Assembly: GCF_023223645.1 (NCBI RefSeq)
Contig: NZ_JALKBY010000012.1
Span: 1-64,000 of the forward strand
DNA: 64,000 nt
Direction: 5' to 3'
Origin: Natroniella sulfidigena
Lineage (GTDB): Bacteria; Bacillota; Halanaerobiia; Halobacteroidales; Halobacteroidaceae
In this document: positions 1 through 64,000 of the stretch, in pieces
Layout of the letters: each line of letters opens with the position of its first letter
Numbering within the stretch: the first letter of the stretch is position 1
Made by a program: the position numbers and the translations under genes
The notes under the pieces: model-generated
Told to the model about the DNA's origin: nothing
Database searches by the model: none
The model's input: only the letters and a program-made list of their open reading frames with translations

Positions 1-73
1 GCGGGTACGTATCCATTTAATCAAAGGAGTTTTATTTTTTCAAGAACTTTTTATAAAAAACGATGCAACGCTA

Positions 74-1069
74 GTGATACTGTCTATATTATTCATAAGT
101 ATAGTTTTTTTAAGTAATACTACCTATGCTTGTGTAGGAGCTAGACCTTTAGGAATGGGAGGGGCTTTTGTTTCGGTAGCTGATGATGTTAATGCTATTT
201 ACTGGAATCCAGCAGGGTTAACGCAGATAGAAGGTTATGAAGAAGCTACATATACTAGAACATTGAATAACCGTGATAAAATTAATTATGATGATTTTAT
301 TGGTACAGCGAGGACTTTTGACGAATTAGGTTTAAGTTTTGGACTAGGTTATATTGGAGAAGGAGTATTGCTTTATGATGGCCCTTATAATGAAGAATTT
401 GAGTCTGATGGTGATACTATAGAGTTTGATGGAGCTTTAGAAGTAGAACAGAGTACTGACTGGTTAATACTTTCTATTGCTAAAGATCTTTCTGAAGAAC
501 TTCAATTAAGTGGATTATCTGTAGGAGCTAATATTCGGCATATGACTATGGGTAGAGAGGAAACATTTGAAGGAAAGATATTTGAAGCTGATGAGCTAAT
601 CGGTGAAAAGTATACAGATTCTGACTCTGATTCAAGTGTAGCAGTTGATTTAAGTTTATTATATCAACCTACGGAGCGGTTATCAGCGGGTCTTTTAATT
701 CAAGATGTTTTTGAAACAGAATTTGAGGTATATGGACAAAAATTATCATATGTTAGAAATGTACGTCCAAGTTTATCTTATCAGCCAACTGATTCCCTGA
801 TATTTGCTTTTTCAATCTATGATTTTACTGATGAACTAGACAGACAAGTTTCTTTTGGCAGTGAAATAGAGCTTACTCAACTAACTGGATTAGAGATATT
901 AGATTCTGAAGAGGAAAAGTTATACGTTAGAGGAGGAGCTTATTTAGGAAATTTAACGTTGGGGGCAGGTTATGAATATGGGGATTTTGGATTTGATTAT
1001 GTCTTTTTAGGAGAAGATTTAGAAGACACTCATCAATTTGGGGTTACGTATAAATTTGCTGGAATTTAA
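74..1069 (+). CDS. PorV/UPF0164-like outer-membrane beta-barrel protein
   Basis: 331 residues from a GTG. A hydrophobic stretch ending NTTYA-C looks like a signal peptide (or a lipobox-like Cys at residue 20). The segment after it, with GARPLGMGGAFVSVADD and YWNPAG, is the N-terminal signature of PorV/UPF0164 and FadL-like barrels, and the C-terminus ends in alternating polar/hydrophobic strands (GVTYKF). The family sits in the outer membrane; role unknown here. The start is uncertain: the frame is open to the window edge, the only good ribosome site (AAAGGAG near 23-29) is too far from the GTG, and an in-frame ATA at 53 would give a fuller signal peptide. A degenerate copy of its 5' end lies near 7.9 kb. 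Confidence 0.7.
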   Translation: MILSILFISIVFLSNTTYACVGARPLGMGGAFVSVADDVNAIYWNPAGLTQIEGYEEATYTRTLNNRDKINYDDFIGTARTFDELGLSFGLGYIGEGVLLYDGPYNEEFESDGDTIEFDGALEVEQSTDWLILSIAKDLSEELQLSGLSVGANIRHMTMGREETFEGKIFEADELIGEKYTDSDSDSSVAVDLSLLYQPTERLSAGLLIQDVFETEFEVYGQKLSYVRNVRPSLSYQPTDSLIFAFSIYDFTDELDRQVSFGSEIELTQLTGLEILDSEEEKLYVRGGAYLGNLTLGAGYEYGDFGFDYVFLGEDLEDTHQFGVTYKFAGI

Positions 1070-1111
1070 AAGTTTAAGATGGAGATTAGATTAATTAATA
1101 TTCACAAAAAT

Positions 1112-1353
1112 TGATGGTAGGATTAAAAAAATATACAAGTCCTGTTATTGATGTTTTAATTCGAGATATTAATCAGGCTGTTGGGAGTGATTGGGTAGGG
1201 CCAACAGGATCAGGCTCCTGATCATCGTAAAGATGTAGAGTTTGATATTGAGTTGGAACAGAAAGATAATTTTGGAAAGAAGGTTATTGGTGATTTAAGA
1301 GAAGAGAAAAGACTGGATCGAGAGTGGGATCCAGAGGATAACATTAGCTCCTA
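1112..1353 (+). pseudogene. Frameshifted remnant of an unknown small gene
   Basis: The 540-base gap after the barrel gene has no intact gene. An ATG at 1112 reads into a short peptide with SPVIDVLIRDINQAVGSDW and stops in the GGCTCCTGA near 1220. A second frame continues through DQAPDHRKDVEFDIELEQ to a TAG near 1353. The two halves read like one charged protein broken by a frameshift. No good ribosome site is seen. I do not recognise the family. The 20 bases just upstream (TTAATTAATATTCACAAAAA) recur almost exactly near 9815. Confidence 0.35.
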
Positions 1354-1609
1354 GGGCGTTGTAAAATATACCTTATAGGGTAGATTTTTTAACTGTGTAC
1401 TCTATAGGGTTTTGATATTTTATAAAGATCAAGTATTAATTTCTTGAAAGAGGAGTCAAAAGCTTTACCTGTAAAAATTTGATATCAGCTTTCAAATTGA
1501 TTATTTGACTTTATAGGATAAATTTAGTAAAATTAATGATATACTAATTATATTAATGGAAAATTATGAGTGTTAAATTTTATAATTAAATTGAGGGGGA
1601 GATTATATT

Positions 1610-2278
1610 ATGAAATGGCATCAACTTGATCGAATTAACTTAACTGTAGTTTTTGATGAAATTAAAACTTCTAAAATTTCTAGAAATTATATTGCTGATA
1701 AATTAGATGAAGATATAGATTTTATAGATTTACCAGGGAATAGATTTTTAGTTAAATTATCAGATGAAAATGGTTTTAAAATTCAAGCACGATATGATAA
1801 TCGTCGTTTACATATAGACTTATCTCCAACTCAAGGTGAGGATGGTCTTTTAGAAATTACTTGTATTGAAAATTGGCCACTTGAATATTTTAGTGAAGTC
1901 TCTGTCATTTTAAGTAAAGCTGTTAATAATGCTAAAATAGTGGGTTATGGATTTAATATTGATGGAGTAGCTAAATTTAATGAAAATGTAGAAGCCGGCA
2001 AAATATTTAAAAAGCTGTTTATGAAAAACAATTCTTTATTTGAAAATGGATTAAAAGCAAAAGTTATAAGTTTTTCCCCTGATTTTACTTTAAATTTTGA
2101 AGGCTATAAAATTATTGTTAATTTAAAAGCTGTAGATGCCAAAAAAGTCTCTAATTTTGTAAAAGCTCATTTTAATATACATTATGATAAAGAAATACCT
2201 GAAGCTGCTGAAATAAAAGCTGAATTTTATAATTCATATAATAAAAGTAAAAAAGTTTTAAATTTAATAACAGTTTAA
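1610..2278 (+). CDS. Hypothetical protein, 222 aa
   Basis: Starts at ATG behind a GAGGGGGAG ribosome site. No signal peptide, membrane segment or recognised motif. The sequence is rich in Asn, Lys and Ile, with alternating hydrophobic strands such as NRFLVKLSDENGFKIQARYD and FTLNFEGYKIIVNLKAVDAK, suggesting a soluble alpha/beta protein. It is followed 52 bases later by another unknown gene on the same strand, so the two may be co-transcribed. I do not recognise it. Confidence 0.6.
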   Translation: MKWHQLDRINLTVVFDEIKTSKISRNYIADKLDEDIDFIDLPGNRFLVKLSDENGFKIQARYDNRRLHIDLSPTQGEDGLLEITCIENWPLEYFSEVSVILSKAVNNAKIVGYGFNIDGVAKFNENVEAGKIFKKLFMKNNSLFENGLKAKVISFSPDFTLNFEGYKIIVNLKAVDAKKVSNFVKAHFNIHYDKEIPEAAEIKAEFYNSYNKSKKVLNLITV

Positions 2279-2330
2279 TTTTTTATTAATTGATATTTAT
2301 AAAGTTTGTAAATTAAAGGGGTGATTATCT

Positions 2331-3314
2331 ATGTCTAATCAGATAGGCTCTAACTATAAATGTGATCTCCCAGTTTTCGAAGCGATTAAATATCTAGAAA
2401 AACTAAAAGATGTAACTAATGATGCATTAGATATTATATTGGATGAAGAAAATAAAACAGATTTCAAAGAAAATCAAGGCAATATAATAATAAGAGAAAA
2501 TGAAGAGGTTTGTACTATAGATTTGAAAGATAATGTTTATTTTTCTGAAGAACAATGGGATCATTTGATTTATGAAGAAGAATTAATTTCAACTCTAGAT
2601 GCTTGGAGAGAGATACAAGAAAAAAGAAAAGAATATCATAGTTTAAAAGAGCAACCACATCATTCTGATGTGATTATGCATAAAACTTTTTCATCATTTA
2701 AGGGAGAGAGTCATAATATAAAACAAAGCACAGATTGTGATGAAGAGGAGAGTTTTATGCATAGAATAAAAAATGAATTTTTAGGATATGTTTCCCTTAT
2801 TTCTCGACAGATAAAAGAAGAAATAAATTCAAATAAAAAAAGAATTAAAAAAACAACTTTAAGCTTTGGTTTTTTAAGTGTTTTTTGGGATCCGGCTATT
2901 CCTATTTATTTTTTAGGTATATTGATATTAGCTTTTTTAAAATATGGGAGTGAATTGTTATTAATTAAATTAGTTGATATAGAGAACGAAGATTTAGCTA
3001 TAGATGTATCAATAGTAAGATCAATACTTATTTCAATTTTTATAGCTTTAGGAATATTAACTGGTATTTTTATTGATAATCTTTTTTTAGAAGTGAATTC
3101 AGATGTAGCTCAATTATATAAATTACTTAGATCGTTTCCTTATTTAGGAAAGATAATAAGTTTCCAAGCAATTATAACAATAGGTGGATTCTCTTATTAT
3201 GGAGTTACTTTTATAAATAGATTGTTTTGGATAATAAAAGGTGAATTTGCAGGTAAATCTACACCTTTACATGTTAGTATTCATTTAAATGATGATGATA
3301 AAAAGATGAAATAA
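2331..3314 (+). CDS. Hypothetical membrane protein, 327 aa
   Basis: ATG follows a GGGGTGAT ribosome site. Residues 1-150 are soluble, highly charged and acidic; from about residue 180 come three likely membrane spans (FLGILILAFL; SILISIFIALGILTGIFI; ISFQAIITIGGFSYYGVTF), with a short tail. A basic stretch (NSNKKRIKKTT) precedes the first span and suggests the long N-terminal region stays in the cytoplasm. I do not recognise the family. Its closeness to the 1610 gene hints at a two-gene unit. Confidence 0.6.
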   Translation: MSNQIGSNYKCDLPVFEAIKYLEKLKDVTNDALDIILDEENKTDFKENQGNIIIRENEEVCTIDLKDNVYFSEEQWDHLIYEEELISTLDAWREIQEKRKEYHSLKEQPHHSDVIMHKTFSSFKGESHNIKQSTDCDEEESFMHRIKNEFLGYVSLISRQIKEEINSNKKRIKKTTLSFGFLSVFWDPAIPIYFLGILILAFLKYGSELLLIKLVDIENEDLAIDVSIVRSILISIFIALGILTGIFIDNLFLEVNSDVAQLYKLLRSFPYLGKIISFQAIITIGGFSYYGVTFINRLFWIIKGEFAGKSTPLHVSIHLNDDDKKMK

Positions 3315-3387
3315 AGCAAAGTAAACTTCATAGGTGTTAGAGCTAGCCCTCTAAATTTTTTTATTAAAGATTATTTGTCAGATATAT

Positions 3388-3675
3388 TTAAAAATTAATT
3401 AAGCTATTTATTTTGAGTTTCATTTCTTCAACTTTATTCTCATCTGTTTTATGTTCTGTTTTTTTCCTCTTTTCTAATTTTTCTATTAATTTTCTAAACT
3501 CCTCCAACAACTCAGGAGGAGCTTTTTTAATTTGTTCTAAACAATTATCTTCTTTGATCTGTTTATCAATAAATTTCCTAACCTTATCAGCTACACCAGG
3601 AGTATTCTCCCACCATTCCAACCGCTTACCCTTTAATCGAATTCCTTTAGTTTTCTCTAAATTGTCTTTGCCCAA
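3388..3675 (-). CDS. Small ParR-like partner of the ParM homologue
   Basis: 95 residues from a TTG; the AGGAGG ribosome site lies 8 bases upstream on the minus strand, inside the 3' end of the parM-like gene, which it overlaps by 29 bases. A short basic strand (GIRLKGKRLEWW) followed by helices (VADKVRKFIDKQI) could form a ribbon-helix-helix fold as in ParR proteins; the rest is a charged, probably coiled helix rich in Lys and Glu. In ParMRC plasmid systems the adaptor gene follows parM directly, as here. The ParR assignment comes from position and general character, not from a firm motif. Confidence 0.5.
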   Translation of the reverse strand: MGKDNLEKTKGIRLKGKRLEWWENTPGVADKVRKFIDKQIKEDNCLEQIKKAPPELLEEFRKLIEKLEKRKKTEHKTDENKVEEMKLKINSLINF

Positions 3676-4714
3676 TTTTCAACCCTCCTAAAGCGTTGGC
3701 CAACCGTGGCTCAGAGATTACTTCTAATTCCCTTTCCAGTTCATTGGACAGCCGGGCCAACAATTTTCCCGAGTTAGCTCCACCACCACAAATAAGCCAT
3801 TTATCCACTTCAGTTAGTGACATATCAAGCTTATTCTTTATATTGCCTACCGTATTGGCTGCTAGTTGTTCATATTCTGAGTTTAAGATATCAGTTATCT
3901 CTATCGGCTGCCCGTTCTTTCTAAACTCCTTATTCAACTCTAAATTCTTCTGCACCTTATAGAGCTGTGGTCTAATATCATGCTCTTTTATCAGCCTGGA
4001 CTGTATATTTCTAAAAGCTTTATTCATGCCTGGAATCCTGTCAGTTTCATTTCTCATCGAGATTGGATCTAAACTATCACAGAAGAAAGGGTCTATACTG
4101 TACTTACCTAGATCGATTACTCCAACAGTATAATCTAGAATATCAGATTTAGAAGTTTGGATATTACCTTGTTGGTTTAGAATATAATGCATGAAGGCAG
4201 AAAAGCCCTGTCTATTAACTATGACATTATCAATATAGAACTTAGTTGTAGTGTATTGGCCCTTCAGGTAATCATAAAGCTTAATTTTAAAGTGCTTGTC
4301 CTCAAATCTGTTAGCAAAGTCATCCTTTTTAATATTGTATTGATCGACAGAGAGGGTAGTAATTAAATTGATTTTAGTGTAGCTAGTAGTTGGCCCAACG
4401 AGCAGAGCAATGGAGGTTAAGATTAAATCATTAGTTTTCTGATCATCTATATCATCATAGTTTGTAGTGTTAAGATTATATTCAGCATCTTGGGCTACTT
4501 TACCTACTGCTAATTCCCTTCCATTGATCTTTGCTTTTAAGAAATTTAATGGATTATTCTCTAAGTTAGTTGCTGGGGTAGATTCTGCTTTAGTATCTAC
4601 TATTTGATGATCATAAGATACTACCGATGGAATTAATAATTGTTCTTCCAGGCCAAAGCCAGCTACACTTTTAACTGTGGATCGACCATAGTCAACAGAA
4701 ATAATTTTTGACAT
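3647..4714 (-). CDS. parM: ParM/StbA-like actin-family ATPase
   Basis: An actin-fold filament ATPase of the plasmid-segregation type. The phosphate-1 loop (SVDYGRSTVKS) is at the N-terminus, phosphate-2 (GVIDLGKYS) near residue 200, and the adenosine motif (LICGGGANSGKL) near residue 310. I chose ATG 4714 because the AAAGGAG site sits 8 bases upstream; the GTG at 4723 abuts that site. It overlaps the small partner gene downstream. The pair with an upstream repeat site looks like a ParMRC partition module, normally found on plasmids or extrachromosomal prophages, yet the flanks carry chromosomal genes. It may be left from an integrated element or have a host role. Confidence 0.75.
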   Translation of the reverse strand: MSKIISVDYGRSTVKSVAGFGLEEQLLIPSVVSYDHQIVDTKAESTPATNLENNPLNFLKAKINGRELAVGKVAQDAEYNLNTTNYDDIDDQKTNDLILTSIALLVGPTTSYTKINLITTLSVDQYNIKKDDFANRFEDKHFKIKLYDYLKGQYTTTKFYIDNVIVNRQGFSAFMHYILNQQGNIQTSKSDILDYTVGVIDLGKYSIDPFFCDSLDPISMRNETDRIPGMNKAFRNIQSRLIKEHDIRPQLYKVQKNLELNKEFRKNGQPIEITDILNSEYEQLAANTVGNIKNKLDMSLTEVDKWLICGGGANSGKLLARLSNELERELEVISEPRLANALGGLKIGQRQFREN

Positions 4715-4736
4715 TAAAATCACTCCTTTAGGTTTG

Positions 4737-4794
4737 GTTAAACTTGTTTAACAGAATTTAAGAAAATGAGCCAAAGATGTTTAACTTGTTTAAC
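4737..4794. promoter_or_regulatory. Candidate parC/operator repeats upstream of parM
   Basis: Two 16-base repeats, GTTAAACTTGTTTAAC (4737-4752) and GTTTAACTTGTTTAAC (4779-4794), differ at one base and start 42 bases apart, four helical turns. The first is an inverted repeat with 7-base arms. They lie just upstream of the parM start, where ParR-binding centromeres and operators are found in parMRC loci. Function is inferred from position and spacing. Confidence 0.45.
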
Positions 4795-4813
4795 ATGGGT
4801 TGAGTTTAGGCTC
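4768..4813 (+). repeat. Short structured repeat, copy A
   Basis: GAGCC and GGCTC close a stem around a loop containing CCAAAGATGTTTAAC and TTGAGTTTAGG. Related copies with a different closing stem occur near 5926 and 6615, and a weaker one near 9650. It overlaps the second parM-upstream repeat. Confidence 0.4.
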
Positions 4814-4923
4814 TGGGAACTTTCTTTATTTGTGTTATTTGATCAGGTACCAATAATGTATATTATTGGTTGTGATTAAGCAAAATAGCTTTTGAGGGTT
4901 ATTAAGAAGGGAGTGTTTAATAA

Positions 4924-5382
4924 ATGATAGAGTTAAAAGATAAACTTACCTTTGGAGCTGTGGCTGGTATGATAGCTAATATATTTAAAAATGCGTTCAT
5001 TTTTGGGTTGTATTTTTTTGATGTTATCAAATATACGACTTGGCACATGGCATCTTCATCGTATATTTCTAAAGATAGAATTAATACATTAGGTTCACTA
5101 ATCCCTGGGGCAGTTACCGATTATTTTATGGCTTCTATAATGGGTATAATTATTATGTATCTTTTATATTTTACAGGAAAAGAGAATTATATTTTTAAAG
5201 GCGTGATGGTAGGTTTATTTTATTGGGTAGCTATATATGGCATAGTAATGAGCTTAGAGATTACCTATATTAATCCAGATGATTTAATTACAAACCTTTC
5301 TCAAATAGTTGCTCATTTAATAATAGGGAGTTTAACTGCTTTTATAATTGTTAAATATGGTAGTGGACTTTTAGAGGAATAG
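4924..5382 (+). CDS. Multi-pass membrane protein, first of a tandem pair
   Basis: 152 residues with about four membrane spans. It opens with a Gly/Ala helix (LTFGAVAGMIANIFKNAFIFG), then SIMGIIIMYLLYF, GVMVGLFYWVAIYGIVMSL and IAHLIIGSLTAFIIV-type spans. The ATG follows a GGGAGTG site. The next gene encodes a similar protein (shared order GxVAGxIxxIxxNxxD near the start, K-GxxxGxxxW before the third span), so the two are likely duplicates. Function unknown; an integral inner-membrane location is inferred from hydrophobicity. Confidence 0.6.
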   Translation: MIELKDKLTFGAVAGMIANIFKNAFIFGLYFFDVIKYTTWHMASSSYISKDRINTLGSLIPGAVTDYFMASIMGIIIMYLLYFTGKENYIFKGVMVGLFYWVAIYGIVMSLEITYINPDDLITNLSQIVAHLIIGSLTAFIIVKYGSGLLEE

Positions 5383-5439
5383 TTATTTTTTTGCAATACA
5401 TAACTTAGAAAGGAAGTTTTAGGTTTAAATATAGAAAGG

Positions 5440-5901
5440 ATGAATAATTTGCAAGATAAAACTGTAGCTGGATTTGTGGCAGGATTAATTGGTGGAATAG
5501 CAATGAATATCAAAGATTATATTGTAGTTTTTTTATTAAATTGGGAAGACGAATTATATCTAGAATGGGGAGCAATGATGATTTATGGGAGGTTTTCGGA
5601 AAATTTAGCAGAAGCTATTTTCGCTCAACTTGGTCAACTCTTTTTTACTGGAATATTAGGAATTTTGTTTTCGGTTTTAATTATACGATTAGGTACAAAA
5701 AGATATTTAATTAAAGGCTTTATTTATGGTATTTCTGTATGGTTTACGATATATGCTATTTCAATTATTTTTCAGGTTCCTAATCTGGCGGAAAATACTT
5801 TTAATGCAACTGTATCAAATCTGATTGGTGCAGCGATTTATGGTCTTGTTACAGCAGAAGTATTTAAAAGATTATCCAATTTAAATTTAGAAGAAAAATA
5901 A
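5440..5901 (+). CDS. Multi-pass membrane protein, second of a tandem pair
   Basis: 153 residues, four predicted spans, same size and layout as the gene 58 bases upstream. It begins at a TTG or nearby ATG behind GAAAGGATG; TVAGFVAGLIGGIAMNIKDYI matches the opening helix of its neighbour, and LIKGFIYGISVWFTIYAISIIF matches its third span. The pair probably arose by duplication and may form a hetero-oligomer. No recognised domain. Confidence 0.6.
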   Translation: MNNLQDKTVAGFVAGLIGGIAMNIKDYIVVFLLNWEDELYLEWGAMMIYGRFSENLAEAIFAQLGQLFFTGILGILFSVLIIRLGTKRYLIKGFIYGISVWFTIYAISIIFQVPNLAENTFNATVSNLIGAAIYGLVTAEVFKRLSNLNLEEK

Positions 5902-5925
5902 ATTTCTTTAATTGAAATTAAGGAA

Positions 5926-5965
5926 TAGGGCAAAGGTGCTTAACAGGTATTGAGTTTAGGCTTAT
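5926..5965 (+). repeat. Short structured repeat, copy B
   Basis: GGGCAAAGGTGCTTAACAGG followed by TATTGAGTTTAGGC. The flanks ATAGGGC and GGCTTAT pair imperfectly. Same order of elements as the copies at 4768 and 6615. Lies between the membrane-paralogue pair and the lipoprotein gene. Confidence 0.35.
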
Positions 5966-6004
5966 AAAAAAGATGATAATATTTAAATTGAAAGGAGATA
6001 AATT

Positions 6005-6571
6005 ATGAGAATAAGAACTATCTATCTTCATTTATTGGTTATACTGTTATTGATGACAGTTATTGTAGCAGGATGTGAAGAAGCTCCAGCACCTATAGAG
6101 GAAGATAATGTTGAGCATGGGATATCGGGTTTAGAAGAGCCTGATCTATCTTTGCTAGCCTATCAATTAGAGTTAGAGATACGTTCATCCTTTCAGAGTG
6201 CTTATAATAGTTGGATTAACATAGATAGGTTAACAGAAAGAGATGAAGAAAGTTTTGAACAAATAATCTCTGTTTTAAATTATAATTTAAGCAACTTTGT
6301 TTCAGAAGAAGAAATAGAAGAATATATTGAAAAGTTGAGAGATATTGATAGAGGTGGAGAAGGTGAAGTAGCTTTTCCTACTCATGAAGTAGTTGAAGAG
6401 AGTGAGGTAATAGAGCAGAATAATGAGACAGTAAGAGTTCAATTAATTACTACTAGATATTATCCTGAGACAGAGTGGGGTGGAGAGGCTTATAATAGGG
6501 ATTTTGATTATGTTGTAACTTTAGTGAATGATACTGATAGTTGGATGATTCAAGAGGTGAATTATAATTAA
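6005..6571 (+). CDS. Predicted lipoprotein, 188 aa
   Basis: ATG behind AAAGGAG. A basic start (MRIRT), a hydrophobic core and the lipobox VAGC mark a type II signal peptide, so Cys 24 should be lipidated. The mature part is acidic (EEDN, SEEEIEEYIEKL), and the C-terminal half (VRVQLITTRYYPETEW to DYVVTLVNDTDSWMIQEVNY) resembles the small NTF2-like or DUF4829-type folds common in Firmicute lipoproteins. The fold guess is weak. Function unknown. Confidence 0.65.
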   Translation: MRIRTIYLHLLVILLLMTVIVAGCEEAPAPIEEDNVEHGISGLEEPDLSLLAYQLELEIRSSFQSAYNSWINIDRLTERDEESFEQIISVLNYNLSNFVSEEEIEEYIEKLRDIDRGGEGEVAFPTHEVVEESEVIEQNNETVRVQLITTRYYPETEWGGEAYNRDFDYVVTLVNDTDSWMIQEVNYN

Positions 6572-6614
6572 TATATAGATCTTCTGATTTCAGTAGTGGG
6601 TTTGTAGAGGAATA

Positions 6615-6652
6615 GGGCCAAAGATGCTTAATAGGTCTAAGTATGTTGGCCC
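6615..6652 (+). repeat. Short structured repeat, copy C
   Basis: GGGCCAA (6615-6621) and TTGGCCC (6646-6652) form a perfect 7-base stem around AGATGCTTAATAGG and TCTAAGTATG. The stem bases differ from copy A while pairing is kept, which hints at a selected structure. Lies just upstream of the sigma-K fragment. Confidence 0.4.
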
Positions 6653-6680
6653 CAGATTGTTATATCGATTATATATCTAG

Positions 6681-7169
6681 CTTGTTTTTTGTCATAATAC
6701 TAAGTTAGTTAATACAAAGTTCGATAATGAGGATCTGATTTCAATTGGTTCGATTGGTTTGATTAAAGCAATCGATAGTTTTGATCCTGATAAAAATACT
6801 AAGTTGGCAACTTATGCAGCACGTTGTATTGAGAATGAGATACTAATGCATTTAAGACGAACTAGAAAATTGAAGAATGAAAAGTTGATGCATGAGCCTA
6901 TTGGTTCAGATAAGGAAGGAAATGAGATTAGATTAATTGATATTTTAGGAACAGCAATTGATATTGTCAGTGATGAAGTAGAATTGGTATTGGAAGAAGA
7001 GAAGTTATATGACAAATTAACTGAGCTTGATCTTAGAGAAAGGAGAGTATTAGAATTAAGGTATGGGTTGAAAGATGGAAAAAAGAGAACCCAAAGAGAG
7101 ATTGCAGAAAAGATGGATATATCCCGTTCATATGTATCAAGAATTGAAAAAAAGCTGTTAATAAGCTAA
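6681..7169 (+). CDS. sigK: C-terminal part of sporulation sigma factor sigma-K (N-terminus missing)
   Basis: The frame is closed by a TAG at 6678 and encodes sigma-70 regions 2.2-2.4 (EDLISIGSIGLIKAIDSF, TKLATYAARCIENEILMHLR) through region 4 (ERRVLELRYGLKDG and the helix-turn-helix QREIAEKMDISRSYVSRIEK), matching sigma-K closely. Sigma-K is usually about 235 residues; region 1.2-2.1 is absent and no ribosome site precedes the first usable start (TTG 6759). In several spore formers sigK is split by the skin element, but as I recall that junction lies within the ENE codons, which are intact here, so the break is elsewhere. It is probably a truncated, perhaps non-functional copy. A collapsed copy of the locus lies near 9.7 kb. 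Confidence 0.8.
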   Translation, partial: LVFCHNTKLVNTKFDNEDLISIGSIGLIKAIDSFDPDKNTKLATYAARCIENEILMHLRRTRKLKNEKLMHEPIGSDKEGNEIRLIDILGTAIDIVSDEVELVLEEEKLYDKLTELDLRERRVLELRYGLKDGKKRTQREIAEKMDISRSYVSRIEKKLLIS

Positions 7170-7184
7170 CTAAAAGTTTACTTT

Positions 7185-7217
7185 AGAAGGGTACTAGATT
7201 TTCTAGTGCTCTTTTTT
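7185..7217 (+). terminator. Intrinsic terminator after the sigma-K fragment
   Basis: AGGGTACTAG and CTAGTGCTCT form a stem with an ATTTT loop, followed by a run of T. The same hairpin closes the decayed copy at 9776-9812. Confidence 0.8.
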
Positions 7218-7268
7218 CTTTTGATTAATAGTATTGGCTCCTAGGGCCAACACCCTAGAAGCTTTTGA

Positions 7269-7793
7269 TTAACTTCTATATGCAGGTGGTGCTTTGACCC
7301 AGCCTTTCATCATTCCATATTCTAAGAAATTACCATATAAATTTAATTCTTCTGTTAAAAACTCTTGAAAAGTTGTCCTAATCATTGATGAAATTGAGTG
7401 AGAAAAAGCAGTTACGAGGGTAGGTAAAAAGGATTGTAGTCCTGCTAAAATATGTGTATAAATATATTCATCTGATACAACTTCAATATCAAAGACGCTT
7501 AGAGAATTTTCAGCAGGCTTTTTTACTGTAGGAATACCAAAATCTGAACATATTTTTTCTAATCTTTTAATTTCTTTGGTTAAAAATTTTTTTCCTTGTT
7601 CGAGAAGAAATTTCAAATCAGAATCTTGAACAATTCCTAAAAAAACTTTAGTATTTTCTAATGTTTGATATCTACTAGTTAATATGTCCCAAACATATCC
7701 AACTTCTAAAACATTAATTAATGTTTGTCTATCTCTTCTAGATTTGCTAAGCTTAAGTTTTTGTTCAATTTCTTCTAAAATAGGTGTAAGCAT
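7269..7793 (-). CDS. DUF3231/CotF-like spore-coat type protein
   Basis: 174 residues, mostly helical, no signal peptide. The tail YGMMKGWVKAPPAYR matches the ending seen in CotF and DUF3231 proteins (a Gly-Trp followed by PP and an R near the end), and the length fits a single ferritin-like four-helix repeat. Members occur in spore formers and are often coat-associated. The minus-strand ribosome site (GGAGGTGAAATAA) is clear. No metal-ligand pattern is obvious. The family call rests mainly on the tail. Confidence 0.55.
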   Translation of the reverse strand: MLTPILEEIEQKLKLSKSRRDRQTLINVLEVGYVWDILTSRYQTLENTKVFLGIVQDSDLKFLLEQGKKFLTKEIKRLEKICSDFGIPTVKKPAENSLSVFDIEVVSDEYIYTHILAGLQSFLPTLVTAFSHSISSMIRTTFQEFLTEELNLYGNFLEYGMMKGWVKAPPAYRS

Positions 7794-7864
7794 TTATTTC
7801 ACCTCCTGTGATATATTTTACCCTATATTAAATTTAGTATTAATTGAATGGCTTATTTATCTAT

Positions 7865-8022
7865 AAGGAGGGGGCTATTAAAAAATATATCATTATTGTC
7901 ATTTATAATTATGATTTTTTAAGTAATACTACCTATGCTTGTGTAGGGGCCTTTAGGAAAGGGAGGGACTTTTGTTTCGATAGCTGATGATATTAATGCT
8001 ATTTACTGGAATCCAGCAGGAA
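7865..8022 (+). pseudogene. Degenerate 5' fragment of the barrel-protein gene at 74
   Basis: From 7914 to 8021 the sequence follows positions 107-212 closely: the AAGTAATACTACCTATGCTT block, GCTTTTGTTTC-like segment and ACTGGAATCCAGCAGG are shared. Small deletions and substitutions shift the frame, which stops at TGA in TAGCTGATG. It keeps a strong ribosome site (AAGGAGGGGG) and an ATT start (7877) leading a signal-peptide-like peptide ending SNTTYA. The homology ends near 8022, before the HD-GYP gene. Confidence 0.8.
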
Positions 8023-8063
8023 TTTCAGATGAGATAATTTTTAATTTTTTATTTTAATGAAAG

Positions 8064-9491
8064 TTAACTATGAATTTGATCAAACTGATCTATAATTTCT
8101 AGAAAGGTTTTTGTAACTGTTGGGGAAAACTGTTGGCCTTGATTTGATTTAATTTCTTGGATTGCCTCTTTTTTAGTTAATTTTTCTCGATATGATCTAT
8201 TGGTTCGCATTGCATCCCAGGCATCAGCAATAGAGACAATTTGGGAGACTAAAGGAATTTGTTCTTCTTCTAAACCGTTTGGGTAGCCTTTGCCATCCCA
8301 GCGTTCATGGTGACTTAAAACATAAGTAGCTATCTCCTTTAGCTCTTCTGAGTTAGATAGAGTAAGATATCCCCAATACGGATGCTTTTTTACTAATTCA
8401 TATTCTTGGTCAGTTAAGCTTCCTTTTTTATTTAGAATATGTTTAGGAACTATTGTTTTGCCAATATCATGAATTAAGCCTGTCCAATAAACCTGATCAA
8501 CTACTCTTGAGGATAAATCCATTACTTTGGCTATTTTAGCTGCTATATTAGCTACATTTTGAGAATGGTTTTTAGTATAATCATCATGCAATTCTAACAT
8601 CTGAGCAAATGAAATAATAATTTCTTGCTGGAAATTTTGCTGTAGTTTATTATGTTTTTGAATATTGAAAAAAGCAGTAGCTAGACTTTTTAGAGCCTGC
8701 AATATTTTTTTAGTTTTAAGGCTAAAGTCTTGATTGTTATCTTCAGAAATATCAAGATTAATACCTCCTACTTCTATATCTTCGTAAGTTAAGTTTAGGA
8801 TGATTGTTTTTTTGATGGGTCGCAGTCCCTTTTTAAGATTTTCATTCAATTCTAAAACTAAATCTTGAAATAAGAATTCTTTTAAGTTTTCAGTGATAAT
8901 AATTTCTTGATTATTATCGGTAAATACTTCTTTACGAACTGGAGTTTCTTTTAATTTAGAGAGATCATGGCCAATAGTAGAAAGAAATTTGACGTAGCCT
9001 TCTTCGTAAAGATAAGCAGCTCCATAGTCTGCTTCGGGGACTAATTCAAAAGCGATATTGAACAATTTAGATAAAAACTTATCTTTTTCTTTAATTAAAG
9101 AGTTATCTAAGATGGAAATGAGATTAATTAACTTTTCTAAATCTTTAACCACTCTATCCATTTCTTTATAAGAAGTTTCTAGTTCTTGATTTAAGGCTGT
9201 TATTTCATGATTATATTCCTTAATTTCTTTATATTTGGCTTGTAATTCTTCTGTTTTAATTTCTAATTCTTTCTGATTAGTCCTTAGTTTTTCAAAAGGT
9301 TGATGCATTAAATAGTAAAAAATAATACCGGTCAGTATTACATATAAAGAGCCTTTAATACTCTGTAAATAATTAATTATTTCTTGGTCTGTTACTAACA
9401 TAACTAATAAACGATCCGAAAATAAGATCCAACCCAATCCGAATAATAGATAGATTAATATTATTTTATTTTCACTTTTCATTTTATTCAT
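8064..9491 (-). CDS. Membrane-anchored HD-GYP domain protein (putative c-di-GMP phosphodiesterase)
   Basis: Two N-terminal membrane spans (IILIYLLFGLGWILFSDRL; LYVILTGIIFYYLM), a long coiled coil (about residues 65-125), a GAF-like middle region, then an HD-GYP domain from about residue 300: HSQNVA, the HD pair GLIHDIGKT, HPYWG, HHERWDGKGYPNGL and SIADAWDAM are all present, so the catalytic metal site looks intact. HD-GYP proteins usually hydrolyse cyclic di-GMP. I chose ATG 9491, preceded by GGAG about 11 bases upstream; a TTG at 9509 has no ribosome site. Confidence 0.85.
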   Translation of the reverse strand: MNKMKSENKIILIYLLFGLGWILFSDRLLVMLVTDQEIINYLQSIKGSLYVILTGIIFYYLMHQPFEKLRTNQKELEIKTEELQAKYKEIKEYNHEITALNQELETSYKEMDRVVKDLEKLINLISILDNSLIKEKDKFLSKLFNIAFELVPEADYGAAYLYEEGYVKFLSTIGHDLSKLKETPVRKEVFTDNNQEIIITENLKEFLFQDLVLELNENLKKGLRPIKKTIILNLTYEDIEVGGINLDISEDNNQDFSLKTKKILQALKSLATAFFNIQKHNKLQQNFQQEIIISFAQMLELHDDYTKNHSQNVANIAAKIAKVMDLSSRVVDQVYWTGLIHDIGKTIVPKHILNKKGSLTDQEYELVKKHPYWGYLTLSNSEELKEIATYVLSHHERWDGKGYPNGLEEEQIPLVSQIVSIADAWDAMRTNRSYREKLTKKEAIQEIKSNQGQQFSPTVTKTFLEIIDQFDQIHS

Positions 9492-9639
9492 CAATGATTT
9501 GCACTCCAATTGCCTATTATCTTTTTAAACATTTATTTGGCTCCTCTCACTTTCAATTGAAATTGTATTTTCATGTAGCTCTTATTATCATTTTATCAGA
9601 AAATGGTAAAACATCAAAGTTTAATTTTTTATTGCTTGG

Positions 9640-9812
9640 ATTAAATTAGAAGGTATTTAATAGGTATTGAGCTCAAGTATAGGTTAGTTTATCTTTTGTC
9701 ATAATACAAAGTTAGATACGGAGTATCTGATTTCAATTTGTTTAATTAAAGTAATCGATAGTTAGGAGTTGATCTTTAGAAGAGTACTAGATTTTCTAGT
9801 ACTCTTTTTTTC
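9640..9812 (+). pseudogene. Collapsed copy of the sigma-K-fragment locus
   Basis: The 370-base gap after the HD-GYP gene holds no intact gene. 9645-9766 aligns with 6625-6780: TTTAATAGGTATTGAG, TTTTGTCATAATAC, ATCTGATTTCAATT and TTAAAG-AATCGATAGTT are shared. Right after that it jumps to the terminator region of the sigma-K fragment (CTTTAGAAGAGTACTAG to the T run). About 400 bases of coding sequence are missing, so this is a deletion derivative of a duplicate. Confidence 0.75.
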
Positions 9813-9883
9813 TTTTAATTAATATTCACAAAAATTGATGCTACTGCATATTATAATATATGGGAGTTTAAGGAGGGGGAGCG

Positions 9884-10081
9884 ATGAATAATAATCTATT
9901 AACGATTAATCGTTATTTAGATTTAAACAAGTTTAATTCACTCCATCTAATAGAAGAGTTACGTTTGTTTGTAAAAAAAGCTAAAAAGATAAATCCTCAA
10001 CTGGAAAAATATCAATTATATGATATTGGTCTTATCTTTAGGGCAGATTTGATTTTAATTAAATTATATTTTTGTAATTAA
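9884..10081 (+). CDS. Small hypothetical protein, 65 aa
   Basis: A strong AAGGAGGGGGAG ribosome site sits 3-8 bases before the ATG, and a perfect palindromic terminator begins at the stop codon, so this looks like a real single-gene unit. The product is Leu/Asn/Lys-rich with a predicted helix (SLHLIEELRLFVKKAKKIN) and a hydrophobic tail (ADLILIKLYFCN). No recognised family. Confidence 0.5.
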   Translation: MNNNLLTINRYLDLNKFNSLHLIEELRLFVKKAKKINPQLEKYQLYDIGLIFRADLILIKLYFCN

Positions 10082-10118
10082 ATAATAAGATCTAGCAATA
10101 TTGCTAGATCTTATTATT
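10081..10118. terminator. Perfect palindromic terminator
   Basis: Two 19-base arms (AATAATAAGATCTAGCAAT and its complement) meet without a loop; flanking A and T runs let it act in both directions. Confidence 0.75.
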
Positions 10119-10240
10119 TATGCTTTAATTTAAAATGATTAAAGGAAAATTGTCACAATTAATGAATATATATAAATATATGGCTCAAATGATTAGATTA
10201 ATTAAGTTGAATTTTTAATGAAGGTGAAGGAGGGAAGGCA

Positions 10241-11377
10241 ATGAAGTTTGATGTAATAATTGTAGGAGCAGGGCCAGCGGGAGCATTTACTGCTTATAAT
10301 TTGGCCCAAGCTGGTATAGATGTCTTAATATTAGAAAAAGAAGAACTACCTCGTTATAAAGCATGTGGTGGTGGAATAACTTTAAAGACAAGGAGTTTAT
10401 TAACGGAGTTTGATTTAACTGAAGTAATTGAAGATAGGATTAATCAAGTGGTTTTCTCTTATAACCTAGAGCAACCAATAGAATTAAGTTTAAAAAAACC
10501 TGTTGTTTTTATGACAATGAGGGATAAATTAGACAACTTTTTAGTAGACAAGGCTAAAGAAGTTGGTGCAACAGTAAGGGCTAATTGTGAAGTAGAGAAT
10601 ATAGTAGTAGCTGAAGATAAAGTTGAAGTTAATACAGCAGATGAATTATTTACTGCTAAGATTATAGTTGGTGCAGATGGAGTAAACAGTTTAGTAGCTG
10701 ATAGATTCAATCTAGTTACGGATTTAGAATATGCAGTAGCTTATGAAAAAGAATTAAAGGTTGCTGGTGACCGATTAGCTGAGCAAAGGGGTAAAATAAA
10801 TTTAGATTATGGGATAGTGAGCAAAGGATATGGTTGGATCTTTCCTAAACAGGATTGTTTATCAGTAGGTATAGGAAGTTATAAAACTGGAGTGAGTTTG
10901 AAAGAAAGTTTGAAAAAGTACTTAGTTGGTGAGAAGATAACTGGCTATCAGGAAATAAAGGCTAAAGGGCATCCAATACCAGTAGGAGGGGTTAAAAGAA
11001 GGTTAAATGATGACTCTTGTTTGCTAGTGGGAGATGCAGCAGGGCTGGCAGATCCTTTATCTGGAGAAGGGATCTTTTATGCATTAAAGAGTGGTAAAGT
11101 AGCCAGTCAAGTAATTATTAATAATTTAGTGGAAGGTGGTTCTTTAGATAACTATACTCAATTGATCAATCAGGAAATGGTACCTGAATTTAAGAAATCT
11201 AAATTACTGAGTAAATTATTCTTTATGGCTCCTGGTAAAATTCATAAAATCACAACAAAAAGAAAGTGGCTTCTAGAAGAGTTAGTTAAGGCTGTCTATG
11301 GGGCTGAAAGTTATAGTCAATTATATAAAACTTTTTTATCAGAAATTCCTTTTTTGGGTGTTCTAATGAATCAGTGA
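10241..11377 (+). CDS. Geranylgeranyl-reductase-family FAD oxidoreductase
   Basis: 378 residues. It opens with the Rossmann FAD motif VIIVGAGPAGAFTAYNLAQ and the ribose-binding ILEKEE, then RYKACGGGIT, characteristic of geranylgeranyl reductase-like flavoproteins (the Cys of KxCGGG is conserved). The second FAD motif LLVGDAAGLADPLSGEGI is near residue 265. The family reduces isoprenoid double bonds, usually in lipid or quinone biosynthesis; the substrate here is unknown. ATG follows GGAGGG. Monocistronic by context. Confidence 0.85.
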   Translation: MKFDVIIVGAGPAGAFTAYNLAQAGIDVLILEKEELPRYKACGGGITLKTRSLLTEFDLTEVIEDRINQVVFSYNLEQPIELSLKKPVVFMTMRDKLDNFLVDKAKEVGATVRANCEVENIVVAEDKVEVNTADELFTAKIIVGADGVNSLVADRFNLVTDLEYAVAYEKELKVAGDRLAEQRGKINLDYGIVSKGYGWIFPKQDCLSVGIGSYKTGVSLKESLKKYLVGEKITGYQEIKAKGHPIPVGGVKRRLNDDSCLLVGDAAGLADPLSGEGIFYALKSGKVASQVIINNLVEGGSLDNYTQLINQEMVPEFKKSKLLSKLFFMAPGKIHKITTKRKWLLEELVKAVYGAESYSQLYKTFLSEIPFLGVLMNQ

Positions 11378-11405
11378 AATTTGCTATAAAAATTCGCTTT
11401 AGGCC

Positions 11406-11434
11406 TTGACAATTCATTCGAAATATTATATGAT
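11406..11434 (+). promoter_or_regulatory. Sigma-A type promoter of the tRNA cluster
   Basis: TTGACA (11406-11411) and TATGAT (11429-11434) are separated by exactly 17 bases, 36 bases before tRNA-Lys. Confidence 0.85.
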
Positions 11435-11469
11435 TTATAACTGTCGGAAGTGATAATTATAAGTTCTAA

Positions 11470-11545
11470 GGGCCATTAGCTCAGCTGGTAGAGCACCTGA
11501 CTTTTAATCAGGGTGTCGGAGGTTCAACTCCTCCATGGCTCACCA
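11470..11545 (+). tRNA. tRNA-Lys (UUU)
   Basis: 76 bases including an encoded CCA. The acceptor stem GGGCCAT pairs with ATGGCTC, allowing one G-U. The anticodon loop CTTTTAA gives UUU, and the T-loop GGTTCAACTCC is standard. First gene behind the consensus promoter. Confidence 0.95.
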
Positions 11546-11650
11546 ATTAAAACAGATAACAGTGAATATAGAATAGAGAATAGTTGTAATTCAAGGACTT
11601 AAAAGAATTTGATTTTAAGATTTCAATTATTATCTATTAACTGAACTTAG

Positions 11651-11726
11651 GCCCCCATCGTCTAGTGGCCTAGGATACCAGGTTTTCATCCTGGCGACAG
11701 GGGTTCGAATCCCCTTGGGGGTACCA
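11651..11726 (+). tRNA. tRNA-Glu (UUC)
   Basis: Acceptor GCCCCCA pairs with TGGGGGT (first pair G-U); the anticodon loop TTTTCAT gives UUC; CCA is encoded. The T-arm has GGTTCGAATCC. Confidence 0.95.
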
Positions 11727-11844
11727 ATAATTTGACTTGAAGCTACCAAACAAATCTTAAATAGATTAATATAACAAGAAAGATATACGTACTTCATCCA
11801 CGAAGAGTTTTTGCTTTTTAAAACTCGAAGGGGTACCATTAAAA

Positions 11845-11968
11845 AGCAATGAATAGTGAAGAGTGAATAGAGAATAGTTGAAAATAAAAGAATTTAACTA
11901 TTCAGTATTAGTTGTTAACTGCTTTTACAACTATTCATTATTAACTATTATCTATTAACTGAACTAAC
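11845..11968 (+). repeat. Inverted-repeat spacer between tRNA genes
   Basis: A left arm with GAATAGAGAATAGTTG and a right arm with CAACTATTCATTATTAACTA fold back on each other. Similar arms lie in the Lys-Glu spacer (near 11560-11645), and a related version with AGTTAACAGTTTACAATT lies between Cys and Leu (12050-12155). Confidence 0.5.
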
Positions 11969-11970
11969 CT

Positions 11971-12044
<74 letters not shown>

Positions 12045-12156
12045 ATTTAAATCAGTTAACAGTTTACAATTAATAATGAATAACTAAGGTCAAGTTCTTT
12101 TAAACCTTATGGTTTCAACTGTAAATTGTACACTTTAAACTGTCAACTAAATATAT

Positions 12157-12246
12157 GCCGGGGTGGCGGAATTGGCAGACGCATCGGACTTAAAATCCGA
12201 TGGGACTTTCGTGCCCGTGTCGGTTCGAGTCCGACCCCCGGCACCA
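12157..12246 (+). tRNA. tRNA-Leu (UAA)
   Basis: 90 bases with a long variable arm (TGGGACTTTCGTGCCCGT), acceptor GCCGGGG paired with CCCCGGC, anticodon loop CTTAAAA (UAA) and an encoded CCA. The class II variable arm and the D-loop support Leu. Confidence 0.95.
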
Positions 12247-12373
12247 TTTTTTAATTATTCCTGTCTTCTAAATCAGAAGAGAGGATTTTTTGATTTAAGA
12301 AAAGGGCTGTTTTGCAAAAGTTAATCAGCTATGATATAATTTTGATTACTAATAATTTAGGGGTAGATAATTG

Positions 12374-12949
12374 ATGTCATATTTTGAGTATATATTAGAA
12401 AAAAGACCTGTTATTGCAGCAGTTAAAGATTTATCTGATCTAGAAGCAGTTCCTAAAGAGAAGGTAGCTGCTATTTTTATCTTAGGAGGAGATATTTTTA
12501 GTTTACCTGAGATTGTTGCAGCTGCTATTGAATTAGACAAACTTGTTTTTTTACATATTGATTTAGTGAAAGGGATTGGTAAGGATAAATATGGAATGAA
12601 ATATTTAGCTGAGGAAGTTGGAATTGACGGTATAGTTACTACTAAGAGTTATTTGATTAGAGAGGCTAAAAAGTGTGGTTTGATTACTATTCAGAGGCTT
12701 TTTATTCTTGATTCTTCTGCTTTTGATAGTGGAATTAGTATTATTAAAAGTTCCAATCCTGATTTGGTAGAGGTTTTACCTGGTTTAGTATTTCCGCATA
12801 TATCTGATGAGTTAACTGATAAATTAGAGCAACCAATTATTGCGGGGGGGTTGATTAGAAATCAAAAAGAGTTAGATTTTGTTTTAGATTCGGGGATTTT
12901 AGCTGTTTCAACAAGTAGTAAAAGATTATGGGAAAAAGAATTTGAATAA
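12374..12949 (+). CDS. glpP: GlpP glycerol-uptake operon antiterminator
   Basis: 191 residues matching the G3P-responsive antiterminator family: PVIAAVKDLSDLEA at the start, FILGGDIFSLPEIV, VFLHIDLVKGIGKD, GIDGIVTTKSYLIREAKK, LVEVLPGLVFPHI and QPIIAGGLI form the expected TIM-barrel-like order. GlpP binds glycerol-3-phosphate and lets transcription pass leader terminators of glp genes. The ATG at 12374 is chosen over TTG 12371 because of the AGGGGT site. It stands just before glpF, whose leader contains a long terminator, so control of the downstream units is expected. Confidence 0.9.
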   Translation: MSYFEYILEKRPVIAAVKDLSDLEAVPKEKVAAIFILGGDIFSLPEIVAAAIELDKLVFLHIDLVKGIGKDKYGMKYLAEEVGIDGIVTTKSYLIREAKKCGLITIQRLFILDSSAFDSGISIIKSSNPDLVEVLPGLVFPHISDELTDKLEQPIIAGGLIRNQKELDFVLDSGILAVSTSSKRLWEKEFE

Positions 12950-12978
12950 CTATTTGTCTGAAAATTTTAATATTATCC

Positions 12979-13007
12979 TTGACAAAAAATAAATTAAGTT
13001 ATAAAAT
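12979..13007 (+). promoter_or_regulatory. Sigma-A type promoter of glpFK
   Basis: TTGACA (12979-12984), a 17-base spacer and TAAAAT (13002-13007). Transcription would start near 13014, so the mRNA carries a leader of about 240 bases before glpF. Confidence 0.8.
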
Positions 13008-13058
13008 ATAACTAAGATAAGTTTTAAAATTAAAAATAAGTTTGGTTAGTTTTGGGAT

Positions 13059-13160
13059 TGAGAATATGAGAAAACCCTATCTAACCATTAAGGTGCTAAT
13101 CTGTTTAGGACTCTATTTAGGGGCAGAGTGTATCTTAATGGAGAGGTAGGGTTTTTTTAT
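13059..13160 (+). promoter_or_regulatory. GlpP-type leader with terminator before glpF
   Basis: TGAGAATATGAGA is followed by a long hairpin: AAAACCCTATCT and CCATTAAG on the left pair with CTTAATGG and AGGTAGGGTTTTT on the right, then a T run. A shorter leader before the dehydrogenase (near 15715) begins with nearly the same TGAGAATA-ATGAGA element and also ends in a terminator. A protein encoded next door (GlpP) is known to act on such leaders, so the shared element is a candidate binding site. Confidence 0.7.
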
Positions 13161-13254
13161 TGAAAACTGTTTATTGCGATACCTTTAGTATAAGTTAATA
13201 AGTTATATAAAAATAAAGGCAGAATAAAAATAAATGAAATGGAGGAGGAGAGTT

Positions 13255-14055
13255 ATGAAACAGGAAAATTTAGTTGGTGAGTGTTTATCTGAGGTATTGG
13301 GAACAGCTATCTTACTTTTTTTCGGAGCAGGTGTAGTAGCTAATGTGGTCTTGATGCAAGCTGATATTAGTTGGTGGGCTTTATCTTTGTTATGGGGTTT
13401 AGGTGTAACAATGGCAATTTATATTACTGGTGGTGTTTCCGGTGCTCATATTAATCCGGCAGTATCAGTTTCATTAGCTGTTGTTGGTGATTTTCCTTGG
13501 AGAAAGGTAATTCCTTACTCTATTGCTCAGACAATTGGTGCTTTTTTAGGAGCAGCGGGAGCTTACTTTATCTATGCCGAACAATTTGTAGAAAAGACAG
13601 CAGGAAATATGACGATTTTTCATACAATTGCTCAGCAGAATATCTCTAATCCACGAGCGATGATGATTGAGTTGATTTTGACTGCAATATTATTAATGGG
13701 AGTAATGGCTATGACTGAGCCTTTGAATAGTACAGCACCAAAAGGTCTAGGAGCTGCTGTCGGGATTGGATTATTGGTAGCAGCAATTGGTGGTATTGGT
13801 GGAACATTGACTGGTTTTGCTATTAATCCAGCTAGAGATTTTGGCCCTAAATTATTTACGGCAGTGGCTGGTTGGGGTGTAACTCCTTTTACTGAACAGA
13901 ATTTCTATTTTTGGGTACCGATTGTTGGCCCGTTATTAGGTGGTCCACTAGGTGCTATTATTTATAAAAAGTGTGTAAGAGCTTATTTGCCTGAAGTTAA
14001 ACAAAAGGAAAAAGTTGATTCTTCTGAAACAGTAAAAGTTGCTGAATCTGTATAA
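13255..14055 (+). CDS. glpF: Glycerol facilitator (aquaglyceroporin)
   Basis: 266 residues, six spans. Both aquaporin NPA-type boxes are present, SGAHINPAVSVSLA (near residue 70) and GFAINPARDFGPKL (near residue 195); the Arg after the second NPA and the Asp next to it mark the glycerol-conducting subfamily. The chosen ATG lies 4-8 bases after GGAGGAGGAG; an upstream ATG at 13234 has no site. First gene of the glpFK unit: passive glycerol entry, followed by the kinase. Confidence 0.92.
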   Translation: MKQENLVGECLSEVLGTAILLFFGAGVVANVVLMQADISWWALSLLWGLGVTMAIYITGGVSGAHINPAVSVSLAVVGDFPWRKVIPYSIAQTIGAFLGAAGAYFIYAEQFVEKTAGNMTIFHTIAQQNISNPRAMMIELILTAILLMGVMAMTEPLNSTAPKGLGAAVGIGLLVAAIGGIGGTLTGFAINPARDFGPKLFTAVAGWGVTPFTEQNFYFWVPIVGPLLGGPLGAIIYKKCVRAYLPEVKQKEKVDSSETVKVAESV

Positions 14056-14082
14056 ACTATTAGAGTAGAGAGGAGAGGATGA

Positions 14083-15585
<1,503 letters not shown>

Positions 15586-15714
15586 TAGTTACTAGTAATT
15601 TGTAATTGGTGATTAGTGACTAGGAAAGAGTGAAATTCTAAAAGCTTAAAATCGTTAAAAAAGATTTAGATTTAGAGTGATTTTGATTTTAAAATTGCAT
15701 AATCTTTACAGTGG

Positions 15715-15795
15715 TGAGAATAAAATGAGATGCCACATTCTAGGAACTAGGGGGTAGTCTGTCTACTTAGCTTCTTAGGGTGTGGTGTTTTTCTT
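15715..15795 (+). promoter_or_regulatory. Second GlpP-type leader with terminator
   Basis: TGAGAATAAAATGAGA is followed by a hairpin in which TGCCACATTCTAGGAA pairs with TTCTTAGGGTGTGGTG, then TTTTTC. It matches the opening element of the glpF leader and lies in the gap before the dehydrogenase genes. No clear promoter of its own was seen; readthrough from glpK is possible. Confidence 0.6.
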
Positions 15796-16185
15796 TTAAA
15801 ATAATGAAGCACAATATTGTGTCAGTTGTGTGTGGGAGTGTGAGTGAAAATAATTTTGTAGGGGCAGGTCTCCGTGCCTGCCCGTGAAACAGAAATTAGC
15901 CATATGTTTTAACGTATGGCGGTCGTTGTTAAATCAAAGTTTATTAAAGGTAAGAGCCACAGGTTTTAACCTGTGGCGGGATTTCATGATGGTGGAGGGA
16001 CTACAGGTTAAAACCTGTAGTTTGGATTTCATGATAAAATAAGGACTGGTTTTTATGGTTTTGAACTCCTTCAAGTCTCAAAAATCAAGACTTTTCGTGA
16101 AAACCATAAAAACCATATCTGCTCACGACTCATAGCTGATAGCTGACGGCTGTGTCACGAAGTGACACTAAATATCAATTGAATC
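15796..16185. repeat. Mosaic intergenic repeat island
   Basis: The rest of the glpK-dehydrogenase gap is made of palindromes: CACAATATTGTG near the left edge, AGGGGCAGGTCTCCGTGCCT (15862-15881), CCACAGGTTTTAACCTGTGG (15957-15976), CTACAGGTTAAAACCTGTAG (16001-16020), a GGTTTTTATGG/CCATAAAAACC pair (16047-16117) and a closing hairpin GTGTCACGAAGTGACAC followed by TAAATATCAA. No gene is seen. Parts recur at 24.9, 47.3 and 62.6 kb. Confidence 0.7.
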
Positions 16186-16230
16186 TAATAAAGCAAGGTT
16201 TAATAATATAAAATAAGGGAGGAATTGATT

Positions 16231-17706
16231 TTGAAAAAGGAGACTGAAGTATTAATCATTGGGGGAGGAGTAGTAGGAACTGCTATTGCTCGTGAATTAG
16301 CAAAATATAAATTAGATGTAACTTTAGTGGAGAAAGAGGCTGATGTCTGTACGGGTACGAGTAAGGCTAATACCGCTTTATTACATGCTGGATTTAATGC
16401 AGATTTTAATACACTTAAGGGTAAATTAAATGTTAGAGGAAATGAGCTTTATCATCAACTTGAAAAAGAGTTGGATGTTCCAATTGAATGGATAGGGGCA
16501 TTAGTTGTGGCTAAGAAGGAAGCGGAGCTAGCTAAATTAGAAGAGTTATTGGAGAATGGCCAACAAAATGGCGTTCCCGACTTAGAAATTTTGAAAAGAG
16601 AAGAGTTATTTAAGTTAGAACCAAATTTAAGTCCTGATGCAATAGCTGCTTTATATGCTCCAACTGCTGGGATAGTCAATCCTTTTGAATTGACTGTGGC
16701 ATTTGCTGAAAATGCAGTTGAGAATGGGGTGGAGGTATTATTAGAAGCAGAGGTATTGGATATTAAAGAGCAAGGTAATTATAAATTAGTAAGGACAGCT
16801 CAAGGTGATATCGAGGCAGAGTTAGTGATTAATGCTGCAGGATTATACTCTGATAAGATAGCTAATATGGTAGGGATCGATGATTTTGAGATCACTCCAC
16901 GTAAGGGTGAGTATTATTTATATGATAAGAAGTTAGATCTAGATGTTAATCATACTATCTTTCCTGTACCGACTGAAGTCAGTAAGGGGATAGTAATTAC
17001 TCCTACTGATGAAGTGAACTTGTTGATTGGCCCTAATGCTGAGGAAGTAGAAGATAAGAGTGATCTTGCTAATACTAGAGAGGGATTAGATGAAGTAATG
17101 AGCGGGGCTCAAAAGACGATTCCTGATTTGGGAATGAGCGGAGTTATTAAGCAGTTTTCAGGTTTACGGGCAGCAATTAAAGAGACAGAAGATTTTTTGA
17201 TTGAAGCTAGTGAAAAGGTAGAAGGATTTATTAATGTGGCAGGAATTCAATCACCAGGTTTAGCGTCTGCACCTGCAATTGCAGAGATGGTAGCAGGGAT
17301 TGTTGAGAAGGAATATGATGAGTTAGAGCTAGATCCAGATTTTAATCCTGAGCATCAAGGGATACCTAGATTCAGACATCTGTCCCATCAAGAACGGGCC
17401 AAGTTGCTAGAGGGGAATGAGGACTATGGTGAGATTATTTGCCGTTGTGAAAGTATAACTAAGGGTGAAATAATTGATGCAATCAGAGGGCCAATCGGGG
17501 CTAGAACAGTCAATGCAGTAAAAAGAAGGGTCAGACCAGGTGCTGGAAGGTGTCAAGGTGGATTTTGTGAGCCGAAGGTTGTAGAGATATTGGCTGAAGA
17601 GTTAGGGATTGAACCAACGGAAGTGAAATTGGAAGGGCAGGGTTCGCAGTTATTAGTAGAACCAGCAAAAGAATCTTTACAAAAAGAGGTGAGCGATAGT
17701 GAATAA
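16231..17706 (+). CDS. glpA: GlpA-type anaerobic glycerol-3-phosphate dehydrogenase, catalytic subunit
   Basis: 491 residues. VLIIGGGVVGTAIARELA binds FAD at the start of a DAO-fold domain (ANTALLHAGFNAD and the GLYSDKIA segment fit GlpA/GlpD-like enzymes). From about residue 400 a BFD-like [2Fe-2S] domain adds CRCESITKGE and CQGGFCEPKV (four Cys). With the next two genes it forms the three-gene oxidoreductase often linked to glpK in Clostridia; it oxidises glycerol-3-phosphate to dihydroxyacetone phosphate. TTG 16231 lies 7 bases after GGGAGGA; an in-frame TTG at 16225 is too close. It overlaps the next gene by 8 bases. Confidence 0.88.
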   Translation: MKKETEVLIIGGGVVGTAIARELAKYKLDVTLVEKEADVCTGTSKANTALLHAGFNADFNTLKGKLNVRGNELYHQLEKELDVPIEWIGALVVAKKEAELAKLEELLENGQQNGVPDLEILKREELFKLEPNLSPDAIAALYAPTAGIVNPFELTVAFAENAVENGVEVLLEAEVLDIKEQGNYKLVRTAQGDIEAELVINAAGLYSDKIANMVGIDDFEITPRKGEYYLYDKKLDLDVNHTIFPVPTEVSKGIVITPTDEVNLLIGPNAEEVEDKSDLANTREGLDEVMSGAQKTIPDLGMSGVIKQFSGLRAAIKETEDFLIEASEKVEGFINVAGIQSPGLASAPAIAEMVAGIVEKEYDELELDPDFNPEHQGIPRFRHLSHQERAKLLEGNEDYGEIICRCESITKGEIIDAIRGPIGARTVNAVKRRVRPGAGRCQGGFCEPKVVEILAEELGIEPTEVKLEGQGSQLLVEPAKESLQKEVSDSE

Positions 17707-18973
17707 GCAAAGTTATGATTTAGTTGTGATCGGTGGTGGGCCAGCAGGACTGGCAGCAGCTCAAGAAGCTTATGATCAAGGGATTAGAGATATTTTAATT
17801 ATTGAACGTGATTTTGAATTGGGTGGAATCTTACAACAATGTATTCATAATGGATTTGGGTTACACCATTTTGGTGAGGAGTTGACTGGGCCAGAGTATG
17901 CTCAGCGGTTTATGGAGAGTGTAGCTGATAGAGGGATTGAGATTAAGTTAAATACAATGGTTTTAGAAGTAACTCCAGAGAAGATGGTTTATGCTATTAA
18001 TTCAACAGAGGGTATGCTAGAGATTGATGCTCAAGCTGTAATCTTGGCTATGGGATGTCGAGAAAGGACAAGGGAGGCAATTGGGATTCCAGGAAGTAGG
18101 CCAGCGGGAGTCTTCAGTGCTGGTACTGCTCAAAGGTATATTAACATGGAAGGTTATCTACCTGGCAAGAAGGCTGTAATTGTAGGTTCAGGTGATATTG
18201 GGTTGATTATGGCTCGAAGAATGCACTTAGAAGGGGCAGAAGTAGAAGCTGTCTTAGAGATAATGCCATTTTCAGGTGGATTGACTCGTAATATTATTCA
18301 GTGTTTAGATGATTTCGATATTCCTCTAAGGTTGAGTCAGACTGTAACTAAGATCCATGGGAAAGAGCGGGTAGAAGGGGTTACAGTTTCTAAGGTTGAT
18401 CAGAATTTAAGACCTATTCCTGGTACAGAGTATTTTATAGAGTGTGATACTTTATTATTATCAGTAGGGTTGATTCCAGAAAATGAACTGTCAACTGAGT
18501 TAGGTGTAGAATTAGATGCTAAGACTAACGGGCCAACAGTTAATGAAGGTCGAGAGACAAATATAGAAGGGGTTTATGCTTGTGGGAATGTACTTCATGT
18601 CCATGATTTAGTAGATTATGTAACTGAAGAGAGTAAGTTAGCTGGTAAGACGGCAGCTTATTTCTTACAAGATAAGATTGCGAAAAGAGAGGAAAGGATA
18701 GAGGTAAGAGCAGGTGATGATGTAAGTTATGTTGTACCACAAAGGATTACAGATAAAGTAGATAATAGAAAGAGGGTTGATCTTTATTTAAGAGGCAAAA
18801 GACCGCTGGAGAATGCTAGAGTAATTATTAAGGATGGGGAGCAGGAGCTGTTCAGTAAAAAAGAGCGAGTTATTAAACCAGCAGAGATGATTACTTTACC
18901 ACTACCAGAGAAGATGATAGATGATTTAAAGAGCAATCAAATTGAGATCGAGATTGTAGAGGAGGGAGCATAA
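17699..18973 (+). CDS. FAD/NAD(P) oxidoreductase partner of GlpA-type dehydrogenase
   Basis: 424 residues with a GTG start inside the end of the previous gene. FAD motif VVIGGGPAGLAAAQEAY, the redox pair in GGILQQCIHNGFG, CGRERTR-like MGCRERTREA and the NAD motif KAVIVGSGDIGLIMARR show a pyridine-nucleotide disulfide-type fold. It is the usual second component of the GlpA-DUF1667 cluster and probably passes electrons from the dehydrogenase to NAD(P) or another carrier. It ends on the A of the next gene's ATG, so the three are translationally coupled. Confidence 0.85.
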   Translation: MNKQSYDLVVIGGGPAGLAAAQEAYDQGIRDILIIERDFELGGILQQCIHNGFGLHHFGEELTGPEYAQRFMESVADRGIEIKLNTMVLEVTPEKMVYAINSTEGMLEIDAQAVILAMGCRERTREAIGIPGSRPAGVFSAGTAQRYINMEGYLPGKKAVIVGSGDIGLIMARRMHLEGAEVEAVLEIMPFSGGLTRNIIQCLDDFDIPLRLSQTVTKIHGKERVEGVTVSKVDQNLRPIPGTEYFIECDTLLLSVGLIPENELSTELGVELDAKTNGPTVNEGRETNIEGVYACGNVLHVHDLVDYVTEESKLAGKTAAYFLQDKIAKREERIEVRAGDDVSYVVPQRITDKVDNRKRVDLYLRGKRPLENARVIIKDGEQELFSKKERVIKPAEMITLPLPEKMIDDLKSNQIEIEIVEEGA

Positions 18974-19338
18974 TGAAGCAGGAGCTAATTACTTGTATTA
19001 GTTGCCCGGTAGGGTGTGATGTAGAATTTGAGGTTGTTGAAGATGAGATTAAAAGTATAGAAGGAAACCGTTGCCCCAAAGGAAAGAAGTATGTTAGGAA
19101 TGAATACTTTAATCCAACTCGAGTATTGCCAACAACTGTTAGGGTTACAGGAGGAGTTTTACCTTTAGTTCCAGTCAAGACTGAAGAAGCAATTCCTAAA
19201 GAGTTATTAGAGGTGGCAATGAAGGAGTTAGCTAAAGTTGAACTGCAAGCTCCTGTTAAATTAGGTGATGTAGTAATTGAGAATATTCTTGATACCGAAG
19301 TAAATGTAGTAGCTACACGAGATTTGGCTAAGAAGTAA
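18973..19338 (+). CDS. DUF1667 protein, third component of the glycerol-3-phosphate dehydrogenase cluster
   Basis: 121 residues. CISCPVGCDVEFEV gives CxxCxxxC, and GNRCPKGKKYVRNE gives a fourth Cys, as in the N-terminal iron-sulphur region of molybdopterin enzymes and DUF1667 proteins. It shares its start codon with the preceding stop. Family members accompany the flavoprotein pair; an electron-transfer role is likely but not proven. Confidence 0.85.
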   Translation: MKQELITCISCPVGCDVEFEVVEDEIKSIEGNRCPKGKKYVRNEYFNPTRVLPTTVRVTGGVLPLVPVKTEEAIPKELLEVAMKELAKVELQAPVKLGDVVIENILDTEVNVVATRDLAKK

Positions 19339-19477
19339 GGAGATTGACTAGTTCCCTCTAAAAATTTATTTAGTATGAATAATATACTAAGTTGTAAAAT
19401 ATTTATATTATAAGCTTTACTGAAAATGATTTAATTGAGTTTTGAAGAATTAAATCTTCTTTTGGAGGGGGAAAAGA

Positions 19478-19870
19478 ATGGTTGGGATAGTAGTCGTGTC
19501 CCATAGTTATAAAATAGCCCAAGGGATTAAAGAGTTGAGTCAAGAGTTAATCCCACGGCAGATACCTTTAATAGCTGTTGGGGGCACTAAAGATGGGAGG
19601 ATAGGAACAGAGATAGATGAGATTATAGAGGCGGTAAAGCATGTTTATTCTGAAGAAGGTGTGATTATTATTGGTGATGTTGGTAGTTCATTGATCAACT
19701 CCAAAATGGCTTTGGAGCTGTTGAGTTTGGAAGGGTATGAGGCTGTAACTGTTAGTGAAGCCCCATTAGTGGAGGGAGCAATGGTAGCAACAATTGAAAG
19801 TAATTTGGGAAAAAGTTTAGAAGGGATTAATCAAAAAATAGAAAATCAGCAGGCAGTTGAATTAATTTGA
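19478..19870 (+). CDS. dhaM: DhaM-type EIIA component of dihydroxyacetone kinase
   Basis: 130 residues matching the EIIA-Man-like domain of DhaM: IVVVSHSYKIAQGI carries the phospho-acceptor His at residue 9, and GGTKDGRIGTEIDEI plus IGDVGSSLINSKMALELL are typical. It relays phosphate from PTS HPr to the DhaL subunit, which phosphorylates dihydroxyacetone. No dhaK or dhaL lies in the window, so partners must be elsewhere. The GGAGGGGG site precedes the ATG, and a hairpin terminator overlaps the stop. Confidence 0.85.
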   Translation: MVGIVVVSHSYKIAQGIKELSQELIPRQIPLIAVGGTKDGRIGTEIDEIIEAVKHVYSEEGVIIIGDVGSSLINSKMALELLSLEGYEAVTVSEAPLVEGAMVATIESNLGKSLEGINQKIENQQAVELI

Positions 19871-19901
19871 GAACCCTTGAGGGTTCTCAAATTAATTTTT
19901 A
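19869..19901 (+). terminator. Intrinsic terminator after dhaM
   Basis: TTTGAGAACCC and GGGTTCTCAAA form a 11-base stem with a short loop, followed by TTAATTTTT. Confidence 0.85.
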
Positions 19902-20080
19902 GGAGCCCTTCCAAAGAACCCACCCTTATTCATATGGGTGATGAATTTGGTAAAAATATTATCTTTTAGATGAAGAGAATATTTTTTTATTTATTACATA
20001 GACTATATGTATAAAGTAAAACCCTTATATTTATTGCATTTGGTAACTTTTTATACTATACTATATGTGAGGTGTTAATA

Positions 20081-20488
20081 ATGAAAAAACAAAACATAGT
20101 ACATGCAAGAACCTGTGTTTATAATGTGGGTTATCACATAGTTTTTACTACAAAATATAGAAGAGAAGTGCTTGTTGATGAAATAGAAACTAGGTTTAAA
20201 GAGTTACTTTATCAGATAGCTGAAGATAAAGAGTTTATTATTAAAACAATGGAGATAATGCCTGATCATTGTCATTTGTTTATTAGTGCACACCCTAAAG
20301 TATCTCCTTCTTATATTGTTAAGATGTGTAAAGGTATAAGTGGTAGATTATTATTAAAAGAATATTCTAGTTTAAGAAAAAAGCTATACAAAGGTCATTT
20401 ATGGAATAAATCTTATTATCTTGAAACAGTAGGCAATATTTCAGAAGAAACAGTTACTAAATACATTGAAAATCAAAAAGATAAATAA
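20081..20488 (+). CDS. tnpA: IS200/IS605 transposase TnpA (Y1 HUH family)
   Basis: 135 residues from ATG 20081; a GTG at 20072 abuts the ribosome site. YHIVFTTKYRR at the start, the HUH motif in MPDHCHLFI, the SPSYIVKMCKGISGR helix and the catalytic Tyr in LWNKSYYLETVG are all in place, so it appears intact. TnpA cuts and joins single strands at the element ends. Confidence 0.92.
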   Translation: MKKQNIVHARTCVYNVGYHIVFTTKYRREVLVDEIETRFKELLYQIAEDKEFIIKTMEIMPDHCHLFISAHPKVSPSYIVKMCKGISGRLLLKEYSSLRKKLYKGHLWNKSYYLETVGNISEETVTKYIENQKDK

Positions 20489-20528
20489 TTGCTTAGCTTG
20501 ATAATATTATTGAGAGGAGGTGAAAGTT

Positions 20529-21815
20529 ATGAAGTTAGCTCATAATTATATCTATAAGCCAAATAAAAGACAGCAAATAATTATAGGTTGTTTAAGTTAT
20601 GCAAGTGCTAGATTATTTAATATAGGTAATTATGAACGTCATAATTGGACTAAAGATAGTGGAGAGGATTATCCAAATTGGTATAAACAAAAGAAAGAAC
20701 TAAAGACTAACTTTTGGTATAAAAATTTACCTAGTCAATCAGCACAAGAAACTCTTAAAATCTTAGATAAATCCTGGAAATCATTTTATAAGCTAATAGA
20801 TAAGTATAAAAAAGGTGATTTAGAAGATAAACCCAAGCCTCCTTATTATAAACCAAAAGATTCTAAGTATAATGTGCGTTATTTGAATAATGGTTTTAAA
20901 TTTATAGATAATAAGTTTAGATTATCTATACCTAAACAATTAAAAGGCTATCTGCAAGAAAAGTATTCTATTGATGATAAATATATTTGGTTAGAAATAC
21001 CGAAATTTCTGCCCATTAATAAAGATACTAAGGTTAAGCAGATGGAGTTTAAACCACTTAAAGATAACACTTATAAAGTTAGTATTATAGTTGATATTCC
21101 TAACGTTGAGCCAATTAAAGATAATGGTAACTATCTAAGTATAGACTTGGGTATTTCTAATCTAATGACTTGTTATGATAATTGTAATGAAAACTCTTTT
21201 ATTATATCAGGAAAACAATGGTTATCAATCAACAGGTATTTTGATAAAACTATATCACATTATCAAAGTATAGCCAATGCTCAACAAAATAGAAATAATA
21301 AAAAACCTGCTAGTACTAAGCGAATTAAAAATCTTTATCGTAAACGTAGAAGAAAGCTAGATCATTTACTTCATGCTGCGACTAAGACTATTGTAGATTA
21401 TTGTATAGAAAACAATATTTCTAAGGTAATTGTAGGGGATTTAAAGAATGTTCGTAAAGATACTAACTTTGGTAAAAAGACCAATCAAAAAATTCATAAA
21501 CTACCTTTCGCTAAAATATATAAACTCTTAAAATATAAACTTGCTAAAAGTGGTATCTCTATTACTAAACAAAAAGAACATTATACAAGCCAATGCAGTC
21601 CTCATTCTAAAAAGGTTACTAAAAAATATGCTAAAAGATCAAATCGTAAATATCGTGGTTTATATGTAGATGAAGATTATAATTCTACTTATAATGCTGA
21701 TAGCGTAGGAGCTTTTAATATAATGCGTAAACATCTTAAAAGAAAGTTACCAATAGGTAATTTATCTAATCCTTCAACTTATAAATGGATAGATAATAAA
21801 TTTAAAATAGCTTAA
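20529..21815 (+). CDS. tnpB: TnpB-family RNA-guided nuclease of the IS element, variant
   Basis: 428 residues from ATG 20529, behind GAGGAGG, 40 bases after tnpA. RuvC motif 1 is LSIDLGISNLMT; motif 2 reads KVIVGDLKNVR, where the usual catalytic Glu is Gly followed by Asp; motif 3 is YNADSVGAFNI. The zinc-ribbon region has only CSPH where two CxxC pairs are usual (TSQCSPHSKKV, then RGLYVDEDYN). Variants of this type exist among IS605 OrfB proteins, so it may be a natural subfamily instead of decay. It is full length and intact. Confidence 0.85.
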   Translation: MKLAHNYIYKPNKRQQIIIGCLSYASARLFNIGNYERHNWTKDSGEDYPNWYKQKKELKTNFWYKNLPSQSAQETLKILDKSWKSFYKLIDKYKKGDLEDKPKPPYYKPKDSKYNVRYLNNGFKFIDNKFRLSIPKQLKGYLQEKYSIDDKYIWLEIPKFLPINKDTKVKQMEFKPLKDNTYKVSIIVDIPNVEPIKDNGNYLSIDLGISNLMTCYDNCNENSFIISGKQWLSINRYFDKTISHYQSIANAQQNRNNKKPASTKRIKNLYRKRRRKLDHLLHAATKTIVDYCIENNISKVIVGDLKNVRKDTNFGKKTNQKIHKLPFAKIYKLLKYKLAKSGISITKQKEHYTSQCSPHSKKVTKKYAKRSNRKYRGLYVDEDYNSTYNADSVGAFNIMRKHLKRKLPIGNLSNPSTYKWIDNKFKIA

Positions 21816-22013
21816 TTCAAAAGTATCTCTGAGTCTGTAATTATTACAGATAGGAGTAGTGGTGTTGATCATTGATGTATTTGTGCTTATGCAGAATATA
21901 TCTGCCAGTTGGGTAACTTAATCTAGATTATACGAACTATTTGTATAATTGTCTTAACGATTTTGTGACCAACGAAGCTCCCTGATTCATCTGGGAGTAG
22001 TTCACGGGTTAAT
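21816..22013 (+). ncRNA. Right end of the IS element; candidate omega/reRNA region
   Basis: The 316 bases after tnpB have no gene. Up to about 22013 they hold several hairpins, including CTGTAATTATTACAG and the terminal CTCCC/GGGAG stem. In TnpB systems the guide RNA comes from the 3' end of tnpB through the right end. This assignment follows from the family, not from a visible promoter. Confidence 0.4.
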
Positions 22014-22131
22014 TATAATTTTATATTTACAATATGTAGTGAAATATGAGATAATATTACTATAAGTTGAGTAATGTAGTCTTTAAGTTAAATGATTTAG
22101 CTGGTAGCAAAATTAATTAAGGAGGGAAAAT

Positions 22132-22320
22132 ATGTTTGGATTAGGGCCAACAGAGTTGATCTTGATTTTAGTGATTGCTTTGGTGATTTTTGGGCCAAGC
22201 AAGTTGCCGGAGATTGGAGAGGCTTTAGGGAAAGGAATCAGTGAATTTAAATCTGCAGCTAGAGGGATTGAAGAGGATATCAATCTTGATGAAGCTGACA
22301 ATAAAGACTCTAAAGAATAA
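22132..22320 (+). CDS. tatA: Sec-independent translocase protein TatA
   Basis: 62 residues. One N-terminal membrane helix ([12 protein letters not shown]), the hinge [17 protein letters not shown] and an amphipathic helix ([13 protein letters not shown]), then a short acidic tail: the standard TatA layout, with the conserved FGP and LPE. It forms the pore for folded-protein export together with TatC, which is not in this window. AAGGAGGG precedes the ATG; a terminator follows. Confidence 0.93.
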
Positions 22321-22324
22321 TTAA

Positions 22325-22360
22325 AAAACCTTAGTATCTTGCATAAGATACTAAGGTTTT
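22325..22360 (+). terminator. Intrinsic terminator after tatA
   Basis: AAAACCTTAGTATCTT and AAGATACTAAGGTTTT form a 16-base stem with a GCAT loop. Confidence 0.85.
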
Positions 22361-22449
22361 AGCTTTATTAGAAGAGGATTTTTAATCTTAATCCAGAAGA
22401 TTTATATAAGCAATCAGCAACTGGAAAAGAAATAGATGGAGGAATTATT

Positions 22450-23082
22450 ATGTTTACTTTAAAGCAAGTAAGGTATAAGGACATATTACAGATTGAGAGT
22501 TTAAAATTACCAGCTAAGCAGGTTTCATGTATTGTTGGCCCGAGTGGGGCTGGAAAATCGACATTACTTAAATTATTAAATAATTTAAACAGTGCTGACA
22601 GTGGTCAAGTATTTTATCAAGGACGAGATGTTGAAGAGATTGATCCGATTCAGTTACGAAGAGAGGTGTTGATGTTATCACAAAAGCCAGTTGTTTATCC
22701 TGAGACACTTCAGGATAATTTAGAGGTTGGCTTTGAGCTAATTGAACAATCTGTACCTCAGTTAAAACAGTTAAGTTCGATATTAGAAATAGTTAAATTG
22801 GATAAAGAGTTAGCAGCTGAAGTAAAGAATTTATCAGGAGGTGAAAAACAGCGGTTATCGTTGGCCCGGATTTTATTATTAGATCCTGAAGTTTTATTAT
22901 TAGATGAGCCTTCTGCTTCCTTAGATCAACAGACAGAACAAGAAGTAATAGAAAATTTAGTAAAATATGTGAAACAGGAAGGAAAGACATTGGTTATGAT
23001 TACTCATTCTAAAAGTATAGCTCAAGAGTATGGAGATAAAGTTATTACTATTAAAAATGGTAAAGTGGCTAAGGAGGAATAA
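22450..23082 (+). CDS. fetA: FetA/YbbL-like ABC exporter ATPase
   Basis: 210 residues, a compact ABC ATPase: Walker A GPSGAGKSTLL near residue 37, signature LSGGEKQRLSLARIL, Walker B VLLLDEPSASLD and switch His in MITHSKS. It is followed three bases later by a UPF0014 membrane protein, the FetB partner, so the pair probably exports iron or another metal. The ATPase alone could also be read as a phosphate-type importer, but the partner decides. A Fur regulator lies 2.6 kb downstream. Confidence 0.85.
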   Translation: MFTLKQVRYKDILQIESLKLPAKQVSCIVGPSGAGKSTLLKLLNNLNSADSGQVFYQGRDVEEIDPIQLRREVLMLSQKPVVYPETLQDNLEVGFELIEQSVPQLKQLSSILEIVKLDKELAAEVKNLSGGEKQRLSLARILLLDPEVLLLDEPSASLDQQTEQEVIENLVKYVKQEGKTLVMITHSKSIAQEYGDKVITIKNGKVAKEE

Positions 23083-23084
23083 TT

Positions 23085-23867
23085 GTGGAAGGGATTATTG
23101 ACTTGCAGATTTGGCAGTTAGTAGCTGCTTACATATTTGTTCTGATTTTATTAGTTATAGTTAGAATTAGGAAGATAGATAGGGAGCAAGAGATTATTTT
23201 AGCAACAGTGCGGATGACAATTCAACTGGTTTTAGTTGGATATGTATTGACCTATATTTTTGAGCAGGATAATTACTTATTTACCATCTTAGTAATCTTG
23301 GTGATGGAGATTTTTGCAGTTAATAATATTTATCAAAGGGTTAAACAACGAATTAGCTTGAAGTTAAAAAAGATTATAGCTCTTTCTATGTTTGTTGGGA
23401 CAATAATCAGTATGTTTTATTTTTTATTGATAGTTATTGGTTTGGATCCGTGGTATGAGCCAAGATACTTCATTCCGATCTCTGGAATGTTGGTTGGTAA
23501 TTCGATGACGGGAGTTTCTCTAGGAGTAGAAAGATTAATTACAGGAATCAAGGATAATCGAGAGCAGATTGAAGCAACATTAATGATGGGAGTGACTCCT
23601 AAAAGAGCAACTAAAGAGATTGTTAATGAAGCTTTTACTGCCGCTCTATTACCAACAATTAATTCAATGATGGGGATGGGGATTGTATTCTTACCAGGGA
23701 TGATGACCGGTCAGATCTTATCTGGTGTTTCTCCTGTAACAGCGATTGCTTATCAGATTGCGATTATGTTAGGGATTTTAGGTAGTGTTTCTTTAACGGT
23801 GATTTTGCTGGTGCAGTTAGGTTATCGGACATTCTTTAACCAACGGGCTCAATTGGTTATAGAATAA
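23085..23867 (+). CDS. fetB: FetB/UPF0014 membrane permease
   Basis: 260 residues from a GTG. Seven or so spans; RMTIQLVLVGYVLTYIF, the long PISGMLVGNSMTGVSLGVERL and EATLMMGVTPKRATKEIVNEAF with LPTINSMMGMGIVFLPGMMTGQIL are the UPF0014 signature blocks. In E. coli FetAB is linked to iron export and peroxide tolerance; the same role here is inferred from family. Translationally close to fetA. Confidence 0.9.
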   Translation: MEGIIDLQIWQLVAAYIFVLILLVIVRIRKIDREQEIILATVRMTIQLVLVGYVLTYIFEQDNYLFTILVILVMEIFAVNNIYQRVKQRISLKLKKIIALSMFVGTIISMFYFLLIVIGLDPWYEPRYFIPISGMLVGNSMTGVSLGVERLITGIKDNREQIEATLMMGVTPKRATKEIVNEAFTAALLPTINSMMGMGIVFLPGMMTGQILSGVSPVTAIAYQIAIMLGILGSVSLTVILLVQLGYRTFFNQRAQLVIE

Positions 23868-23872
23868 GTAAT

Positions 23873-23984
23873 AGTGTGAGTGTCAGTGGCTGTGTGAGTG
23901 AAAAAGCATAAACTCCAATCCTTTTAGTTCAAAACCTTTTAAAGTTCTTGATTTTAACTGACACTCATTACTCACACTGACACT
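23873..23984. repeat. Inverted-repeat island
   Basis: AGTGTGAGTGTCAGT on the left and ACTGACACTCATTACTCACACT on the right (within the 20-base limit: ACTGACACTCATTACTCACA) form the arms around an A-rich centre. Similar arm words occur before 16 kb (TGTGTGGGAGTGTGAGTG). Confidence 0.6.
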
Positions 23985-24013
23985 TAATTAGAATAAAATT
24001 TGAGGTGATTAGT

Positions 24014-24874
24014 ATGTCAACAGAAAATTATGAAATTGCAATTGTCGGTGCTGGCCCGGCTGGAATGTCGGCAGCAATCAATGCTAAAGCTCGAGATAAA
24101 GATGTTGTTATTTTTGAAAGTAGTCAATTAGCTAAAAAGATCGAATGGGCTCCCCATGTGGATAATTATCTCGGTTTCAGTCAAGTCAGCGGAGAAGAGT
24201 TAGCAGAGCAATTTATCTCTCATATTAAAGATTTAGAGATTCCAATTATCAAAGAAAAGGTTGTTCAGGCATTTCCGATGGGTGATCAGCTGATGCTGAC
24301 AACTAATGGAGAAAGTTATCAGGTCAAGAAGTTGATTTTGGCGATAGGGGTTGTTCAGGAAGCCAAGATTGAAGGAGAGGCTGATTATGTAGGACAAGGG
24401 GTCAGTTATTGTGCAACATGTGATGGAAGGTTATATAAGGATAAAGAAGTATTGGTGATCAGTGATAGTGCTCATCATGAAGATGAAGCAAACTTTTTAG
24501 CAGATATCTGTGAAACTGTTTATTATATTCCCCAGTATAAGGAGATTAAGAATTTAGATGATAGAATTAAGGTAGTTAGAGAGGAAGTCAAAGAGATAAC
24601 TGGAGAAGACCTTGCTAATAAGGTCCAGACAGATCGGCAAGAATATGAGGTTGATGGAATATTTATTTTAAGAGAGACTGTACCTCCTACAGAAATAGTA
24701 CCAGGATTAGAGCTAGATGGAAAGTACATCAAGGTAGATCAGGAATTTAAGACTAATGTCGAAGGAGTCTATGCAGCGGGAGATTGTATAGGACGACCAT
24801 TACAGATATCTAAAGCAACCGGGGAAGGGCAAGTAGCTGCTTTGAAAGCAATTGAGGAACTTGATCAGGAGTGA
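24014..24874 (+). CDS. Thioredoxin-reductase-like flavoprotein with a degenerate NADPH site
   Basis: 286 residues. FAD motif IAIVGAGPAGMSAAINA, redox pair in SYCATCDGRLY (CxxC) and the C-terminal VYAAGDCIGRPLQISKATGEG fit thioredoxin reductase. The second dinucleotide fold, normally GxGxxA after the CxxC, reads VLVISDSAHHEDEANFL, with no glycine-rich loop, so NADPH binding looks lost. Ferredoxin-dependent flavin thioredoxin reductases of Clostridia have this character, and some family members have no known donor. ATG 24014 follows TGAGGTG; the GTG at 24005 lies inside that site. Confidence 0.8.
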   Translation: MSTENYEIAIVGAGPAGMSAAINAKARDKDVVIFESSQLAKKIEWAPHVDNYLGFSQVSGEELAEQFISHIKDLEIPIIKEKVVQAFPMGDQLMLTTNGESYQVKKLILAIGVVQEAKIEGEADYVGQGVSYCATCDGRLYKDKEVLVISDSAHHEDEANFLADICETVYYIPQYKEIKNLDDRIKVVREEVKEITGEDLANKVQTDRQEYEVDGIFILRETVPPTEIVPGLELDGKYIKVDQEFKTNVEGVYAAGDCIGRPLQISKATGEGQVAALKAIEELDQE

Positions 24875-24878
24875 ATTA

Positions 24879-25121
24879 CAATTATGTGGCACAAAAGTGC
24901 CACATAATTGAGTTGACAGTTTACGGTGGATATGGTTTGTATGGGTTTCACGAAGGGTCTTGATAAAGACCCGTAGGTACAGTTTACAGTGGATAGAAAA
25001 AATCTAAAAGGCTTAAAATCCATAAAAAGCTTTAGAGTGGTTTTGGATTTAAGGTTTTAACTGTCAACCGTCAACTGTTCACTGTCAACTGATATTTAGT
25101 GGCAAAGTGCCACTAAATATC
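24879..25121. repeat. Mosaic intergenic repeat island bounded by perfect hairpins
   Basis: The 320-base gap holds no gene. It opens with a hairpin having 14-base arms (CAATTATGTGGCAC, loop AAAA) and closes with another having 14-base arms (GATATTTAGTGGCA, loop AAG). Between them, GTTGACAGTTTACGG and ACAGTTTACAGTGG words on the left are mirrored by AACTGTCAACCGTCAACTGT on the right. Confidence 0.75.
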
Positions 25122-25194
25122 CAATTTTTTGATGAATAAAATTCCGGCTAATTGAAGATAATGATAGCAAAAGGGCATAAAAGTTGGTGATATT

Positions 25195-25596
25195 ATGTTC
25201 TGCAAATTAGCCGTAGTCGGTTTGGGAGATGTAAGAAAAAAGGATAAAGGTGTTACTATTCATCTGGTGGAGAAGTTAAAGAATACTTTTTCTGAGAAAT
25301 TAGATGTATTGTTTATTAATGCTGGAGAGACTGGTGAAGATCTATTTGAGATTTTACAGACGATTAAAGCAGAAAAAATTTTAGTTTTAGATACGATGCG
25401 AGAACTAGTTAAACCAGGTGAGTTAGATTATTTGAAGATTAAACCTAAAGATCCTACTAATTTAAAAGAGTTGTTGATGTTGACTATTGGAATTGATAAT
25501 GATGGATGGGGAAGTGAGTTATCTGAAATTATCAGTGCTAAGTTTTATGACATACTTGACAAGATTTCGAATGTTATTTTTAAATTACTAGGATAG
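25195..25596 (+). CDS. Hydrogenase maturation protease-like protein
   Basis: 133 residues. LAVVGLGDVRKKDKGVTIHLVEKL resembles the opening of the HyaD/HycI endopeptidases (usually G-N-x-L-R-x-D-D-G), INAGETGEDL and ILVLDTMRE match the second strand and metal-binding region, and GWGSELSEII the C-terminal part. These enzymes clip the C-terminus of NiFe-hydrogenase large subunits. The first metal ligand region is altered (GDVRKKDKG), so activity is unsure. No hydrogenase gene is nearby. Confidence 0.6.
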   Translation: MFCKLAVVGLGDVRKKDKGVTIHLVEKLKNTFSEKLDVLFINAGETGEDLFEILQTIKAEKILVLDTMRELVKPGELDYLKIKPKDPTNLKELLMLTIGIDNDGWGSELSEIISAKFYDILDKISNVIFKLLG

Positions 25597-25603
25597 GTTT
25601 AGG

Positions 25604-25655
25604 CCAAGTTTGAGTTGGGATATTAAAGTTCAGTTCAAGCTTGGTCTTATTTTTG
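25604..25655 (+). terminator. Intrinsic terminator upstream of fur
   Basis: GGCCAAGTTTGAGTT pairs with AGTTCAAGCTTGGTC and is followed by TTATTTTT. Confidence 0.7.
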
Positions 25656-25660
25656 TCAAG

Positions 25661-25689
25661 TTGACATTAGTTTGTTGATAAGATATAAT
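25661..25689 (+). promoter_or_regulatory. Sigma-A type promoter of fur
   Basis: TTGACA (25661-25666), 17 bases, TATAAT (25684-25689). Just downstream, AATAATCATTA resembles half of a Fur box, so autoregulation is possible. Confidence 0.8.
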
Positions 25690-25725
25690 TAATGTGAAAA
25701 TAATCATTAGTTAGTAGGTGAAAAT

Positions 25726-26154
25726 ATGGAAAAGAAGAGGCAGGAGTTAAAGAATATTTTGGCTACAAATAATTATAAATTAACTGCTCAACGAGATTTG
25801 ATTTTGCAGATTTTAACGGATAATGAAGGGGAGCATTTAAGTGCTGAAGAGATTTATAATATTGTTAAGCAACAAGATAATGGAATTGGTTTAGCAACAG
25901 TTTATCGAACTTTGGAGTTGTTTGGTGAGTTAGGTATTGTTCAGCAGTTGAATTTTGATGATAATTGTCGGCGTTATGAGTTGGAAGGAAATAATGATGA
26001 GCATCATCACCATTTAATCTGTATTGATTGTGGAACAGTAATTGAATTTAATGATCAAATTTTAGAAGATTTTGAGGCTGATTTAGAGAAAGGGTATAAT
26101 TTTTCAGTAACAGAACATAGTATTAAATTTTATGGCTATTGTGAAGATTGTTAA
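25726..26154 (+). CDS. fur: Fur-family metalloregulator
   Basis: 142 residues. Winged-helix DNA-binding half with LTAQRDLILQIL, HLSAEEIYNIV and GLATVYRTLELFGELGIV; the dimerisation half has the metal ligands HHHHLICIDCG and a C-terminal YCEDC, so two CxxC pairs for structural zinc. It could be Fur, PerR or Zur; the sequence alone does not decide. It probably controls iron or peroxide genes; fetAB is 1.8 kb upstream. Confidence 0.88.
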   Translation: MEKKRQELKNILATNNYKLTAQRDLILQILTDNEGEHLSAEEIYNIVKQQDNGIGLATVYRTLELFGELGIVQQLNFDDNCRRYELEGNNDEHHHHLICIDCGTVIEFNDQILEDFEADLEKGYNFSVTEHSIKFYGYCEDC

Positions 26155-26271
26155 TTAGCAGCAGTCATTTTTTAAGGTGTTATTTGAGAATGAATATCAA
26201 TTCCTGAGTAATTATTTTTTTGTACTTAAATAAATTTAAACTTAATAAAATTGTATTATATGTGGCTGATT

Positions 26272-26315
26272 AAAATCATTATTTTCATCCTTCAGGATGA
26301 AAATAATGATTTTTG
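26272..26315. terminator. Long-stem terminator after fur
   Basis: AAAATCATTATTTTCATCC and its complement form a 19-base stem with a TTCA loop and a short T run. Confidence 0.8.
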
Positions 26316-26367
26316 TTTAGTTGGTCATTAAAGGTTTAAATTTATTTAGTTTAAGGGAGTGAGGATT

Positions 26368-27480
26368 ATGTTTCAATTCTCAAAGAAATTATTATTGATA
26401 TTGATTCTGTTGAGCTTGATATTATCTATTGGGATAGATAATATTACTCATGCTAGAGATATTGAAGAGCAGTTTGAGGAGTACTATCGAGGTAAAGTTT
26501 TATCTGTTCAAGAGTTTGTACATGATGAGTATTCTAGGATGATTCAACAAAAGGCGGAGGTAGTGATAACGACTGGCCCACATCGTGGAGAAAGAATAAC
26601 TGTTACTAATAATTATGAAAAAGGAAGTACATATTTAAGTCTTTATTTAGAAGAAAAACAAGATGTGATCTTGGTTTCAAGGGATACAAATGGGCGAGTT
26701 GATCAGATTCAGTTACATGATGTTGCTCGGGATCGAGGGTTATTTTATTTAACTGCTATATTTTTGTTATTATTGCTGTTAGTTGGAGGAAAGGCTGGTT
26801 TGAAGACGATTATAACCTTAGCCTTTGCTGGAGTGATTATTGCTAGGTTTATGTTACCATTATTATTAAGAGGTTATGATCCTATCTTTATAACTTCTAT
26901 TTCTGCAATTATAATTATCATCCCTAGTTTATTGATTATTGGGGGATTTAATGAAAAGTCTGTAGCAGCAATTATAGGTACGGCTACTGGGGTGGCAATA
27001 GCTGGTATTTTGACTTTGTGGGTGGGAGAAGTATCACATTTGACCGGTTTTAATAGTGAAGAGGCTATGATGTTATTTAATTTGGAGCAGGATATAAATA
27101 TTAGAGGGTTGTTATTTGCAGGAATAATAGTTGGTTCTTTAGGGGCGGTTACAGATGTTAGTATGTCTGTGGCATCAGCTATTTCTGAAATCAGTAATAG
27201 TAACCCTTCCTTGAGGGTTCATAGCTTAATGATTGGGGGATTGAATGTAGGGCGTGATATTATGGGAACTATGGCCAATACATTATTACTAGCTTATGTA
27301 GGTAGTGCAATACCTTTATTATTATTGTTATTGGGTGTAGAGATGCATTGGATGAGAATTATTAATATGGATATTATAGCTACAGAATTTGTACGAGGGA
27401 TTACAGGTAGTATTGGTTTGATAATCTCGATTCCTGTTACGGCTTTTATAGCAGCTATATTAAGTGCAAGAAAAAGCTAG
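26368..27480 (+). CDS. YibE/F-family membrane protein
   Basis: 370 residues. A signal-anchor (LLLILILLSLILSIGI), then an extracytoplasmic beta-rich region (YYRGKVLSVQEFVH to RVDQIQLHDVARDRG) that resembles an OB-like fold, then about eight spans. The motif GxxxGxVTDVSMSVASAISE with LRVHSLMIGGLNVGRDIMGTMANTLLLAYVG is the YibE/F signature. Found in many Firmicutes; function unclear, with some members tied to secretion or ion transport. ATG 26368 follows AGGGAGTGAGG. Confidence 0.85.
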   Translation: MFQFSKKLLLILILLSLILSIGIDNITHARDIEEQFEEYYRGKVLSVQEFVHDEYSRMIQQKAEVVITTGPHRGERITVTNNYEKGSTYLSLYLEEKQDVILVSRDTNGRVDQIQLHDVARDRGLFYLTAIFLLLLLLVGGKAGLKTIITLAFAGVIIARFMLPLLLRGYDPIFITSISAIIIIIPSLLIIGGFNEKSVAAIIGTATGVAIAGILTLWVGEVSHLTGFNSEEAMMLFNLEQDINIRGLLFAGIIVGSLGAVTDVSMSVASAISEISNSNPSLRVHSLMIGGLNVGRDIMGTMANTLLLAYVGSAIPLLLLLLGVEMHWMRIINMDIIATEFVRGITGSIGLIISIPVTAFIAAILSARKS

Positions 27481-27496
27481 AATTAAAATATGAATG

Positions 27497-27525
27497 ATAG
27501 TAGTAGATAGTCACTACTATTTTTT
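27497..27525 (+). terminator. Intrinsic terminator after the YibE/F gene
   Basis: ATAGTAGT and ACTACTAT form a stem, followed directly by TTTTTC. Confidence 0.75.
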
Positions 27526-27607
27526 CTTTGAGCAAGGACTTTTGGTGGTTTGTATTGAAGTATTTCATATTAAAGATTAAAAGTTTTGAAGGAGGAGTTA
27601 GCTTGAT

Positions 27608-28030
27608 ATGATTGATTTATCTAATGCTCTAAAACGGGGGTTTAAAAAGGCTTTTATTACTTATCTTGATTTAATAAAAGTAATTGTTCCAGTTTATGTC
27701 TTAGTAACTTTTTTTAGACATTTTGGTATAATTGATTATTTAGCTGGGATTTTTAGTCCGATGATGCAGCTGTTTGGATTATCAGGAGAGGCTGTGGTTG
27801 TGTTATTGACCGGATACTTTTTAAATCTATATGCAGCTATAGGAGCAATTTCAGGTTTGCAGTTAGGAATTAGAGAGATTACAATTTTGGGTACTATGTT
27901 AGGGTTGGCCCATAGTTTAATTATAGAAGGGGCTGTAATGAAGAAGATGCGGGTTAATGTTTTAACTTTAATTATACTAAGAATAGTAGCCTCTTTAGCA
28001 GTAGGAATTATTTTAAACTTAATACTATAA
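27608..28030 (+). CDS. Nucleoside-recognition (gate) domain membrane protein, first of a pair
   Basis: 140 residues, four or five spans. YLAGIFSPMMQLFGLSGEAVVVLLTGYFLNLYAAIGAI is the gate-domain pattern seen in SpmA/SpmB and related halves; GLAHSLIIEGAVMKKMRV closes the domain. A second gate-domain protein follows 20 bases downstream, so the two probably form one transporter. Their substrate is unknown. RBS AAGGAGGAG lies ahead of the ATG. Confidence 0.75.
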   Translation: MIDLSNALKRGFKKAFITYLDLIKVIVPVYVLVTFFRHFGIIDYLAGIFSPMMQLFGLSGEAVVVLLTGYFLNLYAAIGAISGLQLGIREITILGTMLGLAHSLIIEGAVMKKMRVNVLTLIILRIVASLAVGIILNLIL

Positions 28031-28050
28031 GTCACTATAGGAGGATTAGT

Positions 28051-28554
28051 ATGGATTGGTCAGCGATGTTTAGGGATATGTTAGTAGGTAATTTAGATAT
28101 GTTAACGGATATTGCTAAGATTATTTTTCCGTTATTAATTGGAATTGAACTAGCAGATGAATTAGGAATTTTAGATAAGGTTTCACAATTATTCACTCCT
28201 GTTTTAAAGTACTTTAATTTGCCATCAGAAGCTGGTTTACCTTTAATTGTTTCTCAAATTTTTGGGATTACATATGGAGCGGGAGTAATCATTAGAATTG
28301 TAGATGAGGATAAACTTTCAACAGAAGAATTGATGAGTTTGGGTATATTTTTAGCAATCTGTCATGCAGTTATAGAAGATACATTATTATTTATTGCTAT
28401 TGGTGGTAGGGGAGTAATTATGTTGGGAACAAGGATTCTTTTAGCTATTTCCTTAACATATATATATAGTAATTATTTGGTTAGTGATAATATAAAAGCA
28501 AACTCTGGATTAAGTCAAACTGCTGTCAAGGAAGGTGTGAGGAGTTATGATTAA
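28051..28554 (+). CDS. Nucleoside-recognition (gate) domain membrane protein, second of a pair
   Basis: 167 residues. LVGNLDMLTDIAKIIFPLLIGIELADEL and LFTPVLKYFNLPSEAGLPLIV show the same gate fold as its neighbour, with FLAICHAVIEDTLLFIAIGG matching GLAHSLIIEGAV. It overlaps aroE by 8 bases at the end. The pair resembles split concentrative-type transporters such as SpmAB. Substrate unknown. Confidence 0.75.
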   Translation: MDWSAMFRDMLVGNLDMLTDIAKIIFPLLIGIELADELGILDKVSQLFTPVLKYFNLPSEAGLPLIVSQIFGITYGAGVIIRIVDEDKLSTEELMSLGIFLAICHAVIEDTLLFIAIGGRGVIMLGTRILLAISLTYIYSNYLVSDNIKANSGLSQTAVKEGVRSYD

Positions 28555-29416
28555 TAGTTCTACTAAATTAGTAGGTTTGTTAGGGGATCCAGTTGAACAT
28601 TCCAAATCGCCATTAATGCATAATGCTGTTTTGGAGAAATTAGGTTTAAATTATCGTTACTTAGCTTTTCAGGTTAAGTCTGAAGAGGTTAAAGAAGCAT
28701 TAGAGGGGATTAGAGCTTTAGGAATCAAGGGAGTTAATGTTACTATTCCTCATAAGGAAGCAGTTATAAATAACTTAGATGATCTGTCTAAGGAAGCTGA
28801 ATTAATTGGGGCAGTTAATACGATTGAAAATAAAGAGGGAAGATTGATCGGACACAATACAGATGGACAAGGGTTTGTTAGGGCTTTAGCTGAAGAAGTA
28901 GGATTTAGTGCTCAAGGCAAGAAAATCTTAATCATCGGTGCAGGTGGTGCTGCTAAGGCTGTTGCTTTTCAGTTGGGTTTAGAGGGGGCGGATGAATTAT
29001 ATGTAGCTAACCGTACTTTTGAAACTGCAGCTAATTTAGCAAGCAATCTTGAAGAAAAATTGAATTTATCTAAGGTAGAAGCATTAAGGTTAGAAGAGGA
29101 ATACTTGAAGAATAATTTACCTAAGCTTGATTTAATTGTTGATACTACTCCAATTGGAATGTATCCTCAAATTGATGTAGAACCGGTTATAGGAGATGAA
29201 TTAATAGAAAAAGCTTCTTTGGTAACTGATCTGGTATATAATCCTGTGGAGACTGTATTACTAAAAAGGGCTAAAAAGTTGGGAGTAAAGACTGTTAGTG
29301 GTTTAGGGATGCTTATTTATCAAGGAGCAATTGCATTTGAAATTTGGACTGGCCAAGAAGCAGACGTTGAAACTATGAAGGATGCTATTTTATCTCAATT
29401 GGAAATTAGAAATTAA
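28547..29416 (+). CDS. aroE: Shikimate dehydrogenase
   Basis: 289 residues. LLGDPVEHSKSPLMHNAVL (SKSP binds shikimate), VNVTIPHKEAV (catalytic Lys), AVNTI and GHNTDGQGF (Asp ligand), the NADP motif ILIIGAGGAAKAVAFQLG and the C-terminal GLGMLIYQGAIAFEIWTG are all in place. It reduces 3-dehydroshikimate. The other shikimate genes sit at 45-49 kb, so aroE is separate from that cluster here. ATG overlaps the previous gene. Confidence 0.96.
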   Translation: MINSSTKLVGLLGDPVEHSKSPLMHNAVLEKLGLNYRYLAFQVKSEEVKEALEGIRALGIKGVNVTIPHKEAVINNLDDLSKEAELIGAVNTIENKEGRLIGHNTDGQGFVRALAEEVGFSAQGKKILIIGAGGAAKAVAFQLGLEGADELYVANRTFETAANLASNLEEKLNLSKVEALRLEEEYLKNNLPKLDLIVDTTPIGMYPQIDVEPVIGDELIEKASLVTDLVYNPVETVLLKRAKKLGVKTVSGLGMLIYQGAIAFEIWTGQEADVETMKDAILSQLEIRN

Positions 29417-29444
29417 TTTGTTTAATTAAAGGAGGAGTTTAAAA

Positions 29445-30131
29445 ATGGTTTCAGAGGTGGAGCATCATGAAATAAATATAGGGATTATCGGAGCTGGAGA
29501 GGTTGGAGCTGAGTTATTAAGGATCTTTATAGATCTCGATTTTATAAATGTTAAGCAGATTGCAGATATAGATTTGACTGCTCCAGGGATAGAGTTGGCC
29601 CAAGAAGTAGGAGTTAATCATACTACGGAGATGATGGATATAATCAATGATCGACAGATTGATTTGATTGTTGAGGTGACTAATTCTGATCAGGTATTGG
29701 CTAAAGTAAAAGAGAATATGAGAGATGAGCAGGAGTTGATCAGTGGGGAAAGTTCTTATTTACTCTATTATATTATTGAGATGTATAAAAGAAATCAACA
29801 TAGTTTATTAGAATCTGTAACTACTCAATTAACAGGAATTTATAATTCTATAGACGATAATTCTTTAGATATTAGCAATTCTATAAACCAAGTAGAGCAG
29901 GTAACTAAGAATCTAAATATTTTGGCTATCAATGCTTCAATTGAGGCTGCTAGAGCTGGTAAGGAAGGAAGGGGCTTTTCAGTTGTAGCAAATGAGGTCA
30001 AGGAGTTAGCTGAAGAATCACAAGGTTTAGTACAAAACATTGAGGAGATTAACCAAAATATTATTAAATTAAACCAAGAGATTAATCAAGCAGTAAGTAA
30101 TCTTGAAGGTAAAATGTCAAAAGATATTTAA
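29445..30131 (+). CDS. Rossmann-domain / MCP-signalling fusion protein
   Basis: 228 residues, soluble. The N-terminal half ([19 protein letters not shown] to [19 protein letters not shown]) is a dinucleotide-binding fold of the aspartate/homoserine dehydrogenase type. It runs into a helical segment with [20 protein letters not shown] and [20 protein letters not shown], the tip region of methyl-accepting chemotaxis proteins. The MCP part is short (about 90 residues), with no membrane span or HAMP. It might report a redox or metabolite state to a CheA array, but that is inference. RBS AAGGAGGAG. Confidence 0.75.
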
Positions 30132-30222
30132 TATTTACTTAATTGGTAGATATACCAATGGCTCAAAACAAGGAAATTGTAGATTTTTATAGAATGATTA
30201 TTAACTAAAGGAGGGGATTAAT

Positions 30223-30765
30223 ATGTGTACAACAGATATCTTTGATTTTTTGCAGCAAAGAAGAAGTATTAGAAAATATAAAGACAAAGAAGTGGAACCA
30301 GAGAAGATTGAACGATTATTGGAGGCAGGAGTGTTGGCCCCTAGTGCAGGTAATTCTCAGCCATGGAGATTTAAGGTAATTGAGAATCAAGAGATTATAG
30401 AGCAATTAATAGAAGAGACTATGTCTGCTTATAATGCTACTTGGATGTCTAAAGGAACTCCTAAATTGATTGCAGTCTGTGGAAATCACACTAAAATAGT
30501 TGATAAGTATGGAGAACGAGGGAAGGATTTATATATAATTCAGGATACTGCAGCAGCAATTCAAAATATATTATTAACGGCACCAACTTTAGGGTTAGGA
30601 ACTTGCTGGATTGGGGCTTTTAATGAGAAGAAAGCGGAAGAGATTTTAAATCTTAACTCTCCTCTTAGAATCTATTCTTTTATTACTGTAGGCTATCCAA
30701 AAGAAAAATTAGGGCCAAGGACTTCCCGAAAGGATTTATCTGAAGTAGTAAGTTATATTAAATAA
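30223..30765 (+). CDS. Nitroreductase-family flavoprotein
   Basis: 180 residues. QQRRSIRKYKDKEV binds FMN phosphate, LAPSAGNSQPWRF and the C-terminal GLGTCWIGAFNEKKAEEILNL plus FITVGYPKE complete the family pattern. Such enzymes reduce nitro groups, quinones or other electron acceptors with NAD(P)H; the natural substrate is unknown. RBS AAGGAGGGG. Confidence 0.85.
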   Translation: MCTTDIFDFLQQRRSIRKYKDKEVEPEKIERLLEAGVLAPSAGNSQPWRFKVIENQEIIEQLIEETMSAYNATWMSKGTPKLIAVCGNHTKIVDKYGERGKDLYIIQDTAAAIQNILLTAPTLGLGTCWIGAFNEKKAEEILNLNSPLRIYSFITVGYPKEKLGPRTSRKDLSEVVSYIK

Positions 30766-30769
30766 CTAC

Positions 30770-30985
30770 CTAGCTTAAGTTTAAGGTTGAGGTTAAGTCA
30801 ACAGCTAAGAAGATAATTAAGTAATGAATAATACTTGTAGAGGCCAACTTAAAAAGTTGGCCTCTATTTTTTATTTAGGAAATTATGGGAGTGTGGATAA
30901 CTTTTTAGTTTTACGGTTTTTAAATGGGTTACTTAGACTCAAACTTAGACTTAAACTGAGTTGCCGGAGGCAACTTTTTTATTTA
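30770..30985. repeat. TAAG-word repeat island with two hairpins
   Basis: CTTAAGTTTAAGGTTGAGG on the left and TTAGACTCAAACTTAGACTT on the right form arms; between them GAGGCCAACTT-AAAA-AGTTGGCCTC with a T run (30840-30872) is a terminator, and GTTGCC-GGA-GGCAAC with TTTTTT (30959-30979) closes the island. An island at 50.8 kb has the same plan. A 60-codon frame here is not credible as a gene. Confidence 0.65.
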
Positions 30986-31059
30986 GAATTCAAAGAGGTA
31001 AGATAAAAAAGAATAGAATTAAATTAATCGGTTTAAACTAGCAATAGGTGTTTAGAAAA

Positions 31060-33093
31060 ATGAAAATTTTAAGCTTTGTACCTGGTCGAATTAGATTAAA
31101 AATAGCTGAATTGTATAAAGATGATCAATCAGCAGAGATTATGGAAATATATTTGCGAGGGCTGACTGGTATTAAGAAGGTAAGGGCCAACCCAGTAATT
31201 GCTACTTTAGTGGTTGAGTATGAGCGAAAGAAGTTAACTAGGGAAGACGTAGTAGGAGCGATTAAAGATTTTGAGGTTGATGATTATTTAAGTTACTTAC
31301 ATGAATATTATACAGATTATTATCAGGCCCAGAGGAACTTTCTTGCTGCTCGAGATAAGACTTTTTTATTTGCTGGAATCTTTTTGTTCTACAAGATTAA
31401 AGGTTTGTTATGGGGGAAATCTATTTTAAACAAGAATTTAACCTTTTTAATAGGTGCTGCAATTGTGAGCCTAGTCAGTAGTTATCCAACTTTAAATAAA
31501 ATTTATCAAAGAATGAATCAGTCTATTACAGAGTTTGCTGATGACTTACTTATCTGGTCAGGGATTTTGTTGACCTTGTTAAGGGAGAGTACAGGATTAG
31601 TCTTTTTATTTTTAAAATCGATTACCTCTTTGATTGGAGAATATTCTAATTTACAGTTACAACAGGTCTTATTAAGAAGTGATCGAAATCGTTTGGAATT
31701 AGTCTGGTATAACCATAAGCAACAAGAATACTTATTACCATTAAAAGAAGTAGAAAGTGGTGATCTTCTTTCATTTTATGAAGAAGAAATGATCTTGGTT
31801 ACAGGCACTATTAAGGAAGGAACTGCTATTGTAAGCCTTAGTTATCGAACTGGGCAACCAGAAGTAAAAGAGCTAAAGGAAGGGGCCAAAGTTGCTCAGG
31901 GGATGCTTCTTTTAGCTGGAGAAATAAAGGTGGAAGTTGATCAAGTTTCAATTGAGCGAGAAGTTAAGTCAGAGCAAGTAAAGATGCAGTTGCGAGAAGA
32001 GGTTGACACTTATCAACAGCAATCCTTGTATACTGTTTTTAGTTTAGCAATCTGTAGCTATCTAATCACAGGAGCTTTGGTTGGCCCGTTGAGTGTGTTA
32101 TTAATAATGTCTCCTAGTGCAACCGAGGTCGCTTTAAATGCTGGGTTAGCTAAGTATGCCAAGTTATTATTAAAGAATAATATTATGTTAAAAGATGTTA
32201 ATAAAGTTGAAAAGATCATAACGGTTGATAATATTGTATTCGATAAGACTGGAACATTGACCTCAGGAAGATTAGAAGTAGTAGAGATGGAATTGAGTGA
32301 TGATGCTTATTGTTACGAAGATTTAAAGTTGGTCTGTCAACAAAGGTTTGATTTGGTTGAACAGGATCGGATTACTTCAATGACACCTGCTAAGAATGCT
32401 GAATTATTGTTGGTCAAGGAATTAAAATTTGTAGGTCAATATTTGATAGTTGATATAGGTACTGCTGATAAACTAATAGGTAAGGTAAGATTAAGAGAGC
32501 AGTTGTGTTCTGGAAGTAAGGAAGTTATTGCTCAGTTGAAGAGAAGAGGAATGAAAGTAGAATTATTAAGTGGAGATAGGATAGCAAATGTAGAGCATAT
32601 TGCTCATCAATTAGAGATAGAAGAATATCATGGAGAGCTGACAGCTCAAGATAAAATGGATCAGATTATTAACAAAAATAGAAATACTATTATGCTAGGG
32701 GATGGAATAAATGATTTAGCTGCTATGGAGAGATCTGATTTGGGTCTGACATTTAATCAATCTGAATGTAAGGAAGTAGTAGCTTCAGCAGATTGTATTT
32801 TGTTAGATAAAGATTTGAACTTGCTTTCTAAATTATTAGTTTTATCAGAAGAAAGTTACCGTCAGATAAGATTCAATATAGTTGTGGGCCAAGGGTTTAG
32901 CCTATTGCTTGGTTCAATTGCTCTCTTTGGTGCTATCAACCCATTTTTAGCTAAGAGTTTAAGTACCTTAAACTCAATTCTAGCTATTTTAAATAGTGCA
33001 AGAATTTTGCAGATTGATCCTAAATCTATTGTAGATGACAAAAGTGAAGGAGTTGATCTTGATCAAGAAAATATTCAACTTATTGAGCGGTAA
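31060..33093 (+). CDS. Degenerate P1B-type ATPase with N-terminal PGRIR domain (FezB-like candidate)
   Basis: 677 residues from ATG 31060 (GTG 31048 coincides with the AGGTG site). LSFVPGRIRLKI opens an HMA-like domain of about 70 residues, then spans near 105-195. The actuator loop reads SYRTGQPEV, with Gln where TGE is invariant in active enzymes. The membrane metal motif is SPS (IMSPSATEVAL) where P1B pumps have CPx. DKTGTL is intact, but the nucleotide domain is about 85 residues and lacks the HP motif. GDGIND is present. Ferrosome-associated FezB ATPases share a PGR-type N-terminus, as I recall. Possibly a modified or regulatory pump. The next gene overlaps it. Confidence 0.75.
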   Translation: MKILSFVPGRIRLKIAELYKDDQSAEIMEIYLRGLTGIKKVRANPVIATLVVEYERKKLTREDVVGAIKDFEVDDYLSYLHEYYTDYYQAQRNFLAARDKTFLFAGIFLFYKIKGLLWGKSILNKNLTFLIGAAIVSLVSSYPTLNKIYQRMNQSITEFADDLLIWSGILLTLLRESTGLVFLFLKSITSLIGEYSNLQLQQVLLRSDRNRLELVWYNHKQQEYLLPLKEVESGDLLSFYEEEMILVTGTIKEGTAIVSLSYRTGQPEVKELKEGAKVAQGMLLLAGEIKVEVDQVSIEREVKSEQVKMQLREEVDTYQQQSLYTVFSLAICSYLITGALVGPLSVLLIMSPSATEVALNAGLAKYAKLLLKNNIMLKDVNKVEKIITVDNIVFDKTGTLTSGRLEVVEMELSDDAYCYEDLKLVCQQRFDLVEQDRITSMTPAKNAELLLVKELKFVGQYLIVDIGTADKLIGKVRLREQLCSGSKEVIAQLKRRGMKVELLSGDRIANVEHIAHQLEIEEYHGELTAQDKMDQIINKNRNTIMLGDGINDLAAMERSDLGLTFNQSECKEVVASADCILLDKDLNLLSKLLVLSEESYRQIRFNIVVGQGFSLLLGSIALFGAINPFLAKSLSTLNSILAILNSARILQIDPKSIVDDKSEGVDLDQENIQLIER

Positions 33094-33253
33094 AGGTATC
33101 TTATTTTCGGTAGGTTTAAGTTTAGCAGGATACTTATTAGGGCCTTTATTAAAGGAGATGTTAGAGAATGATCAAGTTACTAAAGAAGATTTTACTGAGT
33201 TGACTGCTCAAGAAAGAGAGTTATTTTTAAAGGATAAAGACAGTTTAAAATAA
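33059..33253 (+). CDS. Small membrane protein with YLLGP segment
   Basis: 64 residues from TTG 33059; AAGGAG lies 6 bases upstream, inside the ATPase gene, so the two are translationally coupled. An earlier ATG at 33035 has no site. ILFSVGLSLAGYLLGPLLKEML is one hydrophobic helix, followed by an acidic tail. The helix matches VLGIGIAAATYLLGPTLKK in the small protein at 37352. DUF5132-type proteins near metal-pump genes have this build. Function unknown. Confidence 0.6.
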   Translation: MIKKIFNLLSGKGILFSVGLSLAGYLLGPLLKEMLENDQVTKEDFTELTAQERELFLKDKDSLK

Positions 33254-33288
33254 AAAGCACTCCTGCAATTGCAGGAGTACTTTTTTTT
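33252..33288. terminator. Bidirectional terminator between convergent genes
   Basis: AAAAAGCACTCCTGCAAT and ATTGCAGGAGTACTTTTT form a near-perfect stem that serves both the + and - strand genes. Confidence 0.85.
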
Positions 33289-33306
33289 GAGAGAGGTAAG
33301 TTTTAA

Positions 33307-36300
33307 TTAGCAAGTAGTTGTAGGTTGAGTTATATCTTGTCGCGGAGTAGAGTGAATTAAATTGATTAAGCCAGAGATAGATAGAATAATAATCCAATCA
33401 ATCAACTGTAAAGGTACAGTACCGAAAAGTTGCATTAATGGTGAAAAATAAATGCTGATCAGCAACAGTAAACAAGAGGTTGTAACTGCTGGGACTATAT
33501 ACTTATTGGCTTTAATCGGTTTATTCCTACATTGAAAAACATGGATCATTTGATTAATTACTAAGTTAGCATAAGCAAGGGTGCTAGCTTTGGTCAGATT
33601 GCCGGTAGTAAAGTAGTTAGTTAGATATAAGCCCGCTGTACTAGTTCCCAATAAGAAGCCTTTAAATAGTATCTCTGATAAGAGATTCTGATCAAGAATA
33701 CTCTGTTGTCCATCTCTTGGTGGCTGTTTCATATTATTTTGATCTGCTGGTTCAATCCCTAATGATAAGGCGGGGAAGCCTTCGGTAATAAAGTTGATCA
33801 GTAACAATTGACTAGCAATTAAAGGTGGTGGCAAACCTAAAAGTGCAGCAGTGAAAATAGCAATCGCTTCGCCAATATTTCCAGCTAAAACATATTTTAA
33901 GAACCTTTTAATATTACTGCTGATACTTCTGCCCTCTTTAATGGCATCTACAATTGTAGTGAAATTGTCATCAGTTAAGACAATAGCTGATGATTCTTGG
34001 GCTATATCAGTTCCAGTTTGGCCCATAGCAATACCGATATCTGCTTCTTTGATGGCCGGAGCATCATTGACCCCATCACCTGTCATAGTAACTACATGAC
34101 CTTTCTTCTTTAAGGTCTTAACAATTCGTAGCTTCTGTTGAGGTGATGTCCGGGCAAAGATTGAAATCTTATCAATTCTGTCAGCTAATTGTTGATCAGA
34201 GAGATTGTCTAATTGTTGGCCCGTCAAGATCTGATTTTTTTTGGTTGATTCTAATAAATTAAGTTTTTTACCAATAGCTTTTGCTGTTCGTTTATGATCT
34301 CCAGTAATCATTATTACTTTAATTCCTGCTTGATGGCATTGCTTAATTGCATCCTTAACTTTAGGACGAGGAGGATCGATCATACCTGTTAAGCCTACAA
34401 AAACCAGATTTTCCTCAATTATATGATCAGTAGTTGGTTTATAATCTAATTTTTTGTAAGCAAAGCCCATTACCCTCAGCGCTTTATTACCCATTTCTTG
34501 TACTTGCTCAGTTATCTTTTTCCTATCTTTTGTAGTTAATTTTCTGACTTGCTCTCCATCAAAAATTTTGGAGCATTTGGCAAGGATGACATCTGGTGCC
34601 CCTTTAACATTGATTGAATAGTTATTAGAGTCATCTTGGCAAATAACTGTCATTTTTTTTGCTTCTGAATCAAAAGCAATCTCTTCTTCGCGGGTATAAC
34701 AATCTAAATCTGCAATCTCTAAATCTGCTTTTTGAGCTAATACCCGCAGAGCGCCTTCAGTAGGGTCACCAATAATCTTTAAAGAGTCATCATTCTTTTC
34801 ATATGATGTGTTATTACATAATGAACCTATGGTTAATAGTTGTTTTAAATCTTGTTGGTGTTGAGGGTTGATAGTTTCTTGATTACAATAAAATTCCCCT
34901 GTAGTAGAATAGCCTCTACCTGTAATTTTATACTTATGATTGATAGTTTGGACTTCTGTTACAGTCATCTGTCCTGTAGTTAAAGTTCCTGTTTTGTCTG
35001 TACAAATAATATCGGTACAGCTTAGATTTTCAGTGGCAGATAGTTGTTTTACGATAGCTCCTTTTTCTGCTATTTTTTTAACTCCAAAAGCCAAAGAGAT
35101 AGTCAAGACTGTGGCCAATCCTTCTGGAATAGCCCCAATAGCTAAACCTAGTCCTGTCTTGATCATCTGGATTAATGGTTGACCAGTTAAGAGACCGGTA
35201 ATTACAATTCCACTACAAATAGCTAAACAAGAGCAAGTAATATTTTTAGCCAATTGCTCCAAATCTCTTTCTAAAGGAGTAGATTGTTGCTCAGATGTAT
35301 TAACCTTTTGAGAGATATAACCCATCTGGGTATGGTTACCTGTAGCTACTACAATAGCTTTTGCCCTTCCTTTAACAATACTTGTACCCATAAAGGCCAT
35401 ATTCTTTCTGTCTGCTAATGGCCTAGTGGATGTATAGTCAATCTTATGGGTTTTAGAGATAGCTTCTGATTCTCCGGTTAAGGTTGATTCATTGATTTTT
35501 AAATTAGAGCTATCAATCAATCGAGCATCAGCGGGGACGATATCTCCTGTTTCCAAAGAGATAATATCACCTGGGACTAATCTTTTAGAATCGATACTTC
35601 TTGTTTTATTATTTCTAGTTACTTTAGTTTCTGTTTCAGAATATTTCTGTAAAGAAGCTAATGATTTATTGGCTTTAAATTCTTGCCATGACCCTAATAA
35701 TGCTTCTAAAATTGTAATAGCTAAGATGATTAAAGCATCACCAAATTGGCCTAATAGAAAAGAAGTAAGGCTGGCTCCTAATAGTAATTTGATGATAAAA
35801 TCTTTAAATTGGTCTAAGAATAGTCGCCAAAAGCCCTTTTTTTTCTGTTGGTTGAATTGGTTTGGCCCTAGATTTTCAATTATTTGTTGGGCTTGTTCTG
35901 GTTTTAATCCTTGCTCAGGATCACTATTTAAAGTTTTGATGATTTGTTGTAGGGTTAGTTTATACCATTCTTTCTGTTTAGGTATTTCACTAGAAGTTTT
36001 AGTTGTCTCAACTGAATCTTGTTCTAAGGTAGGAGCGACATGATTAATTACTTTTCTTTCTTTTAAATTTTTATATTTTATTAGTAGATAACTCAATTTT
36101 TTAATAATTGCTTTGGCTGAAACTTGATTAGGCTGATAATAGATTAGGATAGAGTGGCTATAGATGTTAGTTGTTATTCGATTAATACCACTAAGCTTAA
36201 GCAATAATTGCTTGATTTTTTGGGCTAAAGAGTTATTTTGTTTAATTTCCTTGCATTTAAAGCGGATTCGACCTGGTAGATAAGAAACAATATTTGGTTG

Positions 36301-36330
36301 GTAAACAACTGAGTTTTCTTCATTAATAAT
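33307..36330 (-). CDS. Ca2+-type P-type ATPase with N-terminal PGRIR domain, AUU start
   Basis: About 1007 residues. The pump is complete: TGESEAIS (actuator), the PEGL box in AIPEGLATVLTIS, DKTGTLTTGQM, the nucleotide-domain KGAPDVILAKC, GDHKRTAKAIG and TGDGVNDAPAI, about ten spans: a P2A Ca2+-ATPase. The frame continues 42 codons upstream of the first usual start (TTG 36204) with YLPGRIRFKCKEI and an HMA-like helix, and meets AAGGAG 7 bases before an ATT at 36330. No ATG, GTG or TTG lies between. The same PGRIR opening occurs in the divergent neighbour at 31060. Probably moves Ca2+ or Mn2+. Confidence 0.85.
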   Translation of the reverse strand: MINEENSVVYQPNIVSYLPGRIRFKCKEIKQNNSLAQKIKQLLLKLSGINRITTNIYSHSILIYYQPNQVSAKAIIKKLSYLLIKYKNLKERKVINHVAPTLEQDSVETTKTSSEIPKQKEWYKLTLQQIIKTLNSDPEQGLKPEQAQQIIENLGPNQFNQQKKKGFWRLFLDQFKDFIIKLLLGASLTSFLLGQFGDALIILAITILEALLGSWQEFKANKSLASLQKYSETETKVTRNNKTRSIDSKRLVPGDIISLETGDIVPADARLIDSSNLKINESTLTGESEAISKTHKIDYTSTRPLADRKNMAFMGTSIVKGRAKAIVVATGNHTQMGYISQKVNTSEQQSTPLERDLEQLAKNITCSCLAICSGIVITGLLTGQPLIQMIKTGLGLAIGAIPEGLATVLTISLAFGVKKIAEKGAIVKQLSATENLSCTDIICTDKTGTLTTGQMTVTEVQTINHKYKITGRGYSTTGEFYCNQETINPQHQQDLKQLLTIGSLCNNTSYEKNDDSLKIIGDPTEGALRVLAQKADLEIADLDCYTREEEIAFDSEAKKMTVICQDDSNNYSINVKGAPDVILAKCSKIFDGEQVRKLTTKDRKKITEQVQEMGNKALRVMGFAYKKLDYKPTTDHIIEENLVFVGLTGMIDPPRPKVKDAIKQCHQAGIKVIMITGDHKRTAKAIGKKLNLLESTKKNQILTGQQLDNLSDQQLADRIDKISIFARTSPQQKLRIVKTLKKKGHVVTMTGDGVNDAPAIKEADIGIAMGQTGTDIAQESSAIVLTDDNFTTIVDAIKEGRSISSNIKRFLKYVLAGNIGEAIAIFTAALLGLPPPLIASQLLLINFITEGFPALSLGIEPADQNNMKQPPRDGQQSILDQNLLSEILFKGFLLGTSTAGLYLTNYFTTGNLTKASTLAYANLVINQMIHVFQCRNKPIKANKYIVPAVTTSCLLLLISIYFSPLMQLFGTVPLQLIDWIIILSISGLINLIHSTPRQDITQPTTTC

Positions 36331-36489
36331 GTAGTCACTCCTTTCCCTACTTTCTTATCAAGTAGTATTACCTAGATTGGTATTTGAATACACAGAAATA
36401 GAGTTAGAAGCAGGAAAATCATAAGTAATATTTTCCTGGAAGCCATGATTGAATATTTTATTTTTTTTAGTTTATACTATCAAATAGTA

Positions 36490-36630
36490 TAGAATGGTTA
36501 AGTTTAAGCCTGAGTAAATTAGAATTAAGTTTAAGTTTAAGTCTAAGTCTAAGTAAGAGCTAAACCCTTATGTTTTTAGTGGTTGACTTAACCTCAGACT
36601 CAGCCTTAAACTTAAGCTATATATCAATAT
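36490..36630. repeat. TAAG-word repeat island in the ATPase-small-gene gap
   Basis: The 413-base gap between the ATPase start and 36744 has no gene. TTAAGTTTAAGTTTAAGTCT on the left mirrors CTCAGCCTTAAACTTAAGCT on the right, and CTTAAACTTAAGCTATATAT is also found at 50890. It is followed near 36690 by AACTATCCACTATCAATTAT-type words. Confidence 0.6.
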
Positions 36631-36743
36631 AGATCAACTTTCAGTTGTTATTCTATTAAGAGCAAAAGTTAATTTAAAAGGTTTTAACTATCCACTATCA
36701 ATTATCAACTATACACTATAAGAGTTGTGAGGGAGGATTATAA

Positions 36744-36974
36744 ATGAAAGAAAAGATAACTGGTGATTTAAATCAAACAATTAGATTGGTTAAAGAAAAC
36801 TTATTAACTAGTTTTAAATATATCAAAGAGAATCCCGAAGAAAGAAAAGAGGTTATCAATATTTGGAGAGAATATATCAAAAAACTGTGGTCTGAAACTA
36901 CTAATTTGAGCGAAAAGTATCAGGAAAAAGGAATTGTTAAAGCAATAACCAAAGTGTTTATGTTTGGACGTTAA
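36744..36974 (+). CDS. Small hypothetical protein, 76 aa
   Basis: A GAGGGAGG ribosome site precedes the ATG. The product is helical and charged, with DLNQTIRLVKENLLTSFKYI and EERKEVINIWREYIKKLW; no membrane span. It starts a three-gene set whose other members carry hydrophobic N-termini, 72 bases before the next gene. I do not recognise it. By position it belongs to the ATPase cluster, probably as a cytoplasmic partner. Confidence 0.55.
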   Translation: MKEKITGDLNQTIRLVKENLLTSFKYIKENPEERKEVINIWREYIKKLWSETTNLSEKYQEKGIVKAITKVFMFGR

Positions 36975-37046
36975 AAGACTTTAAATCTTTTGAGTTTGCC
37001 AGTTTGAATTTAATTATAAATTGTGAATCGAAACGGGGGGGGTTAA

Positions 37047-37322
37047 ATGATTCCTTTAGGTATAGTATATGGAGTTGCTACTTTTTGTGGACTGAAGAAA
37101 CTAAAAAAGCCAATTAGAAAAGCTGCGGTATCGACTACTAGTCAAGTATTTAGTGCTGCAGATTTGACTAAGGAAGCGGCATATAATTTCAAAGAAGAGG
37201 TTGAAGATATTATAGCAGAAGCTCAATATGAGAATATGAAGGGCAACCAGGACTTCTTTGCAGAAGATCTTGACTTAGAAGATGATTTTATGGAACAGGA
37301 GTTTAATGATCAGCTAGAATAG
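37047..37322 (+). CDS. Small protein with hydrophobic start, 91 aa
   Basis: IPLGIVYGVATFCGLKKLKK is a short hydrophobic segment followed by basic residues, then a helix (KAAVSTTSQVFSAADLTKEAAYNF) and a very acidic tail (EEDLDLEDDFMEQEF). A GGGGGGG site precedes the ATG. The middle part resembles the LKKNARNVAVKG helix of the next gene only loosely. Likely membrane-associated; no known family. Possibly co-transcribed with its neighbours. Confidence 0.55.
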   Translation: MIPLGIVYGVATFCGLKKLKKPIRKAAVSTTSQVFSAADLTKEAAYNFKEEVEDIIAEAQYENMKGNQDFFAEDLDLEDDFMEQEFNDQLE

Positions 37323-37351
37323 GGTAGCTAAGTTAAGAGGGGAGGCAGAAG

Positions 37352-37696
37352 ATGAAGTTTTTAAAGCCATTTGGGACTCAAAACTTTGTGTTAGGTATTG
37401 GAATAGCTGCTGCAACTTATTTATTAGGGCCAACTTTAAAGAAAAATGCCAGAAATGTAGCAGTTAAAGGGATGCAGGGAGCATTATCAGCTGGCGGTAT
37501 GGCTTCGCAAGTGATGGATGATGGAAAAGAGAAGATGTCTGGTTTAGTTGAAAATATGTCAGGTAGACGAGCAGATCAAGAGATGGCTATGATTTATAAT
37601 GAGTTGAAAGAAGAAAGAGAGCAGATTAAAGAGTTGGTTAGTATTGTAAAAGACCTGCAACAGGAAGTAGCTGATATAAAGAATGAAACAGAATAA
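37352..37696 (+). CDS. Small membrane protein with YLLGP segment and coiled coil, 114 aa
   Basis: VLGIGIAAATYLLGPTLKKNA is a Gly/Ala-rich span, followed by AVKGMQGALSAGGMASQV, a helix typical of DUF5132-type proteins, and from about residue 70 a coiled coil (DQEMAMIYNELKEEREQIKEL to VADIKNE). The YLLGP helix is shared with the 64-residue protein at 33059 on the other side of the locus. RBS GAGGGGAGG. Family guess is by pattern. It ends before a hairpin terminator. Confidence 0.6.
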   Translation: MKFLKPFGTQNFVLGIGIAAATYLLGPTLKKNARNVAVKGMQGALSAGGMASQVMDDGKEKMSGLVENMSGRRADQEMAMIYNELKEEREQIKELVSIVKDLQQEVADIKNETE

Positions 37697-37708
37697 TTCG
37701 AGATCAGT

Positions 37709-37738
37709 AACCCTGCATCCTAGTTTAGATGCAGGGTT
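37709..37738 (+). terminator. Hairpin terminator after the small-gene set
   Basis: AACCCTGCATC and GATGCAGGGTT form an 11-base stem; the T run after it is weak. Confidence 0.6.
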
Positions 37739-37832
37739 TAGTATTGGGGTCAATAAAAGCAAATTATTATGTATAATATTCCAAAATATAGATAAAATAC
37801 TAGTAAATTAGTTAGAAGCTAGGTGGGATAGA

Positions 37833-39137
37833 ATGATGGAACAATCTGAACTTGGCAGGCATTATGAAGTTGAAAATGAAATTATTGAAGACTTGGACAA
37901 GTTAGAATTAAAAGAAGAGTACTTTAATATTAACAAAGATGAATTAGCTTTAGCATCAATGATAGAAATAGTTGATCTGATCATTAATCAAGCAGTTAAA
38001 GCTAAGGTGAGTGATATTCATTTTGAAGTGGTAGGAGAGAAATTGAGGGTTAGATATCGAATTGATGGTTTATTACAAGAGGTGTTGACTTTACCGCAGA
38101 AGCTTCAGCCTGCTTTGGTATCAAGAATTAAGATTATGGCTGATTTAGATATTGCTATCAAGAGGGTACCTCAAGATGGCAGAAAGAAGTGGAGTTATAA
38201 AGAACGGCAGATTGATTTGAGAATTGCTATTTTACCGACTGTAGCTGGGGAAAAAGTAGTAATCAGAATTCTAGATAAGCAAAATTTGTTGTTTGACTTG
38301 GAGGAGTTGGGTTTTAGTTGCCAAATAATTCCCAAGCTTAAAAGGATGATTAATCAATCACATGGGATGATCTTAGTTTCCGGGCCAACAGGCAGCGGTA
38401 AGACGACGACTTTATATTCAATTATCAATCAGTTAAACTCTACTACCAGTAATATCATTACTATTGAAGATCCAGTTGAATATCGGTTGTTAGGGATCAA
38501 TCAAGTTCAGATTAACTCTAAAGTTAATCTCGGTTTTGCGACAGGTTTACGGGCAATCTTACGCCAAGATCCTGATATAATTATGGTCGGAGAAATTAGG
38601 GATTATGAAACAGCAAAAATAGCTATTCAGTCATCATTAACCGGGCATCTAGTTTTAAGTACTATCCATACTAATGATGCCGTCAGTTCTGTGATTAGGT
38701 TGATTGAGATGGGGGTTGAGGATTTCTTAGTTGCTTCTTCAGTAGTAGGAATTATAGCTCAACGATTGGTACGTAAGATTTGTGATAATTGTAAGGAAGA
38801 GTATCGATTGCAGGGGGCTGAGAGTGAGCAATTTTATTTTAAGGAGCAACTGGCAGTTGGTGAGACTTTTTATCGGGGGGCAGGTTGCTTAGAGTGTAAT
38901 TATCTAGGCTATCAGGGACGGACTGTTATTTATGAAGTTCTAAACTTAGATCATAGTTTAAGGGAGTTGATTACTGAAGGGGCTTCTAGTACTCAACTAA
39001 AAAGGTTCGTTCTGGAGCAGGGAATGGAGTCTCTAGTTGAGAGTGGAATCAAGAAAGCCAAAGCAGGAATAACAACTTTAGCAGAAGTGAAGCGAGTAAC
39101 TTCGCGTGTAAAAACTGAAATTAAGGTGTCAAGTTAG
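37833..39137 (+). CDS. gspE: GspE/PilB-type secretion ATPase
   Basis: 434 residues. Shorter than many PilB proteins but with all key parts: an N-terminal N2-type domain with VSDIHFEVVGEKLRVRYRIDG, Walker A GPTGSGKTTTL near residue 190, Asp box and Walker B (LRQDPDIIMVGEIRDYETA), His box HLVLSTIHTNDA and a zinc motif with CDNCKEEY and CLECNY. It powers pseudopilus assembly. First gene of an 11-gene operon; the next gene starts one base after the stop. Confidence 0.93.
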   Translation: MMEQSELGRHYEVENEIIEDLDKLELKEEYFNINKDELALASMIEIVDLIINQAVKAKVSDIHFEVVGEKLRVRYRIDGLLQEVLTLPQKLQPALVSRIKIMADLDIAIKRVPQDGRKKWSYKERQIDLRIAILPTVAGEKVVIRILDKQNLLFDLEELGFSCQIIPKLKRMINQSHGMILVSGPTGSGKTTTLYSIINQLNSTTSNIITIEDPVEYRLLGINQVQINSKVNLGFATGLRAILRQDPDIIMVGEIRDYETAKIAIQSSLTGHLVLSTIHTNDAVSSVIRLIEMGVEDFLVASSVVGIIAQRLVRKICDNCKEEYRLQGAESEQFYFKEQLAVGETFYRGAGCLECNYLGYQGRTVIYEVLNLDHSLRELITEGASSTQLKRFVLEQGMESLVESGIKKAKAGITTLAEVKRVTSRVKTEIKVSS

Positions 39138-40349
39138 ATGGAGTTATTTAATTATCGAGTTATCTCAGCAACTGGGGCTAAAAAGAGGGGTAGTATAGAA
39201 GCTAAAGATGAAACTGTTGCAGCTAAAAGATTGAAGCAAGAAGGGTATTATATTATTGATCTTGAAGCTGAGCAGAAGAATAAAGTTAACAAGAATATCT
39301 TGGCTAGATTATTTACTACAATAACATATCAAGACCTAACTGCTTTCATGCGTCAATTTGCTACGATGATAGATAGTGGCTTGCCTTTGGCAAGCTCTTT
39401 AGCACTCTTAACAGAACAGTTTACTAATTCTAATTTAGGTGCAATAATAAATCAGATTAGAGAAGATGTGGAGCAAGGTAAGATGTTATCGACTGCAGTT
39501 GGGAGACATTCTAATATCTTTCCCGATTTAGCAATTAATATGATTGCTGCCGGAGAGGAAGGGGACTGCTTAGCTGCTGTAGTAACTGATTTAGCAACTT
39601 ATTTTGAAAAGCAACTACAGCTTAGAAAGAAGTTACGAGCAATTTTAGCTTATCCACTCTTTATTTTAGCTGTTGCTTGTGGCTTGTTGGTATTTATCTT
39701 TTATGTTGTACTACCTTTATTTACAGAAGTATTTGCTACTTATAATTTAGAGTTACCTTTAATAACCCGAAGTTTATTACAGATAACAGAAATTTTGACT
39801 GAATACTGGCTGGTCATCTTACTAGGATTGTCTACTTTGGTAAGTAGCACAGTTATTTATTTTAAAAGTAAGCAGGGACGTTTTTTATTAGATCGATTAT
39901 TATTGAAAGTACCTTTAATTAATAAGTTAATCTTAAAAATCATGGTAACTAGAATTACAAGAACCTTAGGGACTTTATTATTGAATGGAGTTAGTCTGCT
40001 CCCAGCGTTAGTGAGTATAGAAAAGATTGTGAATAATAAGGTAGTTGAACGAAAGTTAAAACGAGTTCAACAGACGGTAAAAGAAGGGGGCAGTCTTCGT
40101 AATGCTCTAGAAAGTATCGGACTATTGCCAGAGATGGTATTGCAGATGGTCAGTGTTGGAGAGGAGACTGGTCAGCTAGGAGGGGTATTGCTTAAGGTTG
40201 CAGATTATTATGAACAGGAGTTAGAGACGGACTTAGAGTTAATTACTTCGTTAGCTGAGCCAGTATTGATCTTAATCTTATCAGTCATTGTTGCTGGGGT
40301 TATTACATCGATCTTATTACCTATCTTTAATTTGATTAATTATCTTTAA
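39138..40349 (+). CDS. gspF: GspF/PilC-type inner-membrane platform protein
   Basis: 403 residues with the duplicated T2SF domain: FMRQFATMIDSGLPLASSLALL in the first copy and ITRTLGTLLLNGVSLLPAL in the second, each followed by a GE(E/T)xG turn (AAGEEGDCLA; VGEETGQLGG). Three spans (near 165-190, 215-235 and 375-400). It forms the platform on which the ATPase turns. Starts at the base after gspE. Confidence 0.93.
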   Translation: MELFNYRVISATGAKKRGSIEAKDETVAAKRLKQEGYYIIDLEAEQKNKVNKNILARLFTTITYQDLTAFMRQFATMIDSGLPLASSLALLTEQFTNSNLGAIINQIREDVEQGKMLSTAVGRHSNIFPDLAINMIAAGEEGDCLAAVVTDLATYFEKQLQLRKKLRAILAYPLFILAVACGLLVFIFYVVLPLFTEVFATYNLELPLITRSLLQITEILTEYWLVILLGLSTLVSSTVIYFKSKQGRFLLDRLLLKVPLINKLILKIMVTRITRTLGTLLLNGVSLLPALVSIEKIVNNKVVERKLKRVQQTVKEGGSLRNALESIGLLPEMVLQMVSVGEETGQLGGVLLKVADYYEQELETDLELITSLAEPVLILILSVIVAGVITSILLPIFNLINYL

Positions 40350-40362
40350 AGGGGCGAGAAGG

Positions 40363-40770
40363 ATGAAGAAGTTTTTTAATAATGATGAAGGGTTTACATT
40401 AATTGAATTGATGATCGTTATTGCAATCATTGGAATTTTTAGTAGTTTAGCACTACCTCAAGTTGCTGGAGTTAAAGGAGAAGCAGAAAAGCAGGTAGCT
40501 TTGAATCAGATTACGAATATTGCAGAAGCGGTAGAGATGCATTATTTGGTCGAGGGTGATTATCCAGATAATAAGGATGATTATAATGATTTACATGGTG
40601 AAATTGAGGATTATATCAATCTAGCTACATTAGATGATTTAAATATCGAAAATTTTTCCTATTCTTTATTAGATGATACTGAAGGATTTGAAATTTCATT
40701 TAAGATTGATGGATTACAATATTATTATCAAAGTGATAAGGGATTAATTGAAGAAAATAATGAAGATTAA
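40363..40770 (+). CDS. gspG: Major pseudopilin / type IV prepilin (GspG-like)
   Basis: 135 residues. The leader MKKFFNNDEG is cut before FTLIELMIVIAIIGIFSSLALP, a classic type III signal with Glu at +5. The mature protein is acidic (DDYNDLHGEIEDYI) and fits a GspG major pseudopilin or a pilin. It may be the major subunit of the apparatus. RBS GGGGCGAGAAGG before the ATG. Confidence 0.88.
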   Translation: MKKFFNNDEGFTLIELMIVIAIIGIFSSLALPQVAGVKGEAEKQVALNQITNIAEAVEMHYLVEGDYPDNKDDYNDLHGEIEDYINLATLDDLNIENFSYSLLDDTEGFEISFKIDGLQYYYQSDKGLIEENNED

Positions 40771-41245
40771 TCAACAGCAGGGGTTTACCTTAGTAGAACT
40801 GTTAGTCGTTTGTGCAATTGTGAGCGGGTTGTTACTCTTAGTTGGCCCTAAGTTCAATAACTATTTAGCTTATCTTGAATTAGAAACTACGATCAATCAA
40901 TTAGTCAGTGATTTGAAATGGGCTCGCCAACAGGCAGTTATCAATCAAAAAGTGTGGGGAGTCGTCTTTGATCTGACAGAGAATAAATATTTAGTAGTTG
41001 AAGGAAAGTTAGAGCCTCAAGTTATAAGAAAGGTTGAGCTTGAGGAGAAAGTAGCGATTAAAGAAGTCACGTTGCCTGAATATAACGAATTTATAACGGA
41101 AAATTTTAATGCGGAGCGAGCTGTCTTCTTTAAGAAATTAGGCAATCTAGCGGGACATAATGGAGCAGTTAAACTTGAGTTAGAGGATTATGGGACACGG
41201 AAGATAGTCTATTCTTCTAATGCTGGTGAGCTTAATTTAGAATAG
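40760..41245 (+). CDS. GspH-like minor pseudopilin
   Basis: About 161 residues. MKINQQQG is the leader, and FTLVELLVVCAIVSGLLLLV the N-terminal helix with Glu at +5. DLKWARQQAVINQKVWGVVF matches the GspH/FimT pattern after the helix. It overlaps gspG by 11 bases; a TTG at 40748 is an alternative start with a similar site. Probable minor subunit at the pseudopilus tip. Confidence 0.8.
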   Translation: MKINQQQGFTLVELLVVCAIVSGLLLLVGPKFNNYLAYLELETTINQLVSDLKWARQQAVINQKVWGVVFDLTENKYLVVEGKLEPQVIRKVELEEKVAIKEVTLPEYNEFITENFNAERAVFFKKLGNLAGHNGAVKLELEDYGTRKIVYSSNAGELNLE

Positions 41246-41252
41246 GGGTGTA

Positions 41253-41615
41253 GTGGTGTCTGAGACAGAAGGATTTACTGTACTTGAGTTGCTAATAGTG
41301 ATTGTAGTCATTGGAGTGTTGTTAATTCCAGTAGCTAATACGGTAGCTAGTACTACAGAAAAGTTGGCTACTACTTCGCTGATTACTGAAGCTGTTGGGT
41401 TGGCCCAATTAAAATTAGAAGAAGAGCGAAAGCAAGAATTTGAGGAGTTGAAGACTACTTCTTATCAACCAGTAGATGAGACTGGTGAATACCAGTATAC
41501 AGTTGAGGTTGAACAGATTGAAGAGGGTTTAAAGCAGGTACTTATTAGAGTTTATTGGCAGGATGAATTAAAAGTAGAGTTAGAGACATTCAATTCGCGG
41601 TTGGTTGAAGGCTGA
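41253..41615 (+). CDS. GspI-like minor pseudopilin
   Basis: 120 residues from a GTG. Leader MVSETEG, then FTVLELLIVIVVIGVLLIPV with Glu at +5. AVGLAQLKLEEERKQEFEEL and the short C-terminal domain with YQYTVEVEQIE fit GspI or PilV. Seven bases separate it from the GspH-like gene. Confidence 0.78.
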   Translation: MVSETEGFTVLELLIVIVVIGVLLIPVANTVASTTEKLATTSLITEAVGLAQLKLEEERKQEFEELKTTSYQPVDETGEYQYTVEVEQIEEGLKQVLIRVYWQDELKVELETFNSRLVEG

Positions 41616-41620
41616 TTCTA

Positions 41621-42067
41621 ATGAATAGATTAATTAGTAAACAAGATGGTTATACTGTAGTAGAGATGATGGTGGTAATTTCAATCTTAGGGATTTTAAT
41701 TGGTGCCTTGATTGGAATCAATAGAACTTTGCTTACAACTTGGCTGAATAGTAACTTACACTCGCAATTGCAACAAGAGTTGAGGGTCAGTATGAACCAG
41801 ATAGTAAGTAATTTACGGTCGGCTAAGCAGATAATTACTGTTGAACAGCAAAGGATTTCTTTTTATGATCAGCAATTTGCTGAGCAAGAGATTTATTACA
41901 AGTCAGAAGTAGGGTTGGCCCATAATGATGATCTAAATTTGATCAGTAATCGAATCAGTGATCTGAAATTTGAATTGGTGGCTGATGATTTATTAGTTAT
42001 TAAATTAGTAGCCAAGAAAGATAAGTTAGAAAGAGAGTTACAGACAGGGCTAGTGATCAATAGATAG
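41621..42067 (+). CDS. GspJ/PilW-like minor pseudopilin
   Basis: 148 residues. Leader MNRLISKQDG, then YTVVEMMVVISILGILIGAL with Glu at +5. SQLQQELRVSMNQIVSNLRS and the following beta-rich part fit GspJ/PilW. It starts five bases after the previous stop. Confidence 0.78.
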   Translation: MNRLISKQDGYTVVEMMVVISILGILIGALIGINRTLLTTWLNSNLHSQLQQELRVSMNQIVSNLRSAKQIITVEQQRISFYDQQFAEQEIYYKSEVGLAHNDDLNLISNRISDLKFELVADDLLVIKLVAKKDKLERELQTGLVINR

Positions 42068-42081
42068 ATTGGGTGAAAGCG

Positions 42082-42882
42082 ATGGTTAGAGGAGAGCAAG
42101 GATATATCACCATCTTTGTTATAGTTATTTTGGTTGTGATCGGAAGTTTAATCCCTTTATTTGTACAGTTAGTAACTAATGAATTACAGATTACTGCTAA
42201 TTATCGACAGATGGTTCAGGAAGATTACTGGCAGGAAGGGTTAGAAGTAGTAGCTGCTCATCAAGTAATAGAAGAATTAACAGAGCAGTTGAGCAATCAA
42301 TTAGTGACTAGAGAAGAGTTGGCGGCAATTTCTGTAGCAGGGACAGAAAAGATTGAGAGTAAACTATATGATGAAGTAGTTAAGATTGATTATGAAATAG
42401 TAGAGATTGTAGATCAAGCTGCTCAAGTTAATTTAAATCTACATAGCCAAGAGATGTTAGAATCATTACCAGAGATTGGTGAAATATTGGCAGAAAGGAT
42501 AATTAATAATCGTGTTTATCAAGATCAAGCAGAGATTTTAAAGCTTACCGGTATCGGCCAGACGACCTATCAAGATATTAAGGATTATATCACAGTCGAG
42601 TCAGCTGGTAAGATTAATCTGAATACTGCCTGTCAGACTGTATTGCAGACTTTACCTGAGATTGGTGAAACTTCAGCTGAAGAAATAGTTGATCATCGTC
42701 AACAAGAAGGCAGATATACAGAGGTAGAGGAGTTAAAAGAAGTGGTAGGGATTGGTGATGGTACCTATGAGCAAGTAGAGGATCTAATTACGGTTGAAGC
42801 AGGTTTATTGCAGGTCGAGATAGAGCTTGAGCAAGCTGAGCAAAAGTATAATCAACGAATAGTTTTAGATTTAGGAGGTTAA
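42082..42882 (+). CDS. GspK-like component with tandem helix-hairpin-helix repeats
   Basis: 266 residues. Short leader and hydrophobic helix (YITIFVIVILVVIGSLIPLF), then two helix-hairpin-helix units: VNLNLHSQEMLESLPEIGEI with LKLTGIG, and INLNTACQTVLQTLPEIGET with LKEVVGIG. GspK has such SAM-like folds; ComEA-type DNA-binding repeats look similar. As part of a pseudopilus operon it is most likely the tip protein GspK. ATG 42082 follows GGGTGA; a GTG at 42073 is an alternative. Confidence 0.75.
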   Translation: MVRGEQGYITIFVIVILVVIGSLIPLFVQLVTNELQITANYRQMVQEDYWQEGLEVVAAHQVIEELTEQLSNQLVTREELAAISVAGTEKIESKLYDEVVKIDYEIVEIVDQAAQVNLNLHSQEMLESLPEIGEILAERIINNRVYQDQAEILKLTGIGQTTYQDIKDYITVESAGKINLNTACQTVLQTLPEIGETSAEEIVDHRQQEGRYTEVEELKEVVGIGDGTYEQVEDLITVEAGLLQVEIELEQAEQKYNQRIVLDLGG

Positions 42883-42887
42883 GCAAG

Positions 42888-43922
42888 GTGTGGTCAAGGA
42901 GTAATAATAAATTATCGTTAGGATTGGATATTGGGGATGATTCAGTAAAGTTGGCCCAGTTAATAAGGGGTTCTCAAGTCCCTCAGTTACAGGAGTGTAT
43001 TATCAAAAAGTTACCCGAAGGTGCTATTCAAGAGGGAGTAATTAAGGAAGAAGATGCTTTAGAAGAAGCTTTGGAGTTGCTTGTAACTGAATATGATTTA
43101 CAAGGGCAAGAGGTTGTGATAGCTATGTCAGGTAGTGATTTATTTGTTAAAAAATTAAGCTTGCCACAAGTTGAGTCAGAAGAATTAACAGAGATAGTTA
43201 AGTGGGAAGCTGAAGATCATCTACCACTTTCTCGGGAGGAGATTGTTTTAGATTACCATATAATTGAACAAAAGAAGACGGAGGTTGAACTACTGTTAGT
43301 AGCTATTAAGGAAGAGATTGTATTAGATTATGTTAATTTGATAGAACGGGCTGGCTTGCAGGTCAAGGCTGTGGATATTGAGCCGTTAGCTTTACAAAGG
43401 ATTTTATTTAGCCCAGAGCAAGCAAAGGATGATCTAATTTTGCTCGATTTAGGAAAAAATAAAACTGAATTCATAGTCTTTAAGCAAGGTGAACTTGAAT
43501 TCAGGCGTATTCTATCTGTAGGGGGGAGAGATTTTTCTGAGGAAGTTAAGGCTAAAAGTGAGCAGAGTATTAATTTAAGAGAAGCAAGAAGAGTTAAACA
43601 GAAGCAAAATTTATTTAAGTCAGAATTGATAACTAATAGTTCAATAACTCTGCTTAAGGAAGTAAAACGGGCGATCGATTATTACCAATTAAAATTTGAA
43701 GAAAATACTCAACAACGAATTATTTTAACTGGTGGAGGAGCAAAATTAAAAGGATTGAAAGAATTTTTAGAACAGAAATTGCAATTCAAAGTAGAGGTAG
43801 GCAAAGAACTAGCAATGATTGATTTTGATCCTGAAAGATTTGCTAGCCATTATTTACGTGATAAGTTTGTCTTAATAGCAGTCAGTTTAGGTTTAGCAAT
43901 GAGGGGATTAAAAAATGGTTGA
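42888..43922 (+). CDS. pilM: PilM-like actin-fold assembly ATPase
   Basis: 344 residues, GTG start behind GGAGG. LGLDIGDDSVKLAQL opens the first actin-like lobe, DLILLDLGKNKTEFIVF the second, and ILTGGGAKLKGLKEFL is the adenosine motif. Cytoplasmic partner that binds the PilN N-terminus and anchors the assembly platform. Overlaps pilN by 8 bases. Confidence 0.9.
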   Translation: MWSRSNNKLSLGLDIGDDSVKLAQLIRGSQVPQLQECIIKKLPEGAIQEGVIKEEDALEEALELLVTEYDLQGQEVVIAMSGSDLFVKKLSLPQVESEELTEIVKWEAEDHLPLSREEIVLDYHIIEQKKTEVELLLVAIKEEIVLDYVNLIERAGLQVKAVDIEPLALQRILFSPEQAKDDLILLDLGKNKTEFIVFKQGELEFRRILSVGGRDFSEEVKAKSEQSINLREARRVKQKQNLFKSELITNSSITLLKEVKRAIDYYQLKFEENTQQRIILTGGGAKLKGLKEFLEQKLQFKVEVGKELAMIDFDPERFASHYLRDKFVLIAVSLGLAMRGLKNG

Positions 43923-44415
43923 TTTATTACCGCTGAAGATAAAAAAAGAGAGAAGGTATAACAGGTATAAAAGAGTTAGCTTGCTTGTTTTATCTTGTCT
44001 ATTAGTTGCAGTATTAGGCTGGGGGCTATATAGCAATTCTTTAGTTGTTGAATATCAAAAGGAGCTGGAGGAAACTAAGGAGGAAAGTGTTGAGCTATCC
44101 TTAGTTGAATTAGAAAGGCTAGAGCAGAGACAGCAAGTAATTGCAGAGGTAGGTGCTGAGCAACTGTTAAGTTACGGGCAGATTGTTGCTGATCTTAATT
44201 TAATTATACCTGCTTCGATCTGGATTGAAGAATTTGTGATCACTGCAGAAGAAAGGCTTTTAATTACTGCTAAGGCAACTGATGATCAACAACTACTTAA
44301 AGTGATTAGTAGATTGAATAAATATCCTTTCTTTGCTCAAGTTGAGTTGTTAGATACTGAAAGGTTAGCAGATGGAACTATTTTATTAGAGCTTGAAGGA
44401 GAGGTTAAAGAATGA
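43915..44415 (+). CDS. pilN: PilN-like assembly protein
   Basis: 166 residues. VDLLPLKIKKERR is the short cytoplasmic tail that docks on PilM (the NLLP-type motif), followed by one span (VSLLVLSCLLVAVLGWGLYS), a coiled coil, and a ferredoxin-like fold containing IIPASIWIEEFVI. Overlaps pilM and the next gene. Confidence 0.85.
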   Translation: MVDLLPLKIKKERRYNRYKRVSLLVLSCLLVAVLGWGLYSNSLVVEYQKELEETKEESVELSLVELERLEQRQQVIAEVGAEQLLSYGQIVADLNLIIPASIWIEEFVITAEERLLITAKATDDQQLLKVISRLNKYPFFAQVELLDTERLADGTILLELEGEVKE

Positions 44416-44897
44416 AGTTATTAGTAGTTAATAAGAAGATCTATTTAATCTTATTAATTGGTTTGCTAATAGCTAATTATGGAATTGCAAGTTATGTTAG
44501 GGCCAATTATAGAGAAGTTTCTAGTTTACAACAGCAATTAAAATTAGAAACAGAAAAAATAGCTCGATTTAAAGAAGGTGATTTTGTTGAGCAGGATCAT
44601 ACTCTATTACCGTCTCAGATTAACTTAAGTGAATTTATAACTAAGCTTGAAGAACTGGTAGCTAAGTCTGAAATTAATTTAATTAATTTTACATCAAATG
44701 ATAAATTAACAAATGAACAGATAGTTAAGCTGCCTTTAGAGGCTTCTTTTGTTGGGGGTTATAGAGATTTAATCGAGTTTGTTGTGAGTTTAGAGCAACA
44801 GGAGAGGTTAGTGACTATTGAAGAGTTAAAGTTAAAGGATACAGAGGAAGATAAATTAAGGATGGATTTATTATTAATTATTTATGCTCTGCAATAA
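44412..44897 (+). CDS. pilO: PilO-like assembly protein
   Basis: 161 residues. One span (KIYLILLIGLLIANYGIASY), a coiled coil, then a ferredoxin-like fold with SGYRDLIEFVVSLE-type elements (GGYRDLIEFVVSLEQQERL), typical of PilO/GspM. It overlaps pilN by 4 bases. Aligns the secretin and pseudopilus through PilP/GspC. Confidence 0.82.
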   Translation: MKLLVVNKKIYLILLIGLLIANYGIASYVRANYREVSSLQQQLKLETEKIARFKEGDFVEQDHTLLPSQINLSEFITKLEELVAKSEINLINFTSNDKLTNEQIVKLPLEASFVGGYRDLIEFVVSLEQQERLVTIEELKLKDTEEDKLRMDLLLIIYALQ

Positions 44898-45483
44898 AAA
44901 AGTGGTGAGTAAGGTGTTAGAGAAATTAACAACCAGATTAATTAAAGAGGTTGAAGAAACTTCTACAAAGAAATTGATAGTTTTAATTGGATTGGTTTTA
45001 GTGGCAATAGGACTGTGGATCAATTTACTCTTTTTTTCAGAGGAAGTTGAAGTAGTGACGGAAACAAAGGATAGAAGTAGACCCAAATTAGATGCCCAAC
45101 TGGATGAGGAAGAGATTAATCATCAACAGGAAGTCGATTTATATCAGTTATATGGGATTGAAAAATTAGAGCGAGAGAGTCCATTTTTGAATCCACTAGA
45201 AGCGTCTGAGTCTGAATTTAGTTATCAAAGTGAAGAGAAAATTAAAGAGGAATCTCAAGATGACTCAGGAACTAAGTTAAAGGATGGAAGTGAACTTGAG
45301 TTAGAGCTAGAAGTATTAGGAGTTGTAAGTAGAGCAGAAAAAAGTTTAGTCTTATTAGATTTAAATGGAGAAAGTGAGTTGGTTCAAGTCGGTGATCTAA
45401 TTTCTGATTTTAAGGTTGAAGCTATTTCTGCTGATCAACTTATACTTCAACAGGATAATGAACGGTATAGTTTTGATTTTTAG
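44884..45483 (+). CDS. GspC/PilP-like periplasmic link protein
   Basis: 199 residues. One span (LIVLIGLVLVAIGLWINLLF), a charged linker, then a C-terminal domain ELEVLGVVSRAEKSLVLLDL with VQVGDLISDFKV, the pattern of GspC/PilP HR domains that bind the secretin. A GTG at 44914 with GGTGA upstream is a shorter alternative start. No secretin or prepilin peptidase gene is in the window. Confidence 0.65.
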   Translation: MLCNKKVVSKVLEKLTTRLIKEVEETSTKKLIVLIGLVLVAIGLWINLLFFSEEVEVVTETKDRSRPKLDAQLDEEEINHQQEVDLYQLYGIEKLERESPFLNPLEASESEFSYQSEEKIKEESQDDSGTKLKDGSELELELEVLGVVSRAEKSLVLLDLNGESELVQVGDLISDFKVEAISADQLILQQDNERYSFDF

Positions 45484-45561
45484 AATTAATCATTTATTTT
45501 TTAGGAAAAGAATGATAAAATTAATTAAAAATTTATTGGATGTAAAAAGGAGGAGTATAAA

Positions 45562-46758
45562 ATTCGTTACTTGACAGCAGGTGAATCACATGGGAAAGCA
45601 ATTACAGGAATTTTAGAAGGTATTCCAGCAAATTTAGAGGTGACACGGGAAGATATTGATCGTGAATTGGCTAGACGCCAGGGCGGATATGGTCGTGGTG
45701 GAAGGATGAAGATAGAAACTGATCAGATTGAGATTTTATCTGGAATTAGAGGTGGAAAGACATTAGGTAGTCCGATTACCTTTCAAATTAAGAATGATGA
45801 TTGGGAGAATTGGCAGCAGGTGTTGGCCCCATTTGGTAATTCGGGTTATGATCAAGAAGAGGTAACGATTAAGAAAGAAGAAAAGGTCAAGTCAGTTGCT
45901 CCTAAGGTGACTAAGCCTCGCCCAGGTCATGCTGATTTGGCAGGTAGCTTAAAGTATAATCAAACTGATATTAGAAATATTTTAGAACGGGCCAGCGCTA
46001 GAGAGACGGCGGTTAGAGTAGCAATTGGAGCTGTGGCTAAGAAGTTTTTACAGCAATTTGGAATTGAAATAGTCAGCCATGTCTTACAAATAGGTCAAGC
46101 TCAACTTAAAGAGGAAGAGATCAGTTTTTCTGAAATCAAGGATAAGAGTGATCAATCTCCAGTTAGATGTATTGACTCTCAAGCAACAGAGGAGATGATC
46201 AAAGAGATTGATATCTGTAAGGAAGAAGGAAATTCTTTAGGGGGAGTCTTTGAAATCAGGGCCAACGCTTTGCCTGTCGGTCTGGGTAGTCATGTCCACT
46301 GGGATCGGAAGTTGGATGGGAAGTTGGCCCAAGCATTGATTAGTATTCAAGCTATTAAAGGAGTAGAGGTTGGTTTAGGCTTTGAAGCTGGAGCGAGGTA
46401 TGGATCTAATGTCCACGATGAAATTGGTTATCAAGATGGATTTTATCGTAATTCAAATAATGCTGGGGGAATAGAAGGTGGAACCAGCAATGGAGAAGAG
46501 ATTGTCTTAAAGGCAGCTATGAAGCCGATTCCTACATTATATCAACCACTATCATCGGTTGATTTAGAGACAAAAGAGGAGTTTAAAGCAAGTGTTGAAC
46601 GCTCAGATGTAACTGCTGTACCTGCAGCTAGTGTTGTAGGTGAAGCTGTAGTAGCGGTTGAGTTGGCTAAAGCATTATTAGAAAAGTTTGGTGGAGATAG
46701 CTTAGAAGAGACTAAGATGAATTATGATAATTACTTAGCAATCTTGGAACAGAGGTAG
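45562..46758 (+). CDS. aroC: Chorismate synthase, AUU start
   Basis: 398 residues if read from ATT 45562. That gives the family's normal N-terminus, (M)RYLTAGESHG; starting at the next usual codon (TTG 45571) would remove RY. The AAAAGGAGGAG site ends 6 bases before the ATT. FMN and EPSP motifs are present: RQGGYGRGGRM, RPGHADLAGS and SVERSDVTAVPAASVVGEA. It makes chorismate from EPSP. Heads the aroC-aroK-aroB-aroQ cluster. Confidence 0.95.
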   Translation: MRYLTAGESHGKAITGILEGIPANLEVTREDIDRELARRQGGYGRGGRMKIETDQIEILSGIRGGKTLGSPITFQIKNDDWENWQQVLAPFGNSGYDQEEVTIKKEEKVKSVAPKVTKPRPGHADLAGSLKYNQTDIRNILERASARETAVRVAIGAVAKKFLQQFGIEIVSHVLQIGQAQLKEEEISFSEIKDKSDQSPVRCIDSQATEEMIKEIDICKEEGNSLGGVFEIRANALPVGLGSHVHWDRKLDGKLAQALISIQAIKGVEVGLGFEAGARYGSNVHDEIGYQDGFYRNSNNAGGIEGGTSNGEEIVLKAAMKPIPTLYQPLSSVDLETKEEFKASVERSDVTAVPAASVVGEAVVAVELAKALLEKFGGDSLEETKMNYDNYLAILEQR

Positions 46759-46764
46759 ATAAAG

Positions 46765-47265
46765 ATGAATATAGCATTAATTGGATTTATGGGAACAGGA
46801 AAGAGCTCAGTAGGTAGGAAGCTGGCAGAGCGAATAGGTTATAAGTTTGTTGATTTGGACCAAGAGATTGTTGAGTATGAAGGTCTAGAGATACCACAAA
46901 TTTTTGCTACTGCAGGGGAAGATTATTTCAGAGAGGTTGAGACTGAAGTTACCAAAAAGATAGCTAGTAAAGATAAGCAGGTAATTGCAACTGGTGGAGG
47001 AGTAGTATTGAAAGAAGAGAATCTAGAGGCTTTAAGAAGTAATGGGACTTTAGTCTTATTGACTGCTACTTCTGAGGAGATATTAAAGCGAACTAGCCAT
47101 GATGGTAATCGACCACTGTTAGAAGTTGATGATCCATTGGCAAAGATTGAACAGTTGTTGGCTGAGCGGAAGGATAAGTATGATTGTACGCCTTACCAGA
47201 TTGATACGACTGGATTATCATTACTTGAAGTTGTGGATGAGATAATTGAGCAGTTGGAGTTATAA
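46765..47265 (+). CDS. aroK: Shikimate kinase
   Basis: 166 residues. Walker A GFMGTGKSSVGRKLA, the DLDQEI box, IFATAGEDYFREVE (shikimate binding), ATGGGVVL and NRPLL are all conserved. It phosphorylates shikimate. Six bases after aroC; the cluster is then interrupted by a repeat island before aroB. Confidence 0.95.
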   Translation: MNIALIGFMGTGKSSVGRKLAERIGYKFVDLDQEIVEYEGLEIPQIFATAGEDYFREVETEVTKKIASKDKQVIATGGGVVLKEENLEALRSNGTLVLLTATSEEILKRTSHDGNRPLLEVDDPLAKIEQLLAERKDKYDCTPYQIDTTGLSLLEVVDEIIEQLEL

Positions 47266-47460
47266 TATTGTGGCACTTAAAGTGCCACAATATAGTTTAC
47301 AGTTGACAATGTACAGTGTACAGTTACAAGATCAAGAACTTAAGAACTCTGAAAAATTATATATTCAAGGGGTTAGACTAGTTTTGGCTTTAATAATTTA
47401 ACGATTTAATGTTTTTAACTGTCAACTGTAAACCGTAAACTGTACACTGATTTTAAGGGG
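47265..47460. repeat. Mosaic repeat island between aroK and aroB
   Basis: A perfect 28-base palindrome (ATATTGTGGCACTT and its complement) at 47265-47292, then AGTTTACAGTTGACAATGTA words answered by AACTGTCAACTGTAAACCGT near 47420. Same building blocks as the island at 24.9 kb, but without a closing hairpin. Confidence 0.75.
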
Positions 47461-47467
47461 GGAGATT

Positions 47468-48565
47468 ATGGAAGAAGTAAAGGTTGATCTAGGAGCACGA
47501 AGTTATCAAATCAAGGTTGGGGAAGACTTATTGAAAGATATAGGTGCTTACTTAACTGAATTAGAGATAGGTTCAAAAGTATTGATCATTACCAATGATT
47601 TAGTCGATAGCTTATATGGTCAGGAAGTGAAAGATTCATTACTAGAAGCTGGTTTTACAGTTGAAGTGGCTAAGATTGGTGATGGTGAAGAGTACAAATC
47701 ATTAGAGACTGCTCAACAGTTATATGATGAAGCAGTAGCAGCTGGATTGGATCGTAGCTCTTCAATTTTGGCTTTAGGTGGTGGAGTAGTCGGTGATATA
47801 GCTGGCTTGATTGCGGCTACTTATATGAGAGGGATTAACTTTATCCAGGTGCCTACGACATTGTTGGCCCAGGTTGATAGTAGTGTTGGTGGTAAGGTAG
47901 CAGTCAATCATGCGGCAGGAAAGAATTTGATTGGAGCTTTTTATCAGCCTAAGTTAGTTGTAGCAGATATTAAGGTGCTATCAACTTTAGAAGAGCGAGA
48001 ATTAAAAGCTGGCTTAGCTGAAGTTATTAAGTATGGTGTCATCTGGGATGAAGAATTCTTTACATTTTTAGAGGATAATTATAAGGAGATTTTAGCTTTA
48101 GAGTCTCAGCCACTACAGCATTTAATTAAATTGTCCTGTCAGATTAAAGCAGCAGTAGTTGCCCAAGATGAGACTGAACGAGGTTTAAGGGCAATCTTGA
48201 ATTATGGTCATACACTAGGGCATGCTTTAGAAGCGGTTACTCATTATCAGCATTATCGTCATGGAGAAGGAGTAGCGATTGGCATGGTTGGAGCAGCTAA
48301 GTTGGCTAATCGGATTGGTTGGTTAGATGAATCAGATCTGATTAGGCAAGAGAGATTGATCGAAAACTTTGGTCTGCCTATCTCTTTTAGTCAATGGTCA
48401 GTAGATGAAATCTGTCAGGCCTTAACTAAGGATAAGAAGGTTAAGGATGGAGTGATTAGATTTATTTTAGCTAAAGAGATTGGAGAAGTTGAGATTATTG
48501 GTGATTTAGAAGAGAATTTAATCAAAGAGGTTACTCAGGAATTAAAGGTGGGTGATGAAAAATGA
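47468..48565 (+). CDS. aroB: 3-dehydroquinate synthase
   Basis: 365 residues. [32 protein letters not shown] (NAD binding), [20 protein letters not shown], the KYGVIWDE segment and [14 protein letters not shown] (metal His residues) are all present. Converts DAHP to 3-dehydroquinate. GGGGGGA site before the ATG. Overlaps aroQ by 4 bases. Confidence 0.96.
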
Positions 48566-48993
48566 TTTTAGTCCTTCACGGGCCAAATTTGAATCTATTG
48601 GGAACTCGGGAGCCAGATGTTTATGGACTGCAAACTTTAGCAGATATTAATGAAGAATTGAAAAAAATTGCCACTGAGAATGATGTTGAGCTAGAAACCT
48701 TCCAGTCCAATAGTGAAGGGGACTTAGTAGATCGAATCCAGCAATCGATTGCAGAGGAAGTAGAAGCAATTATTATCAACCCTGCTGCCTATACTCATTA
48801 TAGTATTGCCATTCGTGATGCTTTAGCAGCAGTTGAGGTGCCGATTATTGAAGTGCATTTAAGTAATATTTATCAACGAGAAGAATTTAGACATAAATCA
48901 GTCATCTCACCTGTTGTAACCGGTCAGATTGCAGGTTTTGGGGCTGGTAGTTATATTTTGGCCCTGCAGCAAGTATTAAGATTAATAGGTTAG
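48562..48993 (+). CDS. aroQ: Type II 3-dehydroquinate dehydratase
   Basis: 143 residues. [19 protein letters not shown] with the catalytic Tyr, [29 protein letters not shown] (catalytic His) and [18 protein letters not shown] mark a type II dodecameric enzyme. It dehydrates the aroB product. Its ATG overlaps the aroB stop. Confidence 0.96.
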
Positions 48994-49019
48994 GTTTTTA
49001 GTGAGGAGTGATTAATTAA

Positions 49020-50087
49020 ATGGAAGCTAGGATTGAAAGATTAAGAGCGAAATTAACAGAGAAAGAACTAGATGCCTTATTGGTTAACAATCCAGCTAAC
49101 AGGAGATATTTAAGTGGATTTACTGGAACGGCTGGTAGCTTATTGATTAGTCAGCAAGAGGCACTATTAATTACTGATTTTCGTTATACTGAGCAAGCTC
49201 AAGCAGAAACAACAGATTATGAAATTATTGAATTTAAGGATTCTAAATTAGAGATGTTGAATCAGTTAGTCACTGAACGGCAGATTGAAGTGTTAGGTTT
49301 TGAAGCTGAGCATGAGACTTATGATCAATACTTAAAGTATCAAGATGAATTTGAACTAGAATTAAGAGCAACGAAAGGTTTGGTTAAAGAATTAAGAAGG
49401 GTGAAGGAGCAAAGTGAAGTAACTAAAATAAAGGAAGCAGTTCAAATTACTGAAGAAGTTTTTGCTGAAATTCAATCAAGGTTACAACCAGGGGTAATTG
49501 AGCGAGAAATTGCTGCTGAGTTAGAGTATTTACTGCGAAAGAAAGGAGCAAGAGGAAAGTCATTTGATTTTATTGTTGCCTCTGGTAAACGTTCTGCCCT
49601 ACCACATGGAGTAGCAAGTGAGAAGAAGATTGAAGCTGGTGATTTATTGACGATTGATTTTGGATGTCTTTATCAAGGTTATTGCTCTGATATGACAAGG
49701 ACGGTAGCCATTAAAGATCAACCAACTGAAAAACAAGAAGAGATTTATCATACAGTCTTGGAAGCTCAGCAGGAATCGCTTAAGGGGATCAAACCGGGAG
49801 TTAAAGCATCTGCTGTTGATCAGATTGCTCGTGAGATTATTACTGAAGCAGGATATGGAGATTATTTTGGACATGGATTAGGCCATTCTGTTGGATTAGA
49901 GATCCATGAAGAGCCGAGATTCTCTCCCAAGGATGATACAATTTTAGAGGCAGGGATGGTAATAACGGTAGAACCAGGAATTTATTTACCTGATTGGGGT
50001 GGAGTTCGGATTGAAGATATAGTAGTTGTTACTGAAGATGGTTGTCAAATCTTGAATCAATTTAGTAAGGAATTAATAGTAGTTTAG
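49020..50087 (+). CDS. pepP: Xaa-Pro aminopeptidase (M24B family)
   Basis: 355 residues. Creatinase-type N-terminal domain, then the pita-bread fold: TIDFGCLYQGYCSDMTRT (two Asp ligands), GHGLGHSVGLEIHEEP (His), VEPGIYLP and GVRIEDIVVV (Glu ligands). All five metal ligands are visible. Cleaves N-terminal residues before proline. Just upstream of efp, as in many Firmicutes. Confidence 0.92.
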   Translation: MEARIERLRAKLTEKELDALLVNNPANRRYLSGFTGTAGSLLISQQEALLITDFRYTEQAQAETTDYEIIEFKDSKLEMLNQLVTERQIEVLGFEAEHETYDQYLKYQDEFELELRATKGLVKELRRVKEQSEVTKIKEAVQITEEVFAEIQSRLQPGVIEREIAAELEYLLRKKGARGKSFDFIVASGKRSALPHGVASEKKIEAGDLLTIDFGCLYQGYCSDMTRTVAIKDQPTEKQEEIYHTVLEAQQESLKGIKPGVKASAVDQIAREIITEAGYGDYFGHGLGHSVGLEIHEEPRFSPKDDTILEAGMVITVEPGIYLPDWGGVRIEDIVVVTEDGCQILNQFSKELIVV

Positions 50088-50170
50088 TCGGTTATTGCAG
50101 GTTTTTTAGCTAAGATCCTGAATAATAATTAAGGAGATTATTATTATTGCTTATAAAGGAGGATGAATCA

Positions 50171-50731
50171 GTGATTTCGACTAATGAATTTCGAACCGGT
50201 TTAACGATTGAATTGGATGGAGATTTGTATAAAATAGTCAACTATGATCATGTTAAACCAGGGAAAGGTGGAGCATTTTTACAGACAAAGCTGAAAAATA
50301 TTGAGACAGGCCAGACAATGAATAAACGATTTAGAGCTGGAGAGAAGGTAAATAAAGCTCATATTGAGACTAGGACTTATCAATTTTTATATAAAGGTGG
50401 TACAGATTACACCTTTATGGATAAAGAGACTTATGAGCAGATTACTTTAGATCAAGAAGAGATTGGGGAAGCCGCCAAGTTTATTAAGGAAAACTCTGAT
50501 ATTGAGATTCAGTTATATCAAGGGAATCCAATTGGAGTAGATGTACCTGTTTTTGTTGAGTTAGCAGTAGCAGATGCTCCTCCAGCAGTAGCAGGTAATA
50601 CTGTTTCTGGAGCTTCTAAAACGGTTACTTTAGAGACGGGAACTGAAGTTTCAGTGCCGTTATTTATTGAAGCAGGGGATATTTTGAAAATAGATACTAG
50701 AACAGGTGAATATATAGAGCGAGTTAATTAA
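50171..50731 (+). CDS. efp: Elongation factor P
   Basis: 186 residues from GTG 50171: AAAGGAGGA lies 7 bases upstream and the protein begins (M)ISTNEFRTGLTIELDG as usual. The tip loop HVKPGKGGAFLQTKLKN carries the conserved Lys that is modified in other bacteria. C-terminal GNTVSGASKTVTLETG and the ending FIEAGDILKIDTRTGEY are standard. It relieves ribosome stalling at proline runs. Confidence 0.96.
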   Translation: MISTNEFRTGLTIELDGDLYKIVNYDHVKPGKGGAFLQTKLKNIETGQTMNKRFRAGEKVNKAHIETRTYQFLYKGGTDYTFMDKETYEQITLDQEEIGEAAKFIKENSDIEIQLYQGNPIGVDVPVFVELAVADAPPAVAGNTVSGASKTVTLETGTEVSVPLFIEAGDILKIDTRTGEYIERVN

Positions 50732-50736
50732 TATCA

Positions 50737-50770
50737 ACCAAGCTGGGTTTAAAACCTAGCTTGGTTTTTT
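50737..50770 (+). terminator. Intrinsic terminator after efp
   Basis: AACCAAGCTGGGTTT pairs with AAACCTAGCTTGGTT, followed by TTTT. Confidence 0.85.
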
Positions 50771-50794
50771 ATGCTTATAAAGTGAAGCGTTATT

Positions 50795-50940
50795 ACAAAA
50801 TAGCTTAAGTCTAAGGTTGAGTTTAAGTCTAAGCCAACCGTTAAAAGCATAAGGGCTTAGGTCTTACTTAAACTTAGACTTGAACTTAAACTTAAGCTAT
50901 ATATCAATTAACCTCAGTTGCCTTTTGGCAACTTTCTTTT
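50795..50940. repeat. TAAG-word repeat island before spoIIIAA
   Basis: AGCTTAAGTCTAAGGTTGAG on the left and CTTAAACTTAGACTTGAACT with CTTAAACTTAAGCTATATAT on the right form arms; the island closes with GTTGCCTTTTGGCAAC and a T run. Same plan as 30770-30985. Confidence 0.65.
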
Positions 50941-50997
50941 TTTACTTGCATAAATTTACCATAAAAATAATAGGATTAGATAATAGGGGTGTTGTTT

Positions 50998-51954
50998 ATG
51001 AAAAATAAGGTTAATAAGATCTTAAAACAGAATATTTTACCTGTGTTAGCTCCTCAGTTGAGAAGAATTTTAACTAACTTAGCAGATAATAAGCTAACTG
51101 ATTTAGTAGAGATTCGGTTAAGGGCCAACAAACCGCTAGTCTTAGAATTGACACAGGATGAATTATTTATAGATCAACATGGTTTAATCAAAGAAGATAT
51201 TAGACAGGCTTACCAAGTAACTCCATCTGATATTACAGATACGCTAAATTTAATGACAGCTAGTTCATTATATACAGTTGAAGAAGAGTTAAAGGCCGGT
51301 TATCTAACATTACCAGGTGGGCATCGAGTCGGGCTAGTAGGTCAAGTGATTAGAGAGAGTAATCAAATCAAACGGATTAAGCATATTTCAGGTTTGAATA
51401 TTCGTCTATGCCAGGAAATTATTGGAGCAGCTGATGAAGTAATTAGGCAGATTATTGCTGGTAATGATGATATTTATAATACATTAATCATTTCCCCCCC
51501 TCGATGTGGTAAGACGACTTTAATTAGAGATTTGACTAGACAGATCAGTAATGGAGTCTCTGAATTGAACTTCAAGGGATTAAAGGTAGGGGTTGTAGAT
51601 GAACGATCAGAGATTGGTGGTGCATATCAAGGGGTAGCTCAGAATAGATTAGGAATGAGAACAGATTTATTGGATCGAGCTCCTAAGGCTGAAGGGATGA
51701 TGTTATTGATCAGATCGATGTCACCAGATCTAATTGTAACGGATGAGATAGGTTCTAAAGAAGATATTAAGGCAGTTTGGGAAGCTCTTAATGCAGGAGT
51801 TAGAGTAATTACAACGATTCATGGTAACAATTTAGCAGATATTAGGTCACGTCTGAATTTAAAAGAACTGTTGCGGGAAGATGTTTTTAAACGGATTATT
51901 ATCTTAAGTGGAAGAGCAGGGCCAGGAACTATAGAAAAAATCATTAAAAGATAA
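50998..51954 (+). CDS. spoIIIAA: Stage III sporulation protein AA
   Basis: 318 residues. VEEELKAGYLTLPGGHRVG opens the conserved core; Walker A SPPRCGKTTLIRDLT is near residue 165, DERSEIGG and DLIVTDEIGSKEDI complete a secretion-ATPase-like fold. ATG 50998 follows GGGGTG. It powers or gates the mother-cell to forespore channel. First of eight genes in order. Confidence 0.95.
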   Translation: MKNKVNKILKQNILPVLAPQLRRILTNLADNKLTDLVEIRLRANKPLVLELTQDELFIDQHGLIKEDIRQAYQVTPSDITDTLNLMTASSLYTVEEELKAGYLTLPGGHRVGLVGQVIRESNQIKRIKHISGLNIRLCQEIIGAADEVIRQIIAGNDDIYNTLIISPPRCGKTTLIRDLTRQISNGVSELNFKGLKVGVVDERSEIGGAYQGVAQNRLGMRTDLLDRAPKAEGMMLLIRSMSPDLIVTDEIGSKEDIKAVWEALNAGVRVITTIHGNNLADIRSRLNLKELLREDVFKRIIILSGRAGPGTIEKIIKR

Positions 51955-51966
51955 GGAGGGCTAGTG

Positions 51967-52476
51967 ATGAGATTAATAGGAGCTAGCTTAATTATAATGA
52001 GTAGTGGTGCAATTGGTTTTGTGATAGCCAAACAGTTTATTTTGCGAGTAAAAGAGTTGCAAGAGTTGCAGACAGCTTTACAGATGCTAGAAACTGAAAT
52101 AAGTTATGGTTTGACTCCACTACCACAGGCTTTTGCTAAGATTGCTACTAATTTATCTACTTCAGTTGCTGAGTTATTTTCAGTTGCACAAAAAGAATTA
52201 GAATCGGGTTCTACTGCTCAACAGGCATGGCAGGAAGCAATTGATCAAGTATTTATTGAAACAGCTTTGGGTGAGAGGGATAAAGAGGTTTTGATTAATT
52301 TAGGGTATAATTTGGGCCAATCAGCAAGCCAAGATCAGCAGAAGCATTTAGGGTTGGCCCAGCATAAATTAACTAACTTGTATCAGCAAGCTGTAGAAGA
52401 GAAAGAGCAAAAAGTTAAACTTTGGAGATATTTAGGAGTGTTAGTTGGTTTGTTTGTGGTAATTTTAATCTTTTAA
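51967..52476 (+). CDS. spoIIIAB: Stage III sporulation protein AB
   Basis: 169 residues. N-terminal span (LIGASLIIMSSGAIGFVIA), a GspF-like helical core (LQMLETEISYGLTPLPQAFAKI) and a C-terminal span (LGVLVGLFVVILIF). Resembles one half of GspF. ATG 51967 follows GTG 51964; both fit the AAGGAGGG site. Confidence 0.92.
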   Translation: MRLIGASLIIMSSGAIGFVIAKQFILRVKELQELQTALQMLETEISYGLTPLPQAFAKIATNLSTSVAELFSVAQKELESGSTAQQAWQEAIDQVFIETALGERDKEVLINLGYNLGQSASQDQQKHLGLAQHKLTNLYQQAVEEKEQKVKLWRYLGVLVGLFVVILIF

Positions 52477-52509
52477 ATCTTGATTTGGGGTTAAGAAAGG
52501 GGTTAAGTG

Positions 52510-52704
52510 ATGGATATAGATTTGGTCTTTAAAATTGCTGGTCTAGGAATTTTAATTTCCGTCTTTAACATGGTCTTAAAACAGGCTAATAAAGAAGAAC
52601 AGGCTCAGATGTTAACATTAGTAGGGGTGATTATTGTTCTAATGGTCATCATTCAATTAATTGATGAATTATTTACTAGTGTGAGGAGTATTTTTGGCTT
52701 TTGA
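52510..52704 (+). CDS. spoIIIAC: Stage III sporulation protein AC
   Basis: 64 residues with two spans (IAGLGILISVFNMVLKQA; LVGVIIVLMVIIQLIDELF), the usual tiny AC protein. ATG 52510 follows AAAGGGG. Confidence 0.93.
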   Translation: MDIDLVFKIAGLGILISVFNMVLKQANKEEQAQMLTLVGVIIVLMVIIQLIDELFTSVRSIFGF

Positions 52705-52715
52705 GGGGGGGTAGA

Positions 52716-53102
52716 ATGGAGATTGTCCAGGTTGTAGGCTTAGGTCTAATTGGAACAATATTTACGATAGTAGTTAAGCAGTATAGGCCAGAGTTAGCTT
52801 TACAGTTAAGTTTGGTTGTTGGTTTAATCATCTTTATTTTGATGGTTGATCGAATTGCGGTGATTGTTGATGTAATGCGGAGGTTAGCAGAGGAGGCAAA
52901 TATAGATTTAGTTTATGTCAATACAATCTTAAAAGTAATTGGAATTGCTTATATAGCCGAATTTGGAGCTCAAATTTGTCGTGATGCCGGGGAGAATATT
53001 ATAGCTTCTAAGATAGAATTTGCTGGAAAAATAATGATTATGGTCTTAGGGGTTCCGATTATGATCTCAATTTTAGAATCAATACTCCAACTTTTGCCAT
53101 AA
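52716..53102 (+). CDS. spoIIIAD: Stage III sporulation protein AD
   Basis: 128 residues, four spans. VVGLGLIGTIFTIVVKQYRP repeats the AC pattern, and IAYIAEFGAQICRDAGENII is the AD signature. ATG 52716 lies 4 bases after GAGGGGGGG; it begins inside the end of AC. Confidence 0.93.
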   Translation: MEIVQVVGLGLIGTIFTIVVKQYRPELALQLSLVVGLIIFILMVDRIAVIVDVMRRLAEEANIDLVYVNTILKVIGIAYIAEFGAQICRDAGENIIASKIEFAGKIMIMVLGVPIMISILESILQLLP

Positions 53103-53114
53103 GGGCGTGAGAAA

Positions 53115-54290
53115 ATGAAGAAAAAATTTATTCTGTTACTTTGTTTAACTTTGTTACTTTTAATTTCTACTCCAGCAATAGCTAGTGAGTTGATTGAGCC
53201 TGATAGTATCATAGAAGAACAAATGAAGAATTTGAATTTAGGTGAATTAGAAGAGGTAGTCAATGATTTAAACCGCGATGCAGGTCATTATTTACCTGAA
53301 TTAGAGGTTAGAAATATAATTGATCTTTTTCAACAAGAAGGAATTTCTGGTATGTCACTTGAGGTTGTTAGGGGGTTAATGCATTATTTATTTGATGAGA
53401 TAGTAGCTAATAGTACTCTGCTTGGGCAGTTGATTATTTTAGCAATGATTGTAGCAATTTTAAAGAGTTTTCAAGGTAATTTTGCTGGACAAGAGGTCAG
53501 TAAATTAGCTAATGGAATTGTCTATCTTGTTTTGGTAATTATTGCTTTAAACTCTTTTAAGATTGCAGTAGCTACTGGAACAGAAGCAATTACAAATATG
53601 GTTGATATTATGCAAGCGATCTTACCATTACTATTGTCTTTATTAGTCAGTATGGGTAATGTTACTTCTGCTGCTTTGTTTCATCCAATCAGCTTTTTGA
53701 TTGTCAGTGCCTTAAGTACTTTGGTTAGAAATGTTGTCTTTCCTTTAATATTTTTAGCAACCATTTTGGATATAGTCAATAATATTTCTGATGAGTTTGA
53801 AGTGACAGGTTTAGCTGGATTATTCAAACAGTTAAGCATGGGAGTTTTAGGAGTGGTTATGACTATTTTTATGGCAACGATAGTAACTCAAGGTACAATT
53901 GGCACAGTCAGTGATGGGGTTACGATTAGAACTGCTAAGTACTTAACAGGTAGTTTCGTTCCAATTGTAGGAGGTTATTTATCTAGTGCTTTAGATATGA
54001 TTATTGGTGGTTCATTGTTGATTAAGAATGCTTTAGGAGTCTTTAGTGTAATTATTATTTTGATCTTTTGTTCTTTATCGGTAGTTAAGATTATTGCTAT
54101 GGCATTTATTTATCGATTAGCAGGTGCGATTATTCAACCGGTCAGTGATCAAAAAATAGTCAGTTGTCTTGATAAGCTAGCAAATAGTCTTTTATTAATC
54201 TTTGGTTCAGTAGCAGCAGTCGGTTTGATGTTCTTTGTAGTAATCATAATCTTGGTTGGTGTAGCTAACTTTAGTGTAATGATGAGGTGA
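53115..54290 (+). CDS. spoIIIAE: Stage III sporulation protein AE
   Basis: 391 residues. Signal peptide ending TPAIAS, a short soluble part, then six to eight spans with ILAMIVAILKSFQGNF and VNNISDEFEVTGLAGLFKQL, the family blocks. Multi-spanning partner of the AG/AH ring. RBS AAGGGCGTGAG. Confidence 0.93.
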   Translation: MKKKFILLLCLTLLLLISTPAIASELIEPDSIIEEQMKNLNLGELEEVVNDLNRDAGHYLPELEVRNIIDLFQQEGISGMSLEVVRGLMHYLFDEIVANSTLLGQLIILAMIVAILKSFQGNFAGQEVSKLANGIVYLVLVIIALNSFKIAVATGTEAITNMVDIMQAILPLLLSLLVSMGNVTSAALFHPISFLIVSALSTLVRNVVFPLIFLATILDIVNNISDEFEVTGLAGLFKQLSMGVLGVVMTIFMATIVTQGTIGTVSDGVTIRTAKYLTGSFVPIVGGYLSSALDMIIGGSLLIKNALGVFSVIIILIFCSLSVVKIIAMAFIYRLAGAIIQPVSDQKIVSCLDKLANSLLLIFGSVAAVGLMFFVVIIILVGVANFSVMMR

Positions 54291-54296
54291 TAAAAA

Positions 54297-54845
54297 TTGG
54301 AGCCGTTACGAGAATGGGTTAGAAATATTGTCTTAGTTATCTTGTTTGCTAATTTTATTCAAATGTTAGTGCCTAGTGGTCAAATGAAAAGGTTTGTCAA
54401 AGTAATTATTGGTTTTTTTATTATCTTAGTAGTATTGAATCCGATTTTAAGTTTGGCCCGCTATCCTCAGCAGATATTGAGCTTAGAGTTAAGTAATATT
54501 CAAAGACCTTCCTTTGAAGAAGTTGTAGAAGATGGTGAAAGTTTAAGAAGAGATCAAAATGAGCAAGTAAAAGGAGAATATAAGCAAAGGTTAAGTAAGC
54601 AGATTGAATCTTTTATAGAATTTAATTTTCAAATTAAACCTACAGTAGAATTAACCTTAGATCAAGAAAATGAATTAGAGCAAGTGGTGATTAAGGGTAG
54701 AAAAGCAGGAGTAACTCCAGTCAATGTTGACTTGTCTGAAGATGATAAGGAGCCTAAATTTGATCAGAAAGAAGAAAGCATGGAAGAATTGATTGCTAAT
54801 TTTTATGGTCTCAATTTAGATCAAGTTGAAGTTAAGCTTGACTAA
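54297..54845 (+). CDS. spoIIIAF: Stage III sporulation protein AF
   Basis: 182 residues from a TTG behind GAGGTGA. Two close spans at the start (NIVLVILFANFIQMLVPSG; VIIGFFIILVVLNPILSL) and an extracytoplasmic domain ending EELIANFYGLNLDQVEVKLD. Matches AF layout. Confidence 0.9.
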   Translation: MEPLREWVRNIVLVILFANFIQMLVPSGQMKRFVKVIIGFFIILVVLNPILSLARYPQQILSLELSNIQRPSFEEVVEDGESLRRDQNEQVKGEYKQRLSKQIESFIEFNFQIKPTVELTLDQENELEQVVIKGRKAGVTPVNVDLSEDDKEPKFDQKEESMEELIANFYGLNLDQVEVKLD

Positions 54846-54921
54846 AGAGCTTTTCAGTTGAGGTGATGCTTATAATAAATTACAATTCAAGCTTTGAATT
54901 AGTTTATAAAGGAGGATAAAA

Positions 54922-55521
54922 ATGGGATCTGAAAATTCATTCTTGAAAGAAATATTGAATAGTAATTTAAGTAGATCACAGCTTAAATTTATTCGCTACT
55001 TAGTTTTATTTATCTTAGTTGGAGTCTTTTTGATGTTGCTTGGCGATTTTGGTAGTGATCTCTCTGAGTCTAAAGTTTCAAATCAAGATTATGAACAACA
55101 GCAATCTAGTTCTGAAGGTGGTTTGACTTTAGAGCGGGAGTTAGAAGAAAAATTGGCATCAATCTTATCCCAGGTACAAGGAGTAGGAAAAGTAGCTGTT
55201 GACGTTACATTAGATACTGGTTCAGAATATATATATGCTAGAGATTATCAACAATCAAGTCAAGAGGTTAAAGAAGAGGATGATGCTGGTGGGGTTAGAA
55301 ATACAGTTGAGTCTGATGATACGGAAGAGATAGTTGTTTTAAATAAGGGGAGTGGAGAGGAAGCATTGGTTGAAAAAGAGATTAGGCCTAAAATTAGAGG
55401 GGTATTGGTTGTTGCTGAAGGAGCACAAAACTCTTATATTAAAGCAGATTTGATGCAGGCAATCAGAAGGGGGTTAGGGGTGGCTAGTCACAAAATTGTT
55501 GTATTACCAAAAGGAAGGTAG
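54922..55521 (+). CDS. spoIIIAG: Stage III sporulation protein AG
   Basis: 199 residues. One span near residues 27-47, then LEEKLASILSQVQGVGKVAV and KIRGVLVVAEGAQNSYIKAD, the ring-building motifs of the AG ring domain. An acidic insertion (SSQEVKEEDDAGG) follows. AG forms the large ring between the two spore membranes. RBS AAGGAGG. Confidence 0.94.
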   Translation: MGSENSFLKEILNSNLSRSQLKFIRYLVLFILVGVFLMLLGDFGSDLSESKVSNQDYEQQQSSSEGGLTLERELEEKLASILSQVQGVGKVAVDVTLDTGSEYIYARDYQQSSQEVKEEDDAGGVRNTVESDDTEEIVVLNKGSGEEALVEKEIRPKIRGVLVVAEGAQNSYIKADLMQAIRRGLGVASHKIVVLPKGR

Positions 55522-55530
55522 GGAATAATA

Positions 55531-56136
55531 ATGATTATAGGTAAATCAGATTTAAAAAAGAAATTTGGTTGGTTTTTAGTGTTAATGGTTTGGGTAGGGA
55601 TGGTAACTGCTGTTGTAGTTCATCAACTTCCTGAAGAAGAGCAGTTAGCTGAAGTTTCTTCAAAGCAAGAAGTTGAAATTGAGACAACAGATTATGAAGA
55701 AATGGGTGAAGATCAATTAAAAGAGGTTGATAAGCTAGAAGAAGAATTAGCAATTAGTGTTGCAGAGGAGAAGAGTCATGACCAGAACTTTTTTGTAGAA
55801 TATAGAATGGAAAGGGATCAAGCTCGTAGTGAACAGATTAATCTATTACGGGAAATGATTAACAACCCTAATTCTGACAATAAATTAAAGGTTCAAGCAC
55901 AGGAGCGATTATTAAAAATAACTAATAATATAGAGAAAGAGATGGGAATTGAGAGCATGATTAGAGCAAGAGGTTATGATGATGGCTTAGCATTCTTACA
56001 TGACAATTCAATAGAGTTGATTATAGCTACTGAAGGATTACAAAAACAGGATGTAGCTAAGATAGGAGATATAGTTTCTAATAGTACAGGAATTGGTTTG
56101 GAAAATGTGACTATAATTGAGAAAAAACCTGAATGA
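55531..56136 (+). CDS. spoIIIAH: Stage III sporulation protein AH
   Basis: 201 residues. One N-terminal span (FGWFLVLMVWVGMVTAVVV), a linker, then the YscJ/FliF-like ring domain with YRMERDQARSEQINLLREMI and IEKEMGIESMIRARGYDD. AH binds SpoIIQ across the septum. Starts 9 bases after AG. Confidence 0.94.
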   Translation: MIIGKSDLKKKFGWFLVLMVWVGMVTAVVVHQLPEEEQLAEVSSKQEVEIETTDYEEMGEDQLKEVDKLEEELAISVAEEKSHDQNFFVEYRMERDQARSEQINLLREMINNPNSDNKLKVQAQERLLKITNNIEKEMGIESMIRARGYDDGLAFLHDNSIELIIATEGLQKQDVAKIGDIVSNSTGIGLENVTIIEKKPE

Positions 56137-56187
56137 ATTGACAAATAGATAGAAATAATATATAATAATTAGATAAGTTTATTGCTT

Positions 56188-56225
56188 AACTCAGGTGAAT
56201 TGTTCGCGAACCTGGGTTTTTCTTT
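56188..56225 (+). terminator. Intrinsic terminator after spoIIIAH
   Basis: AACTCAGGT pairs with AACCTGGGTT around a loop containing GTTCGCG, followed by TTTTTC. It closes the spoIIIA operon. Confidence 0.75.
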
Positions 56226-56317
56226 TAGTTTGATTAAAATAATATGTTTTTTTAAAAGAGGAAATTGTGTGTTATTTATAGAAATCTAATTAAGTGAGTA
56301 ATATAGGAGGGAGAAGA

Positions 56318-58183
56318 ATGAAGAAAAATAAGGTTAAGATAACAGATACTACATTAAGAGATGCTCATCAATCCCTATGGGCAACTAGAATGAGAATTGA
56401 AGATATGCTACCGATAGTTGGGAAAATGGATGAAGTAGGTTATCATTCTTTTGAAGTATGGGGTGGAGCAACTTTTGATGTCTGCATGCGTTTTTTACAA
56501 GAAGATCCATGGGAGCGTTTAAGGTTATTAAATAATTACATTACTAAGACTCCATTGCAGATGTTATTAAGAGCACAGAATGTAGTTGGCTATAAGCATT
56601 ATCCTGATGATGTAGTCAGAAAATTTGTCGAAAAAGCAGCCGAGAATGGAATAGATATTTTTAGAATTTTTGATGCATTGAATGATGTCAGAAATATGAG
56701 GACTGCTGTGGAGGCAGTAAAAGAGACGGGTAAACATGCACAAGCAACTATATCCTATACAGTAAGCCCAGTACATACGATTGAACATTATGTAGAAAAT
56801 GCGGTTACTTTAGAGCAGATGGGTGCTGACTCTATCTGTATTAAGGATATGGCGGGTTTGTTGAGACCATATAAAGCGTATGATCTAGTAACAGCATTAA
56901 AAGAAGAGATAGATTTACCGATTCAATTACATAGTCATTATATTGGTGGATTAGCAATGCCTACCTATGTAAAAGCAATTGAAGCTGGAGTAGATATTGT
57001 TGATACTGCTACTGCATCTTTAGCTTTTGGTTCTTCGCAACCACCAGTAGAGACAATGACTGCTATCCTAGAGGATACAGAATATGATACTGGACTTGAG
57101 CTAGATCAGTTATTTGATATAGATAGTTACTTTGAGCAAGTAAGAAGAAAAAGAGGGTATGATCGTGGAGTTACTAAGATTACTGATATGCAGACTTTCT
57201 CTCATCAAGTACCAGGAGGAATGATGTCTAATTTAGTATCTCAGTTGGAAGAACAGGATTCATTAGATAGAATTCAAGATGTATTAGATGAAATTCCAAA
57301 AGTGAGAGAAGAGTTAGGTTATCCACCATTAGTAACCCCTACTAGTCAAGTTGTAGGTGTACAGTCAGTGTTTAATGTATTATTAGGTGAAAGATATAAG
57401 GTGATTCCTGATGAGGTTAAATCTTATGTTAAGGGCTATTATGGGAAGCCACCAGCAGAGATTGATCCTAAGGTAAAAGAGTTAGCGATTGGTGATGAGG
57501 AACCAATTACTTGCCGACCAGCTGATTTATTAGATCCAATTTTGGATGATATCAAAGATGAAGTGGAACAATATGTAGAGAAAGAAGAAGATTATCTGAG
57601 TTATGCTTTGTTCCCTCAAGTTGCTTTGAAGTTTTTAAAGAGAAGAAAGCAAGATAAAAATATATTTGGAGAGACTAATAATAATCAAATTTCAGGGGAG
57701 GAAGAAGAAATGGAAATAAAAGATATTAAGGAATTAGTTGAAATGTTAGATGAGACTGATATTTCAGAGATTAATTTGGAAAGTGATGGAACAAAAGTAA
57801 GTATTAAGAAAGGTGGTAAGGTTGTAGCTCAAGAAGTGAGTGAAGATACTGCTACTCAAGCTGTAGAAACTGAGCCAACTGTCGTTGAGACTGAAGATAC
57901 TGAAGTTGAAGCTGATACTAAAACTGCTAAAACTCCAGCAGCTGGAGAGAAGGTTGAGGCTCCAATGGTTGGAACATTCTATCGTTCTCCTGCACCAGAT
58001 GCTGATCCATTTGTAGAGATAGGAGATATAGTAGAAGAAGGCGATACGATCTGTATTATTGAAGCGATGAAATTGATGAATGAAATTGAAGCAGAATTTA
58101 AATGTAAAATTGTTGATATCTTAGTTGAAGATGCAGAACCAATTGAATATGGTCAACCATTATTTGTTGTTGAAAGAGTATAA
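56318..58183 (+). CDS. Pyruvate/oxaloacetate carboxyltransferase fused to an AccB-like biotin carrier
   Basis: 621 residues. [19 protein letters not shown] opens the HMGL-like carboxyltransferase barrel, with [10 protein letters not shown] (Asp/Asn), [11 protein letters not shown] (carbamylated-type Lys), [10 protein letters not shown] (His ligands) and a PYC/OadA domain after residue 300. From about codon 465, [20 protein letters not shown] begins an AccB-type protein ending [15 protein letters not shown] (biotinyl Lys). An internal ribosome site lies before the Met of that part. With accC next, the likely enzyme is a two-subunit pyruvate carboxylase or a decarboxylase. ATG 56318 follows GGAGGG. 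Confidence 0.9.
57694..57712 (+). promoter_or_regulatory. Internal ribosome site and start for a free AccB-like protein
   Basis: AGGGGAGGAAGAAGAA leads to ATG 57710 in the frame of the fusion gene; translation there would give a separate biotin carrier of about 157 residues beginning [13 protein letters not shown], the usual AccB N-terminus. Confidence 0.45.
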
Positions 58184-58198
58184 AGGAGCAGTGATAAA

Positions 58199-59551
58199 AT
58201 GTTTGATAAAATACTAGTAGCGAATCGAGGCGAAATAGCATTAAGAATTATTAGAGCATGCCAAGAACTTGATATAAAAGCGGTAGCGGTTTATTCTGAA
58301 GCAGATAAGGATGCATTACATGTTAAATGTGCTGATGAATCATACTGTATTGGAGCTGCTTCATCAAATGAAAGCTACTTAAATATTCCTAGTTTGATTA
58401 GTGTAGCTGAAATTGCTAATGTAGATGCAATTCATCCGGGATATGGATTTTTATCAGAAAATGCTGATTTTGCAGAGGTTTGTGAAGAATGTGGCTTTAA
58501 GTTTATTGGCCCAAGAGCTGAAAGCATTAGAAGAATGGGAGATAAATCTGTTGCTAGAGAAACAATGATTGAAGCAGGTGTGCCAGTAGTACCCGGAACT
58601 GAAGGAGTTTTAGAAAGCAAAGAAAAAGCAGTTGAAGTTGCAAATGATATTGGATATCCAGTCATCGTTAAAGCTTCCTTTGGTGGAGGCGGTCGAGGAA
58701 TGAGAATTGCTAATAGTGAAGATGAAGTAATCCAAGCATTCCAAACAGCTAGTTCGGAGGCAGAAGCTGCTTTTGGTAATGCTGAAGTATATTTAGAAAA
58801 ATATGTTGAAAATCCACGCCATATTGAATTTCAGATTTTAGCAGATGAACATGGTAATGTGGTTCATTTAGGTGAGCGTGATTGTTCAATTCAAAGACGA
58901 CACCAAAAAGTAGTTGAAGAAGCACCATCACCAGCTATTGATCCTGATTTAAGGGATGAGATGGGCTTAGCAGCAATTAAAGCTGCGAAAGCGGTTGATT
59001 ATTATAATGCTGGAACAATAGAAATGTTACTTGATAAGTATGATAATTATTATTTCATTGAAATGAATACCAGAATTCAGGTAGAGCATCCTGTTACTGA
59101 ATTAGTAACTAAGATAGATATTATCAAAGAACAGATCAAAATAGCAGCAGGAAAAGAGTTAGACTATACACAAGAAGAAATTGAGATCAGTGGTGCTGCT
59201 ATTGAATGTAGAATCAATGCTGAAGATCCTAGCAAGAACTTTAGACCATCCCCTGGTACTATAGAGGAATATATTATTCCAGGAGGATTGGGAGTTAGAA
59301 TTGATAGTTCTGTTTATCCTAATTATATGATTCCTCCTTTTTATGATTCAATGGTTGCTAAATTAATAACTTGGGGTCGTGATCGTAAAGAGGCTCGTAA
59401 GAGAATGTTAAGAGCATTGAATGAATTTAAAATTGAAGGAATTAAGACAACAATTCCATTCCATAAAGAAGTATTACAGAATGAATACTTTATCACAGGG
59501 AACTTCGATACAGGGTTTATTGAAGACCATATTGCACATAGCGAAGAATAA
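58199..59551 (+). CDS. accC: Biotin carboxylase
   Basis: 450 residues. [21 protein letters not shown], the ATP-grasp loop [28 protein letters not shown] and [14 protein letters not shown] are all standard. It carboxylates the biotin of the carrier domain encoded just upstream (15 bases). The unit supplies either pyruvate carboxylation or, with a separate transferase, malonyl-CoA. Confidence 0.95.
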
Positions 59552-59602
59552 GTCTCCTTTAATAGATTAGAGAGTTTTAAATTAAAGAAAGGGGGAAAGA
59601 TA

Positions 59603-60019
59603 ATGAGCCAGACAGATAATAGTGTAGGAGCAATCAGAATTGCTAATGAAGTAGTCAGTATTATTGCTGGTTTAGCTGCAACTGAAGTTGAGGGTGTAGC
59701 TGGAATGAGTGGAGGATTAGCCGGTGGTATTGCTGAAATGTTAGGTAGAAAGAACTTAACTAAAGGTGTTAAGGTTGAAGTCGGTGAAACTGAAGCTGCA
59801 ATAGATTTATATGTGATTATGAACTATGGGGTCAGTATTCCTGATGTATCTTGGAAAATACAAGAAAGTGTAAAGAATGCTATTGAAAATATGACCGGGT
59901 TAGATGTAGTAGAAGTCAATATTCATATACAAGGTGTTAGTTTTGAGGATGAAGATGAGGATGAAGATGAAGTAGTACTAGAAGAAGAAGAGGCTACTGA
60001 TGTTCATAGAGTAAGATAA
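59603..60019 (+). CDS. Asp23/Gls24-family envelope stress protein
   Basis: 138 residues. IRIANEVVSIIAGLAATEVE and GVSIPDVSWKIQESVKNAIE with the ending VEVNIHIQGV are the family signature; the tail is a run of Asp and Glu. AmaP and DUF2273 proteins follow, as in the amaP-asp23 clusters where AmaP anchors Asp23 to the membrane. Confidence 0.9.
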   Translation: MSQTDNSVGAIRIANEVVSIIAGLAATEVEGVAGMSGGLAGGIAEMLGRKNLTKGVKVEVGETEAAIDLYVIMNYGVSIPDVSWKIQESVKNAIENMTGLDVVEVNIHIQGVSFEDEDEDEDEVVLEEEEATDVHRVR

Positions 60020-60092
60020 TTGATAATAAAAGCTAACTCTGGTTAAGTTTCAATCGGAGTTAGCTTATATGCTTATTAAGAGGTGAGTAAAA

Positions 60093-60626
60093 GTGAAGTT
60101 GTTTGATAGATTTTTTATGTTATTATTTACAGTGATATTGATTCTTCTATCTTTAACAATGATTGGGTTATCAGTGGAATTAATTTCTTCTCAGTATTTA
60201 TTCGAATTTGTTAAAGGATTGGAGAATAGAATTGAAGTAGGGATTCTTGGGTTAATCTTTTTTTTGATGTCAGTAAGGATTTTACAGTTGCTATTTAGAA
60301 GAAAAAAGAGCAAGTCTGCGTTAATAAAGAGTTCTAAATCAGGAAAAATTATGATTAGTTTAGAGGCAATTAATAATTTAGTCAAAAATTTAGTAAGGCA
60401 AGAAGATGAAGTTATAGAGATTGACTCTGTTCTTAAAGCTGAAGAAAAAGGAGTACATATTTCTTTGAAGTTAGCAGTAATTTCTGAAACTAATGTACCT
60501 CAATTGAGTCAAAGGTTGCAGGAAGTTATTAAAGAGCAGGTAACTGAATCTACAGGGGTTAAGGTTGGTCAAGTAGAAATTTTAGTTAAAGAGCTTCAAT
60601 CAGAAGCAGGAGCGAGATTAGATTAA
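60093..60626 (+). CDS. amaP: AmaP-like membrane anchor of the Asp23 cluster
   Basis: 177 residues from a GTG after GAGGTGAG. Two spans (FFMLLFTVILILLSLTMIG; VGILGLIFFLMSVRILQLLF) and a C-terminal Asp23-like domain (ISLEAINNLVKNLVRQEDE, VKVGQVEILVKELQ). AmaP tethers Asp23-type proteins to the membrane. Confidence 0.85.
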   Translation: MKLFDRFFMLLFTVILILLSLTMIGLSVELISSQYLFEFVKGLENRIEVGILGLIFFLMSVRILQLLFRRKKSKSALIKSSKSGKIMISLEAINNLVKNLVRQEDEVIEIDSVLKAEEKGVHISLKLAVISETNVPQLSQRLQEVIKEQVTESTGVKVGQVEILVKELQSEAGARLD

Positions 60627-60645
60627 AAAAGAGGTGTTTATTTAA

Positions 60646-60879
60646 ATGATTGAATTAGATGATTTAATACAATATTTAAGCCTCTTGAGTGATTATAAAG
60701 GTAGGATTATAGGTGTTTTGTTGGGTTTCTTTATTTCCTTATTGATCATTAGATTTGGAGTTATTTTAGCCCTTTTTATCTTAATTTGGATGGGGCTTGG
60801 TTATTATTTAGGGTTAAGATTTGATCGGAGAGAAGATATCAGGGATATAATTAATGATATTTTGCCTCCAAATGAATAA
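60646..60879 (+). CDS. DUF2273 small membrane protein
   Basis: 77 residues. YKGRIIGVLLGFFISLLIIR with the following LILIWMGLGYYLGLRFDRRED gives two spans and the DUF2273 GR-IGxxxG pattern. Third gene of the asp23-amaP cluster. The tail DIINDILPPNE matches the family ending. Confidence 0.88.
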   Translation: MIELDDLIQYLSLLSDYKGRIIGVLLGFFISLLIIRFGVILALFILIWMGLGYYLGLRFDRREDIRDIINDILPPNE

Positions 60880-60917
60880 AAAATTTTATTTTCTATTAAA
60901 TTAAGATTAATTCTAGG

Positions 60918-60944
60918 CCACCTGCTGGGAATAGGTGGTTTTTT
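60918..60944 (+). terminator. Intrinsic terminator before nusB
   Basis: CCACCT pairs with AGGTGG around GCTGGGAAT and is followed by TTTTTT. Confidence 0.8.
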
Positions 60945-60996
60945 GAATTGAATAAATTATTTGATTTAGGGACGTATTAAAGAGGGGGAGATTAAA

Positions 60997-61425
60997 ATTA
61001 GTCGTAGTATAAATAGACATCAAGCGAGAGAAATCATTATTCAACTTTTATATCAGATGGATATTAACCAGGAGAGTTTAGAACAGAATTTAAATGTTTT
61101 AAGAGAAGAACAACCAGAATTAGATTTGAGTTCAGGATTTTTAGTAGAGTTAATTCAAGGAGTAGTAGAAAACTTAGAACAAATTGATCATGTAATTACT
61201 CAAAATGCAGTAGATTGGAAGATTGAGCGAATGGGCAAAGTTGATAAAAGTATTATTAGGTTAGCTGTTTATGAGATTTTATATCAAGATGAAATACCAG
61301 TTGCAGTTTCAATTAATGAAGCTGTCGAATTAGCTAAAAGCTTCAGTGATCAACAATCTAGTAAGTTTGTAAATGGAGTATTAGGTAATATAGCTGATGC
61401 TTTAGAAGATAGAGAGGAGGACTAG
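60997..61425 (+). CDS. nusB: Transcription antitermination factor NusB, AUU start
   Basis: 142 residues, the usual length, if read from ATT 60997: (M)SRSINRHQAREIIIQLLYQM restores the first helix. AGAGGGGGAG ends 6 bases before it. The first usual start codon, ATG 61057, would lose 20 conserved residues and lies 66 bases from any ribosome site. DKSIIRLAVYEILYQDEIPV and VAVSINEAVELAKSF are the family core, with SSKFVNGVLGNIA at the end. NusB binds boxA RNA with NusE for rRNA antitermination. Confidence 0.95.
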   Translation: MSRSINRHQAREIIIQLLYQMDINQESLEQNLNVLREEQPELDLSSGFLVELIQGVVENLEQIDHVITQNAVDWKIERMGKVDKSIIRLAVYEILYQDEIPVAVSINEAVELAKSFSDQQSSKFVNGVLGNIADALEDREED

Positions 61426-61430
61426 CTCAA

Positions 61431-62363
61431 GTGATTTTAGGGGTTGATACTAGTAATTATACTACTTCTGCAGCACTATTAGATACTTCTGGGAAGTTGA
61501 TTGCTCAAAAAAGAGAGCGGTTAGAAGTTAAGCAGGGAGAAAGAGGACTGCGACAATCAGAAGCGGTCTTTCAACATGTTAAGAAGTTACCAGATGTGAT
61601 CGCTGAGATAGCTGAAGATAGAAAGGGAGAGTTGACTAAGATTGTAGTCAGTACAAGCCCAACTTCCCAACCGAATTCTTATATGCCTGTCTTTAGAGTT
61701 GGTGAGGGCCAAGCTAAAAGTCTAGCCAGTATTTTAGGTTTACCTTTAGTTGAAACCACTCATCAAGAAGGCCATTTAATGGCTGGAGTCTGGTCAACAG
61801 GGTTAGAGACTGAAGAGTTTTTAGCGATTCATTTATCTGGTGGTACATCTGAATTATTAAAGGTTAGCAAGAAACAGGAATTAGGTTTTGAAGTAGAAGT
61901 ATTAGGAACTAGTCAAGATTTACATGCGGGCCAATTTATCGATCGAGTAGGAGTAGAATTGGGGCTACCATTTCCTGCTGGGCCATGTTTAGAAGAGTTA
62001 GCCACAGAGGGTGAATTAGGAGAAATTATTATTCCCTCTGCAGTTGATGGATATCAGATGAGCTTTTCAGGGCCAACTTCAGCAGCAATGAGAGCGATTG
62101 AAGCAGGAGAGAAGAAAGCTGATATTGCCCTAGCAGTCCAACAAGCAATTGCTAATACGGTAGAGAAGGTAGTAAGAAAAGCTGTTGTGGAAGAAAAGTT
62201 GACCGAGATCTTAATTGTAGGTGGAGTAGCAGCCAATCAATATATAAGAGCGAGATTAAGGAAGAGGTTGGAACATCCAAGAATCGGAGCTAAATTATAC
62301 TTTGCTGATCCGGAGTGGAGTAGTGATAACGCGGTAGGCACCGCAGCATTGGCATTGGAGTAG
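61431..62363 (+). CDS. Kae1/TsaD-like protein (paralogue)
   Basis: 310 residues from a GTG behind GAGGAGGA. ILGVDTSNYTTSAALLD opens the ASKHA fold; TTHQEGHLMAGV holds the metal His pair; AIHLSGGTSELLKV and ILIVGGVAANQYIRARL complete it. It differs from the true TsaD and is the paralogue often placed after nusB in Clostridia; function not settled. The last codons GTAALALE are duplicated 110 bases downstream, where they run on as EREIEW, so the current stop may be due to an insertion. Confidence 0.8.
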   Translation: MILGVDTSNYTTSAALLDTSGKLIAQKRERLEVKQGERGLRQSEAVFQHVKKLPDVIAEIAEDRKGELTKIVVSTSPTSQPNSYMPVFRVGEGQAKSLASILGLPLVETTHQEGHLMAGVWSTGLETEEFLAIHLSGGTSELLKVSKKQELGFEVEVLGTSQDLHAGQFIDRVGVELGLPFPAGPCLEELATEGELGEIIIPSAVDGYQMSFSGPTSAAMRAIEAGEKKADIALAVQQAIANTVEKVVRKAVVEEKLTEILIVGGVAANQYIRARLRKRLEHPRIGAKLYFADPEWSSDNAVGTAALALE

Positions 62364-62446
62364 CAGGACTAATATCAACTATAGTAATGTCTAAAAAGTA
62401 TTAAATTATCATCATCCACTACTGGTTTTGTTTTTTTAACCAGGAG

Positions 62447-62483
62447 AGGCACTGCAGCATTGGCATTGGAGAGGGAAATTGAA
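62447..62483 (+). repeat. Duplicate of the Kae1-like gene's 3' end
   Basis: AGGCACTGCAGCATTGGCAT and TGGAG repeat 62337-62360 with one change (ACC to ACT). After it the frame would read EREIEW and stop at TAA 62481. Between the copies are 85 bases with a CTGGTT/AACCAG hairpin. Confidence 0.7.
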
Positions 62484-62604
62484 TGGTAAACATGGTAATT
62501 TTTTAAAATTAAATTGTATATTGTGAAAATGGTTTTATTATAGTATAATAAAGATTAGTTAGTGATTACTTACTTTCATTCGTAATTGTATAATATAAAT
62601 TACA

Positions 62605-62755
62605 ATAATGTGGCACTTTTGATTTGGCGGGTAGAAATGATATTTGTAGGGGCAGGTCTCTGTGCCTGCCCATGTTAAATCACGGGCGACCACGGAGAGT
62701 CGCCCCTACAAAACACATTCTTTCACGAACGAAAAGTGACACTAAATATCAAATA
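62605..62755. repeat. Mosaic repeat island before nfnA
   Basis: The 459-base gap holds no gene beyond the duplicated gene end. AATGTGGCAC at the left; TAGGGGCAGGTCTCTGTGCC, then GGGCGACCACGGAGAGTCGC and CCCTACA form a large imperfect hairpin; AGTGACACTAAATATCAA closes it. The same left block and ending occur in the island at 15.8-16.2 kb. Confidence 0.7.
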
Positions 62756-62822
62756 AGTTTAGAGTTTATAATTAACTTACAATAAAGAATTATTTTTAAA
62801 GAGAATTGGAGGAGGGACTAGA

Positions 62823-63674
62823 ATGTATCAGATTTTAGAGAAAGAAGAATTAGCACCTAAGATCAAAAAGTTTGCAATCGAAGCTCCCCAGATAGCGGCT
62901 AAAGCAGAGCCAGGGCACTTTTTGATTGTTAGAGTCGATGAATTTGCTGAGCGAATTCCGTTGACAATTGCTGATTATGACCGGGAGCAAGGAAGTGTTA
63001 CAATTATTGTGCAAGAGGTTGGCTTTAGTAGTCAGCAAATCTGTGAATTAGAAGCTGGAGATAGCTTTTTAGATGTTGTTGGCCCGTTAGGTAAGCCAAT
63101 TGAGACTGCTGGTTATGAGCGGGTGATCTGTATTGCTGGAGGTTTAGGATCAGCTCCTTTATATCCTAAGGTTAAATCATTGGCTAAAGAAGGAGTCGAG
63201 TTGATTACAATTTTAGGGGCTCAGACTGAAGAGTTATTGATTTTAGAAGAAGATTTAGCTGAATTGAGCCATAAGTTATATATTACGACTGATGATGGTT
63301 CAAAAGGAAAGGAAGGTTTTGTAACTGATCAATTAGACGAGATTTTGGCTGAAGATGATCAGTTTGATTTGGTGATTGCGATTGGCCCGATGATTATGAT
63401 GAAATTTGTAGCAGAAGTAACTAAAGAGTATGGAATAGATACTATGGTTAGCTTAAATTCATTAATGGTTGATGGAACAGGAATGTGTGGAGGTTGCCGA
63501 GTTACAGTTGGTGGCGAGACCAAATTTTCTTGTGTCGATGGGCCAGCGTTTGATGGTCATTTAGTAGACTTTGATGAACAGTTACAAAGAAGTAAGATCT
63601 ATCAAGATAAAGAAGATAAAGTTAAGGATCATGAATTTTGGGGGGATGGTTGCCGTGCAAAAGAAGAAAACTAA
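62823..63674 (+). CDS. nfnA: NfnA-type ferredoxin:NADP reductase small subunit
   Basis: 283 residues. FERIPLT-type flavin binding (AERIPLTIADYDREQG), NAD-binding GGLGSAPLYPKVKSLAKEG, and the C-terminal [2Fe-2S] cluster: NSLMVDGTGMCGGCRVTVGG, with TKFSCVDGPAFDGH supplying further Cys. With the next gene it forms the NfnAB (or sulfide dehydrogenase) complex that bifurcates electrons between NADH, NADPH and ferredoxin. RBS GGAGGAGGG. Confidence 0.9.
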   Translation: MYQILEKEELAPKIKKFAIEAPQIAAKAEPGHFLIVRVDEFAERIPLTIADYDREQGSVTIIVQEVGFSSQQICELEAGDSFLDVVGPLGKPIETAGYERVICIAGGLGSAPLYPKVKSLAKEGVELITILGAQTEELLILEEDLAELSHKLYITTDDGSKGKEGFVTDQLDEILAEDDQFDLVIAIGPMIMMKFVAEVTKEYGIDTMVSLNSLMVDGTGMCGGCRVTVGGETKFSCVDGPAFDGHLVDFDEQLQRSKIYQDKEDKVKDHEFWGDGCRAKEEN

Positions 63675-64000
63675 GATGCCTCTACAAGATCCCAAGCAAA
63701 GAGCTAATAACTTTGCTGAAGTAGCACTGGGTTATGATAAAGAGGATGCAATTAATGAAGCGAAAAGATGTTTGCAATGTTCTAATCCTGCTTGTAAGGA
63801 TGGCTGTCCGGTGCGAGTTGATATTCCTGAATTTATTGATTTGATAGCAGAAGGTGACTTTGCAGCAGCAGCTAAGAAGGTTAAAGAAAAGAATAGTCTA
63901 CCTGCTGTCTGTGGGCGGGTCTGTCCTCAAGAAGAACAATGCGAAGCTGAGTGTATAGTTGGCAATAAGAATGAGCCAGTAGCAATTGGTAGGTTGGAGA
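63656..64000 (+). CDS. nfnB: NfnB / glutamate synthase small-subunit-like flavoprotein, 3' end cut by the window
   Basis: 115 codons visible from GTG 63656, which sits 9 bases after GGGGGG and overlaps the nfnA end; an ATG at 63647 abuts that site. NEAKRCLQCSNPACKDGCPV and CGRVCPQEEQCEAECIVG are the two [4Fe-4S] cysteine blocks of the GltD-like N-terminal domain. The FAD and NADP domains lie past the window edge. Confidence 0.88.

Follow-up and report, generated by a model that had tools for sequence, protein, structure and literature searches.

Natroniella sulfidigena encodes two P-type ATPases of different families side by side, and both of them begin with the same N-terminal domain. Why should pumps of two classes carry one domain, and what do the small proteins encoded around them contribute? 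The window is the whole stretch of DNA analysed here, 64,000 nucleotides of contig NZ_JALKBY010000012.1, and all positions refer to it unless they are preceded by the handle of a comparison locus.

Layout of the locus

The locus contains the following features:

31060..33093 (+): P1B-like ATPase of a degenerate "type B", 677 aa, ATG start at 31060; DKTGT and GDGIND are kept
about 31063-31263 (+): HMA_2 domain of the P1B-like ATPase (Pfam PF19991)
33059..33253 (+): 64-aa protein with a single hydrophobic helix containing YLLGP; its gene and the 3′ end of the P1B-like gene overlap
33259..33278 (+): terminator-like hairpin and T run between the two convergent genes
33307..36330 (-): P2A (Ca2+-type) ATPase with N-terminal HMA_2; TGES, PEGL, DKTGT and GDGVND intact; apparent ATT start
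36055-36291 (-): HMA_2 domain of the P2A ATPase (Pfam PF19991)
36744..36974 (+): S76, 76-aa protein without membrane helix, from an unannotated family recurring beside HMA_2 ATPases
37047..37322 (+): PAC, 91-aa PacL/DUF1490/DUF6110-like membrane protein with the motif EEVEDIIAEAQ
37352..37696 (+): TCC, 114-aa protein with a PAC-like membrane helix (YLLGP) and a predicted C-terminal coiled coil

In the genome (G000; 2.6 Mb, 32 contigs) the cluster is flanked by a nitroreductase gene on one side and by a type II secretion/pilus cluster on the other. The genes for S76, PAC and TCC form a three-gene set (36744-37696, +) that is divergent from the P2A gene; the 64-aa gene starts with TTG and has GGAG six bases upstream. 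An earlier note on this DNA had described two ATPases of different families with a common HMA-like N-terminus, surrounded by four tiny proteins. Both observations were borne out: the common domain is HMA_2, which opens both ATPases (E-values 4.8e-11 and 1.7e-12; both matches pass the gathering cut-off), and four small ORFs (64, 76, 91 and 114 aa) are present. A genome-wide profile search yielded two HMA_2 matches, both in these ATPases. Because they are the only ones in the genome, their sharing of one locus is not due to chance.

All six genes, two for the ATPases and four for the small proteins, stand in the same order in the one congeneric genome compared (L033); outside the genus, the P1B-like gene was not found in the genomes of the order and class examined. 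Imperfect inverted repeats of TTAAGTTTAAG units lie at 36489-36631 in the divergent intergenic region and match no Rfam family above the gathering score. No Rfam match to a manganese or other riboswitch was found upstream of the P2A gene.

The small proteins and recurrence of the module

DUF1490 is the PacL family, whose member PacL1 keeps the zinc pump CtpC stable and clustered in Mycobacterium tuberculosis, and DUF6110 proteins are typically encoded together with P1B6 pumps (PMC9374683). PacL proteins cluster pumps via GXXG helices and bind the pump N-terminal domains via acidic repeats; in M. tuberculosis several P-ATPases are bound by them at the N-terminal domain (PMC9374683, PMC13043812). 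PAC matched DUF1490 with an E-value of 2.5e-5 and 24.7 bits, just under the curated cut-off of 28.4, and DUF6110 with an E-value of 0.0025, likewise below the curated cut-off. When a profile of Bacillota PAC relatives was aligned with a mycobacterial PacL1 encoded beside CtpC, hhalign gave an E-value of 7e-5 and a probability of only 63 over one acidic segment, in which EEVEDIIAEAQ stands opposite VADVVAEAR. G9, E58 and A59 are conserved in the PAC alignment, and both the glycine of the transmembrane helix and the acidic A/E segment are present. Judged from these similarities, PAC is a PacL relative of the DUF1490/DUF6110 kind. A histidine-rich C-terminal metal-binding motif is a feature of PacL1, and PacL2 does not bind metal; no such motif was found in the window PAC, which ends in acidic residues without histidine. 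The kinship of PAC to PacL and DUF6110, together with the binding of pump N-termini by PacL, supports by analogy the earlier suggestion that the shared N-terminal domain serves as a common docking site.

The YLLGP helix that had been noted as common to the 33059 and 37352 proteins held up in a shuffle test: the alignment score of this segment was reached by none of 2000 shuffles, also when the hydrophobic segment alone was shuffled. The alignment of the 37047 and 37352 proteins was likewise not reached (0/2000), and no measurable alignment between the 37047 and 33059 proteins was obtained in the same test. S76 belongs to no Pfam or NCBIfam family above cut-off. Two PacL-like proteins elsewhere (L065:11855-12517 and L134:8904-9440) carry an N-terminal ferritin/rubrerythrin-like helical piece, identified by weak Pfam matches.

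A neighbourhood search showed that PAC is encoded near HMA_2 P-ATPases. Among the loci taken by HMA_2 matches in 399 genomes of the phylum, PacL-like proteins adjoin the HMA_2 ATPases in nearly every fetched locus, usually together with an S76 relative; this co-occurrence count is partly circular, since the profile seeds were drawn from some of the same loci. In the sample, about 20 Bacillota genomes contain relatives of the module, with PAC beside an HMA_2-bearing P1B and/or P2A ATPase and usually S76. The set of the window, namely PAC, P1B, S76, TCC and a divergent HMA_2-bearing P2A, recurs in G141, G176 and G411, all three from one family. As an exact set it is rare, whereas the module as such is not unique. 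A scan of named genomes with DNA patterns derived from the type-B alignment, which amounted to general P-ATPase motifs, had no type-B relatives among the matches listed, but a mycobacterial PacL1-CtpC pair and DUF6110-P1B6 pairs.

In a separate search the S76 family was found in 27 of the 399 genomes, and 18 of these have it at most about 7 kb from an ATPase with HMA_2 (counted by hand from two tables). In the other nine there is no nearby ATPase or a contig end cuts the locus, and some of them retain a TCC or PacL-like partner. S76 occurs, with or without TCC or PAC, in the absence of a nearby ATPase in G281, G304, G429, G353, G432, G064 and G228; therefore, the small proteins may have other partners and are not strictly tied to pumps. 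Loci with S76 and TCC, or S76 and a PacL-like protein, and no ATPase nearby include L120:7803-8162, L121:6754-7388 and L124:5754-6343. Proteins of about 220-250 aa without a Pfam family are encoded beside these pumps at L064:9885-10583, L129:4108-4809, L071:10640-11344, L078:11762-12511 and L134:9772-10428 and are possibly one further partner family.

The two ATPases and their fusions

The P2A protein has TGES, PEGL, DKTGTLT and GDGVND intact. Its closest solved relatives are the Listeria Ca2+-ATPase LMCA1 and SPCA1. Of the ion-site residues, TM5 keeps N..E and TM6 reads N..TE, with Glu at the position of the Asp in SERCA and LMCA1; LMCA1, in contrast, lacks the TM5 Glu, and the HMA_2 domain sets the window protein apart from both relatives. 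From these motifs the P2A pump looks active, with Ca2+ as the likeliest ion and Mn2+ as a possible one. P2A pumps without HMA_2 occur across the order, the HMA_2-bearing pump being an additional one. The PGRIR frame of the gene is open back to two stop codons and offers no ATG, GTG or TTG before the domain. A candidate start is the ATT at 36328-36330 (-) behind AAAGGAG, an arrangement kept in the sister species, and the gene thus appears to begin with ATT; alternatively, it may be read by a frameshift from an overlapping ATG frame.

The P1B-like protein forms a clade (100/100) with the copy of the sister species and three proteins of two other families, separated by a wide score gap from all other P-ATPases of the sample. 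Throughout this type-B clade the TGE of the actuator domain, whose glutamate drives dephosphorylation, is replaced by TGQ, the CPx of TM4 by [CST]P[MS] (SPS in the window protein) and the HN motif of P1B6 pumps in TM6 by AKS. The nucleotide domain is reduced as well: from DKTG to SGD it measures 109 residues in this genus versus 143-157 in 26 comparison proteins. About 45 residues of the ATP-binding domain have been lost, the His-Pro included; the E..H(P/S) motif, kept in 26/26 comparison proteins, is absent in the window genus. DKTGT, SGD and GDGIND are retained in the window protein, and the sister species has DKTGIL. An AF2 model built on 28 sequences (pLDDT 77.8, pTM 0.70; a model from 5 sequences was poor) has the overall P1B fold, with ATP7B, CopA and ZntA as its nearest structures. 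The dN/dS of the gene between the window and the sister species is about 0.18, near the aroE value and similar to that of neighbouring genes, which rules out pseudogene decay and indicates that the gene is under purifying selection. Taken together, the motif changes and the reduced nucleotide domain make it improbable that the protein works as a normal pump; residual phosphorylation is possible, DKTGT and GDGIND being kept. Elsewhere, P1B-like proteins of about 590-613 aa with HMA_2 and without DKTG are encoded at L063:10627-12399, L064:7880-9721 and L079:7123-8904.

Single ORFs of 1528-1636 aa that fuse a P1B-like N half to a Ca2+-type P2A C half occur in five genomes, which belong to four families:

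L069:8438-13024: P1B-P2A fusion
L070:8235-12854: P1B-P2A fusion
L077:4141-8787: P1B-P2A fusion
L078:2980-7695: P1B-P2A fusion
L082:5258-10168: P1B-P2A fusion

DKTG is absent from the N halves of the fusions in L069, L070 and L077. The C half of the L078 fusion falls into the same P2A clade as the window pump (99/98), and its N half matches the window P1B-like protein with an E-value of 6e-36. Such fusions are "Rosetta stone" evidence, and the neighbouring P1B-like and P2A proteins therefore probably work as one unit.

The FUPA24 pumps CtpH and CtpI may have a similar architecture. In CtpH/CtpI-like proteins of one mycobacterial genome (L234:1714-6540 and L235:2203-6858) the N half matches the P1B profile with E-values of 3e-15 and 1e-10, a feature that they share with the Bacillota fusions. 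In the window, however, the halves are separate genes, each with HMA_2, and the mycobacterial match is weak and long-branched, so that these proteins were not placed reliably in the P2A tree. On the strength of the profile matches they look like a diverged version of the P1B-P2A pair.

A proposed pump platform and its alternatives

The explanation that we consider probable is a PacL-organised, effluxosome-like platform, on which a P2A calcium-type pump is combined with a pump-derived partner subunit. It is based on the domains, homologies and gene content of the locus, the recurrence of the module, the catalytic loss under purifying selection and the fusions elsewhere. From these we infer a physical assembly, the ion, a non-pumping role of the P1B-like protein and a role of S76. 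PAC, TCC and the 64-aa YLLGP protein would cluster in the membrane via their glycine-containing helices, and the two ATPases would be bound at their HMA_2 domains by the acidic segment EEVEDIIAEAQ of PAC. The working pump would be the P2A protein, most likely for Ca2+ export and possibly for Mn2+. The P1B-like protein, having lost normal ATP binding and dephosphorylation, would act as a pump-derived partner or regulatory subunit that, non-pumping or slow, stabilises or regulates P2A. S76 might be a soluble cytosolic adaptor of the same module.

Among the known systems nearest to this arrangement is the M. tuberculosis effluxosome with the pairs PacL1-CtpC, PacL2-CtpG and PacL3-CtpV. In both, a P-ATPase that opens with an HMA-like domain (AGRMR in the case of a mycobacterial CtpC) has as its gene neighbour a small protein of the DUF1490/DUF6110 kind, with one helix and an acidic A/E segment. 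In the window, however, this domain is also found on a P2A Ca2+-type pump and the P1B protein is degenerate; furthermore, PAC lacks the His motif of PacL1, and S76 and a coiled-coil protein are added. To our knowledge the PacL platform idea has been demonstrated only in mycobacteria, and the present reading carries it over to Bacillota, to a module that includes a Ca2+-type pump. This reading offers a candidate, testable reason for the occurrence of one N-terminal domain in pumps of two classes and names S76, an unannotated small-protein family, as a candidate pump partner. It also suggests what the oversized N-terminal half of CtpH, CtpI and other uncharacterised FUPA24 pumps may be, and that a pump which no longer works can be retained as the partner subunit of a working one.

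A stronger version of the platform reading can be put forward tentatively, and we regard it as possible but somewhat doubtful. Here the degenerate P1B would be a constitutive partner subunit of the P2A pump, the two forming an obligate heteromeric P-type ATPase on a PacL-like scaffold, and the FUPA24 (CtpH/CtpI) N halves would be the same pseudo-pump fused in.

Rather unlikely, in our estimate, is a common PacL-type platform for two pumps that work independently of each other on different metals, as with CtpC, CtpG and CtpV in M. tuberculosis, the P1B-like protein pumping despite its reduced nucleotide domain. The retained motifs DKTGT, SGD and GDGIND of the window protein and the preserved P1B fold of the AF2 model agree with this, as does a type-B protein (G142/G208) that has a full-length nucleotide domain and adjoins a canonical CPC pump. 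Against it stand the TGE to TGQ exchange throughout the clade, the DKTGIL of the sister species and the loss of E..H(P), though the latter is confined to this genus.

That a Ca2+ ATPase with HMA_2 and a P1B relic in decay are chance neighbours without joint function is very unlikely. Beyond the genus, the locus is absent from the genomes of the order and class that were examined, which would fit a recent acquisition, but the sister species has the same arrangement, the dN/dS is like that of the neighbouring genes, and the pairing and the fusions recur across families; this recurrence already largely refutes such a reading.

Least of all do we expect a ferrosome-like iron compartment, the possibility raised in the earlier note; the P1B-like pump would then load iron into membrane vesicles shaped by the small proteins. 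The likeness to fez clusters lies in a P1B-family ATPase with small membrane proteins: P1B6 ATPases are usually accompanied by DUF6110 proteins (PMC9374683), and C. difficile ferrosomes require the membrane protein FezA and the transporter FezB, as described in PMC12574912. Some PAC relatives elsewhere have ferritin-like N-terminal pieces, and in L135 feoAB-like genes have an FSC-type P1B nearby. However, the window P1B-like protein has SPS in TM4, AKS instead of the HN motif in TM6 and a crippled ATP-binding domain, and it falls outside the separate group (100/100) of DUF6110-linked P1B6 pumps, which have YSC or FSC in TM4. FezC is known from Desulfovibrio/Desulfurispirillum clusters. It is described as a DUF4405-like cytochrome (PMC10979944), and a genome-wide search found no DUF4405 (FezC-type) protein. 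FezA and FezB of C. difficile are, according to PMC12574912, Fur-repressed; no match to the 19-bp Fur box within 3 mismatches was found in the window, a search that a diverged box would escape. A second, P2A-type ATPase further distinguishes the window from fez clusters. On a comparison of features, namely the P1B6 motif, the clade and the missing partners, the ferrosome reading is not supported and was rejected. A better candidate for an iron-linked system is the L135 locus (L135:4447-10504), in which an FSC-type P1B and separate HMA_2 proteins are encoded beside feoA/feoB-like genes.
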